Below are positions 1-64,000 of a stretch of 64,000 nucleotides of DNA, one piece after another (within the stretch, counting starts at the first letter, position 1; each line of letters begins with the position of its first letter). This DNA is from Sclerodactyla briareus. Taxonomy: Eukaryota > Echinodermata > Holothuroidea > Dendrochirotida > Sclerodactylidae. The stretch covers positions 62,001 through 126,000 of the forward strand of contig JAODTK010004921.1 in the NCBI GenBank assembly GCA_026419785.1, read 5' to 3'. The notes beneath the pieces were generated by a model. The model was not told the origin of the DNA, searched no databases, and saw only the letters and a list, made by a program, of their open reading frames with translations. Both the position numbers and the translations under genes were made by a program.

Positions 1-225
1 ATACCCTTAATTTTACCGAATATCAGCACTGTGCAGCACAAAATTTGAGGAGCTACATCTTGACAATTTTTACCATATGGTACCTATACTGCCCCTTTCC
101 ATGACTCTGACCTTGATCTTCACACAGTCAAACATGTCCCATGAGTCATAACAGTGTGTCCAGTTTGGGTCGCCTCCTCACCGAATGACCGTTTGGGGGG
201 CCAAATAAGTAATTGTTAACACCTG

Positions 226-282
226 GTAGATAGATAGATAGATAGATAATGATGATGATAGATAGATAGATATAGAAAGATA
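226..282. repeat. GATA-type microsatellite
   Basis: Tandem GATA units interrupted by a few GAT units. The first 225 bases before it show no gene or recognisable repeat. Confidence 0.85.
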
Positions 283-585
283 ATAGAGTGACATCAGATT
301 CAAATCGCTCAACCAGCATAGCTGGTTTGAGCTAAAAATGTGCTCTTTTTTACAAAAGGGAAAAAAAACAGAAACGGAAATTTATAAAACAGAATTTACA
401 GTTTAAAAAAAAAAAAACGGGATAATTCAGCCTTACTAGAGGGTCTGTGTACATCAAAAAAAGAAGGTTGAATCAAATTGCTTTATCCATGTCCCAATTG
501 ACAATCTAATATAACAAAAATGCAGCAGTGGTATCTTTGGCAGTGGGGGAGATGTAGGGTTGGGTATAGATAGTTTCAGATATTG

Positions 586-912
586 AGGGCGTGGATCGCT
601 CAGTCGGTAGAGCTCCAGACTGATGATCTGAAGATCCATGAGTTCGAATCCCCAAAGCCGGAGGGGATTTTCCGCAGTGCTGTAGACAAGGAATGTTCCT
701 CGCTTGTCTCACGCCACCCAGTGTAAAAGTGGGGGTACTGTAAGGAAGCTGAGCACAATCGGCGCTGAGTTAGCAGCCATCTACTCTCCGGGATTGTCGG
801 CGTTCGTGACTGGTTCCAATGAGCAGGGGTGATAATGCTAAGACGCTTAGATCGTTGCTCCTCGGGAGTTGTTATAGGGCGCTATACAAAAGTATGATCA
901 TTATTATTATTG
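586..912 (+). mobile_element. tRNA-derived SINE
   Basis: The head looks like a tRNA gene: an A-box-like stretch (TGGATCGCTCAGTCGGTAG) from about 592 and a B box (GAGTTCGAATCCC) at 640-652, spaced as in a polymerase III promoter, with a possible anticodon loop carrying GAT. It continues into a non-tRNA body of about 240 bases and ends with GGCGCTATACAAAAG followed by an ATT-rich tail (899-912), the usual layout of a SINE whose 3' end copies a partner LINE. Only one copy was seen in this window. The acceptor and T stems pair poorly, so it is unlikely to be a working tRNA gene. Confidence 0.75.
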
Positions 913-3085
913 TAATCTTCCATTAGTGCTGTTGAGGGTCTTCGACCAGATTTAGGTGTTTTACATTGGACAGTAATGTTGTTAGCCTATTTGGGTGAGC
1001 ATATTAGTAGTAGGGTGATAGTCCATTTAGGTTTGTTACATTGGGGACTGCATAATACTCATTTACTATGCATGCCACTGGGTCTCCTTATTATTATGCA
1101 TTTCTATTATAATTAGTTTGAAGGTGGTGTTGGACTCTATGCATGGGAGTTCAGCAAGAGAGATAATAGACTGTGTTCCACAGACCACCATGTGTTTAGT
1201 GCTCTTCTTTAATTTGTGGGGTAGTTTGAAGTTAGTTTGAGTTACTCTACAAACTCACACTCAGGCTTTAATGAAGCTATCCGGGACCCTCACCAATTCT
1301 TCTCCAAAATACCTCAAATCAGCCTCAAATATTCTTAATATCTTTCATTGTATAGAAGTCGGCCAAATGATAGATGCGTCCTATAGAAATGTTTAATTTT
1401 GCAATTTGAGGGATAATGGACGAAAGTTCCTTTGATCCTGTACTCCAATAAACTCATGAGGTGGCTACAATTTGTTTGTGCGACCCACCAATCAAATCGA
1501 TCTAGGCCTAGGCAGGAGGCGAGCTACATCTCTGTGAAGACAAGTGTAACAAACCGAGGTCGACACGATGAGGAGTTGACTAGCCTAGCCTAAGTACTGT
1601 ACAGTTGTAGGCTCGGCCTCATATTTAGGCCAACTTACCATAATTGGGGACGGGTATTCGTAATTGTTCTTCTGGTAACCCATGTTCACAGGGAACAATA
1701 AAGGAAAGAAAGAGACAACGAGGCCGCTATCAATCTTGGGATATTTGCGATTCTTCCTCTGTTCGGCGACTTCAGCTTTATGACGTAGGCCCACGTGTAC
1801 TCGTATTGTACGAGTCGTGGGCTATGTGAGGGCTACACTGTAGCCTATAATTTATAAATTTTTTCACTTTTGTACACGGTAGAGTGACTAGAATCGGTAT
1901 AGCCTTTTTTGTACGCAGGATCAGGAGGAAGATCACACCAAACATATTAACTTAAAGATGATTGATGCATATTGATACTTGATAGGTTATCTCACAATCA
2001 CGAATCAGTGGTCCATTCGTATAATGCTGGCCAAGTCCCTTAGTATTTAGACATTGTAATATGGATGTGCTTGAAGTTGCTGAAACGTCGACGAAAAATG
2101 GTGATTGATGAACAAAGGTGAATGGAGCTTTAACTCTGCGTTCCAACTTGTTTGTAGCTAGTTGTATTACGGATGTAAATTTGATACTTGGGAATTCTTC
2201 AGACGTGCTCCGCCCACATGAAACGGGACGTAGGAACGCCGACCTGCGCCAAAAAATTAGCTGGCTTTACTCGTTCCGATACGTGAATCTTAAGCGTAAT
2301 AACGACCTAGAAGGCAACTTCCGCCCTGTGTAGGCCATAGTATCCCTAATGTCTGAAAATGTGCTTCTAACGTGACAGAAAAATTAAACGGGCCAACGGC
2401 CAACAAACTAAAGAAAAACCAGCTAATTACGCAACACAACGCAGAAATATTACAAACAAAGCCTTAAAGTGGCTAACGCCAAAACAACACACTATTGGGA
2501 AGACATGGCCGACACTAAAAGGAGAAGGCAACATAAAAACCAAAGATGAAGTGAAAAACGAACCACTCCAAAAAACAACAAACCAGACCGCTAAAGTATG
2601 CGTGAACAGAAAAAACCCCAAACCAAACCACGTAAGGCACCAAGCCCCTGTCGCTATGGAACAAGGTCCAGGGGCCGAGCGCCCCACGGTGTTGGCGCGC
2701 AACATAATAAAATGTTCGTCAGATAGCAGGGAAGAGAAGAAACACTTCCCTTCGTGACTTATGAAAGTAAAGCAACACCCCTAAATTTCAAGAGCTTCCA
2801 ATTTTTTTTATTCGGAAATATTCGGAATTCAGGTGATCGGCTTCTGGCTAAAATTCACTCTTTTTACACCTAAAAATATTCGTTGTGATAGGTTATGAGC
2901 GCATGTCTACCTAATTTCATTCTTTTTACACTTCTTTAGTTGATTGCATACAGAGAATTTACAAGGGGTTTCCTGAGGAGGGCCTTCCAGGATGGGCAGG
3001 AAAACATGTGTTGACATGAATCGTGTGCAATTCCTTAGTAGTGATCTTATCTAAGCGCGAACATGCACCAATGATTGCCGTGCTC
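913..3085. other. no recognisable gene
   Basis: Only short ORFs of fewer than 95 codons on both strands, with no recognisable domain and no convincing splice structure. Nothing supportable was found here. Confidence 0.5.
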
Positions 3086-3089
3086 GAAT

Positions 3090-3930
3090 TTTCAAATGCG
3101 TTCTCCGTAGCCAAAGGGGGAGATCCAGATGTTATTTTGTATTCTTTTCATTTCTTACCCACCGTTTCAAGCGGGATTTATGTTATCAAACTGAAGCGGC
3201 GACATTTTTTTCAGTTGCGCGCAGCAGTAGCGAAATTTTCGATATAGTATTTCACATGCCAAATGGTGGATTAGTCCAGATAGCTATTCATGTGATTATT
3301 TATTTAAACATAATTTTGACAACGGCAGTATGTATTTCACCCTTATGTAAATGATTTTCTTCCGATTTTCGAGGCTAATCAAGTTGAAGCGGCAAATTGT
3401 TTGCCCGCGAGAGTAGCTTTTTTTTAATTATCATTAATATATGCCTAATGGTGATGTCCAGATGGCCATTTTCAATTAGTAAATTAAATGGAAGGCCAGT
3501 TCCGAATTAAAGTTTACATAGTTCATAAGTTTTACCTCAGCCCCTCGTCATGTGAAATTTGGGGCCTATAATCGCGAAGCGGCATAATTGCTTTCCGCGC
3601 AGCGTAGCAAACTTTATTGAATCAGGTATTTAAGATGCCCAAAGGTGAGTGCCAGATGCCATTTTTATCTGATAATAAATACACTTCAACAAATGAAAGG
3701 AAGTTCATTTTAGCCGGGCTTGCTATGCATGTTATCCCCCCAAATAGGGGCGTTCCTAGACGCCAAATGGTGAGGGCCAGATTGCCATTTTTAATAATTC
3801 TGAATCTAAAAACCACTTTTCAATTTTTACATTAAAAAGAATATCCTTAGCAGTTCATTGCGATTTTTTAGCTCAAGTGAAGTGGCGAGTAGTGGCACAT
3901 GATTGTAAAAAGCAGCGTAGCACGACATTG
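3090..3930 (+). repeat. degenerate tandem repeat, period about 190 bp
   Basis: The phrase GAAGCGGC (or GAAGTGGC) recurs at 3193, 3386, 3576 and 3879, each followed by a CGCGCAG.GTAGC-like stretch. A second phrase, roughly ATGCCAAATGGTG.GTCCAGATGCCAT, follows each copy (near 3256, 3442, 3632 and 3757). Spacings are 193, 190 and 303 bases. The copies are diverged and no coding potential is evident. The array is followed directly by an A-rich tract. Confidence 0.7.
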
Positions 3931-4010
3931 TAAAATAAAAAAAAAAGTAAAAAAAAAAAAAACCCTAAAAAGAACGAAACAAAATAACAAAAAAAAGAAA
4001 AGAAACAGAG

Positions 4011-4042
<32 letters not shown>

Positions 4043-4100
4043 AAGAAAGAAAAAAGAAAGAAAAGAAAAAAAAGAAGGGAGAGAGGGAGATCGTGGGTCG
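3930..4100. repeat. A-rich low-complexity tract
   Basis: Almost pure A with scattered G and C, including a run of more than 20 A near 4012-4037. The phenylalanine-rich ORF on the opposite strand is a by-product of this composition. Confidence 0.9.
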
Positions 4101-4339
4101 TCGCTCTTTAGTTCTGATGAGCAACAATATCAAACAAAAAAAATTCTATAGTCGGGAAAAATATTATTGGTCACAATATTATTTGACTAAAAGATTTTGA
4201 TATTTTATTGAAAGTGATTTATTTGGAGAATGCTAGAGGTCTTCAAGCGTTTATGAATATTCTTATATTCCTCCTTTCCTTGTCTGAAAAAAACCTTAAC
4301 ATAATTTTTCAACTGTGGTAATTATGTGTGCCGGATTGC

Positions 4340-4818
4340 ATCATTCGGGCCAAACGATTTTGGCGCGGACCGCCATTTTGTAACCCCCGAGAGGCGTTTG
4401 TGTAGGCTTGAACATCTTTTCCCTGAAAGAACACAAACAAAGTGAAAATATTCAGGTGGATACAAGCGTGTAGTTTACGCAAATTTTGATGTATTTTCGC
4501 ATGTCTCGGCCGGGTAGAAGTCTTGAGTGTATGACCTCAGGTTGGTCAGTTGGTGGCGCTATGAATGTTGGATATCAATAATCGGATCTGGCGTGAAGTG
4601 ACAGTGACAGTACCAGCTCATGGGAGTGAGCTTTCATGGATTTTCACGGATTAGACCTCTGATCAGCCTCAGTAAAGTGACAGATTTTAGTCACAAAGCA
4701 GGACTAGGTCTCTATTACTTTCAGTTGTTAGTGGTATTGTGAGGCGGATGGATTGAAAAGCTGGAGGATTTTCAGTGATGTGTTCCAGTAGGACAATTGG
4801 AGGGGCCAATTAGTACAG
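4340..4818 (+). promoter_or_regulatory. possible promoter and non-coding first exon
   Basis: A GC-richer patch carries CGCCATTTTG near 4369-4378, which fits the YY1 consensus (GCCATNTTG) often found at animal transcription starts. It is followed 440 bases on by CAG/GTAAGT (intron start at 4819), a near-perfect splice donor. No ORF or downstream host exon could be linked to it. Either motif can occur by chance, so this is a weak candidate only. Confidence 0.15.
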
Positions 4819-6089
4819 GTAAGTAGTTCTGCAATACCAGCCTAGCCTATATCTATACTTTTGTACAGTAGCTAGCCAGTCAAGTATCAAGCCTAACTGC
4901 AGTATATTACTTCAGGCATGTGAGGATGCTGGAATTGCATGGTTTAGTGAGCACCATTGTACAAGAAGCCATTACATACTCATGCCCAGCTTAACTGTTT
5001 ATTGTTGAGGAACGATGATCAAGGCAACAAGGCAAAGGCCGAGACAACGGAGAACGTAGTCATACGTAGACGAGGAAGATGGTTGAGGCAGATATGTGGA
5101 AGTGCGATGCGGACAACATAGTGGGCGAAAAGACAAAAGCAGTGCAATGCGCGGACATTTGCAAAACTGGTTTCAACTAAAAATGTTTGGTCGGTAATCT
5201 CGACGAACTGTATTTATAGGGCAATGATAGATTCGGGCAGGAGAGCGGGACTCAAGAGATTACTATGGCCACTGTAAAATATGGCCGACGAAAATATGCC
5301 CGCTAAGTTTGTAGCAGATATGGACTCAATGGAATGAAAATCAACACAAGAAAGATGGAGGGAAAATCAGGGAAATTGAGAAGGGAAAAGGATACAAAAA
5401 CAGAGAATGAGATCACAAAGTTGAAGACTGCGGACACAGAGAAATAGACACGCCAGACCTGCCAAAGAATGTAAGAGAAGAAGGGGGAGAGATGATTTGA
5501 AAAAGAAAAAAGTGATAAAAAAACCGGTGTAGTGATCAGCATTTATTAAAATCAGAGGAGAGTCCGGGGGATTGACACCCAAGAAAAGTGGAGGCACTTT
5601 TCAGGAGCTAACGTGCCAGGGTGTACATTGAAAAGTTTGTAAAACTGCGAGATAGGCGTTCATCAGTGTCGCTTAATTAAACAGAGAAGCGAAAGAGAGG
5701 GTGTTGAGGAAAGCCAAAGCACTGTGGAGGCACTGTGAGGCCAGTTACGCAGATGTTGTAATACGTCCAGACTTGACGTGGCAATTACAGCAAAAAGGAG
5801 GACCAAAAGCTGAGATATGTAAATGAATGCAGGATTCGAGCGTGGTGAAATAAAACAAAACACAAAAAACTTTTACAGTAAGCGATTGGAGGTTCGCCTC
5901 ATACAAATCAGTGTGGATCGGGGGCCATACAGCTGAGAACAAGACAGAGAGATGTGATTGAGTTGTAGAAACTGAGAGGGCTGTAAAGGTTGGGAATGTA
6001 CATATTTTGGGGAAAAGGGATTTGTCGTGACAAAAGAGGATTGTCATCTGAAGATGTGTTTAATAGTTTAATGCAGGAGTCCAGTCCAG

Positions 6090-6720
6090 AAGAAAATGGA
6101 TTTGATGAATGCTTACGTTGTGGTTAACCAGCTAGATATAATTATGGTGACAGAAACATGGTTTAACACCAACCATCACAGCGGGGGAATCAGAGTTACC
6201 CGGCTTCCAATGCTACAGATGGACGGGCGAAACAAATCGGTGGCGGGGTTAGCTATATACAGTCGAGACAGGTTGAGTGGTGGAATTAAATAAGCTAGGC
6301 CCAGTTACAAGGAAACCGTTGTGGTGTAAGATAAAGGTTTTTGAGGGATGAATTTATGACTCTTGGAGTAATTGTGTATCGGAAACCAAATCCCAAACGT
6401 GAAGAAGAGGACGTAGTTATGGATACCTGCAGAGTAACTTCAATACGCAACAGGAAAGAATGGGGTTAGTGGAGATATGATTTCAACTATCCAGACATAG
6501 ACTGAGGCCAGCCTGACAGTGGCAACTGTACAGTCAAGCAGTTTTTTGCAAACTGGTGCGGATCTAAATTTGGCACCAGCATACATTACTAGAACCAACG
6601 AGGAATAATAATGTTCTGGACTTAATTTTGAACAACGAAGAAGAAATGGATTAACAGCGTGAAGTTGGGGAACACATAGGAAGCAGCGATCACAATTGTG
6701 TAACATGTGGGAAACGATTA
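6090..6720 (+). pseudogene. APE-type endonuclease domain remnant of LINE
   Basis: The first part reads LDIIMVTETWFN (6131-6166), the usual LINE endonuclease motif with the catalytic Glu of TETW. Further on, in shifted frames, come a GDFNYPDIDW-like patch (about 6474-6500), TRNNNVLDLILNNEEE (about 6594-6645) and GSSDHNCVT (about 6680-6705) with the SDH catalytic His. The parts lie in three frames because of indels, so the domain is dead as read. It belongs to the same element as the RT that follows. Confidence 0.75.
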
Positions 6721-7449
6721 TAAGACAAGGGTTATCAGAGACCAATCACAGCGAAATTCATATGAGTGGAAAAAAGCCAACTGGACAAAGATTAAAGAGG
6801 ATTCTTCAGGGAGAGTGAATGGCCACAGATATTTAAAGGAAAATCAGCGCAAAGGATGTGGGATACTTTCAAGGAAGTGTATAATCGACAAATTAGAGAG
6901 GAATGGCCGATCAGAAGAAAAAGAACGGAAAATGTCCCAAAAATGGATGACAAAAGAGGAGAAGAAGTCAGTGAGAAAGAAGAGGGAAGCTTGGAGCATA
7001 ACAAGGACAAGTGGAACACTATCAGTTGGAAACTATTACAAGGGAGCAAAGAGAGTTAAAACTGGAGATTAACCAAGCAAAGAAAGGTTTTTTGAAAGAA
7101 GACTGGCAAACAAGATTAAGGAAGATCTAAAGTCTCCTTACTCCTATGTGAGGTCAGAAGCAAAAAGGTAAAAGACAAAGTGGGACCAATTAGGAGATTG
7201 AGGAAAAGGAAATATCATATGTCAAAAGGAAAACCGCGGAGGCATTGAATGGACTTTTTCAGCCGAGTGTTTACGATGAGAAAGCCCCAATCCCACGACA
7301 GAAAGCTTTTGCAGCAAACTTGTCAAAAAACTAACGAATGTGAAGATTATAGAGGATATGGTGAAAGAAAAACTAAATGAATTAGAGAACGGTTTCAAAG
7401 CCACAGGATCACGTGGAATCGCTGCAGAGTTTTTAAAGGAACTTGCAGA

Positions 7450-8870
7450 CAAAGTTGTGAAACCCTTTGTGGATATCTAGGAAATCAATGGGAGGACAAC
7501 GGTTCATCCCGGAAGACTGGAAAGCTGCAAATATCACACCATTGTTCAAAGAAGGCGAGCGTACGGATGTTTACAACTACAGACCAGTGAATTTGACCTC
7601 GTTACGGGAAAAGATCATGGAAAAAAAAAAAATACGGAGAGATGCAATGTGGAACATTTGGAGAGCAATCGAATAATACTTGAAACGCAGCACGGAATCA
7701 GCAACGGGAAGTCAATGTGTGACAAACATGTTGCCATACTGGGACCAAAAGTACAGATTTGTAGACAGGCGTATTCCAGGGATGATGTGGATTTGGACTT
7801 GAGAAAGGCATTCGATACTGTACCACATAATAGACTGATTACAAAGGTTAGCGCGCACGCACATAAGGCCAATCTTGGAACTGGATGGCAGAATTGGCTT
7901 AAAGCATAAAGACAGAGAGTGATTCTCGAAGGAGGAAGTGAGAATCTGAAGGAAGAAGGGGTGACCAAGTAAGTTGTGCAGGGATCAACTAACTTGGCCT
8001 ATATGCTTCACAATATTTATGAATGAAATTATATGGAATCTGGAGGGTGAATTCGGATGTTAAAGCAAGTTTGCAGATGACACCAAAGTTATGACAAAAA
8101 CCAATGAAAGGGGAGAAGATCGGGGAGCAGCTACAAGAGGGGACATTAACAAATTGATGGCAATGTACAGAGAATGGCAAATGTCGTTCAATACTGATAA
8201 GTGCACAATCTTGCATTTTGGACACAACTACCCCACATTATACAGACTCCATGAATGGAATGAATGGAGCACTACGGAAAGGGAGAGACCTTGGGAGTCA
8301 TATCAGCACATCTTGAAACAGCAAGCAGCTGTGCGGAAGCAGCAAAAAAGCAACCAAGTGGTGTGAGGCATGTGATCGAGAGGAACTTTATCAATATGGA
8401 CGAAGAAATTGTGGTTAACCTATAAAAGTCATTGGTGAGACCCCTGTAGACTACTGTATTCAGTATGGAGGCCAACCTGGCAAAAGACATTAAACTGTTA
8501 AGAAATGTCCAAAGAAGGGGACCCAACTGGTGCCCAAGTATTCGAACTACAGCTATGCTGAGAGATTGAAGGAACTGAAATTGACAAACGTCAAGGAAAA
8601 GGCCATACACGGCACGACCTCATAACACTGTACAAAATAAAATAAACGAGAAGAAAGTCAAACTGGATTTAACAGATAGCATCGACTTTTTTGGCAGGGA
8701 AATTCAACGCGGAGGGACACAGCAAGGAAATCAGACCAAAGTCACAGTACGGACCTAGAAGCAAGAAGAAAGGAAAGCACTTCATTTTTCAGTCGTATAT
8801 GGAAGACAGGGAGACGAATTGCCCGAAGAAAGTTAGTAGTCAATCCACCCACACGGAACAGATTTAAGAG
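7450..8870 (+). pseudogene. reverse transcriptase remnant of CR1-like LINE
   Basis: Recognisable pieces are: FIPEDWKAANITPLFK (from about 7503), YNYRPVNLTSL (about 7571), DLRKAFDTVPHNRL (about 7796-7837, carrying the first catalytic Asp), FADDTKVMTK-like (about 8070-8099), WQMSFNTDKCTILHFG (about 8174-8221), SLVRPLVDYCIQY-like (about 8428-8465) and YAERLKEL (about 8556-8580). The end resembles the NFFT.RVV..WN.LP tail of CR1/Rex1 elements. Several frameshifts and in-frame stops show decay, though some may be assembly errors. Confidence 0.8.
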
Positions 8871-9013
8871 CCGGCTAGGAACAGCCGGCTCTGCAAGGGT
8901 TGAAATAACCTACTATCCTGGCCATCCTCGACGAGGGTGGCTTCCATGCTAACTTCCAGGTAAAAATCAAACACGAGGACAAACGAGGCAATGGCATTAC
9001 ATCTCGATAATGT

Positions 9014-9150
9014 ATAATAATTTAATATATATAATATATAAAAATTATATATATATATATATATTATATATTATTAGATATATTATTAATATATATATTA
9101 TAGTATATTTAATATATATAATATATATATAATTATATATATAGATATAG
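9014..9150. repeat. AT dinucleotide microsatellite
   Basis: Interrupted TA/AT repeats directly downstream of the CR1-like element. Confidence 0.9.
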
Positions 9151-10710
9151 TCTTCGATTTTCGAGGAATACCTTGTAATTAAATTTTGCTTCTGACACCT
9201 ATGACATTTGGAGCACGACGCCACTGAACAAGGGACACTTCATGCGTGTAGCCCCCATCCCGATAATACACCGCTGGCTAGCCCTAGAAAAATAAGCGGC
9301 AGGAAGCCTTGCATGATCCGCCATCAAGACGAAGCTGCATATCGCACTTTGACAGAGAAATAATACCCTCTGCCGACCCTTTTCCCCATCGAAAAAGAGG
9401 CGGCAACCTATACTTCCAAATATACTTCTTGATAATGGCAGTCAAAAGACTAGTGTATAACCCTAACCAGGACGAACAGCCTGGGGGTGGTGACACACCG
9501 TTAAAGACCAAAAATCACTGAAGTCCCACCCGTACCGTTAGTACCACCAGGCTAGCAATTTATATAGTACCAGTCCCACACGAATACATGACAACAGTTG
9601 TCAACAAGAGGTGCTAACAAATCTCATGCTCTGGCAGTTCTCACGGGGCACCTCCCATTACGCAATCCAAACCTAGAGAGCCGGAGCTGGCTGGCACGGT
9701 ACCAGAAATCCATGGCTACTCTCCAGGAGAGGCGTTTAAACGATTATAAAGAATCTTACATGTTAAAGATGCCACACCTGGGTGTGATGTAACTTCTGTT
9801 GTATGACCCGAAGCCCCACCTAGAGGCAGCATAGAGTGGTACAAAAAAAGGTAATCTTTGAAGGACCACATGTAGAGAAGAAATTAGTGGTCCCCCTCAC
9901 CTTGACAATCTGTCACAAGTTGTCCTTAACTGCAAGTACACTTGAGGCGGACACAGAACTATAAGCTGGCTATTCAAGATAAAACCTGGGGGAAAAAAGG
10001 ATCGAAAAACAAAACCCGGATCCCAAACATCTAACAAAGAACGCAAAAGGGAGAGGACTTATTCTATGAGCCGCAAAGACCCCTTCAATAGAAGGAAGCG
10101 CAACTTGGAGGGCACATGAACCAAAACCAAGACATGAGGTGGGCTGTTGATATAAAAACGTCCTCTTCCACGATTAAGTTAGGCTACGTTCTCCCCAAAG
10201 AAAATAAAAAAACAAGCCCTCCAGTTGTACCAGGGCCCAGTATGAAACAGGTAGGGACATGCCCGGGTACCAAAGGAGCGGAACCACGGAAACTATTATA
10301 ACAGTAAACTTTCCATAATTGAAGCACCCCCTGTGATTAAGAGACCTTAGCCGGGCTTCCATCAAATCAATCTCTCTCTTCCAGGTGGTGGCCCTCGGGA
10401 AGTGCCGTACCCAAATCAGATGCATTGATTTTTTAAGTTGGCTATCTGACCAAGACGCAACTAAAAGGCAAATGGCAGCCACGCCAAGACCCAGACGCAG
10501 GCCTTTGTCTTAAGAATGGTTAGCTTAGCACCAGTCGCCCCCTGAACGGAAAAGGATCATAATATGTTTGTTGTTAAAGATGCAAAGAAAACCTGATCAG
10601 ATTATAATACAGGTGATGTCATTGCGCGTACTGCAAATATTGGACTATGCACCACCATGAACCAAAAAGGGCAAATACCAAGTACCTCAATGAAAAGGAA
10701 CATAAAGCAG
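9151..10710. other. unrecognised sequence
   Basis: Short ORFs on both strands (up to about 100 codons, for example the minus-strand ORF at 10174-10482) show no family I recognise. The stretch at 9598-9680 (ALAVLTGHLPLR) weakly recalls the RNase-H-linked end of some LINE proteins, but this is too thin to call. It is possibly an old retroelement. Confidence 0.35.
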
Positions 10711-10719
10711 GGTGACAAC

Positions 10720-11170
10720 CCTACAAACACAAAAACGTTTTTAAAAAACATTTTTAACATGTTTCGCTTATTGTTTCGTAAACCCATTTTCGTTTTTTTT
10801 TTTGAGTAACACAACGGTAGGAGAATGTTTCCAAAAACGTTCACGAAACGCTATGAAGAAAAGTTTGAAACACATTTCAACAATTTTTTGCAAGTGTCTC
10901 TAAAAGGTTTGGTGGCAAAGATTTGCGCCAAACGGGATTTAGTTATGTAGTGTTGTCAAAGTATTAATATATTATCGGTTGTTTCCTAGGTTTGCTGCAC
11001 TCCAAAATTCGAGTCAACAATTGAAATGTTTCTAAAATATTTTCTCAAAACATTTTTTAAATGGTATGGAAACGTTTCCGTGGCAGTCAGGTTACTCACC
11101 ATAAAACGTTTTCAAAAAACAACATATAAGAAAAACAGTTTCGAAAACGTTTCATGTTTGCTGGGAAGGA
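10720..11170. repeat. AACGTTTT-rich repeat region
   Basis: The word AACGTTT and close variants recur on both strands (near 10733, 10829, 11068, 11104 and 11143), set among runs of A or T and ending in TTTGCTGGGAAGG. The even scatter and the poly-A/T blocks look like a degenerate non-autonomous repeat rather than coding sequence. Confidence 0.5.
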
Positions 11171-12655
11171 CCACGCCCTGTCTGACCTTCCCTGCTGACT
11201 GCGAACGGGCTAGACGTTTGGCCATTCACAGCAGAAAACTAGAAGCTTGAAAGTCTTTGTCCACACAGGGTAATCCAAACGAATAAAACGTTATTCGCTT
11301 AAAGCTCTCAAGTGTCCTAAATAAACCCATGGTCAACCATGTCGAAAAGCCTTTCCTTGAACAGGAAATAAAGCACAAGACAAATTTCGATCTTTGACAT
11401 TAAGTTGACAAGGTCCCTACATCTCGCCCAATAGTTCACCAAAAGGTTTTATAAAACTCAGGGCCTGGATATTTGTTGTTCCTCAGGAAGAGGACTGCCT
11501 TTCCAGAAGCTGCCTTGTGAGGTTCACAATGGGAGAATATTGCTAAAGTGGGACTTTGTAATGCCAGATAACAAAACATCATGAAGGTTGTTATTAAACT
11601 GCGGAATAGAAAAAAGGTTCTGGAACAAGAACGGAACACCCCAGGACTGACCCAGGGGGACTCTACAACAACACCCCTGGGTGCCGGACCCCCGCCTTGA
11701 TCCTGCGGTCCAAAACGACGACTCTCACGCGATTAGGAAGCGAATGGGGGCCTTTCTCCAGCCTCTATATGCTGAATCTAGCCCTAACCTGTCCACCGCG
11801 CAATTTGTTATCCAGATAATTCTGAATACCAAAAGATCCTGTGTGAAGATCAGGAACCACCACGGCACCACCTCCTACTTGGAACTCTTGTCTCTGCTGG
11901 CGAGCTCTCTCAACACAATAACGATGGCGAGTGCCCTATGCCACCATATAGTATCATTAAGGCAAAGAGGGGCTTTAGACGCTTCGCCAAAACCAGTATA
12001 CTTTAAAAAAAAAGATCTTCAAATTCTGCTCAGATAAAATCTTAGTATTCAGTCTCCACTGGGTCTTTGGGAGCTTCAGATCTCCATAGAGCTGACATGA
12101 ATAAAAACTACCGATCATGGTTCTGACACGGAGCACATGGTGTCCAATCTTCATCACTTACAGTTGGAGAACCGCAAAGGTGGCATTCGAAACTGTCAAG
12201 TCTCGAGGAGTCAGTCCATCAGGTTATGCTATGGCGGAACTACTCGCTCTGAGGATTTTGACAGCCTCCAAAATATCAAACCATGCCATGATGTATTAAA
12301 AAGGTATTAGCTCTACCATGCCACATATTAATTTATTAGCTTGGTGGACCTACGAATGTAAGGGGGGGGGCGGGTGGTCGTTGTCCTTACGAAGCGCTTT
12401 GTACTGAACAACAGATACAAAAACAATGCTTCAACCATAGAATATTTGTGTTAGGTCGTGCATGGCCTCAGGATTGCGTAATATTCCATTTCCCACCCAT
12501 TGCGTATGACGCTAGCGACCCTATAAGCTAGCGCGAACAATAGCACAATTCAGCGAACTATAGGTTTTGCATGATGTTGAATAAATACAATGTACAGTAG
12601 TGCGCAGGTGCATCTTCGGATGCGGGTGATATAGTTTAGGTTCCGCTCTATAGCT
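11171..12655. other. unrecognised sequence
   Basis: One plus-strand ORF of 118 codons (11681-12037) has no motif I recognise. A poly-G run (12361-12370) and a few short ORFs are present. No RNA gene or confident repeat was found. Confidence 0.35.
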
Positions 12656-12659
12656 GCGG

Positions 12660-13990
12660 ATTTTGCGGCATTTTAGTGAACACATTCGAAACTGTGATCG
12701 ACAAATTGGGAGTGTTTCCGTGGTATGTGGAGAGATCTCCACTCTCTACCACAACTTTCGCTACCCTGGGGGAAGTGTCACAGGGTTCCGGTCGAAAAAT
12801 TGGATTAATTTCACAAAAGCATTTAGTAACATTTCCAAAATGTGATCGACCATAATGGCGGCCGTGTATAGTTCATGCGGAGAGATCCCTCTCTACTAAC
12901 ACTACTTCGCGTACCTGGGTGAAAATTGCTACAGGAGGCAATCGGTTCCGAGAAACGTAGCCTAAATACGGGAAGTTGATATAGGACGCGGTGTATAGGC
13001 GATACAATCACGATTCGGTCACGAAAACGGATATTTTAGAAAGAGGACTTTTCTATACATTTCGAACTTGTGATCGACCCTCCACACTTTGCTACCCTGG
13101 GGGGAAACGTGTCACGACGAGCGCCATAGGCACGAAAGGTAAAACGGGAAGTGCGATATACGACAAGACGACGCGGTATATAGGGGTTAAAATCGCGATC
13201 ACGGTCGCGAAAACGGATATTTTCACAAAGGGCATTTTGGTACACATTCGGATACTCGATCGACTCTAATGGATTTGGTTCGGGAAGGGGAAAAAGGCTC
13301 CTCTACCACCACACTTCGCTACACTGGACGGCCCCAAGCCAAAGTTCACAGCGAGCGCTTATAAGGCCATATCACCAGGACAAATACGGGAAGTGAGAGA
13401 TACAGAGCACTATGTAAGTGATGAATCGCGATCTGGACGCGAAAACTGATTTTCAGAGGGCATGTTGGTAAACATTTCGAAACTGAGATCAACATAATGA
13501 GGGTGTTTCTGGTAGTGAAGAGATCCCTCTACATCAGCTGTTCGCGCCCTGGCCAGAGTGACGTAGAAGTGGCTGGTATAGGCGATTAAATCGAGACCGG
13601 TCGGCGACAAACAAAAACACAAATATTTTCAAAGCATGTGCAAACATTCCGAAACTGTGATTGATCATAATGGGGGTGTTCGAGTAGTAGATGAGGCCCT
13701 CGCCCACTAATATCCGATACCCTGGGGGACAAGTGTCACAGCGCGAGCCTTTATGGGCCCGGGAAGTTAGCCGTGTAGACTTGATATAAGCGATGAGATC
13801 GCAATCTGATCGGAAGAACAGATATTTTCAAAAAGGCACTTTAATATAATTTCGGAAAGTGATTCGACCATATATGGTGTGTATGATAGCGGAGAGGTTG
13901 CTTCTGTCTGCTACCACCACTTTTCACTTACTTGCAGGCAAATCAATCACCAGCAGATATAGCTAGGGCGCAGAGAATTCGGGATGTTTA
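12660..13990 (+). repeat. degenerate satellite array, units of about 150-230 bp
   Basis: About seven units share the phrases CGAAACTGTGATCGACCAT, GGAGAGATCCCTCT, ACCACCACTTCGCTACCCTGG, GTGTCACAG and AAACGGATATTTTCA. The GTGATCGAC landmark falls at about 12694, 12842, 13070, 13254, 13485, 13657 and 13859. Spacing varies because of large indels. The same unit reappears in reverse orientation at 23280-23790. No coding potential is evident. Confidence 0.8.
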
Positions 13991-14129
13991 CATTTTTTCT
14001 ATCAAATAGCGAGGCGCGGTGAGCAATTGATTAATATGTCCCCCTCCCCCAATTGTTAGGGGGGGGGGCAGCGAACATGAGAGGAATCCCATTGTGGTTA
14101 ACTGAAACGGACTGTATTGACCTGTATCT

Positions 14130-16740
14130 CAAAGTCTAAGCAGTCGCGAAAGCGGAGGACAAGGAGCAGAGAGCCAGTCTGGCTATATAAAGGCTCCCCA
14201 AATTAATAGTCTTCAGGAATATGTCGAGTTGGCTCTTAAAGTCATAATGTGCTTCGCTGACACTGCTTTGGTCGGAAGAATATTCCATAATCAATAACTT
14301 TTGTGAGAAGAAAAAACTTCCTGACATTTTTATTCGACAATGTTGCTGTAAAATCTTAAAAGGGATGGTCTCATCCCGACCGCCGCCGCACTATCGCTGA
14401 ATGTGAAGAAATAACTCGCGTGGATTATTAATGTCGTAAACCCCGTGATGATTGTAAAAAAAACTCCCAACATATCGCCACGAATACGTCTGTCGCCAGT
14501 GACCGTGAGATTCAACTTTCTGAGAATTGCTCATAAGGGAGATGGTGCAAACCTGGAATCTCTTAGTAACCCTCTTCTGAACATTTTCTAGAAGCACAAT
14601 GTCCTTTGTTACTATGGGCACCACTGGATAGCATACTCCCCGATGATTGGGACGGACGAGAGATTGTTACAACCTGATGAGATATCCTTTCCTTAACAAT
14701 GGATCGTTTAATCATTTCCAGGACTTGATTAGCAGGCTTTAAGCGGCTTTAGCACACTGTTGGCTTGGTCCCATACTTCCTGGATAAAGCACTCCACTGT
14801 TAGATGTCTTAATACACGTGTCCCCTATAAAGTAATCATAATCATGTTATTAGGCCAAATGGGGACATTACACTCCCCAGGATGAAACAACATATGCCCG
14901 GCCATTCGGTTGACCAGCTATTCAGTCTGTACAAGTCCTCTCTTAAAAGAAGGCATCACTGGTGACGCCATATCTTGGTATCATTAGCAAATTAAGAATT
15001 ATTAATGTCGATACCCTGGCAATGTCAGGAATGTATAGAGATCAACAGAGGGCCTTATAAAACGACGACTAACGACTGGCTTCCACTCAGATTCAACTCC
15101 GTTTACAATAACTCTCTGTTGGCGACCACTGAACCATGCTCTATCCATTTGGAGACGTGACAGTAAATACCGTGACTGTGTTCAACCCTTTTAATTAAAC
15201 GAGCATGTGGCACTTCATCAAAAGCTTTACTAAAGTCAAAGTAAATAACACTACGGTTAAGCCATCGTCGAGAATATTTGTGACACTCTCCAAGTACACA
15301 AGCAAGTTAGTAAGACAAGAAACGATCACTTCTGAATCCGTATTGAGTCGATCGGATAAGACTGAATTGGACAAGATGACGTTGATAGCATCTCAAGTAT
15401 ATTCAGAATACTTAACGATTCTGGTTCGTGAGACTGACCGGGCGATAGTTGGAAGGGTCACTATGTGTTCTTCTTGAACAAAACTGAACATTAGCTTTTT
15501 CCAGTCGTCTGGAACTAGGAGATCCTGGAAACTTGTTTGAAGATCATACCGAGTGGGTAACTAACTCTCAGCCACTTCGTCAATAATGTTGAACCCAGTT
15601 ACCAGTTGTATATCAGGGGCCTTATCAGCTTTAAGGCCTACAAGATTCTTACGTATAATATCATCAGTGATAATAACACTGGAGAGCTCCTCGTAACTAG
15701 CTCCATTAAATACAAGCCTGAATCTGGAAAGACTGTCCAAAGGATCATGGTGGACAAACTGATTAAGCAAAATAGTTATTCAATACCTCTGCTGTTTTAC
15801 TATCATCCGGAATTGTAACTAACATTGTCAGTACACTAGGGTCCCACTCTCTCCTTAGCCTTGAATTGGTCTACAGACTCTGTTATAAATGACTTTGTGT
15901 CCTTCTTTATATTTGAAGCTAATTTCTTCTCTAAATCCCTCTAGCTTTACGAATGGCACTGGCTAGACCTATTCAACTGACGTTTATATCAAACAAGGTC
16001 ATTGTATGCATTTGTAATTGTATAAGGTTTCCATAATTGGTAGGCTTCTTCCAAGCCTTCTCAGCAGCTTTGGTCATCCAAACAGGCCTCTTCCTCCGAA
16101 CAGGCATCTTTAGAGGGGCGAAACCTCACAGCATGAAGATAATACTTTTGAATCTCTGATACATCTGATCGGCATTTTTTAATACTAAAAACCGATAACT
16201 CTTCATCCCAGTCGATTGTTGAGAGAAAATTGTTCATACCTGTGTAATCTGCATTATAGAAGTCATAATCAGTTCTCCTCCTCCCTTTAATCACCACTGA
16301 AGAAATAACATCCAACAACACAATTATTATGGTACTGAAAGGCTCTAACTGAACGTTCAATCAGTTCAAAGCCAATCAAGTCCCAAATGTCGTCACCTCT
16401 AGTTGGTAATTGACGTGTTGTGCAAAAATAAATCCTGTGTTAACTGTAAGAATTCCTGGCCTCGGTACATGATGTGAGCCACTCCTAGTCAATCGATCTA
16501 TGGTGTGAAAGTCTCCCCAAGAAAAAAACGGAAAAACAGTCGTACAGTGCTTTAAAGTCTCACTCGATGAAGGCTAAAAAACAATTGCAATAATGAAAAT
16601 CCACCCTGGTGTAAATCATCACCGTACACCAAGAGTCTCAGTGTCATCAGTATTGGTGAAATCCTCTAACAAGACCGCATTAGAAGACATCCGCCACCTT
16701 TCCTCCCCTTGCGATCATTCCTAAGCGGGTTGTAACCATC
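14130..16740 (-). mobile_element. CR1-like non-LTR retrotransposon, degraded
   Basis: Read on the minus strand, the 5' part (about 16740-16390) holds an endonuclease remnant with a GDF..IDW-like patch and a DDIWDLIG segment. Then comes the linker YDFYNADYTGMNNFL / IDWDEEL and RRKRPVWMTKA (about 16270-16060), typical of CR1-like ORF2. The RT holds VIYFDFSKAFDEVPHA (about 15245-15195) and FANDTKIW (about 14990-14967) in place of the usual FADDTKIW. The C-terminal tail (about 14630-14140) reads VLLENVQKRVTKR and LNLTVTGDRRIRGDML. Indels and stops break the frame throughout. Confidence 0.85.
14967..15250 (-). pseudogene. RT catalytic core of the minus-strand CR1-like LINE
   Basis: This stretch spans the two catalytic motifs of the reverse transcriptase: FDFSKAFDEV with the first catalytic Asp, and FANDTK at the position of FADD. 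The Asn replaces the first Asp of the usual DD pair. If that is not an assembly error, the enzyme would be inactive. The surrounding element is already frame-broken, so this residue is a secondary sign of decay. Confidence 0.7.
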
Positions 16741-16980
16741 CAAGATAATCCACTTTATCCACAATACTCCTTGCATTGACGAGAAAAAACGACAATTATC
16801 GATACATACTGTTACTGTTTTCGAATTTTACTGTTTTCCAACCTCTGGCGGTGAACGTGTATGTTGATCACCTATTCTGTAACCCTCCGAGAGTCCCGAG
16901 ACACTATTGATCCCTTTCTTATAATCAAGTTTTTTCCCCATTTTCCTTTCGAATCTCCAGCTCTTCTCTCAGCACACAAA

Positions 16981-17005
16981 CGCACACACGCACACACGCA
17001 TGCAG

Positions 17006-17061
<56 letters not shown>

Positions 17062-17095
17062 ACACACACACACACATACAAACAACACGCACCAC
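16981..17095. repeat. CA dinucleotide microsatellite
   Basis: Long CA repeat with occasional TA interruptions. The histidine/threonine- and valine/cysteine-rich ORFs crossing it are artefacts. Confidence 0.95.
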
Positions 17096-18170
17096 AGCGA
17101 CACTAAGTACACCCACGTACAACCACATGCTGGACCACCCAGCACCCATCTGCTAATGGGTATACCCACAGGGGTATCCCGAATTGGAAGTTTCAATCAC
17201 CACAATTGTTGTCATAGCAACCGTTGGATTGCGACCAGCAACACTATTCATCCGGCCTCGCGATAAGGAGTAGCAAGGTCAATTGCGTAAATTAGTTAGA
17301 AATAATTTATAAGCATTTTCAGCTATTGTTCTCTGATGAAAAATTAAGAGAACAGCGAAAGAGTAATGAAAAGGATTTAACGACATATCAACCCATGTGT
17401 ACTAATTATATGAAGTGCCTTGAAGAACTATCACCGTTTAAGGTCCACGATAAGGCCAAATAAAAAAAAATAAAAAAATCAAGTTTCTCTCTCCCCGCCC
17501 GCACGCTTCTTTTCACGCCGCTGGTATTTTTTTTTTAAATATGCCAAAAACTAAAAAAACATTAACTCCAAATTGCTTAGCCTGACTTTCCAGACCCCCC
17601 TCAAGAAGAAACATGGTCCATTTCCCTAAAATGATCCTAAACACCTGAAATTACGATCACAAATTTCTTCCAAAACGGGGCCGAAAATTTGGCCGGATCA
17701 GGCCCGCTTTTTCCTATGTAACAGTGTGTTAGGATACGCCTCTTCTTTTTTTTTTTTCGAACATGTGTCATTTCGGTTCAGTACCAATAAATCAACGAAA
17801 ATCCGCGCCTGTTTCCAATATACTTACTAAATAGATCAAACAATGTGAGCGGAGTATGGGGAAGCTATATCCACCTCTAAAAATTATTTCGGCACAATTT
17901 CGGTGGAGGTACTAAGTAGGCCTAACTGTTGCAAACGGGGTCAGGGGGGCTGCCATCTGTATGTTCTAGTACACACACCTGCGAGGTTGTTGTCACACTT
18001 CAGGCCCATGTGTAGCACCAAGTCACAGTTTAAAATGACCACTACTACCTAAACTCAATGTCGATGTCACTTAGTCAGACTTGAAGGATTTAAAATCAGC
18101 GGCCCGGGCCCTCCTGAATCTCACAGGGTCAGCCGTTCCATTCATATATTGTCCTCGGTTTACAGATAAT
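17096..18170. other. unrecognised sequence
   Basis: Only short ORFs and two short T runs (near 17528 and 17748). Nothing supportable. Confidence 0.4.
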
Positions 18171-18179
18171 AACGGTAGC

Positions 18180-18770
18180 AATCCTTATTTGTGACAATGG
18201 GGTCTTAAGTGTCGTTACTTAGTTCCAGTAATGGGTAATGAATAACCTCCAACCTCTTCTAAAATGTGTTCACCAAGATGATAAGTGCATACAATTGGAT
18301 TTTCTTATGGGGGTCACCACATACGTGTAGAAGCATTATCATTGGCGGACATTTGCCAGACCCTTTCCAATTGATTGAGTGTGTTAATGTCCGTTTGGAG
18401 TTGAAGACAATCACTATGGGACTTGATTCATCACGATTGAGAACGCATCACCGCAAGCCTTATGTCTGAGAGGATTTTCTGGGAAGGTCTGATTTATATA
18501 CCAGAACCGGAAGGCCCCAAACATTCCTTGAGGGACTCCTGAATGTACTTCCACTTCAGCTGAGATGATGTCTCTCCCTGTAGGAAACCTTGCTGTTGAC
18601 GTTTGGTGAGAACTGACTGAATCCACTTTGAAGTGGCGATTCTGATACCTGCACTTTGAGCTTGCTTAATATAGTTGATGGGGCACACGGTCAAACGCTT
18701 TTTTGAAGTCGCACATGATCAGTCAGCCTACTCAATAGCATGCCTGTTTCTTACTGAGAGTAGGCCAGGG
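18180..18770 (-). mobile_element. fragment of a LINE reverse transcriptase
   Basis: On the minus strand the order is CDFKKAFDRVP (about 18715-18683, motif A with the catalytic Asp), WIQSVLTKRQQQ (about 18626-18590), VHSGVPQGMFGAF (about 18551-18513), YINQTFPEN (about 18500-18474, the usual YIND.P), a damaged FADD region (GDAFS, about 18448) and LQTDINTLNQLEK (about 18405-18367). This is the CR1/Rex1 pattern. It is truncated at both ends and broken by frameshifts. Confidence 0.75.
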
Positions 18771-20040
18771 AATGGCATGTGCTCATGAAATTGTGCTTCT
18801 TCCATGCAGGGGTGAATTCAATTTCATTTTAAATATTTTCACGCCATTCGTAGCATCGCTTGTTTGGCTTTGAAGTAACAATACTCACCTCCGTAGATAG
18901 AATGGGAGTCGGTAGCCACCAGCACGTGAAAAGGTGTAGGGAATGGTGGTAGAAGCCCTAATGGTCCCGTCATTGTGTGGTTTGCAAATTGTTTGGAAGG
19001 CGGGGGAGATGGGTTTATGCAAGTGCGATAGGATGGAGGACCCCCCCCCCCCCCCAGAAATCATGTTCAGGTGGACCAAATTATTTTGCCCTCCATATGG
19101 GCTTGCATACCTGTCCCGGCTTTTACTGTTTATCACTTCACTTTTTGTTATTTTGCCTGGTGCCACTGCCATTCGGAAGATGTTTGGCCCTTGGTTCCCT
19201 ACCCAATGGCCTTGGTGCCCTCCAGAATTACCTAAATAGACAAGGCCAAATGGCCGCGCCCTCCTCACCTTAATTCCCCTTAATTCCAGCCCTGAAATAT
19301 GCTTGCGGAGAATATGACAGAAACGGCCCCATCGATAGCCACTCACTCGACCGTAACGGTGAGTACAATGCCACACAAACTTTACGCCTCTAGTTGTAGA
19401 TCACCGACCCGGCTTACAAAAGGTACGCAGGGGCCTGCGTGTATCCAAAAAATGAGTTGTTTGGCGGTGGATCAAGACAAGCAAACTGTGTGCCAATTAC
19501 ATGCACTTAAAATGTCTTTCTGTTCAAACCTTTCGCATTTCCATCTGAACTTGTAATTGGCAAACAGCATGTTGTCCCCTTAAACACCTAAAGAAGACAA
19601 CATTTGATTTGCGGATTAGGAGCTCGTCGGGCGAGTCCTCAAAAAAAAGGCCCTCAACGGACACCCAAAATTGTGGAAAAGTTAAGACGAGATTTTTTTT
19701 TTTTTTTTTTACTTGGCCTAATATGATAATACGTTCAAGACGCACCCTCGATCTAATGCGCAGAAAAAAATACAAAATAAATATTTTCATGAATTCAATC
19801 GAGCTATCAAGTCAATTTAAAAATTTTCACTGGAAATGCGCATAGAACTGAAAAGATGACCACACCAGATGCTGGCAAGATCTTATCTGACGACCACATT
19901 GCTACCGAGACTGAAATGTTTTCATAAGTGTGCGGACTACTATGTCATTTGAGAACATCGTCAGTAGGTGAACCGGATATCATGGAGCTTACGATTAACG
20001 CTAACTGCCTAACAAATAATCAGGCCAATGTCGGCAACGC
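18771..20040. other. unrecognised sequence with a poly-C run
   Basis: The longest ORF is on the minus strand (18885-19376, 163 codons) and crosses a poly-C/poly-G run of about 15 at 19040-19055. Its low-complexity core and lack of motifs make it doubtful. A run of 18 T is at 19695-19710. No gene is called. Confidence 0.35.
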
Positions 20041-20054
20041 AAGGCGGCGCTCAT

Positions 20055-20145
20055 GGGGGGGGACGGGGGGGGGGGGGACGGCGTCCCCCCCAAATTTGGG
20101 TTGGGGGGACGCGATGCATTTCGCCACCCCCTCCCCCCCCCAAGA
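20055..20145. repeat. G-run/C-run inverted block
   Basis: Runs of 6-12 G (20056-20078) are followed by matching C runs (about 20084-20090 and 20135-20142), with GGGGGGACGGCGTCCCCCCC able to fold back on itself. It could form G-quadruplex or hairpin structures, and such runs are also error-prone in assemblies. Confidence 0.6.
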
Positions 20146-22330
20146 TTTTGAGCCCGACTGCTATTTCGATGACACGTATACGGGACATATCCATCGCACC
20201 CATTTTACAACACATGCATGATGGCCCTAAATGATCAAGTTGCAGCGTGAATTCTGCGGCTCCATTTCGGAAATTTATGTACGGTAGTGTTCAGACATTA
20301 ATTATGATGTGCCTCTGCAGACATGTGATGTTCCTTAACATCATTAGAAATTATCATGCAAGAAAGGTTCTCCTCCAATCCCTATCGTTACATAAGACTG
20401 GGCATTCCCCAGCTTTGGTGTGTCTTCCGTCGGTTGGCGTTGTCAACAAATCGCTATCTTGAGGTGAACGGGTGAGACGAGGGGGGTAGTATCCACCTGG
20501 GGGATCTGTGAGTTTAATTATTTATGGTAACGATTACTTGTTGAAAGTTGCGTGCAATAGCTGTGCACATTATATCACTATGACGGCACACGGTGCGGCA
20601 TCGAAAATGCAACCAGGGAATGCCACAATTGTGTGTAAGAAAAGAGAAGTGATTCAAAATTCGAGTGAAGAAAGGCTGTCCAACAACCCAATATTGCCTT
20701 AATTTTGGATGAAATGCCCAAAATTGTAACTTCGGTAACTCGTTGTCGTTGAGAAGGGAAGAATGTGGGGCGTCGGGCAAGTCTACCTTCCTGGCGGGAC
20801 CCTGTGATTTTGTTTTGAAAAATATGGTCTATCTACAAATTTGAAAAGTATTGCAATCAATTTAGTGTGCGAACCTTTTTTGAGAGTTGGTTGCGTGCAC
20901 GGGCACATACTGAGGGGGCAGGTACACGTGCAGGTGGAAACCTCATAAAATAGTCCATCGAACATTCGCGGCCAGGGAACCGCACATTTCGTGCGAGACA
21001 TGATTAAATTGTGGTGAAGACAAGTTTTTTTCATCCAAAGATTGCCTGTCATTTTAGAATGGAATGTCCTGAAGTGTAAACATTTTTTCCGCGCGCTTTC
21101 GCGCGCATTGCGTTTTTATTTCGGTGTTAACTCCATTTAGCCACAAGTCTGGCTCCGAGTGTAGAAATGTCCATCCCGTGGCGCCCGTGTCCGCAAAGAG
21201 GATAAAGCGGGGCCGTAATCTTTGAGTAAGAATTTCAGGTCTATCTAAGTGATGGGTCAGAAAAGGGGTCAGTGCAATGTCATGCGTTGGTCAAATTGAT
21301 CCTGCGAAATATCGCGCTTCGCGCGAACGTAGTGATGGTATTGCCCATTTCGATGATCCTGTCATGACTGAAACCTCACTGCATCGTATTCGATGTCACA
21401 GCATCAACGGCAAAACCTGAAATTGAATCTTAGGCGATAAGTTTTTAGAGAACCTTCCTCAATAAAAAAAATGCTGAATGTTAGGAATGCGGTGACTGTC
21501 GCATAAGGCATGGGAAAGTGCCCGGTCTCCTGCATCTAGGGGTCTGTCAAAACGAAAAATTTTCTTGTAACGCTACGCGTCAACCTGTGATGGCCGCTCC
21601 GCTTTGATGGTAGTCCATCTTGTCCGTCCCCCCCCCCCAACCGACAACACAAATCGCCACCCCATCGAGGCAACGTGTCATTTCAAAACATCATCTTCGT
21701 CCCTACGAGCAATTCAAACCCGCCAAATTTGTTTGAAACTGGTTTGTTATAACGCAACATGTGCCCTAGATATTCGACGTCCTTCTGTTTTATCACGTGG
21801 CATCTCACGTGCGTCTCTTTTGTTCTCGAGGGTCAGTGACCGTCTCCTCGAGGGGACAATTACACTCCCAGTTTGTTGCCCGTTGTGCCGTGTTGGAGGG
21901 AAGGAAGTCGGTTCCATCCATAACTCTAGCTACCGACATTTGAAATGCTGACCGCAACGGTAATGTATTTCAAATTTAAACTTGTACAGGTTGAGGCATT
22001 TAGCTAATCTTCATCCGGTTCCTTTTTTTTAATTCCTCGCCGAAGGCAAAGAATCTATGCACTCGTGTCCTTGCGTATGCGTGTTTGTGTGTGTATGGTT
22101 GGGTGTGTGTGGTGTTTGTTTGTGTGTGGTGTTTGGTGCATGTGTGTGACACTCCTTGTACGGCACGAGATATCTAACGAAAGCGAAACAGTTATCTAAG
22201 TTTCCAATAGGCACACGCGTTGCTAATTGGAGAGGATAACCTATGTTTTAGTGCCAGAAGCTTAAGGTAATTCAAAGGTCACCAGACAGGGCCGAAGTCT
22301 AAAAAAAAAATGTCAGTATCCGATATTGAT
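20146..22330. other. unrecognised sequence
   Basis: A 115-codon plus-strand ORF (21604-21951) has no recognisable motif. A small GCGCGC/GCGCGC hairpin lies at about 21092-21107, and a GT-rich stretch at 22078-22150. No RNA gene or coding exon could be supported. Confidence 0.35.
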
Positions 22331-22339
22331 GACGCAAAA

Positions 22340-23110
22340 GTATAGTAAGTTCATATTAGGTGTGTGCGGTTGCACGTTTGTGTAAGGAAACACCTATTGT
22401 TTTTTGGTGTCAGTATTAAGTCAGAAGGTCACCATAGGGCAATCACTTCCATATATTGGCAAACAAGAATATCAGAGCAATGTTGCAATGGTTCTGTTCG
22501 TCTAGGCGAACTACATCTGGTGACCTATTTCCACATTTGAACCCTTATGACATGCGTATAACATAAGGACCTCTGTGGACCTCCAAGGGCATTTTTTTGG
22601 TGACGGCCAGACTCGGCTTGTTGCAACAACAATAATTCAATTGTAAGACGTTACTAAAAACATACTATCAGCTAGCCTATGTCCTCGGTATAAAGGTTAA
22701 AACAACCTCTGAACACTGATGAAAAGTCGAGCTTCAATATCTTCGCAGCGAAACATTTTAGGAGGTTGGCGCAAGGGAGGATTGGGTCGTCTGTGCAAAA
22801 CTACAGTCGGGTGATATATTTTGATCATTGACCTTTTGATCTCATTTGAACTGATGATTCTGTGACCTTCTGGGTCAGTTCTCGGGTTAATGACTCGTTT
22901 TGTTGCAACATACCAATAGGTCAATTACATTGACGCTACCAAAAAACATCTATCACACACATCTCATTCAGGTTCTCTGTAGAAGGGTGAAACATCCTCT
23001 AAAACACTTATAAATCTCATGCGTTTCGACACTGACTTCGCGAGACTGAAACATCTCGGAGGAAAGGAATAGCGGAAGGAGAGGTTCTGTTCGTCTGTGT
23101 GGTTACCAAT
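22340..23110 (+). repeat. degenerate tandem repeat, period about 290 bp
   Basis: Three diverged copies share GTTGCAACA (near 22620 and 22902), ACGTTACTAAAAACAT or ACGCTACCAAAAAACAT, AAACATCCTCTAAAACACT-like stretches, GCGA.ACTGAAACAT.T.GGAGG, and GTTCTGTTCGTCT (near 22494, 22783 and 23085). Spacings are about 282-302 bases. Non-coding as far as can be seen. Confidence 0.6.
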
Positions 23111-23279
23111 GGAATCCAACGTTCATGTACCCACTCAAAACTAGCTTTGTTATGGATATTGACAATCATAAACTGGTTCATTGATTTCAACTGTAGTTAA
23201 GATGACTTATTGACCTCAAATTCCTTGAAAAATCCCGTATGTTCCATTGGTCAACGATAATTACGCATGGACAGTTTCA

Positions 23280-23795
23280 TGAAACTCCGATTTGAAAAAG
23301 TAGGAGGAGAAGATTTTGAGTGTTTCGTCTATATCACACTTCACGTATTTGTATTCTGAAGCCTATGGCGCTCGCCGTCGTGACACTTTGACCCAGGGTG
23401 GGTATAGAGAAGTGTGGTGGTAGGGGGACCTTCGACTATCCGGAAAACCCCACATTCTGGTCGAATGTTCAAATGTTTACCACAATATCCTTGAAAGTAT
23501 CAGTTATCCGACCTGATCGCTGATTTCATCGATTATTACCACCCGTCTACGGGTCACGCTGGCCTACCTTCCCAGAGCCTATGGCGTCGTTGTGTTAACC
23601 ACATGAAGGCCGAAGCCGATGCAAACGAGCAAAGGGTGGTAGAGGGACCTTTCCTCCCCCGAAACACCCTCATTATGGTCGATCACTGTTTCTAAATGTT
23701 TACCAAAGATTTCGTTTTCGCACACGGATCGCGATTTATGCCTAATATTGTATCTATATATCACACTTCCCGTATTTGCTGCAGTTGGGCATGGG
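23280..23795 (-). repeat. satellite block, inverted relative to the 12.7-14.0 kb array
   Basis: Read on the minus strand, it repeats the phrases of the array at 12660-13990: GATCGACCATAATG, CCCTCTACCACC, ACCCTGGGTCAAAGTGTCACGACGG-like text and GCGCCATAGGC, with AAATACGGGAAGTGTGATATA at unit ends. The CCTATGGCG landmark lies at 23362 and 23578, a period of 216. A poly-G run (about 23799-23811) follows. Confidence 0.7.
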
Positions 23796-23811
23796 CCGGG
23801 GGGGGGGGGGT

Positions 23812-26800
23812 CTCCATGAATCTACAAAATCACGGTGTATCAATGTAATCCATGACGCACAGATTCTAACTTTGGGCATGTAGAAATTGTGTATGCTTGG
23901 AGGATACCAAGAGGGGCACGAGTGCAAAATTTGCGGAGGTTGTTTTAAAAGAATGCTGCCAAGAATGTGGTCAACCGTTACGGCACTCCCATGGTTTATT
24001 ACGAAACTATCTAGGAGTGAGTTAGCTAAGTTCGTAGGCGGAGAGTATCGGTTACGGGAACCGAGAAGACGAACATTCGAGCAAAAATATGAGTAACGAA
24101 GGGAGCCAAAAACTGCATGGACTAGTTGAACATAGGGAAGAAAGAGACTTGAATCGCCGACATGGTGACGAATACTGTTCCGCTAGCAGCTCGATTTTTG
24201 CGCGCTTCGCCGCGCGTTCTCTCGTGACAAAACATACGGCTCCAAGATGGTGTGTTTATAAGTGGTCTATACTATAAGTATTATTATGGAACATGGCTCC
24301 AGTGCAAACTGACTTCAAAAACAGTGCAGAAGGTCAACTAGGGTGTGTAGCATCAGTTGTATAAACGACCACTTGAAAATGCCAAAATTCCCGAAGACAC
24401 AAGCAGGTGAAACGCACCATAACAATTCCGAAAGCAGACTGGATGTTCAGGTTTGGAATTGACATAAATTAACGGCTGTGGAAATGCAAAAAATTAAAAA
24501 TTACTAGATACTATGAGATAAAATAAATCAGCAGAGATTGAAACAAAGTCAGTGAGAGGAATACCTCAAATATTTAGTGAGTGCGAATTTTTTCCCCCAA
24601 ATGTGGTTAAAGACCAAATATTCTGGACTTTCTGGACTCGCAACTTCACTACATCAAAACTGAAAGGGAGTCGTGGGCGCCAGTTTGTTCAACTCGAATT
24701 GGAAAAACTGGGGCGCAAAATCATCCGCCTAGGAGCTAGCAAAAAGTAAACCTAAGTTCAAGTTAATTACACCCGCGGTCTGGATCTGAAAGATGGCACC
24801 AGCGTACTACCGTACGTTGTATTTGGTGAATAGTACAGTCCAAGAACTTATAAACGTAGACGTAACTTCGCCCATTAGTGACCGTGCCAAACAGAATTGC
24901 CGCCAATTGAACGAGCGGGCATACTGGGAAATGCACCCAAAACGAACGGTTCGCGCAAATGGTACATGCAGTCAACCAACGAGTTTTCGGTGGCGGCAAT
25001 GATACGCTAATTTTGCAGCTAAATTATGCAATTTGAGGCAAAGTATGGTGCCATATACGATTCAATTTCTGTGAAGATTTTTATTCTGCGATTGTGTGGC
25101 ATAGTATCTGCATTGTGTGATAGAATTGCAGAATGTAGACAACTTTGGGTCTACCCCTTCCACACTGATAATGAAAACGAGCGGCGTACCTGGACTGGAG
25201 CATACATCTAGGCTTTGCGTTAGGCCTACGTAGCTTGCCATGTGTGGCCCGATGCGAGCTCTACATTGGCAGGCTATACTCGACAACTTTAGGGGAATGA
25301 TATGAATGACCAAAACTCCTTTGGAAACTAGGTTTAGCCCAATACCTAGCCAAGATTCATATTCAGTCAGTGGCATCTACGCCTGTGAAGAAGTTTTGCA
25401 AACAATGGGCGGAGTGACAAAATTCTAGCTGGGCAGACAGCAAGTTGCATAGACCATTTGGAAGAAACTGAAGATAATACCCAGCCAAACAGTGTGCGGT
25501 GTGGGCCAAACCCATGACATCCCAGCTATTTCTAGTCTACTCCACGGGTGCGACCAAAAGGAAGGGCCTTAACAAAAAAAAACTACCAAACGAAAAAACT
25601 TTGAGGGCAGCAGCGGCGCCGAACAGGGAGTGCTGGCGGCGGGTGCCGGGAAAGGAGGGGTCACTACAGAGACTGCGACCCACATATATCACTAGATCTA
25701 CCTCTCATTCCCCCACTTCTCCCCCTTCCCCCCTCAATTCATGAATTGCGGGATGAGTTACATTTAAACCACAGGCAGACATGAAATGAAAAGTGTGGGA
25801 CGCTGGGGGAAATTAACAGGCAAAAATGCTGTTGATGGTCGTGCAGGGGGCAGTGCCACCAAGTGAGGTAGAGTGTCAGGCAGCACGTTGTGCTGCTGGA
25901 AGGAAAATCCTGACCCTCAATCGGGCAAATCCATGATTCCGCCGCTGCATTTGAGGGATTTTCTGTCTTTATACTACCTTTAGAGGGTTTATGTTTGGCG
26001 GTTTTCAGGATTGTTCAGTCTTTGGTCTTCCTCTGGGGTCTGAGTGCCTGATTTTTTTTTTTGCAAGTGGTATACTTGCGAGAAGAGGATATCATATCCA
26101 AGCCCAGCAAGCTGCGAACCTGGATGATGCACTTAATAATTGTCAGCAGCAAATATAAACTCAGAAGCTAAATCATTCGAAAGTAAAGTGGGGGAAGATC
26201 AGAGCAATTGATTGTATTTCATAAGTTTATTGTGCAACAACAAAAATTGTGATTCCACATCTGCGTGAAAAACCATACCATTCTATAGTTGTAAGGCAAG
26301 GGCCTGGTACATGATGATGCCTAATATTTTTAATTTAATTTCTTCGGTCAGGTTATTTAAGGACTAAATTAGGTGGGTGGGCATTATCTCAGTGGGACAG
26401 GCCACTGTACAACACCATAGGTTGCCCCTGACTTCGAGTCGAGGATAAAACAAATGCATTGTTTTCAGAAAAAACGCGATTGTTGCCGATATAGTGTATA
26501 ATTCAGTGATGAATTGAAAATGTGCCAAGGCTGAAAGGGCCAGCCGCCAGTAAGGCTTATAACATGCCAAAAAATCCAAAACATGTCTATCAAAAACTGG
26601 AGAGAGTGGGTTAGTTAATAAAGCATTTTTTGTTAAAGGCGTAAATGTTTCAAACACATTTTAGTTAGGACTTCTTCTGCTGCTTCTCTTACTACTTTGA
26701 TCAGGTCAGTAAAACGTTAATTACCTCTTATCAACTGTCTAGAAACTATGGAAGCATCTCACTGCAATTTTAAGGAGAACTTTTGTGGCAGTGCTGGGGC

Positions 26801-27600
26801 GTCAAAAGCCTCTAGAAAACACTAAAAACAGAGAATGACTGCGTTGGCAGCAGAGAGTGATCCTTTATCTTGGGTGATTGCAGATGTTAGATAAACACAC
26901 ACTTTCTTGGATTATGAAATACAGAAATGAAAAATAAAATTACACCAGTGTGATTTATGGTAAAGTGTATTTTACATCTTCTTAGAGTTGAGATATAAAC
27001 AAAATATCCTAGGAATACTGCATGTTATACATATTGAAGAAGAAATGGATTCGCATGTGAGTGGTCAGTGACTTCTAATAACCACTACTAGACCAATATG
27101 GTGGAAATTTCAATGCATGAATTCTCATTGGGGAAATTACTATGGGAGAAATTAGAGGTTAATTCTCGTAATCTTAATTTGCTAATTAGATTTTGAAGAT
27201 TGGGACTAAGTGGAGGTTAAAAAATAATTATCTTGGATTTTTTTATCAGCAAATCCCATTGATAATTTTGCAGGTTTCTGGTGAATCCATTTTCCTGAGC
27301 AAAATTATTTTTCTTCATGTTTCTGAATATGCCAAAAAGGGAATATAATTTATTACTTGAAACACAAAAACCCAAGGGCGCTGATCGGCTTGATACCTTA
27401 TCATACCCATACATAACACCATATGCACGATACACCTGGCTACACATTGGAATCTCAGGTATCAATTTCTTTTAGAAATTATCAATCATATCAACCTATC
27501 CCTCTTCATAAGTTCATACCAGATTCCTAAGTTTCAAACATATCCCTCAATTACTGCTTACTGTAAAACTAGTACTAATATTCTTAGACTGCATCTACAA
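23812..27600. other. unrecognised sequence
   Basis: Many short ORFs (under 105 codons) on both strands, none with a recognised domain. A hairpin-prone GCGCGCTTCGCCGCGCG stretch lies near 24200. Base composition shifts to AT-rich after about 26200. No supportable gene. Confidence 0.4.
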
Positions 27601-27625
27601 CTTGGGTAAGTGTATGTATACATTA

Positions 27626-27725
27626 TATATATATATATACATATATATATTAATATCTTATATATATATATATAATATATAATATTATATATAGATTATA
27701 TATATATTATATATTATATATATTA
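27626..27725. repeat. AT microsatellite
   Basis: Interrupted TA repeats. Confidence 0.9.
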
Positions 27726-28139
27726 ATCGCATTTCGTTTTGATTGCAAACTCTCCTACCTTTTCGATTAGTCTCTTCATCTTCACGTATTTCGCGTCGTG
27801 TCGTGATCGAATGTTTTTTCCCGGAGTAGTCCATTTGGAATACGTCCATCGTGATCGCAGTCATGTATAAAAAGCAGACACGAAAAAGTGCTCACCCGGG
27901 TGACCGGGGGCTACGAATACAAAATAGTTGATCACTAGCTGCAGTACTGTGCTCAACGCTTGGAGAACGGTCTAATAATACACATACAATTTTAACCACG
28001 AATCAACATGCATCGCTGCTAACACTGTGGTTTCCTGTTGCTTAACCCATGGTAACCCCTTTTGGTTGTCGTACCGCGCGACCTTCGTGCATGCATGATG
28101 GTGTCCATCTCGAGGTCACTGATGCGGATGCCGCAACCA

Positions 28140-28580
28140 CAACTTTGATGTTACCATGGGGCGTATGACGGGGCCGAGTGTCGAGCTGGTCGGGCTCTAC
28201 ATGCTACAACAACTGCATCAACACTTCGCTAGGGAGTCCCAATCGGCTGTACCGCAACGACGGCCTGGCTGTCTTGCGAAACACTTCGGGCATGGAGCTG
28301 CAAAGCCAGAAAGACCTGGTGAAGCTATTCCACAGCAAAACGTCCTCGCCGTCCCGTGAACACAACCTCAACCGCCACCTTCCTCGACATAACCCTCGAC
28401 CCTCCGCACTGGACCCACCCCTTCCGCAACCAAAGACAGACCAGCCTATATCAACCGCCTGTCCAACACCCCCCTTCGATAATAGACAACATCCCACCCG
28501 CCTCTGAGAAATGGATCTCCGCACTCTCCTCTGACGAAGCTACCTTTGACAATGCAGCCCCCACCTACAACAAGGCCTAG
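28140..28580 (+). pseudogene. RT domain remnant of Penelope-like element
   Basis: Starts with a TMGAYDGAE-like stretch in shifted frames, then ELVGLYMLQQL-like text. RLYRNDGLAVLRNTSG (28244-28291) is the catalytic YRDDG region with Asn in place of the first Asp. It continues with QSQKDLVKLFHSKTSS (about 28307-28354), NLNRHLPRHNPRP / FLDITLDPPHWTHPF (two frames, 28360-28430), SIIDNIPPASEKWIS (about 28475-28520) and LSSDEATFDNAAPTYN (28524-28574). Phrases such as HPPSIIDNIP and FDNAAPTYN are characteristic of this RT family. A frameshift lies between 28359 and 28380. Confidence 0.65.
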
Positions 28581-28889
28581 AAGACGGGCTGGCTAATGAA
28601 TGCAACCTCAGGCTACGCACGGAACCGCCCGACAACCAGTAGCTACCAATAAGATTAAGAGGAACAAGGAAATAATTTGGTTTAACCCCCCCGACTAGCA
28701 AAAGTGGTAAATCGAATGTAGGGGGACATTCCTAAACCTGGCCTCCAGGCACTTCCCGCCAGGTAACAACTGTTTCAAAAAATTTAACAAAAACACCCCC
28801 AAGTTCGGTACAGCTGCAGTGAACAACATCGGCACTATCTAAAATCCCACAACAATAGCGCAATACGCAAGCAATCCAGTGATCACCAC

Positions 28890-29270
28890 CCCCACCGTGA
28901 CAAAACATGCAATTGTATAGTGAGGCCGAATCCCACTGCGCGGAAGTTGCCGTCAAATCTGTTGTGTACAAAGCCACTGGATCTAGTGCTAGCGAGTCAA
29001 CAATACGGGGTCTTGTAGGGGGGACTTCAGATCGTCCGTTCCACAATCATACAAAGTCATCAGTCACAGGCGCTACGCCAACGCACTGAGCTTCCAATAT
29101 GTCGGGCGCCTGAAAGACAACGGTATAGCATACTCAATCCACTGGGAGGTAGCAAGGCACTCAAACCCATATAGGGGTTCGCGGTCCTTTTGTACCTGTC
29201 CTGGACGAGAAAATCAAGATCCTTCTGGCGGTCGCTAAAAGCATCGCCGCACAGATTTGCGGTCAACTTG
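28890..29270 (+). pseudogene. GIY-YIG nuclease-like remnant of Penelope-like element
   Basis: Fragments include CTKPL / VVYKATGSSASEST (28950-29010), then a degraded Y.GV.EGDFRSRFYNHTKS-like segment (about 29005-29055) ending in HNHTKSS, then ELP / VWRLKDN-like text in shifted frames (about 29085-29125) and SIHWEVARHSNPY-like text (about 29137-29170). The arrangement VYKA..-Y.G...-F..R..NH..SF-KD.....W matches the core of the GIY-YIG nucleases linked to such RTs. It is badly frame-broken, and the actual GIY residues are not intact. Confidence 0.5.
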
Positions 29271-29407
29271 TCTTCACGGTATCACCCCCGTCTCGATCAA
29301 AAAGAGTGCATGCGTCTCATCGTCATTTGCCGACGATCGCCGTGTAGTTAACACGTTGCGTGGAAAACGTGTAGCACGATCATGTGAATTCGTGTAAAAA
29401 TCTTATG

Positions 29408-29505
29408 TGAATATATCTATATATATATATATATATATTATTATAGTAGTATATCTATATTATATATATATATAATATATATATATATAATTATATATTA
29501 TATAA
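29408..29505. repeat. AT microsatellite
   Basis: Interrupted TA repeats between two retroelements. Confidence 0.9.
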
Positions 29506-30599
29506 CAAGAGGCAAAAACTGTAAAAACACCAATGCTCCGTGAATGATAGGCTTGGCTCTCGAATGAGAGGCGAAATCGATTGATCTAGAAAAATGTGAA
29601 GTAAAACCTCCGCTATTTTTGGATGCAGAGCTTTTCGACATACTATCCTTCGTCAGTTGCAGTGACCACAGAAGTGATAACTCGAATGTGTAAAGGGAAT
29701 AAACCAGATCGAGAGTCTCAAGGACCTCCTGCTGGCCTTGCAGTTTTCAATACATTCCGTTCTTTTCTGTAAAATGGGGCACCAACTGGGAACAAGAGGT
29801 AACCCTGAGGCAAAGGACAAAAGCGAAAAGCCCTACCCTACCGGAGGCTCAAAATACTGAATAGGTTTATTAGGAGGTCGTTCTCATCACCGAACAAGGC
29901 ATCGCGAGGAGACTTGATAGCGTTTTTAGCTGTTGTTATAAGATATTTAGTAGTAGAGTCAACAAGCGGGTGATCACTGGTAAGTTCTTAAGAATAATGT
30001 TTTGTTGAGTGTATGAATCTGTCTGCATTGACGTAGAATTCGCGCGCGTAAGATCAATTACTACAGGGTGGGGGGGGACCTAGCTCCTTGATAGCCGGCC
30101 GTAGACCCTGGTTCTGTAATGCGTTCAAGTCGATAATGTTATGGTTGGTGAGATTTACAAGAGTACAACTGCCGTACCCGAGTATAGGGCGGATGTAGGT
30201 GTTATATATTTTACGCCATTTTGACTGATATAGGCATTATTACATAGTAAACCGCAGAACTGGCAATCCTGCCCCAGGCTTTAGCTACCACTCTGTCAAT
30301 GTGGGATGTAAAAGTAAGCTTGTCAAAATCAACTCAAGAAACGAGCAGTAATTTTTACTCCGAGGAAGGGCGCTGGTTAAAGAGAGATGATAATAGGCCT
30401 CAGGCGCGGTGATTTAGTCGTTGGTATGAAACCTGATTAAGTTATCTTTCCCCGGGCTCATCTTAACTCTCGCAAAGACAGCCCCAGCTTGATGTTTGAA
30501 GATGAGTTTTGAGATTTCTTTCATTTAGAGAGTTACTAGAAGAAGTCAGTAGAGGGCAATATCATCTGCACATTATTAAAGAGACTCGTTTTAGATCCA

Positions 30600-30960
30600 G
30601 CGGGATGTCTTGACATAGATAATATAAAGGAGTGGGCTGATCACATAGCCTTGAGGGGTGGCGGCCTTCTAGAGTTTCATGCATTATAATGGATGTGCAT
30701 GGATCTGTCATCGAGAAATGAACAGAGTAGGCAAGTCAAACGGAATCGGAATATCAAGATTATAGATTTGTATTTGACCATTGTGGCCAAGGTTTGATCA
30801 AAGGCTTTTTCCGGCGTCCAGAAAGGCGCATGGTTAGTGTTTTTTGCGTTTGAATCCCAGTTTGATCTTCTCAGTTATATTAATAAGAGGATTGAATGTG
30901 CTCCTGTTACGACGAAAACCATACTAATGTTGGGGGAGAGCATGTTGTTATTTTCAAGAT
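30600..30960 (-). pseudogene. RT core remnant of Jockey-like LINE
   Basis: Minus-strand reading gives an AFLDA.KAFDQTLA-like motif A (about 30825-30785), then a LTCLLCSFLDDRSMHIHYNA-like stretch (about 30740-30680) and PPPQGYVISPLLYI (about 30665-30620), the equivalent of R.GVPQGSVLSPLLY. A V.TGAHSI..LINITEKI-like stretch precedes it. The frame changes several times, so no RT is encoded as read. Confidence 0.7.
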
Positions 30961-31813
30961 GTGAAGTAAGACGGGTGGTGATTACCCGTTCGAAAAGTTT
31001 CCCGACACAGGGTAGGAGACTTATAGGCCATATTGGAGGGGTCAAGTTCAGACTTTTTAGGCTTAGGGATTAATATGGCTTTTGCCACTTTCCAAGGATA
31101 GGAACAGTATCCACAGCGTCAGCAGGGTATAAATAAGTCACCATCGTATCGGAGAGCTTGATCTGGTAGATGCTTCAGATGGAGTAGGTAACCCCATCAG
31201 GCCGGGAGAGAGGAGTTCTTAGTACGTTTGAGACAGTTTTATATTTCAACCCGAATCGATGGGGGGCTCAGTAAGACAATGCTTATAAGTTGTGGGTAAG
31301 GTTGTCCAAAGTCTGGTTTTAATTTAAATTGTCTCGACAACCGAGTGTGACGTCATCGAAATTGGGGTCGTTAGGGAGATTAAAGACATTCTGAAACAGT
31401 TTGGCAAAATATTCACCCTGTTCGATAGGGTCCTTAATACGTGTATGTCTGGTTAACCATTTCAGAGGATACCGACTGTGACAAGAGTTAATTGACATTC
31501 AACCTTTTTCCAGAATTTTTTTGGTTCGTTTCATGATTCCTATCATGGCAGATTTTTATCCCAAGTTTCTGAGACGTGAGTCTGATCTCCTTACCAATAT
31601 GATAACCAGTGAGTTTACCTCCTCTTAATGCATGAGAAAACAAATTTTTCCCTTGTTATAGATGTACTGTCTTCTAGTTTCCGTTTAGCTTAATAGGTTT
31701 AAGATATGAGAAGTCATTTTCCAGGTTTTCTGTTAGTCTTGGTAATCGGGCAAGAACCTCGAAGGAGGACCTAATAGAGGATATTAATCGGGGATGCTAA
31801 AGAGTCCAGAGAA

Positions 31814-32560
31814 TTAGAACTGGAGAGTAGAATTGAGCGTACTCGGGAATGTTTCAAACATGGCAGCTGACATCTCAGAAAAAGTATCCCAATTGGTCTT
31901 AAAAGGATCTCTAAATTCATGCTTATACTTTTTTGCGACCCCGGGAGAACTAAACAGGGAGTGAATTATGTAATGATCACTAAATACTAGAGTCCTCGTG
32001 GGAGTAGAGGAGATATGAGCGAAATCAATGTCCATTGGAGGCGATTACCAAATCGAGAAGTTCCTCCTTTAAGTCGAAGGGTCACCCTACGTTTTGAATT
32101 ATGTTAAGAACGGGTGGAGGGGGGGGGGGGGGAGGGGGGGGGGTGAAGTCCTTATTTTCCATTACGTTTAGCTGTGGTGTACCAAGCGATTACGTTTTGG
32201 TAAAGCCAAAGGGGTGTGGTTAGAGTTCAAATCCCCAATTATACGAAATTGTGGTTTTGAACAGTTTACATAATCCACGTTCACAAAAGTGCAAGGGGGG
32301 TTTTAGTAGGTAATGATTTTATCGGACTATATTAGCCCTAGCTACATTAACGCCAATGTGCCTATGTCAGGGATTAATATTATTGTAGTCCGCAGTAATC
32401 CTTGTTTTGACGCAACTAGATCCCCCTTTGCCAAAAGTGTACAGTATGTAAGTAAGTTGCATACCAGGAAGTTAAATTTACATCATAGGGGAAGTTTGTT
32501 TCATTAATATGATAGGTCGGAGTTATGAATATCAATATACCTTCCGATGGTTCCAGTTTT
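31814..32560 (-). pseudogene. APE endonuclease remnant of Jockey-like LINE
   Basis: Contains ISLYSPPN-like text (about 32310-32290), a FRIIGDFNSHH-like catalytic patch (about 32250-32220), STPTRTLVFSDHYII (about 32006-31962, with the SDH catalytic His) and DPFKTNWDTFSEM (about 31911-31873), the normal junction between endonuclease and RT linker in Jockey-type ORF2. The stretch 31814-32035 is open for 73 codons; the remainder is frame-broken. A poly-G block (32113-32146) interrupts it. Confidence 0.75.
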
Positions 32561-33224
32561 GTTATTAACCGGATTATCTTGAGTAGAGAAAGAGAGAGCG
32601 TGGGATTCCTTGTTTCCGAGGGTGGAGATTCTGTTTCAACCCTGACATTGGGTGACAGGGGAGCTCCATCGCCGATAATGGTGGAGGTGGCGGCCTCCTA
32701 GGGTCAGACCCGGGGTTCTATGGAGGAGGGGTACTGAACAAGGAGTCATTAATTGGGGCTCTGTGTGACCCTGTCAGCTCCTCCCTAGTTTGAGATCGGG
32801 TTGGCCTTAGAGGTGGTGGGAGGGGTGGTTGCGTCCCATATCAGTTGACTGGAGGTGACCGTACGCGATAAGTGGGTCAGTTTTCTGTTAGATTCCGTAC
32901 GAAGGATTTGAAGATTTCTTCACCTCAATTGAGCTTTCAGGTGTTTCAACCAGTGAATGCTTGTCTGGCGATATTCCTACGTTAATTCGTTTTTCTGAAT
33001 CAGTTTCTGTATTTTAAAAACAAGTCTTGATCATCTTGGCAGATCTCTAGTTTGGTTGTTGTCTTCTTTCTTTTTCATTGTGTTAGTTCTTGTAATTCTC
33101 GTGCGTCAGCAAAGGATATTGTATTGGTGCTGGTACTAGATGAGGCGCATCCACCCTGGCCTTTTGTGTTCTGGAACAGCCCTATAAAGGCATATGTCGC
33201 CGCCGCAATTTGGCGCCCGTTTTT

Positions 33225-33345
33225 TCTGATCTAGACTTGGGGCAATTGTTTTGTGGTGTTGCGTCCCCCCACATCTAAGGCGATTTGGTATCCTGACTAC
33301 AGTTTTAACTGTATGGCCAAATCTTGGCAGTTGAAAACATTTTAT
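33225..33345 (-). pseudogene. gag-like zinc-knuckle remnant of Jockey-like ORF1
   Basis: With one indel, the minus strand reads like FNCQ.FGHTVKT followed by RLRCGG, the spacing of the CCHC knuckles in Jockey/I-type ORF1 proteins. It lies upstream of the endonuclease in the same orientation. As written the frame is broken and one Cys is not seen, so the call rests on the short patch plus position. Confidence 0.5.
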
Positions 33346-33600
33346 GAGACTTTGGTAGTTCCTCTACTCCTCGACTTTATGCCGGGAGGAGCCCAGAATT
33401 AGGTAGGCTGTCTCTGAGAGTCGATCTTCTCCTTCTTGGCTAGACAACCCAATCTTAACTTCCCAAGTTGGATTGCCTTTGGCTTTGGAGATAAGACCGC
33501 TTTGTATAGATTGGGGTGAAGCCTGGTCCATTCTTTCGGCCTGGACTTCTTTCTCAGCTATGTCTGGGTTTGAGCCCGCATACAACAACAGGGAAATTTC

Positions 33601-35440
33601 TTGGTTCTGTTTTGTGTAATGCGGGGTTTGTGATTACCCAGTGGGGAGTGTTGGAGACCAGGGCTTTTAGATTGTTGTATGAGTGGTGTCTCTGCTGTAA
33701 AAATTAAAAACCCCTTGGATTTTGTTCTCACGATATTTCTTTATATCGCAGTGGGTTTTTCTTTGTTTATTTCTCGAGCGCGTTGGATTGATTATTGGCG
33801 ATGTCATCTCTGATACCCATAGACTAGACGGATCGATTTTGGATGTTTTGGGTTTTCTCAGTTGGGGGCAGGTTATGTTGTTGTTTGGCTCACGGTCCTG
33901 TTTGTGAGGTCATGCTACGTCTTTTCTTGGCTTGTTTTCTAAGGTCGGGGTTTATCCAATCGGGTTCACTATCATGGTCAGATTCTTGGGTGGCCCCCCA
34001 GAATGGGAGGAGCCCATAGCCCCGTTTGGTAGGACACTACTGGGTTCGGACAGAAACCAACGGACTTGAATAGAAAAAACTCACCACAGGTAAGGCATGA
34101 CACACTGGCGTCCGAATGCAAAATCGAAACCGAAATAACCTTAAAAATCCCCTTTTTTCAAATTACAGTACTGGGTTTTAGAAAACCTGGGCTGGCCAAG
34201 CCCTAAACAACAACAAACGGGATGACCGCGGTCAACGGAAATACAAAAGAAAATAGAAACTTAGAATTTGAGTATCACACACAATACGTCCCACTGTGGC
34301 GGCCGACTATTTAACTCGAAGGGAGACGGCCTGAGACTTATCGGCCTAGAACAATGGTGGGGTGATGCTAATTAGTGTTTTCGCCTGCATTGACATGGGA
34401 GCATCCCTTTGGGATTCTCCGGTAGAGGCCATTTGGCCTCAGTGATTGACAGGAGATAATCCCCATGAGGATTAAACTCATAAAGGCCAATTTGCGCCTT
34501 GGTGCTTTGACAATAGGCACAAAATAGGGAGGGTGCCGAGTGGTTACCAGTACCCATCTTTTGTGATGGTAGTCGTTTTCCTAATGTTCAGACCAAATGG
34601 TGTAGTCGTTTTCAGTTCATGTCCCAGTACTTTTCTTTCGCTTTGCGGGATTTTATGGACCAATTTGGTCGATGGTCGTGGCCCAATCACTCTCAGGTTT
34701 TCAATGGAGTGACTGACCATGTTGAAATGATTAGCAACCGGCTGCTCAATTTTTTGGTCTTGATGGCTGCCGGTGTTTGGGTCTTCGCTCCCTCAGGGTG
34801 TTTTTTGTTCCCCGATGTACTGAACTTCGCGAGAGTTTCAGTACATTGAGGTAGACCCAGGTTCTTCCCGAGACGCAATCAATATCCTGTTTAATCGGAA
34901 ATATTCGGGATGTCTGGAAAACTTTTTAACAGGTCGTGTGCGATCTACAAGTTTGCACGTTTTGGCAGTTTGGAATGGGCAGGGGCGGCTGCCGCGGTGT
35001 TTTTGTTTGCGGCTCGGCTTGCTTCCAAAATTTTGCGTTGACTATAATGTCACGCAGATTCCGAGGTCTTGCTGTAAGGCAACACCCGGTGGGTCCGGGA
35101 ATAGGCGTTCCTGACTTTGAAAGGATGGGCAATGCTTGTGAATGAGAGTGGCTAATGTTGGGAGGGCAGGACGGTATTCACAGACGAGAGTGGTACTCTG
35201 GAGTTGGATTTGGACGAGTGTTTGTACGTCAGAGTTCAAGTCGCGGAACTCTTTTCTAGCCTTTTTCAATGGCCTCCTCAACGGAACTCCGAAATCCTGC
35301 CTCTTTTGGCGATGTTTTGAATTCGTTGGGGGCACGGGACTTCGATCAGCATCTGATCATCAAATGCGTTTCAGACGAAGAGCTTTGACTGTAGGGAAGT
35401 TCTTCGTAAGCAGTGGGGTGGTGACAAACGCTAGTGAGTA
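33601..35440. other. unassigned, possibly 5' part of the Jockey-like element
   Basis: Short ORFs on both strands, including minus-strand 35042-35335 (97 codons) and plus-strand 35142-35441 (99 codons). No domain recognised. If the minus-strand LINE is full length, its ORF1 N-terminus and 5' UTR would lie here. Confidence 0.3.
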
Positions 35441-35558
35441 GGAAATTGTCTTGTCCGTTGGTGTTGTGACAGTCTGTTTTGAGTGACCCGTTTTCCACCG
35501 TCCAGTGGTGTCAGGAGTGGACCCGGTCCGCTTTAATTCTTCATTGATGTGAATTTTG

Positions 35559-35614
35559 ATATATATATATATTATATATATATCTATATATACTTATATA
35601 TATATATCTATATA

Positions 35615-35687
<73 letters not shown>
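35559..35687. repeat. AT microsatellite
   Basis: Long near-perfect TA repeat. The tyrosine/isoleucine ORF across it is an artefact. Confidence 0.95.
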
Positions 35688-35688
<1 letters not shown>

Positions 35689-35689
35689 T

Positions 35690-37545
35690 TAGGTAAAAAA
35701 AAGGTTGTTCTGCTCGAATATTCAAGCAAGAATCTGTTCATGTGGCTGAATGTTAGACATAATTTGACAACAGGCCATGACCTTGTGATTCACTAATGTT
35801 TGAACAACACAATTTGTTAGAGTTTTTCCCCCTTCCTTCCTCACCTTTGATCCTGTGAATTGGTTCTGTGATGATTTTAGCCCAGAATGCCCTGATGCAT
35901 TTTGATTTAAGTCCATGACGACTGTTCCTTATCGAAACAAAAATAGGTAAAATCAGCAGCACAGTCGACATGTGTCATATAGGTCATCAAAGAACCTTTT
36001 GCTGCAGTCCTCCTCAAGTACAATTAACAGTTGCAGTGAATATGGCTGGTGCAATGCCTGAGTGGAGCATGAGGGCCTTGTGTGGATTCAATATTCTTGA
36101 ACAAATTTTTCTGTTGTAATATACTAGCTGGACACAACTTCCTTTGAAGGGTTATCAGTCCACCCAATTATCCTTAAATACCCTAATCAGGTCAGGCTGA
36201 TACCTCGGCCTACTGTCTTATTTTGTAAACAGCCCCGCTATCATTGTCAACAGATAGGCTCTAGCTTTGTCACACTATAAGGCGTACCGGCGAAAACTCA
36301 ACGCACCCCGCATTTGCTGTACCCTGTCACACTGTTTGTTTCTGCAGTTTTTGCTGAGCAGCTAGGCTCGTACGTTTCGACTTAATCAAAAGTTTCCTAT
36401 CACCGTGCCGATTTACTGTTCCAACCTGAGTTCGTCTTCGTACTCGGTAGCACAGTCAGGCAGTTGCACATACGCCTCGGGCTAGAGAGGCCTACTTACA
36501 GACTCCTTGCCGTACTGGTAATAACGTAGTTGCCGTACTGGTATGTAGTGCCCATCTCGCGCAACTTGTTTTTGGTCATTTAAATAATTTGCACTCCGAA
36601 TTTGGGGGCCCGTCCAAAAGCTTACTATGGTATTCTTTTCTCGGTATTTTTCCCATATTTTTTCAAGCAGAAGTATTTTCTATTTACGCGAGTTGCCCGA
36701 AATAACGATTATAAAATTGACCCGTCGTTGCCTAGCGTACATAGTCAAATTGTTTAATTGCTGCCTAGGCTTCGATTCTTTGGGTGCATCCAGCAATCAC
36801 CGCGTGTTTCCATAGGCTGCAAGGTACCAGAGCGATCTTCCCCAGTATATCTAAGTCTGTGGTACAGTCAGGTTTGGTTCAGGGTGTTGTTCGCTAGTGT
36901 TAATGTGTCATGCAATTGGTCAGGTTGACTGCACTAGTGCTGTTTTTCTTTCAATCTTTCCCATGATAGTGAAGGCTTACTCCTTTGATAAGAAATCATA
37001 ATAGGCCCACTTGACAGTTCAATTGAGGAGCGAACAACTTTTTACTACCATTTATTGCTGCCGTTTTTTTTAGTTCAGCTCTTTGTAGGAAAAAAGTTTG
37101 AAATTAGTTTCTTAAAGAGTCACATGATCAATTTAGATCCTGGATTAAAAATTACCACTTCTCGAAATCCCGATGTTTTCTCCTAACAGTTTGAGGGCAA
37201 AATGAGATTTTAGGGGAGTAGTTTGAGCGGCAATTTGGTTAGAGTTGATGGTATAATAGCAGTTTGTCGCTTCAAAACAATTCGATACTAAACATTTTAT
37301 GCAGTAATTTTGACAGAAAATATGTGTGAACTCTTCTTAGTTATAACAACTGGTATTAGATATATCTCCCACGTTTTTTCTTAGTAGGAAGAAGTATGCC
37401 CTACCTTGGCGTTTGGACTGCACCACCCCTGAACTTCAGCCCTGGCCGTAGTTGTCTTCTTTACCGGATACTGATCTTAGTTTACCAGTACCTTTTGTCA
37501 GTTGGAAATTGTTCTATTCCCGTGAGAAGAAGCTGTCGAAAAAGC
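35690..37545. other. unrecognised sequence
   Basis: Only ORFs of fewer than 75 codons, no recognised motif, no evident repeat. Confidence 0.4.
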
Positions 37546-37550
37546 ATATC

Positions 37551-37680
37551 TTCGCAATTTGCAGCCTTTTTCCCATCGTGTACAACTAACATTTCTTAGT
37601 GTCAGCCTACCCAGCCCCAACCCGCTCAACATGCTCGTACTAATACTAGATCACTCGTGATCTATCACCTAAGAGACCTA
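37551..37680 (+). repeat. dispersed repeat, copy 1
   Basis: Shares TCGCAATTTGCAGCCTTTTT, GTACAACTAACATTTCTTA, GTCAGCCT.CCCAGCC and a TAGTA...TCAC tail with the copy at 38296-38410, with perhaps three quarters of positions matching by eye. Function unknown. Confidence 0.55.
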
Positions 37681-38295
37681 TTAATCACACAGCAAAGAAA
37701 CACATACGAATGAACCAAACTTACCAGACGTATCTCTCATCTGTCGTCTTCCTCATATAAAATTTGTCTCAATGGATGAAGCGTTCCGAGGCAAAAGGGT
37801 TTCAAAAATAGACGGCAGGAATTCAACAAGCATTACTTTCCGATCGGGAGTCGATCACAATGGGCAGAATTTACCCTTACACGGCACTTGCAAAACATTT
37901 CGAAACTCTGTTACCACCACCTGCAATTCACACTAAAAAACAATTCATGTCAACTATCCTTGGAAATGGAACACACAAAAACATTTTTTTTTTTGTTCTT
38001 TTCGGCGATTTCTTGCAGGGTGTTCAGCCACTAATAACACCACATAAAAAACAAATCCCCAGGTTAAATTTGTTCGCCCCTAAATAGGAAACAATGGCAA
38101 TGATAATGTTTTGATGCGTCTGAATTAGAATTATAATCATACTATCGCGTAGGATGTTTTTGAATCAGGTGATATTCACACGCCGTACATATCGCGCGCT
38201 TTTTACTACCAAAAATGCGCGCTGATCGACTCACATCGTGATCGACTCACTATCGATCACTTACTACTACTAATATATAAGCCTAATAATATCTT

Positions 38296-38410
38296 CGCAA
38301 GTTGGCACCTTTTTCCGCAGTCGGGTACAACTAACTTTTCTTATGTCAGCCTCCCAGCCACAGACTCTCTCACATTCCTCTTACTAGTATGCCTAGTCAC
38401 GTATCAAAGA
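38296..38410 (+). repeat. dispersed repeat, copy 2
   Basis: Second copy of the element at 37551, same orientation: TCGCAAGTTGGCACCTTTTT, GTACAACTAACTTTTCTTA, GTCAGCCTCCCAGCC. About 745 bases separate the two. Confidence 0.55.
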
Positions 38411-38915
38411 ATTTTACTTTAGCACACTTCCCATTGAAGTGACGAATCCGTAACCTCATGACTCCAACTTCTCACTCTCATCTCCGATTACACATCCCTC
38501 TATAACGTTCAAAACATCATTCACGAGCATCCATCCACTATGTTAAATTTCATTAGATACAAATGATACTTTGTAAGGCTAATTTTGACCGTATAATTGG
38601 GGGAAAATCACACCTGCTTTTTCCCCACCTGTCTTGTTTTGAACATATTTTGTAAACAGAATTGTTTTGCGCACTCAGGGCTCATTTTGGCAAACCTATC
38701 ATCTGTTGGACACATGCCAATCCATTACTATAGACAATCGGCTGATTATTCATGTCTTAAGAGTGGCAACGCGAGCAACAACTTGTGCAAGGTTTTGATC
38801 AACTTGTGATCATGAAGTTTGAAGAGATTCCTGCTGATTCTGGGCATATCTTTGGTAATTCTTCTTCTCTTCTCTTCTTCTACGGTGATACATCCAATTA
38901 AGCACATTCTTTCAC
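38411..38915. other. unrecognised sequence
   Basis: One 70-codon ORF (38597-38809) without motifs. Nothing supportable. Confidence 0.35.
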
Positions 38916-39108
38916 CACATATCTAGATCATTTCGACATTTCCGCACGTGAGCTTCAGTGTATCGTGTCCATTCCCCCGGCGTTAACTCGTTTTCTCTTC
39001 TCGAATAGTTTCCAGACATTAACAAGGCAGAGATGAGAACTTGCTGAGACCGCCATACGTCCCCGCCGACACTTAGGGAATGCATGAGTTTCCAAACCTT
39101 TTTCTTAA
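38916..39108 (-). CDS. possible orphan internal exon, function unknown
   Basis: On the minus strand, an acceptor-like TTATTGTAG is followed by 193 open bases reading KKVWKLMHSLSVGG, then RSQQVLISALLMSGNY, RRENELTPGEWTRY and HVRKCRNDLDM, and then a GTGAAA donor-like sequence at 38915. The translation is compositionally balanced and free of stops, unlike the surrounding repeats. I do not recognise the family, and neighbouring exons were not found. It could be a real exon of a minus-strand gene, an exon of an unrecognised transposon, or chance. Confidence 0.25.
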
Positions 39109-39231
39109 CTACAATAATGTGTCTTTTGTGTTTATTAAATTGAGATTCAGCTTGTCCCGTAACCAAAGTTAAAACAAAAAAGTTTGCCGCTTAGCGCTAG
39201 CCAAAACAGCCTAGGCCTTGATTTGTGAACG

Positions 39232-39260
39232 GCAGGCTTTAGTACAGTACTAAAGCCTGC
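39232..39260. repeat. perfect 14-bp inverted repeat (hairpin/palindrome)
   Basis: GCAGGCTTTAGTAC, one A, then its exact reverse complement. It can form a hairpin or cruciform. No flanking element was recognised. Confidence 0.8.
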
Positions 39261-41760
39261 GAGCGCAGGGCTATTATAGCCTATTATACAACAATGTTTG
39301 ACGCTTCTCTACCAGGTTTACTAACAGTTAAGCAGCCTAGTCTTTATCCTTTTCAAACTTTTTTTTCAAATTTTTGGAACAGTCTGGGCTCGTCACAGTC
39401 ACGTGCCAGTGGAAATCAAGCATGGAACTCCTGTATCGGATTGGTGAATGAATATGCTCTATTTACTCAATCCCTCCCAATGTTTTGCTTATAATTACTG
39501 GACACGAGATTGTGAATCCCAGATTTTGTTTCCAAAATTCACCCCACCACCTGAGACTATAATGGTTCACAAAAAAGCAGAGCTGATCCTCTAACTCATG
39601 ATCCATGTGAGGCAACTGTTTTCTCCAAAGTTGGTGAGATGAGCCCAAAATTAGAGTTTGAATCGGATAAACACTAGGCTGCTTAATTGTTGTTAGTCAT
39701 TGCAGAGGGTGCAAACCATGTTTATTAGTATAGGCTAGTTCCATGTTGAGGGGGCCTTTGACTCAGCCTACCTACAGCCCCCGTCCCCCTCACTGTTCTA
39801 TGGTATATAGCCCTATCAAACTCCAAGGTTTGAATCTTCTGCCATTGACTAACAGTTGAGCATCCTGCGTTTATCCGAGTGAAACTCAAATTTTGAGCTT
39901 ATTCCATTCCACCGATCTTGCCAGGAATACAGTTGCCTCCTCTGGAATATCTGTGTTGAACTTGTCATAGTCTTGGTGTTGATGGATTCTGGTCTCAGAC
40001 AGAATGTATGCTTGGTCTGATCAGGTTTGAAATTTTGTGTGCCCTTCCTTTTCAAGGGCATAGGTATACCCTGTGTAAGGACAGCTGAGCAAGAGGACTA
40101 TTTGTTGAAATTTAGTGTGTAGCTTTTTTAATCACGAGTATAGTAACCCTATTGGTTAGTTGGAGGAAATGGGAACTTTGTCAATGTTTTATGTTGCCAA
40201 GAAAAACTGGTACAAAATCTCCATTTACCTTGTGTCTGGCTATCGGTTTACTCAAAAGTCAAGGAATCACTATAAAGCCTTTTGGCATTCTTGTACCATT
40301 TTATTCAGAGTGTCTCCAAGACAAAATAGAGATGCGGGCATTCCAAGCATCCTACTTTGGTGTCGCAGTCTATGATGTGTCTCGTTCGCAAAAGCTAGAT
40401 TCCAGAAGCACACCCCGGATAACGTCAAGGTCATAAATTTCAACCAGCGGTAGAATGCGGGACCTTACCGAGCCACATGGGGACTCTATCGCTCGCGCCC
40501 TCTCCCTGGCTGTATGATGAGGCCAAGTTTGGTATCTTCACCATGCACTGGGGGGTTTACTCGGGCCCTGCATTCCAGAACTAGTGTTTCTGGAGTAGGT
40601 GGAAGGAATGGCGAGAAGGACTACGTCTACTTCAGAAGGAACGACCTCCCCGCCCCGATTCCAGTACCCCGACTTTGGGCCCTGTTCCTGCAGAGATGTT
40701 CGATTGGCCACCACTTTGCGACGTACTTCAGGCATCTGGTCACAGTGGGTAGTCATAGCGGGTTGTGCCAAAAACATTCAACCTTTGGATTTAAGGCAGG
40801 TTACCGCTTTAGACTTGTTGTCAGCAAATTTGAGATAAAAATCGAATTCTTAGACTGCCATTTGTACCTGGGAGTCAAAATTGTATCTATGACAAGGGTC
40901 TCCAGGCAATTCCTTGAAAAAAGTCTCATGTTCAGTGTCCTTATACTACTTTCATGACATTCTTTTGATGCTCTGGTGTTTGGCATGGTTGTGCATGATA
41001 ATTGTGTTAAATCGGTCAATTGGCATCGCATTCACAATATTGGCATTACCACCATTTACCTGAGATGTCCAAATGCAATATCTAACTATAATGCTTATTC
41101 TTCCGTGGCTCATATTTTAGAGTTCTCATGCCCAAATGTAGTCCACAAAAACCAAGTTCCAACAAACTTTAGTCTAGTTCACAGTTTCTTTGACCCATAT
41201 AAACCTTACACCCCATGTGCCCTTGAACATCTGACAATATTGAAAACACAAAAATTCACATTGGCCACTCCATCACCCAGTGTTCGCGTAAGGTGCGGGA
41301 GGCGATCGCGGGAATCCCGCATAAGCAGCCAGAATCCCGCAGATAAAATAAATTGTGTGCGGGATATTCACGCACAGACTTCCCAACCAGGATTGCAAAA
41401 ATTAGGGTGTATAATAGGTTGGCGCGGTTCCTATATCGATCGATAGCTGAAAAAAATCATGACAACGTACGAGGGCAAACCGCACATACATGTGCCCACT
41501 GGTCATGACTAGTAGTACTTAGTACGCAGGCAATTATTACATGTATAACTACTACATTCTTCCATACATACGTTATAGCATATTATATGTAACAAGCCCG
41601 GCCCCAAGCCCCACCAAAACAGGTACGTCACTAGTGCAATTACCAGTAATTATTAGCTCTAAACGTAAACTGTGATTTTTTAGCAGGAACACTGAAGCAA
41701 GGCACTAATTCTAAAAAAACCACCAAGACAAGGTAAAACCTAATCTGTATGATGTTTATA
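39261..41760. other. unrecognised sequence with two adjacent ORFs
   Basis: Two open stretches on the plus strand, 40514-40957 (147 codons) and 40976-41446 (156 codons), lie 18 bases apart in different frames. Neither translation shows a motif I recognise, and the minus strand is also partly open at 40538-40777. They may be remnants of one disrupted repeat-encoded protein. No gene is called. Confidence 0.25.
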
Positions 41761-41769
41761 AACCAACTG

Positions 41770-42935
41770 TCAAAGTGATCAAGTTTATTCTTTACAGTGA
41801 CACTTTGGACGTTGAGGTTGGCGTTGCACCAAGGTTCGGTGCTGAGCGGCCACTGTTGTTCATCATGAGTTTCTTTGAAGCTTTGTCTAGTGAAGGTAGA
41901 ACTGGTTGCCCGTGGAGATGTCGGTATCAGATGATTCGTGTTGCTGAATCATGAGAGATGGAGGAGTTAACTGAGAAATTCAATAGATGGAAGAATGGTA
42001 TGGAGAGTAAAGGACTTAAGGGTAACATGAGAAGGAGACGAAACGTTAGGTCAGGTCCTGATGGTGCCCCCGTTGTTAGCTCTGGCAATGGCCCTGCTAT
42101 ATTTGTAGCAGGGTTGGTGGTGGCAGTAAGTAATTCTATCTTCGGCAAAAACATTGCAAACACTGGTGCAAAGAAGAGTTGTAGTGGTGCAAGTGGTAGT
42201 TTGAATGCTCTTTTAGATTTTAAGTGTACAGGTGAAGTTAGATCTTTTTTAGAGCAGCCAGAGACATGGTTTGTGTGAGGACTCCCTGGGAGTCGGGTGG
42301 ATAAGTTTTGTTATTTCGGTGTTATGCTCAGGGCTGCAGGTTGGGGCAGGGTAAGTTCCATGGCTAGAATTAGGAGAAGTGGCTGAAGAAGTTAGAGCGC
42401 TTTTTGCCATTGCTCACCTCTCTAGAGTGATCTCACATCATATGAAAGGGAGGATTTGTGAGGCTTGGTCAGGAGCGGCGCGGTAGGGCTTTATGGCTTT
42501 ATATTGGGCAGTGAGACCTGTGGCAGTGAAGCAGATGACTTGACTAGACTAGAAAGAGATGATATGAGAATGATTAGACGGATGTGCGGTGTGACCTTGA
42601 AGGATATAAGCCTTCTGATGAGCTGAGAGACCGCTTGGACCTTCTAAAATCAGGGAGTGTGTCCAGAGTCGCAGATTGAGGTGTTTTGGCCACTCGAAGA
42701 ATGCAGGATGATAACTGCGTAAAGAAGTCTAGGGAGTTCAAGGTACAGTCGGCGTGGTAGAGGTATGCCCCGTAAGACCGTTGGAGAGGTTGTTCGTATG
42801 ATCTAGCAGTATTGGTGAGACCGTGCTCATCAGAACCGAAAGAGGTAGAGTGGAAGCGGGCTTGCCGTCAGTCCCCCTGTCTAACCCATGCCAGCCTGGA
42901 ACATTGCTAAAACTGTTATGAATTTTATGATGATG
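41770..42935 (+). mobile_element. 3' part of a non-LTR retrotransposon (RT end)
   Basis: Begins in the RT palm with LDVEVGV, a damaged GSVLSPLLF equivalent, LLFIMSFFEALS (about 41852-41887) and RTGCPW followed by a damaged YADD (RYQMI, about 41923). ELTEKFNRWKNGMESKGLKG (41961-42020) matches the thumb region of this LINE type. Cys-containing pieces (KKSCSGASGSLN, DFKCTG, 42171-42233) recall its C-terminal Cys motif. The end reads GSETC.., LTRLERDDMRMIRRMCGVTL (about 42540-42600), ELRDRL and WKRACRQSPCLTHASL-like text. Frameshifts and stops are frequent. Confidence 0.75.
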
Positions 42936-44980
42936 AATGATCTGTTCATTCAAAGAATTGTAGCCTAACGCAATTTATTGGTCTTCGCTGATCAACGATC
43001 CTAGATGAATCCACGTCTTAAAGGAAATTCCCGCCAATTATTACTCTTCTCCAAGTGAAGAGAATAAAAGATCATTCTAATATCACTTTGTTCCAGGTTC
43101 ATAGCATGTTCAGTGGGAAGTATGCTTCCTCAAAGTTCATATAATTTGCTGATTTGGCAGACTGTCAACCTGTATGGTGACTCCAATCTACCATCATAAG
43201 GGAAAAGACATATTTCTTAACATGTTTCTCTCAATTGTTAGATATGACGTCCATCACATGTTGCCAATTTGCGAGATTGCAAAATTAGCATGATCATTGT
43301 TAATCGTCGAAATATAACTTCATAATGGAACATGCTGTGACCAGAAACAAAGTTTGATTGGCAATCATTTTTAATGCAACAATCATATTACATTTAAATA
43401 TTTTTGGCTGGAATGTTCCCTTCCAATCATGAGTCAATGGGAAATCCTATTGAAGTTAGTGTTGCGCGAGTTCGTTTCCGTCGGTCCTGTAGACTTGGTA
43501 TCGTAGTGTAGCGTGCAGTGGGAATTGGGAGCACATTGAATGCTGTGAACAGCAAAATGATGTTCTGAGCAGGGCTATGTTTAAAAGTATTGCACAGCAT
43601 TGCGCGAGTTAGCTAGCACATAGACTTTTTCATTGCATGTTACTAAGGGTGAAGCGGCGATGTCCGCATCACTGGGAATTCGGCAATGATGCAGATTCAC
43701 AGTTCATAACACACTGTGGCATTTTTATTCATTTTAACAGATTGCAAAAAAAGTTGCGATGTATGCGGCGGCTAGGATCGGCAGAAAATACAAGTATGAC
43801 AGCACTTGATTTTGTAATTTCAATTAGTACCGGATTTGGTAGCCATACCGGTAATTTCCACCAGTATTGGTAATAATAATTGGGCATTATTTGACCGTCG
43901 TGCTGCGATACCGGTACTAATAATTACGATACTGGTATAACCGCGCAACCCTAGTGTACAGTCCACAATATAAAGTTGACAATCGATCGCGATCTTAGCA
44001 CATGGCCGATGTTTGCATTCCCGTACAATCGTCAACGTTTCAGGACATGGGAGAAAACTGTTTGCTAGCAGTCAAGAACAGTATGCACACAGCATGTTGG
44101 TATTATGATTGAGCAACAAGTCGTCTCGTTGACATTTCACAGAACTGGCACAGGTCAACAATTCTATTATGACCTTGTGATCGGTAGCAAATCACTGTAA
44201 CATAACGTAGTAAACAACGCATCTGATTTTTTCCAAATAACATTACATGTTGGAACAAGCCATGTAAATGGGTTAATATTAATACTTTTCACCAAAGTCT
44301 GAAGCACATTATCATTCACGAGGTGACTTCAACAGTGGATTTTAAGTTTTTAAGGCTGAACTGGGCTATGTAACAAATGATAGCAATTTCAAAACAGCAA
44401 ATAGTCCTACCCTCTGGAATTAATTGTACTATTATTTGTATTTTGTACATTTTTCCTGCAAAATTCAATTTATATGACAACATAAAATATGGATCAGAAA
44501 AAATGCTGATGAAAGATTGCCTTTCGGTGTCTATGGTACCTTTTTTCGTGCTGTAAAGGATTTTGAAAAAATTACCTCATATACCAGGGTATTAAGACGC
44601 CCAGTTCGCTGATCTTCGCGTGGGGAACTTTTGCAAAAAATGACCAGAAAATAAGCCCTCCTAGATTTTGAAATTCCCTCCCACACAAAATTCTTGGGGA
44701 CTTCCCTCCCGAAAATTATTCCTTAGCGCTACCACTGCATCACCCCTCTCAGTTTGCCAGCATTTTTCGAGCATCTTGGCTTTTCACTATATCCACCAAA
44801 GACCTCGTGCAAAGAACAATGAAAGGTCAGTCTGTCTGATGATGGGGCTTGTCAGAGATTTGGCACAGCTGTAGCATACAGGCTGTAGCTGCAGGCTGTG
44901 GAGGCATGCTAGCATAGGCAACAATGTCCAGGATTCTAGGGTCCACCGTTCACCCATATCATTGCACTCTGCATCCTACA
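42936..44980. other. unrecognised sequence
   Basis: Short ORFs only. A patch at 43830-43950 has several ACCGGTA/TACCGGTA words in both orientations. No gene found, and no fucosidase 5' exon could be located here. Confidence 0.35.
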
Positions 44981-44984
44981 CCTA

Positions 44985-45450
44985 CACAGTCCAACGGTTA
45001 TTATAAAGACTATATGAAGTGCCACCTGCGCTTTCTGCCAACCTGCACCTGCACTTCTGCACTCCTGTTCTTGAGAGAATTAATTTCAAACAATCATGTT
45101 TGCTTGCATTTCATGCCTTTCAACTGAACATCCTTCGTATATTTCCAACTACTGTCTCCGTATTCTCCTGCCGGGAACTCCCTCCTCTGCTAAGGGGATA
45201 TTAACCTGTACCAAATCCTTGTTGAAGACATATGGATTCGATGCTTCATGTACTCCTGCACCATACCTGTTGAATCGACTCCAGACCAATTAGGCGTTGT
45301 GAAAAAACTGTCCACATTTAAAGACCAGCTGAAGACTCATTACTTTAATCTTTTCTTGTTAATGTGCCCTTGTTAGCGCCTAGAGCAGCAGCTTGTTTGC
45401 TTGATTTGTCGTCTATATAAATCTCCTTTTTTATTATATTATTAATATCG
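44985..45450 (+). mobile_element. 3' end of an L2/Jockey-type LINE
   Basis: Fragments in shifted frames give the usual C-terminal order: ERINFKQSCLLAFHAFQL (about 45073-45126), EHPSYISNYCLRILLPGTP (about 45126-45182), TKSLLKTYGF (about 45212-45240), CTPAPYLLNRL (45251-45284) and VKKLSTFKDQLKTHYFNLFL (about 45298-45356). This matches the TPSYIS..L.PY.P.R - KSRLKTYG - APTLWNSLP - FK..LKTHLF pattern. The 3' end carries a TATATAAAT box-like word and an ATT-rich tail (45412-45448), resembling the tail of the SINE near 900. Confidence 0.7.
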
Positions 45451-46690
45451 GAAGTGGAAATAACAATTTGAACAAGACGTTGCTACTGTAGCCAAAATGA
45501 TGGCGCTCTGCAGTAATGTGCATGCCAAGTAAAAGCCACAGGAAATCAGGAATATACATTATAAATGTTTCAAACCCAAGAACTAGCCCTTGTATGTTAT
45601 TAGAACACATTTCGCTCCCTTAGAACCCCCTTCAGTAGAAAACCCTCTAATGAGAGAAACTCAGGAAGCAGTTAAAAGCTTGCAAAACCCACGTCGGTAA
45701 TATGTCAGGATTTGACAACATCCCCCCTTCCCAAGACTGCTAGAAAAAAATAAGACAAAGGAGACTACAGCAATGACAACCGCAATCTCTTCACTTACTC
45801 AACTTACTGCCCCATGTTGCACTTTTCACCCACCCTCACGCTATTGAACATCTTGCAATCTTTTACGGTAGTCTGGGCTGGCAACCCTATCGTCCTACTC
45901 ACCAACATTTTGTACCCCACATTTGGAGAACTGAATTCTGGTCAACTCCCTGCCCATAACCCTACCAAAAGGAAGCAACCCTCTACAGTGTGAAAATACC
46001 CTGCCCATCATCCTGATAAGCCTCCCATTCTAGTCCTTCGAAGATCATCTCAAACCGACTCGGCCGTAGCGAGACCATCATTACTGGAGAGCCGGCGGTT
46101 TGGGGCCAGGGCGGCAGCACACTGAACACATTTTCAACTTGATGATGACCTGTGAGATAAATCTCCATCACCACATACCCTATATATAGTGTTTTCTGGA
46201 TCTCAGAAAGGACTTGACAGTTTGGCAATGGAGCGTTAGGGCCACTATGTAGTTCAAGATCAGTGTAAACCTTGTCTATTGTCCTTGAGTCCCTGTATGA
46301 CCATGCCCCGAGCACTCTCCTCGCTCCTGGACGGCAACATGACAGCTTTCCTTACAACAGTCCAGAGATCAGCGAGTTAGTCTGCTGTCTAGGATCGAAA
46401 TGAAGGGACAATTTCATGGGATTACTTTTCAAAAGGAAGGGTCCCTGGTTGTGGTATCTGGCATGGGACCATGCAGGAATTTTTGGTAGAACCAGGGGTT
46501 CTGATCACTTTCTCGACTTCATCAACGAGAAAATCAACCCTAGAGGCTCAAAACCTATTTCACATGCATTACTACATACACTGTTAGTATGCATGTGAAT
46601 TTTGATCTCTGTGTGATGATTCAACTCTCTCGGCTCAAAGTCTCTCTTCCTCGCTTGACTAGGTGTTCGGTGTTGTGGTTTACCGTTCGC
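45451..46690. other. unrecognised sequence
   Basis: The minus-strand ORF 45983-46315 (110 codons) is open but has no recognised motif. Its position between two LINE fragments suggests repeat-derived DNA. Confidence 0.3.
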
Positions 46691-46779
46691 ACCAATTGTA
46701 ATAATCATGAGGCTCTATTCCTTCGCATCTCACCTCTGCTGTTTGAATACTAATTCAACGATATAAAGACTGTTAAATT

Positions 46780-47060
46780 GCTATACTGGGTGATTTCAAT
46801 GTGCATTACGAAGAATGTCTCATACACTCTACGGCTCTGATCAGCTGGTGGTCGAAGCTGAGTCTTGTTGCCTATTAGACCATTGTCTCACCGAGCTCAT
46901 CAATTCTCCCACCCGTATCCCCGATCGGGCCTCGGACTCTGCTAACTTTTTTGATCTCTTTCTCACCTACTCAGCCCTTATTTCAGTCCAGCAACTGTCT
47001 CTTCGCCCCTATTGCTCCTCTGACCATTGCCGTCATTACCCTGTCTCATCAATCTAACCG
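46780..47060 (+). pseudogene. APE endonuclease remnant of Jockey-like LINE
   Basis: Contains GDFNVHYEE-like residues (about 46788-46815, catalytic Asp/Asn patch), ELINSPTRIPDRASDSANFF (46896-46955, the typical NFPTRIPD...LD), DLFLT (46957-46971) and SSDHC (47018-47032, catalytic Asp-His). A frameshift lies between the first two pieces. The substrate would have been target DNA for first-strand nicking. It is not functional as written. Confidence 0.8.
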
Positions 47061-47439
47061 TCCTATATGCAATCTCCCCCCCACCAAAGCAGAAACTCTG
47101 GAACTACTCCCCAGCGCTGGTTTGTCTTCGGATTTTTCTTCAGTCTTCCCCTTGGGATGAAACATACCTTCTCAGATGACCCCTCTACCTCTGCTTCGGC
47201 TATTTCGTGAATATTCTTTTAGGAATGAACAACTTTTAATTTCCTACACTTTAAGACAAGGCTCCTCTTCATCACCCTCATTGTTCAACCATCAATGTAC
47301 TAATGCCGTCCAGTACAAGAAGAACCAACTTTATCGAGCTTGGCATCTTCTCCTTCACCTGATCCCGTCAAGCCTATTTACTGCTCGTAATGTGTTCTCT
47401 GAGACTATCAATGCGTGCCAAGAAAATGCGTTTCATTTC

Positions 47440-48890
47440 ACGTATGGCTTATAAACTTCATCCTGCCCTTCTGTAGTCGTTCATGTTGGTCGCTGGCCAA
47501 ATCTGCGTCCCAGAACTTCTGTACTTCCCAAATTCCCTCCGCTGGTCAAGCTGATGGCTCTTTGGCTAGTGATGCACCTCTAAAGCAAATACTTTTGCCG
47601 AGCTAGTCTCTTCTAATTCCCACTATGAACCCAGAAGCTCATCCTCCTCCATCTTTTTCCAGCTTTTGTGAAACGAACTTGGCTGTTGTTTTCACTACTC
47701 GCCTGGTCCGCAAACACTCAATAGTTTAGACATTAATAAAGATCTGGTCCCTGATGTCATTCCTCCTATAGTCCTCCGAAGGGGGGTGCCCCCGACTTGC
47801 GCCTATCCTTAGCAAGCCTTTACCACTGCCTTTGTTATTCTATGGATGCTACCGCTTCTGTGTGTAAACATGCTAATGTCTGCCCAGTCCCTAAAAGGGT
47901 GAACAATCCCACCCCTCCAATTACAGGCCGAGTGCCATCAACCCTCGGTCCTCTCCACCGTTATGGAAACTATCGTAACAGCGTGTTTTGTACTTGCTTG
48001 AGTTTTCACTCTCTCATCAGTGACCACCATATGGTTTCCTTCCCGGCATGGCCGATCTACTGGGGACTATCTTTTGTCACCAATCAGTTGGCCCAAGCCA
48101 TTGAGTTTTTTTCGGGTGAAAGTCGGGCTATTGCCCTTGATATCTCTAAGAGGCCTTTGCCCGTGTTTGGCACGCCGACTCCTTGCCAAATTTACTTCAT
48201 TTGGTTTCAGCCCTCCCCTCTAACCTCGTGGACTGCCAGATTTCCTGAACCCGTCGCTCTATCTCTGTTTGGGTTGATGGTGCACTCTCTCCCGAGACTT
48301 CTGTATCATGCTGTTGTTCTTCAAGGTTGTGTTTTCTCCCTACACCTCTTTCCTCATTTTTACAATGATCTTCTTATCTCTACCCTCCTATAGTATTCAC
48401 TCTTTGGCTGATAGATTCTACTCCTCACCACTCTTCTGTGCTTTCCTCGCCCGCCAGAAAGCGGACCGATTTTATCTACAACGTTCCCTATTGCCCATCA
48501 CTGAATAATGAATCTTCCTTCTAGTTTGAACTGGGGCACGCTATCTGGTTACCTTCAACCAATCCTAAAACTCAGAACTTGCTGATTCCCTGGTCGCGTG
48601 TATCTGATGCACCAGCTATTGTCATGGCTGACCAGATTCCTCCCTCGGCTACTTCTCTTAATATCCTTGGTATGGAAAACAGCAAAAACCTGTTCCTGGT
48701 ACTCCCATATCAAGTCTACACTACTAATGCTTCTGAAATTGGGCTTCTTATTCCGCACCAGGACATACTATCACCTCCACACATCTACTTCTGCTTTACA
48801 AAGCCAAATTCAACACTCCCTAATGAATATGGTTGCCATATTTGGGGTGGGGCTATCCGCCATCCATCCTCTCAGTGTCCGTGATCGATC
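47440..48890 (+). pseudogene. reverse transcriptase remnant of Jockey-like LINE
   Basis: Order of motifs: RSCWSLAKSASQNFC (about 47483-47527), a KDLVPDVIPPIVL-like patch (about 47740-47775), VCPVPKRVNNPT (47877-47912), ISDHHMVSFP / GRSTGDYLLSP (two frames, 48019-48080), AIALDISK (48130-48153, motif A region), QGCVFSLHLFPH (about 48321-48358), a damaged YADDST (LADRFYS, about 48408-48428), MADQIPPSATSLNILGME (48624-48677), HIKS, LGFLFRTRTYY and the AQIQHSLMNMVAIFGVG end (about 48800-48850). Frames switch repeatedly. Confidence 0.8.
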
Positions 48891-49552
48891 CGAAAAAGGC
48901 CAGCCGACTCATCAGCGATGATCATCTTACCTCCTCACTGAAGTCTATCCATCGCCGATCTGTTCAGCTCTCTGCCTCCCTTTATTCAAGACGTTACTTT
49001 TAATGGTCAATTGTTGCTTCTGAGCTTGGGATGCTGTTCCTCCTTTACTCGAGGTTACCTGCCATACTCGCTCTTCTTCTTCCAGCCCCCCGTTTCAGTT
49101 GCATCATTCCACGTCATCGCACGCACCGAACCTATGCGTCGCTTCCTTATTTTTTCCTTTCCCTCGCACTCGCGTGCCTGGAATATGCTTCCTCGTGATG
49201 TATTTCCTCTTGATTTTGACCATCCAGGCGGTTTCAGATTAGAATCAACAGCTGATCTCTCCTCTTTGCTTTAGTTCCTTGTGCTTGGGGGTTGCCTTTT
49301 TATTTAGGCGATTATGGGTTTGCCCTTCCACATGTCACTACTTTGTGTAAAAAAAAAAAAAACACTGAAGTGTCAGTCTGCCACAAAATAATGACATAGT
49401 GCTTGCTGCCTTTACTTACACTGTAGTTAAGCCGGTCTAATGTTACCAGTGAAGACCCCAGGGGCTACCCCCCCCCCCCACAAAAAAGAAATGCCCCTGG
49501 TTATACAATTTCATTAGGATTGTTACATTTGTAATTTTCTTTTCTCTCAAAG

Positions 49553-49661
49553 GAAGGTATTTTGTCCTGGACAGCACGCATCATGAAGGTTTCACAAACT
49601 GGCTCCAACTACTCCTGGAACTGGAATGCAGTTGACCTGGGGCCAAACAGGGATCTTGTTG
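49553..49661 (+). CDS. fucosidase exon A (HHEG region)
   Basis: Follows the acceptor TTTCTCTCAAAG (AG at 49551-49552) and ends at G/GTGAGT. The first half reads [16 protein letters not shown], matching [16 protein letters not shown] of the GH29 barrel, where the HHEG histidines bind fucose. The second half reads [20 protein letters not shown] in another frame. Between the two Trp landmarks 13 bases are present where the family needs 15, a net loss of two bases. The donor splits the final Gly codon after its first base. Confidence 0.85.
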
Positions 49662-52600
49662 GTGAGTCACTCTGGCGACCACCTTGTAATCATGGTGGAA
49701 AAGGGATGACTCAGCTACTGAGTCCCTTTTTTTGTGTTCAGTGTCATGCAGGATCATAGACTCCAGTCAGTTTATGATGAAAAGTATATATTTGGGGGGG
49801 GGGGGGGGGGGGGGGTCCTGTTTTTTCTGCACTTGAGGCCAAACTACCTACTCAATTGCATAGTGACAGATATCTCATCCCCTCCATAAAATGGCTATTA
49901 CTGATTTGCAGAAGGCAGTCGTTTCTCTTGATCGAGCTGGTTGTGTTACATTTCTCCCTTTATCCCGCAACCATTCTCTGCATGCTACCTCATGAGCTGT
50001 TAACGCAATTCATTCTGGGATCAAAAGGATCACAACATAATTTCCACTATGCATAGCTGCTGAGGGTCAGCATCGGAGCCCCGTCCTAGTTTTCCAAGTG
50101 TTACAAGTGGTTCTGTCTCAGGAGCAATCACGCCTACTGTGACTTGATCCAGTAAACCTGGAGGCAGAAAGAATCCAGAATGTCCTTAAAACTATAAATT
50201 CAAATAGAATAATATTACGATTTGGTCAATACTGGTTCAAGTAATCGAAACAAGCTCTGAATCAGAATGGAAATTATTAGTTTTAGTAGGCATGAGCATT
50301 TGCTGTAATTTTAAGGACGGAGAAATGTTGAAATCTTGCGCAATTAATATCGGTCACATGGTTCTTTTTTTTTGGGGGGTACTGACCCCTCCATATATCA
50401 ACAGTCCTTGCCTATTAGCTGTCGATAAGATGATATGTCGACCGTGTCATTAACATAAATTATTAATTTGAGGCTGTACGAACAGTTAACATAACTGAAA
50501 TAGCTCACATATTGATGAGTGTTGGTCCAATATACTGGAGAACCAATATTTTAATATTTATTTCATAAGACAATGCTCTCCTCCGCCTTTTCCTCAGCGG
50601 AGCGTGCTGATGCAGTGTCAGCACAATTCAGTTTGCTTGTACTCTCCCCTAATTTGATTGGTTCCACCCATCCACCCATTGTTCTTTTGAAGGATCAAGG
50701 GACTAACTACATACTCCAGACACCACTAATGAAATAATGTTGAGGATGAATATTGATTTCAACACATATTGGGGCTGTAGATAATGGGAAGCATGCAGAT
50801 CGGTTGTACCTTTCTTTAGTGCCAAACTTAGACACTCACTTGAATCCTATAACCATTACCATAAGCTGTTTGATTGTGGTAGACAGCATTTGCAGGACTG
50901 GGGCAAGTATCCCCCAGTGGGGAACCTAGTAGTCATACAGGGGACATGTCCTCCGCCCAATAATGTGAGTATGCTATGCTGATTATAGTGAGATAATGTT
51001 CCCCCTATGACTGCACATGAAATAATGCCCATGGTGGTGGGGATGAGTGGGTAGGATAGTGAGTGATTGGACGTGATTAGGTTTAATTAAAAGAGTCAAC
51101 AGTGAATGAATTCACATGTGTTGTAGAAAGGAGTGGGCACATTGGTTTATTCTATTTGACTCCTACCCTTAGCCCACAGTGGGGACCTGACAGGTCGGTG
51201 AGAGAACAAGTACCATGAATTCCATGGTAGAGGGTAAGTACTGTTAGATACTGGTGGCCCACAGCAGGTACATGTGGTTACCTACAATCACTGCTGAAAG
51301 TAACAAACAAAACTTCCAGATGAACTTCAGGTTAATTCTGCACGGTTACCCCTCGGAGATAGCCGCACGGTATCAATTTGATAACCGAGTCAACCCCCTT
51401 TCAATGTTGTTGTCAGCATTGAAAAGTGTTTAGGGATGGTTTTCTTTCACTTTTGTTGGGGATTGTAGGTAGGTGAAGAATAATGTGCTGAAGTTCTCAT
51501 AAAAATTATATCATTGCACACTTCCACGCCATGGAATGACCAGATGAAGTTAGATGAAAACTGTAATATCAACGCCTTGGCACCAATGTCGTTGCAGGTA
51601 ATGTTATTCCTGTACGTCTAGAATTACATCTGCGTAACATCTTCACGTACCTTCATTTTTTTAACCGATGTAGAATGACTCTGTCCAAATTTACCCTTTG
51701 TATTTTTTGGTGTTTAAAGAGAAATTAATTACTCATTGTTTACGCCATAGTCTGCAATCACACTCATCTGTACACAATGCATTGACCATATTCGTGCTTG
51801 TTCATTGCATTAATTTGCACCCTCATGTAGTAGTAATTCATATAGTGAAAGCTTTTGTTTTGTCTTTAGGCTGGCTTTGTTTCTGGTAACATAATTCATT
51901 ATGACAACTAATCAGGGCACTGCTGTGATAGTGGAAATTTATGAACGACCCAGTGTCAGCACGTGCTGCACGACTGAACGCTGGTGTATACTTCACTGAA
52001 CGTTGGTGTATTTTATTGGGCAGAACATGTAAGTCGTGAGGTGCCTCGAATCTCAGGAAAATTTACTGCAATTTGAAATAACGTAGCGGAACTCTTCGGA
52101 GGAATTTCACGCAAGTGAATTAGTTTCCTACTGAAAATTTTAGAGGAATTCGTATTTGAAACGGGAATCTTCTGTACTGAAAACGTTATGTTTCAAGACA
52201 TAAATCAGAGAATCATCATACACAGTCTTCAATTGGTCAGTATTTTCTTACTTTTAACAATATCTGTTAAACCTCATAAACACAGACCCAATGAAAAAGA
52301 ATAATTTCTTCTTATTGGAAAATTTTATTTCATGAACAAGAAAACATGAGACTTATATGCAGTTTATGAATAGTTCTTGCATTCAATGAAAAGTAGATTC
52401 TGACATGTACAGTAGTACTGGTAATAGGAACTCAGTCGTTCCGCCGTCAGTACTGCGAGTACCAGAACTAAGGTGTATACTGGTACAGTTTATACATGTA
52501 CCATGCAAAATTAGTTCCCAGTCAGGTCGAAGGTCAACTTACTGTAGTTTGAAATCCACAATGAACAGAGAAGCCGGCAAGGCTTGATAACTAGACAGAT

Positions 52601-55063
52601 TCCTTCTGCCGTTTTCCGTATGGAGTCCGAGAAGTGATGTGACTGGCATCTACTTCAATATGAATGGCTACTACTGTAATCATGTGACAGGCTAACCTAA
52701 CATCTAACACCTAACATCGGTTTCTCTCTCAGATGGTAATGAAACCGCAGCTTCACGAACTGATCAACAAGTACAAGCCGTACGTGATATGGTCTGACGG
52801 GGACTGGATGAGCCCAGACACGTACTGGGACAGCGTCACGTTCCTGGCATGGCTCTACAATGAAAGGTTTGTGGGATATTTCCATTTCACCCATCCCTCT
52901 CAATTTCTCTCTCACACAGATGGTGATGCGCCCCCAACTCGAGGAGATTGTGAACAAGTACAATCCGTACGTGATCTGGTCGGACGGGGATGCTGGGGCC
53001 CCGGACCAGTACTGGGATAGTACCGGCTTCCTTGCTTGGCTCTACAATGACAGGTTTGCAATTTGGCCCTGTGAGGTCAGAGTATTGCTGGCTAATTACA
53101 TCTCCCTGCAGTCTGGGGGTAGGGTGCTGGGGTCAGCATGAGCCCCCCCCTGATCTCATACTAACTGATCACAAGCAGAGAGCGTGGGGTAGAGCTCAAG
53201 CTCATGGTACTCCCTGCCCTTCCTAAGAGAGTGAAAACATGGAAGATATGCTTTCATGCATATCTATTGATATATTTCTAAACATGATTCATCTTATTAA
53301 TTGATTTCGGATAATGGTGCGATTGAAAGTGTGTTGTAGAATTCCAGAAATCAATCAATTCAGTACATATGCATAGCATTCCTGTTAGTGAATGTCAGTG
53401 ACTGATGCATAAGGACCTATTGCATCTTACATAACATAGACAGTCTGATAGATACCTGGAAACATTACATAACAAACCAGCCTACATGATCAGTGGAGAA
53501 TGTATACTCCAGTGCATGTGTCTCAAGGTGTGTGAGAAGCTGATCAGCCTAAATGATGGGAAAAGGGCGCACATACAAGCATATCTGGTAAGAGCGCAGC
53601 GTCACGTTTTTGTCACTGTGGAAGTGTATAGCTTATCCTTTTCTAACACACATTCTCAGCTGGTACATGGCTTTCAGGCTTGCATGTTGGCATAAATATA
53701 CAGTTAATCATAGCAATTTAACCCTTTATCATGGGAACAGTCTACTTACACATCTGCTTTGTTGATCAGGTAGTCAAAAATACAGACCCTTCCCCATTTT
53801 TTGGAAAACTTCATCAGGATTTCATGGAGCATGCCGGTGTTGTGCATGCCCACAGTGAGGTCACTCCAAGCGGTTATCTAGGGCGCCCTTGCAGTTGGTG
53901 TTTGCTGCTGGGCGATACCCATGTGTGTTCCTCCGTTAGTTACAATTCAATTTGATAGCTCCCAGGCGTGTGGGGGTTGAAGCAGCCTCCACATTAGCCC
54001 TCAGGACAAGCTGAACCTGCCCAATTTTTGTAATTTTTGGCTGTAAGTATGATCTCTTCTGCCAATGTAGAGACCCAAGAGGGTTACTGCCAAGCCCTAG
54101 GTCATTGTGAGAGACCAGTTTAGCACCAGATAATATTCTATTCGGTCTAGCCCCTTCGACAGAGCTTCAGACTAGACATCAACATATCGTGGGTTTTAAT
54201 TAGTTTTTCTGGTGTATCCTTGGGCAGGGCTCCTTATTGCTGTTTCTCCAAACTACCTAGGTTGTAATTGGGGAGCCAGGGATCTCATCACCGCCTGTAC
54301 ATAAGATGCTTCAACATAAGTCCGATCGTTGGGAGTGCATGTCTGGGTCAGTATTAGGGCTATGCATGTGATGTTTTTATACCAGCAGCAATGTACAATG
54401 TCTCCATAGCATGGTCTGTGAGATCACAAGAATTCACACTGTATCACGGCACTGGTAGAATTTCTGCCTGATTGGTTAGTTGCCTTGTATGCAATCAATT
54501 GGGCACAATCACAGCAACAAATTGCAAAGCACAGTTGTGTGTAAAATGTTCTAATTGTTTTGATTTTGTGAAGCAAAGCCAGAATTTACCACTGTTGAAC
54601 AAAAGTTTGGGTGAGAGCCAACTAAGGTTCTTTCAATATTGCTATGGGAGGACAGTACGTGACTTTTAACATCACACAGCCACATCCTCCATGACACTCG
54701 TGACACCAATTTGCACTCACATCACATGGAATTATTGAAAAAATTACTTCCTTCTTACTGCAATAAAGTGGGTTTATATAATGGAGCCTACCGGTACTCG
54801 GGGGACAAGAATCTAGGCCAGTTTGAAACAATAAATATTGAATGTGTGATCACTCATAGAAATTGGCATGAGTAGTGCGGGGGGTAACAACCAGAAATAT
54901 TATTTCCTTGAAACACTATGCACCCTGCCAATATGTGATGCTGTATTGGTTATCACACGCATACGTTGAAATGTCTGAATGGGAATTGATTTCTTTAATA
55001 TTATATATTATAATAATTATATATCTATATATATCTATATATATATATATTATATATATGTAT

Positions 55064-55113
<50 letters not shown>

Positions 55114-55153
55114 TAATATATATATATTATATATATATATATATATCCATCCG

Positions 55154-55190
<37 letters not shown>

Positions 55191-58100
55191 CTATATATAT
55201 ATATAATATATATATATATATATAATATATATATATATATATAATATATATATATATACTTGATAGAAAATGACTTATATATACAGCCATCTTGCCTTGT
55301 TTTTCAACTCACCTCATCTCGTTCAACTCATCAATAATGTTTGGATGATAAATCCCTGGGAAATTTAATGATACATTCAATGAGGGCATCTGTGGTTGCA
55401 AATCGTGTTCATAATACACTGTACTGCAGGGAATGTTCTTTCCTTTGTTGATTTCTATTTGCAGGAGTCCCTCCAACAATTTCTCATTGCAGTGTCAAAG
55501 CCAGTAAATTGATGGCATTTGTAGTGGGATGGCTTCTCATGACAGGTTGAAGGAATTTTGGCAACTAATCATCCGTTGCATACTAGCAGAAACGCGTACA
55601 CTCATTAGGAGTCTAGAGAAAACTTGTACTTGTGACGTGGAGACACTATGTAACACTGGTGTTTGATGTGTTGTAAGGGATGTCTCTAACTAAAGTGTGT
55701 TGGATTATGACATGCTTTCCTGATTGCTCACTCTACTTGGTAGTAAATGACATGCTGTTGCCCCAATGCAATTCCCCCCCCCCCCCCCTCTCAGAAAGAC
55801 AATTTTAAAAGGTACAATGCTTGTTTCATAAAAATGTTTCCACTAAAAGATTCAGGGGACTGTCCTACCCCTGATGCCCCTTAAGAAACTGCTCTTGAAT
55901 GTCATTGATGTAGCCTTTCATTAATATGTGTATAATCTGGGTAATGTTTTCTGCTCTGACATCGTGGCACAGCCCCGTGAAGGACTATGTGGTGGTCAAC
56001 GATCGATGGGGGTCCGGAGATGCCTGTCACCACGGTGGGTATTACAACCTGCAGCGACCGTTATGACCCTGGTAAGACAGCAGTGCGCTAATCTGAGGAC
56101 ATAACAGGCAGGCTGGAGGCACTTGGAGGCTACCATACTAATCATTATATTCCTCACCTGACCAAGTCTGCTAGTGCATTAAAAACTCATGTCTCTCATC
56201 AGTAATATACTTCTAAAAATCAATCACATTCTGCTCTACAGGTATTTTCGATATGTTTCGTGAGTTAGGCAGAAACCATAATATTGTGTATCTACATTAC
56301 TTGCATTCGTTATCTGTCCTTGCACCCTGCGATTTGTTCCCTCACTATGTGGCTGAAATGCTGTTGGAATAAAGTTACACCTAACACACTTCAACATCAC
56401 AAATTGCTCGCATTCTCTGTTTGCTACATCAAGTCGCTTCTGATCCATGCAAAATTCTCTTTCTAAACAATTACCAACGAACCATTGGGTTTCTAGAAGG
56501 GTAAATATATCTTGTCAATATACATTGCCAATATGTGCTATAATACTCACATACTCTCTCAGTCAACAGTAGTGCTAGCTCTGCACCACCCATCACTAAG
56601 CCTAATCGAACTTACCCACAATTTCAAACTGAGACAATACAGTGTGTTCTATTGTTCTTGCTACATCACAGCCCTGTCAAGGATTACGTGGTTGTGAATG
56701 ACCGTTGGGGCAAAGACGCAGGTTCCACCACTTGGATACTTACATTGTCGCCGTACGACCAAAAAAAAAAAAAAAAAAATGGTGCGATTAGCCTCTTTCA
56801 GGTTTCATCAAGTAGTTGCAGACTAGCAGTTGTAGTAGCAGCATGGAGCTACTGCAATTCATGCACTTGTGATATATTTTCATCGGAACTCAGATCCAGA
56901 TAATGATAACACCAATCGGTTCGCCCACTTCTGCTTTTCCTCTTCTCCTTCTTCACCTGTTCCCACATACAATGGGGTTGCCAGTTCATATCCTTCTCTA
57001 TTTTACTCTTGTATGTGCACTTTTCCATCTGGCTCTGGCTCTGCCTCTGTATAGATATATACCTCTTGGGCCTGTCTCATTTTCTCTTTCCAGCCTCTAT
57101 GCTCTCCACTCTCTTGATCCCGACATAGTCTCCTTTCTTTTAGTACATGGCTTAACCATCTCATACGTGTCTCTCTCAATTTCATACTCATTACCACTAC
57201 TCCCATCTTCCCTCTTATTTTCTTCGTTTGTAGCCTCGTTCATCGTGTTAGACCCATTGCATGTCTTAACATAGTCATCTCGGCCACCTCCTGTCGTTTT
57301 TGTCATTGCTACTGTCTCCATCCCATACACATGGCTGGTCTGATCATGAGCTTGTACAGGCGGCACCTCTTCACTGCTGTGGGCACCTGCTTAATATAAC
57401 ACAACAGCCTCGTCAGCTCCAATCAACTATTCAATCCTGCTTGGATCCTTCTCGCCACATTTCCTCCGCTTCCACTGTTGGTCTGTCATCTTCATGTGGG
57501 TAATATCCAGGATACAGTCAAGGATTTGATCAGATTTGAACTGAGTTCGCTCTGTTGGAGGTTGGCGCTTTGTAGGAAGCAGAGATGATAAACATACGTC
57601 TTCTCTTGATTTATCACCTGAGATGGTTTGAACAGCAGCATCCACTGCTGGATTTTCACCATACTTGATGATGCTTGCTGTAGCAGAGTTCTAATTTTAC
57701 ATCTATAGGCCAGTTCACGGTGCGCATGCTCACAACTGAGTCCAGGCTTTCAGTTTTGGGGCACAGGTTACACTTTCCATTATCAGTAGGGCCTATTTTC
57801 AAACAGTTACCAGTCAAGTCAGTCAGTACACACATTGGATGTCCCTACATTTTCAAGACCTGCCAACTTTTAGTCCATGGTCATCACAAACAAATCTGCC
57901 ATCTTGGCTTGTGCGATGTGCTAGTTTATATGCAAGTTCCTCGTTAGCATTCATTGCCAGTATATCATGATCATCAACTCTTTTTTGGATTGATAATGGT
58001 TGTTCCAAGTGTCTCTTCATCAGCCTGGTATGTCCTCAGTTAATTTTTATACCTATATACATTGTAATGCAGAGTAAGCTACTAACATAACCTGAATTTA

Positions 58101-61100
58101 TTTCACTCACAAACTTACAAGAAAGTTATGTTAGGGTGAAATGAAGTGAGGCGTTTTTCCACCAAGGTTATATAGCTTGTGAGTATTTCATTTAGTGGGA
58201 TGAGTTCGATGAATGTCACACTATGGCAGCTTTTCAAAGAAAAAACAATAGATATTGGAGAGAAAGCTATTTGTTTCATTCCTGAGATACTGATATTCAC
58301 TGATAAAGCTCTTATAGTCCCCATGCTGTCCAGTAGTGTGCCATGTCCTCCAATTGTGGTGTAGGCCTCTGTTAGGCTGAGAGTGATAGGATAGGCTAAT
58401 CAGAGTTCCTTGTCTGATTTAAAGTTTCATTCCGCCTTGATTTCATGTCCTCACTTTCTAGGCCACGAAGCTTCCAATACTGCAGTGATTTATTGTATCG
58501 ACTGATATGAAAATACAATTGAAGAAAAGATCTGTTGTAACGATAGTATTAGGTCAAAATCTTATATTGTGTAATAGGTCGCCGTGTCGTAACAAATAAT
58601 TTTTTTAAAGTTGGCCGGCTTTTTATGAAAATTTTGCAGACTGATCACCATTTTCTCCAAACCAAATGATCTGACTGCTGTAATTTTCACTAAAGTGCTT
58701 GAACTTGTAGATAAGGTATCTATCGTTCGATGGCATTCGTTTTCAATATCATTGATGCTTATTTTCTCTAATATTTCAAAGCTGAATGGAGCTTTAATAG
58801 TGGACTAAAGGAGAAAGACAGACAGTTTCAAAGCATATGACTTTGAAACAATTGCAGTTACATGCATTTGAATCAACCCCGTCATGCTGGAATCACTGCT
58901 GACAACATACTGTATCAATGTCTTGTTCAGGTGGCTGAGGGCACCACAAGTTTAGCAAGACCCAAACTTGCACTGAGGTTGCGTGTGGCTGAAGGCACTG
59001 CAAGTTTAGTAAGACCTAAAACATGCTTTGGGGTTGCATGCAGCATTTGGAATAGTGATGACACTTGTGTAGGAATTCGGGGAGGAATTGAAGAAAACCT
59101 GATGATGATTGTGATGATGGTGCTTCTATAGTTTCGTGTACGAACTGACTGCTGTGCACTTCAAAAGTGTGTAGCAATCTTGCTCATTTAAGGAGCATCC
59201 CGTTCTACTACACCAGCTATTTCGGAAGTGACCTAATGCACTGTTTAGGCAGCTGAACTTATTCTACAGGCTGGCTCACTTCCAGATGATTGTTTCATGC
59301 CTAGGTGATAACAATTAGATCTACTGTGGAACGAGTTCATGGTGCTCTGCGTGCAGCAGTGTTGTAACGAGTCAAGACTCGAGTCACTACTTTTGAAAAA
59401 GGTAAGACTCGGGCGAATGTTTGAACATTTTTCCCCATTAAAATAGTACAGTGACTTGAGTCATTGTGACTCAACTCGAGTCACATTAGGCTCTCATATT
59501 CAGTGACTCGAGTCCTATTTTCGAGGGACTCTTTACAACCTGGGCGTACATATGCACTGGAGTTGCGTGTGGCTGGGTTATCACAGTTGAGCAAGACCTA
59601 AATGTTCGGGGCATAAGGCCCTCTCTAAACTTAATGCCTACAGGTTTATTCTACCATAACAGTAATGTCCTCTGTTCTGGGCCTTATCATAGGCTTCCAT
59701 GATTCCTTGCAATAATGATATACTGGTGTATATCTCCTGTTACAGGAATAAGTGTGAGAACCAGTCGCCTTTGCATGACTGGGAAGAAATGCCGGTAGGC
59801 CATTCCAGTATGTACCATATTTAGGTGTGAAACTGTAACACTATGGTCTGTTGTGTCCCAACTGTAATCCCTTATGTTCACAGGGGTCCTCCAACCTCAC
59901 AAATGGGAGAACTGCTACAACATCGTACAATGTATCTGGGGGTAACCGTCGTGATGCCAAGTTCTCTGACTACCTGACCATGGATGAGATCACACAGACC
60001 CTGGCTGAAACAATCAGGTAATTGTTTGTATGTAAGTCTCAGCAGAGACTCATCTCGCCATTCTCAGCTCCCTGCCCCTCCACCCCCTGCCCCTCCGCTC
60101 CCTGCCCCTCAGCTCCCTGCCCCTCTGCTCCCTGCCCCTCCACCCCCTGCCCCTCGCTCCCTGCCCCTCCGCTCCCTGCCCCTCAGCTCCCTGCCGCTGC
60201 CCCTCTGCTCCCTGCCCCTCTGCTCCCCTCCACTCCCTGCCCCTCAGCTCCCTGCCGCTGCCCCTCTGCTCCCTGCCCCTCCGCTCCCTGCCCCTCAGCT
60301 CCCTGCCCCTCCGCTCCCTGCCCCTCAGCTCCCTGCCGCTGCCCCTCTGCTCCCCTCCACTCCCTGCCCCTCAGCTCCCTGCCCCTCTGCTCCCTGCCCC
60401 TCGCTCCCTGCCCCTCCGCTCCCTGCCCCTCTGCTCCCTGCCCCTCCGTTCCCTGCCCTCCTCAGCTCCCTGCCCCTCTGCTCCCTGCCCCTCCGCTCCC
60501 TGCCCCTCTGTTCCTGCCTCTTCCGCTCCCTTCCCCTCTGGCTCCCTGCCCCTCCGCATTCCCTGCCCCACTCCGCTCACCCATGCTCCTCATCTCCCTG
60601 CCCCTCGCTTTCCCTGCCCCTCCGCTCCCTCCCCTCCGCTCCCTGCTTCCTCATCTCCCTGCCCCTTCCTCCTCCTGCCCCTCCGCTCCTTGCCCCTCTG
60701 CTCCCTGCCCCCCTGCCTCCTGCCCCTCCACTTCCTTCTAGCTCCCCTTCTTTTTAGCGACATAGTTACTCAGGGACTATCATGGCACCTCTGGAGTTTT
60801 TCCTCTTTACGAAGAGCTGTAATACTCTGAATTTAAAACCAGAAGAAGAGAGAGAAAGCAACGAGAGAATATGACCCACAAGAGGAAGAAAAAAATACAT
60901 GGAAAATGCGAGAGACATATAGGAAAAAAAAGGAGAAAAGAAAGATGGGGGGGGGGGGGGGGTGAAAAATTCCCAGAGGCACTCCAGGCAAGAGCTCATC
61001 AATGCGATCGCTGTTGGAAAGCAGAAAAGAAAGAGGCTAAAGAAAAGTTTTTTTTTTTCACAGATCAGATCTCTGACCTTATTATCTAGAGGTGTCCTCT

Positions 61101-62934
61101 GTGAGGGGGTCCTACTCATACCCCTATAAATTAAAAAAGGGACAAAAGATACAGACAGCACTTTTTCTCAGCAGCCTCAAGCACAGCCCGACATAGCACA
61201 CTTTTACCTTACTACAGAATGCATCAACAATTCTTTGACTTAAATCATCAATTGGATGACTCTATAACCACTCAAGTGGCTTGCATCAACATGCATTGAC
61301 TTGATCATCATTGGATGACTCGATACCACTCCAGTGGTGTGCAACATGCTTTGCCATTGAATCTCAATTGATGACTTGCTAACTACTCCAGTGGTGTGCA
61401 TCACAATGCTTGACTTGACTCATCATTGGATGACTTGATAACTACTCCAGTTGTATACATCAACAATGCGTTGACTATCATCAATTAGCTGCCTTGATAA
61501 CTACTCCATGTATTCATCAACAATGCTTGACTTGATCATCAAATTGGCTGACTTGCTACTACTCCAGTGGTGTTCATCAACAATGCTTTGACCTTGAATT
61601 CATCATTGATGACTTGATACTACTCCGTGGTTGCATCAACATGCTTGACTTGAATCAGGGTATTTGATGACTTGACAACTACTCCAGGGTGTGCCATCAC
61701 AATTCTTTGACTGAATCATCTTGGATGACTTGATAACTACTCCAGTGGTTGCATCAACAATGCTTTGACTTGAATAATCAATTGGATGACTTCGCTAACT
61801 ACTCCAGTGGTGTACATCAACAATGCTTGACTTGAATCATCATTGGATGACTTGATAACTACTCCAGTGTTCATCAACAATGCTTTGACTTGCATCATTA
61901 TTTGGATGACTTGAACAACTACTCCAGTGGTGTGCATCAACAATGCTTTGACTTGAATTATCAATTGGATGACTTGATAACTACTCCAGTTGTGTGCATC
62001 CACAATGTTTTTGACGTCCAATCAGCAAGTGGATGACTCATACTACTTCCAGTTGTATGGCAAACAAACAATGTTTCTCTTGAATCATCATTGGTGACTT
62101 GATACTACGCCATTGGTGTTCCCTCAACAATTCTTTGACTTGAATCACAATTGGATGACTGATGACGTACTCTTGTTGTGCATCAACAATGCTTTGACTT
62201 GAATCATCATTTGGAATGACTTGATAACTACTCCCTGGTGTGCACATCACAATGTTTTTGACATCACTCTCAATTGGATGACTTGATGATACTCCCATTG
62301 TAGGCATCAACAATGCTTTGACTTGAATAATTCGCATCAACAATGTTTTTGACTCGAAACATCAACTGGGATAACTATTCCAGTGGCTGTACATCAACAT
62401 GCTGACTTGATCATCAATGAATTCTTGCTAACTTACTCAGTGGTGTGCTAGGCTTCAATACAAACCAGTTCTTTTTGCCCTTAATTCAGTTGTGGTGGCA
62501 ACCTGCTGTTGAACTTTGGTTCCTAACTCCATGATGACTGATCCATCCCGATCTTCGAGGAGAGACTGAGGCAGACTGGGGCCTGGCTGAAGGTCAATGG
62601 GAGGCTGTCTATGTCACACCATGGACTGCACAGAAATATCCCCTGACCAAGGGAGTTGGTGATCCTGAATTACCATAGATCACAGGTTGTCCCATGGTTG
62701 GGAGGGGGGGTTAGACCTGTATAACATGGAGAGGCTGTCTATGGGTCCAAACCATTGACTGCACGGAATGATACTCTGACTAAGGGAGTATGGTGAGTCC
62801 TGAATTACCTTATAGCACAGGTTGTCCCCATGGGTTTGGGAGGGGGGGGGGGTGACCCTGGAATCATGGAGAGGCTTGGTCTATGGGTCCCAACCCTGGG
62901 ATTGCACAGAATGTACTCTGACCAAGGGAGTCTG
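49553..62934 (+). CDS. FUCA1/FUCA2-like: tissue-type alpha-L-fucosidase gene (GH29), partial, with duplicated exons
   Basis: The product would be a lysosomal or secreted GH29 retaining glycosidase that removes alpha-L-fucose from glycoproteins and glycolipids. Seven exon-like pieces are visible: A 49553-49661, B 52733-52866, B' 52920-53053, C 55973-56071, C' 56672-56781, D 59884-60017 and E 62490-62658, with two partial E copies to 62934. Junctions B/C, C/D and D/E are phase compatible and give family text. A to B is not (A ends after one base of a codon, B starts at a codon), matching a missing exon for the GLYHSLFEW region. The N-terminal exons and C-terminal beta-sandwich exons are not seen; the latter should lie beyond the window. 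Exons A, C, D and E each need a small indel to keep frame, so this is a pseudogene or an unpolished assembly. Confidence 0.85.
49662..52732 (+). other. intron, with an expected exon missing
   Basis: Contains a run of 22 G (49794-49815) and no recognisable repeat otherwise. Family proteins have about 50 residues between exon A and exon B (the GLY.SLFEWF.PL region), and I could not find coding sequence for them here on either strand. The exon may be lost, collapsed in assembly, or too damaged to recognise by eye. Confidence 0.5.
52733..52866 (+). CDS. fucosidase exon B, nucleophile exon, FUCA1-like copy
   Basis: Preceded by TTTCTCTCTCAG and followed by a GTTTGT donor; 134 nt starting at a codon boundary and ending AG, so the Ser of NESPVK is completed by exon C. 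Open throughout: [19 protein letters not shown] then [10 protein letters not shown] and [13 protein letters not shown] carries the Asp that is the catalytic nucleophile (Asp225 in human FUCA1 numbering). The loop after it, D-W-x-x-P-D-T-Y-W, resembles FUCA1 (EWECPDTYW). No frameshift is present. An almost parallel copy lies 53 nt downstream. Confidence 0.92.
52920..53053 (+). CDS. fucosidase exon B', nucleophile exon, FUCA2-like copy
   Basis: Preceded by TCTCTCTCACACAG and followed by GTTTGC; 134 nt, same start and end phases as exon B. Open: [19 protein letters not shown] then [10 protein letters not shown] and GFLAWLYND. The loop after the nucleophile, [19 protein letters not shown], is close to FUCA2 (GDGGAPDQYW). 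By hand count it shares 96 of 134 bases and 32 of 44 residues with exon B. Splicing B to B' would shift the frame, and the 53-nt spacer leaves little room for the spliceosome, so B and B' are probably alternatives. Confidence 0.9.
55008..55258. repeat. AT microsatellite
   Basis: About 250 bases of TA repeats with small interruptions inside a fucosidase intron. The Tyr/Ile ORFs on both strands are artefacts. Confidence 0.95.
55774..55788. repeat. poly-C run (15)
   Basis: Homopolymer followed by TCTCAG, inside the intron before exon C. Confidence 0.9.
55973..56071 (+). CDS. fucosidase exon C (VVNDRWG / HHGG region)
   Basis: Follows ATCGTGGCACAG and ends at G/GTAAGA. With AG from exon B or B' it reads [18 protein letters not shown] then CHHGGYYN, as in the family (SPVRGTVVTNDRWG..KHGG). 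After YYN one extra C (AACCTGC) puts the rest out of frame; without it the end would give the family's C-S-D-R-Y-D-P-G. The exon ends after one base of a codon, which exon D completes with GG. Closer to FUCA2 at its end (CSDRYNPG) than to FUCA1. Confidence 0.88.
56672..56781 (+). pseudogene. fucosidase exon C', second copy of exon C, damaged
   Basis: Follows GCTACATCACAG and starts in the same phase as exon C, reading [17 protein letters not shown]. The rest is recognisable but shifted: TCCACCAC for TGCCACCAC, then GGATAC.TAC and TTGTCGCCGTACGACC, the equivalent of HHGGYYNC..RYD. A run of 19 A (56761-56779) then precedes TG/GTGCGA, a possible donor. Either an alternative exon hit by indels or a decayed duplicate. 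Confidence 0.75.
56885..57370 (-). mobile_element. LINE C-terminal fragment (RTE-like), inside fucosidase intron
   Basis: On the minus strand, two overlapping frames give [21 protein letters not shown] text (about 57350-57300), [13 protein letters not shown] (the NE..R...G segment, about 57243-57205), then [19 protein letters not shown] (about 57192-57136), the family's I..KLRE.RLRWFGHV.RR, and further charged residues before a W..R end. This is the RT thumb and tail of RTE/BovB-type or similar LINEs. Truncated at the 5' side and frame-broken. Confidence 0.7.
58931..59038 (+). repeat. 54-bp tandem duplication
   Basis: GTGGCTGAGGGCACCACAAG at 58931 and GTGGCTGAAGGCACTGCAAG at 58985 start two copies of a 54-bp unit (shared text: TTTAGCAAGACC or TTTAGTAAGACC, GGTTGC.T). 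A weaker third trace (GTGTGGCTGG...GAGCAAGACC) is at about 59567-59600. Confidence 0.75.
59368..59530. repeat. cluster of palindromic TGACTCGAGTCA-like words
   Basis: ACTCGAGTCAC, GTGACTTGAGTCA, GTGACTCAACTCGAGTCAC and GTGACTCGAGTC occur within about 160 bases, in both orientations because the word is self-complementary. Includes AP-1-like TGACTCA. May be a small repeat or a regulatory cluster. Confidence 0.5.
59884..60017 (+). CDS. fucosidase exon D (acid/base Glu region)
   Basis: Follows TATGTTCACAG and ends AG/GTAATT. It starts GG (completing Gly from exon C) then [19 protein letters not shown], matching HKWENC.TID..SWGYRR; the Glu of KWE aligns with the acid/base Glu289 of human FUCA1. 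After TGG a run of five G puts the following codons out of frame; with one G fewer the text continues [18 protein letters not shown] and TLAETI, close to FUCA2 (ISDYLTIEEL). The donor leaves AG, completed by T of exon E as Ser. Confidence 0.87.
60066..60745 (+). repeat. 15-bp pyrimidine-rich minisatellite (CTCCCTGCCCCTCNG)
   Basis: About 45 copies of a 15-bp unit, with CAG/CTG/CCG variants at the end and occasional shortened units, beginning some 50 bases after the exon D donor. The complementary strand is rich in GGGG and GGG runs spaced for G-quadruplexes, the C strand for i-motifs. The proline/leucine/serine ORFs of 239 and 257 codons across it reflect the repeat and are not called as genes. 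Confidence 0.95.
60746..61210. other. intron segment with poly-G run
   Basis: Purine-rich stretch (60840-60960) with 16 G at 60947-60962. The 131-codon minus-strand ORF (60766-61161) crosses this low-complexity block and is not convincing. Confidence 0.5.
61215..62445 (+). repeat. 62-bp minisatellite
   Basis: About 20 tandem copies of a unit close to GCATCAACAATGCTTTGACT, TGAATCATCAATTGGATGAC, TTGATAACTACTCCAGTGGT. Copies differ mostly by single-base indels rather than substitutions, which points to sequencing or assembly error on top of real divergence. It ends about 45 bases before fucosidase exon E. Confidence 0.95.
62490..62658 (+). CDS. fucosidase exon E (GGNLLLN / EERLRQ region)
   Basis: Follows TGCCCTTAATTCAG. 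T completes the Ser from exon D, then [10 protein letters not shown], matching SCGGNLLMNIGPT of FUCA2. A short stretch (62519-62540) with extra bases and a stop covers the PT.DG residues, then [20 protein letters not shown], the FEERLRQMG.WLKVNGEA region. After AATGGG one base seems lost; the next frame reads [18 protein letters not shown]. The donor is degenerate here (TTG/GTGATC), while the two downstream partial copies keep G/GTGAGT. Confidence 0.85.
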
Positions 62935-62985
62935 GTGAGTCCTTTTACCATAAGTTGCTTCATTGTTGGGGGGGTGACCTGGTTT
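62601..62985 (+). repeat. tandem triplication of exon E 3' half with its splice donor
   Basis: Units of 130 and 140 bases start with GAGGCTGTCTATG (62601), GAGGCTGTCTATGGG (62731) and GAGGCTTGGTCTATGGG (62871). Each holds the coding text for E-A-V-Y-x and onwards, the donor ACCAAGGGAGTCTG/GTGAGT or its variant, and intron text with a poly-G run. Copy 2 fits the family better (EAVYGSKP, with TLTKGVW before its donor) than copy 1. No acceptor is visible before copies 2 and 3. Confidence 0.8.
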
Positions 62986-63040
62986 TTTGTCTCGCCTGAC
63001 TTTGTTCAAGAGAGACATAGTGGTCACATTTGTTGTGTTC

Positions 63041-63078
63041 TGTCTGTCTGTCTTTCTGTCTGTCTGTCGTCTGTCCGT
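63041..63078. repeat. CTGT tetranucleotide microsatellite
   Basis: Tandem CTGT units with one or two interruptions. Confidence 0.9.
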
Positions 63079-64000
63079 AATTGCGGTTAGATTCTCCTGA
63101 ACCGTGGAAGCCATCATGCTGGGACCTTCTTGTGGACGTGTGCGGTGATGATTTGCGATGTTCATCCATTTTTCGTCCCAAAAGACCCTTCTCATTTGCC
63201 TAAATTGCATATTTAATGAAATTGGCCTGGAAAGCTTGTGTCAAGATATCTCTGATCGGTAGATTCATTGGTGATGCCGTCAGGGTCTATAACAACTTGA
63301 AGAGTACACGAATCGATCAATTCCTGGCATGATATATGCTAATTCAGTAGTCTAATTTGCATAATTTCTGCGATATTTTGGAAGTTTTTTGGATTTTGAA
63401 GAAAAAAAAACTTGGTGGAGAGTGTTTATCTATAGTCCCAATGATTTACAGTATGGACGGGGCCCCAAAGGTCTTTTAATGCTACTAATCTGTCATTCCA
63501 GGTGTCACTTAGGGTTCAAAAACTGTTTTTCCCTCCTGGCCATATCGGAGAATTGATATCCGTGAAGGCTGAAGGTATCACCATGTGATATATTGTTGAC
63601 CTGCATGCGTGTGACCTCTGCCTCAATTTGACCCCTGTCGTTGGTCATGTGTTTAAAGGTTGAGTCTTGAATAAATGTGCTTATTTAGGAGGCAGGCAAA
63701 AAAAATAGAAACTGGTTTATTTTCGGATATGTGATAGACCTTTGTGTGCTTTATGGAGGAACCAACTCCCGCTCCGATCGGACCACTTACTGTCGTAGTT
63801 ACAAGGGGTCCAAGTTTATTTAATAGCTTTTTCGCAATAACATTGGGCGTGTTCCTGGAAGCCATTCCTTCTAGAGTGGATGCATACATTGAAGTAACAA
63901 TTTGTATAACAAACAAACCGTCCATGTCATTAAAGTCATCAAAGGTCACGTAGGGGTAAAACTGATTTTAGTACTTTTTGGCAATAGCACTTGGGCATGT
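63079..64000. other. unrecognised sequence at window end
   Basis: Minus-strand 63653-63949 (98 codons) and plus-strand 63744-63953 (69 codons) overlap. Neither translation matches a family I know, and neither resembles the fucosidase C-terminal domain. Remaining fucosidase exons (VWYTSK... onwards) are expected further right, outside the window. Confidence 0.35.

Follow-up and report, generated by a model that had tools for sequence, protein, structure and literature searches.

A predicted pair of mutually exclusive exons for the catalytic nucleophile in an alpha-L-fucosidase gene of the sea cucumber Sclerodactyla briareus

Tandem exons used in a mutually exclusive way are a known type of gene structure, described as mostly ancient (PMC9741552), and a known model likewise has splice forms divided between gene copies (PMC5306129). 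In a survey of human clusters (PMC5740500), potential steric interference is defined by a distance of less than 50 nt from the donor to the branch point, which is found in 57 of 629 clusters, while exons of a length not divisible by three occur in 377 of them (60%). Alpha-tropomyosin, judging from a cited title, is a further system of this type. As to the enzymes considered here, the human nucleophile and acid/base residues are numbered D230 and D281 in PMC12427801 and D225 and D276 in PMC9548408; according to the former, FUCA2 showed no activity on commonly used pseudo-substrates. Sea cucumbers make fucosylated chondroitin sulfates (PMC10213396), so the diversity of fucosidases is relevant in these animals.

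The window that we analysed is a stretch of 64,000 nucleotides, corresponding to bases 62001-126000 of the 211,756-base contig C2514 in the S. briareus assembly (319 Mb, 3171 contigs). Positions below are those of the window unless the contig is named, and all exons lie on the forward strand. We estimate a probability of about 0.6 that this region carries an animal GH29 alpha-L-fucosidase gene (gene A) in which the nucleophile exon is present as two diverged copies used in a mutually exclusive manner, as predicted from the DNA. The pair itself is real. Exon 5a (52733..52866) and exon 5b (52920..53053) are separated by an intron of 53 nt (52867..52919), and when the coordinates were re-checked they agreed with the sequence-only reading, which had described two fully open exons of 134 nt each with equal phases at this spacing. 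The pyrimidine-tract acceptors (TTTCTCTCTCAG and TTTCTCTCTCACACAG) and the GT donors (AG/GTTTGT and AG/GTTTGC) that it had reported are present too, and the residue identity of about 73% corresponds to 32/44 residues and 96/134 nt. Both donors are weak (GTTTGY); the short intron is complete and has a good acceptor.

Each of the two exons matches PF01120 above the Pfam cut-off (E 7e-10 for 5a and 4e-9 for 5b), and the top PDB match of both is human FUCA1, 7pls (E 1e-15 and 2e-12, respectively). Together with the aspartate nucleophile in the WSDG motif, the PF01120 match places the gene in GH29. Homology assigns the nucleophile to exon 5 and the acid/base aspartate to exon 6; the positions of the catalytic residues were also checked on the sequence. 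The copies diverge right after the motif, 5a reading WSDGDW and 5b reading WSDGDA followed by GAPDQYW.

The sequence-only reading had also stated that the use of both exons would break the frame, and this proved to be so: the joining of 5a to 5b yields NERW followed immediately by a stop codon. The joining of either 5a or 5b to exon 6a keeps the frame up to a frame break within 6a, and the skipping of both copies removes the nucleophile. The locus thus has the features by which mutually exclusive clusters are recognised, namely adjacent homologous exons of equal phase and similar length whose joint inclusion gives no useful protein. The 53-nt intron contains putative branch-like adenines of the yUnAy type at nt 23 and nt 48, that is, less than 50 nt from the donor. 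Because joining would produce an immediate stop and the branch point would lie so close to the donor, exclusive use is the best reading. The branch point may be too near to the donor of 5a for 5a-5b splicing to take place, any joined product would probably be lost to nonsense-mediated decay, and each mRNA would then hold either 5a or 5b. The mutual exclusion claimed at the outset consequently stands as a prediction, favoured by the NERW-stop junction, by the 53-nt intron, by the mostly silent differences between the copies and by a relative with one protein of 5a type and another leaning towards 5b.

The pattern of differences between the two copies suggests that both encoded protein. The 38 base differences are distributed over codon positions 1, 2 and 3 as 10, 7 and 21 (of 45, 45 and 44 sites), a significant excess at the third position (p = 0.0007), and the Nei-Gojobori estimates are dN 0.24 and dS 1.50 (range of dS 1.4-1.5), giving dN/dS of about 0.16. 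In 20,000 random sets with the same number of substitutions the frame remained open in 21% and 32 residues were kept in none. The differences being mostly at third, silent positions, both exons were maintained as coding sequence over most of the period since they separated.

The remaining exons of gene A were traced with homologous proteins, and several limits were read by eye. The N-terminal part of the barrel is encoded by exons 1-2 (40421..40757), which contain many frame breaks and one TAG. Exon 3 (49557..49661, limits read by eye) has one frame break, and exon 4 (50598..50735, limits also read by eye) is weak, broken and has no clear donor, its score being 77 versus a null maximum of 36 with the gene B query and 66 versus 41 with the query X2 (see below). 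Downstream of the pair follow exon 6a with the acid/base region (55973..56071, one frame break in the assembly), exon 7 with the sequence HKWEN (59884..60017, one frame break), exon 8 (62488..62658) and a last exon (label A10), placed with homologous proteins, which lies at 67137, beyond the window. All parts of the protein are present as exons of gene A, with frames broken in the assembly.

A second copy of exon 6, exon 6b (56672..56781), lies about 600 nt past 6a; its start is intact, the remainder is broken and includes a run of 19 A, and the copy looks dead. Tandem repeats at 62601-62939 of the window and at 128446-128607 and 158910-161780 of C2514 have multiplied the 3' end of exon 8 together with its donor, which is of GTGAG type; one BLAST scan counted 5 such copies, native ends included, in the vicinity of gene A and 11 in that of gene B. 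A separate exon 9 of gene A was considered and rejected, as what is repeated is the end of exon 8 (its 3' part) and its donor, caught up in a tandem repeat. Tandem arrays with units of 15 bp and 59 bp flank exons 7 and 8 (60063-60736 and 61220-62328) and show 9-12% indels between units; other arrays of C2514, at 169488 and 183708, show 0%. Broken pieces of a reverse transcriptase at 7481-8363 match PF00078 (E 3e-4 and 7e-4) without reaching the curated cut-off. A search of the assembly for COX1 yielded no match (0 of 1).

A tandem GH29 gene, gene B, is situated on the same strand at C2514 150489-166717 (window coordinates 88489-104717), about 35 kb downstream of the pair and outside the window. 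It has a single exon 5 (B5) of the 5a type; a second exon 5 was looked for in gene B and none was found. Among the matches listed, the closest relatives of these genes are two alpha-L-fucosidase-like proteins of Apostichopus japonicus recorded as 'isoform X1' (P0069) and 'isoform X2' (P0185), which came from the best 120 of 2175 and the best 120 of 348 matches, respectively. Compared with 184 proteins, a joined query was closest to P0069 (72% identity over 435 residues), the next protein reaching 62%. X1 and X2 share 77% identity and differ over their whole length. They are therefore probably the products of two gene copies, though the record calls them isoforms, and do not demonstrate that Apostichopus makes such a choice by splicing. 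In exon 5, X2 is like 5a, while X1 is like 5b in having no tryptophan after the nucleophile.

Frame breaks occur in exons 1, 3, 4, 6a, 7, 8 and the last exon of gene A, which does not read through in the assembly, and at least one is present in every fitted exon of both A and B except 5a and 5b. The numbers of breaks are maxima, as the aligner adds some of its own: two appeared when 5b was fitted to X2 and two in the flank of 5a when it was fitted to X1. It is conceivable that the whole of gene A died recently, that gene B is the working gene and that 5a and 5b are the fossil of an earlier splice choice, and the many breaks and the TAG in exon 1, the missing clear donor of exon 4 and the broken 6b would fit such a history. 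We regard it nevertheless as quite improbable, because the exons of gene B that we examined are broken as well and so are two actin genes used as a control, at C1260:170309-170820 (two frame changes) and at C2792:267460-267940 (one); other actin pieces of the assembly, one of them 402 nt long, have no break. Exon 8 of gene A retains 42 of 46 residues identical to X1 despite nine frame breaks in 150 nt, which is hardly what decay would produce. The differences between A and B outside exon 5 are concentrated at third codon positions (37/34/95), and the end branches that lead to A, B, X1 and X2 in the tree measure 0.17, 0.19, 0.19 and 0.10, respectively. Taken together, the actin breaks, the identity of exon 8, the end branches and the codon-position pattern lead us to read the breaks outside exon 5 as mostly assembly indels. 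Gene death as their main cause is not favoured by the pattern in exon 8 and the broken actin, although the wholeness of gene A is not thereby proven.

An assembly with indel errors, at a locus with tandem genes and tandem repeats, could also have set the exon of some other fucosidase copy beside 5a, and the sequence-only reading had named two collapsed tandem genes as a possible source of the pair. The searches of the whole 319-Mb assembly make this less likely, since PF01120 gave 6 matches from 10 scored candidates and P0069 gave 14 from 22, all on C2514, and neither search revealed a third GH29 gene or a GH29 match off this contig. The P0069 search missed the known exons B5, B6, A7 and 6b, which means that such searches are not complete, that the assembly may be incomplete too and that a broken third copy could be partly missed. 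Exon 5b is, however, too distant from both 5a (32/44 residues) and B5 (26/39) to have been taken from the exon 5 of either gene, 5a and B5 being closer to one another (33/39), and a false join would have had to leave an intron that is short but complete and has a good acceptor. We find a product of assembly very unlikely, and a copying of 5b from another fucosidase gene is not favoured by the same searches, with their matches confined to C2514. Somewhat less improbable, but still unlikely in our opinion, is that one exon of the pair (5b or 5a) is a relic of the duplication which splicing no longer includes, gene A working with a single exon as gene B does. The lone 5a-type exon of gene B, the apparent death of the neighbouring duplicate 6b and the weakness of the 5b donor (GTTTGC) would all agree with this. 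Against it, 5b has neither a stop nor a frame break in its 134 nt, has kept both splice sites and shows mainly silent differences from 5a, and an exon leaning towards 5b is found within the annotated X1 of Apostichopus. Two exons that are both in use, one per mRNA, thus remain our preferred reading.

If so, the age of the choice can be approached by comparing the history of exon 5 with that of the rest of the gene. For the sequence outside exon 5, the tree unites A with B (support 96/92) and X1 with X2 (98/96), and a constraint that joins just A to X2 is rejected (p-AU 0.0017). In the exon-5 tree (44 columns), 5a, B5 and X2 come together (87/80), and 5b joins X1 weakly (79/50). For this exon the test marginally rejects a pairing of X1 with X2 (p-AU 0.048) but not a single group made up of 5a, 5b and B5 (p-AU 0.19). 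The identities point the same way, 35/44 for 5a and X2 and 33/44 for 5b and X1, against 32/44 for 5a and 5b and 31/44 for X1 and X2. Exon 5 reaches a crossing score of +5; of the 259 contiguous windows of 44 columns elsewhere in the gene, not one exceeds 0, and a score of 5 is reached in 0.23% of random 44-column draws. The synonymous divergence of 5a-5b (dS 1.4-1.5) and of 5b-B5 (1.85) exceeds that of A-B outside exon 5 (0.60), and the residue identities agree with the whole-gene dS on the age of the pair. Values for single exons, 1.23 for 5a-B5 in exon 5 (39 codons) and 1.32 for A-B in exon 6, indicate that single-exon dS is a rough clock, and the dating is weakened by the closeness of the 5a-B5 value to that of 5a-5b. 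We therefore have moderate confidence that the pair would predate the split of genes A and B.

The pair may perhaps go back further, to the common ancestor with Apostichopus, in which the two exon types would now reside in two gene copies. More broadly, one could imagine that the splice choice of the nucleophile exon is ancestral to both sea cucumbers, was kept by splicing in Sclerodactyla and was divided between later gene copies in Apostichopus, that vertebrates reached the same end separately with FUCA1 and FUCA2, and that the exons of both catalytic residues were tried as swappable cassettes; this whole scenario is tentative, and we would sooner expect it to be wrong in some part than right. 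As an alternative, 5b and X1, both lacking the tryptophan after the nucleophile, may be alike by convergence.

The sequence-only reading had proposed that one locus with two exons stands in for the two vertebrate genes. The loop of human FUCA2 reads GAPDQYW, as in 5b, and this motif is present in 3 of the 289 proteins fetched (P0115, P0152 and P0166), all unnamed and FUCA2-like, while DAPDQYW occurs in two named plasma alpha-L-fucosidases (P0121 and P0138). In the 44-column exon-5 tree, 5b groups with the Apostichopus and window exons (95/92) and not with P0152, an unnamed protein that we class as FUCA2 type by its loop. The proposed correspondence is therefore not supported as homology, a FUCA2 origin of 5b is unsupported by the tree, and the resemblance of the loops looks convergent. 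With regard to function, the form with 5a, which has the tryptophan beside the nucleophile, would be an ordinary fucosidase, and its absence from the 5b form might alter which substrates are chosen, or how active the enzyme is, at the mouth of the site; any such difference between the forms is a guess.

Mutually exclusive or duplicated exons in the active site of a fucosidase or glycosidase were not found in the literature that we searched, most subscription journals being outside it, and the paper on fucosidase evolution PMC6718869 contains no word beginning with splic or exon. We regard the locus as a plausible new example of mutually exclusive exons in the active site of a glycosidase. If the prediction is true, the swap of the nucleophile exon would allow one gene to make two enzymes with different active-site walls and would permit a direct comparison with the gene pair FUCA1/FUCA2. 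Owing to the conflict between the exon tree and the gene tree, sea cucumbers offer a test of the idea that splice isoforms become paralogs.

Set beside the best described systems, the 5a/5b pair is of a familiar build. With exons 4a/4b of OGDH (PMC7969005) and with the human clusters (PMC5740500) it has in common the adjacent homologous exons of equal phase, the length not divisible by three, the short intron and the single useful exon per mRNA; of the features counted in the human survey, it displays both the distance below 50 nt and the length not divisible by three. What sets it apart from those clusters is that its exons encode the nucleophile with which a glycoside hydrolase performs catalysis, and that their use is predicted from DNA only. 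Like FUCA1 and FUCA2, it has a GH29 sequence with the WSDG nucleophile motif, and the loop of 5b is that of FUCA2-type proteins; unlike the vertebrate enzymes, which are encoded by two genes, the two loops in Sclerodactyla lie within one.
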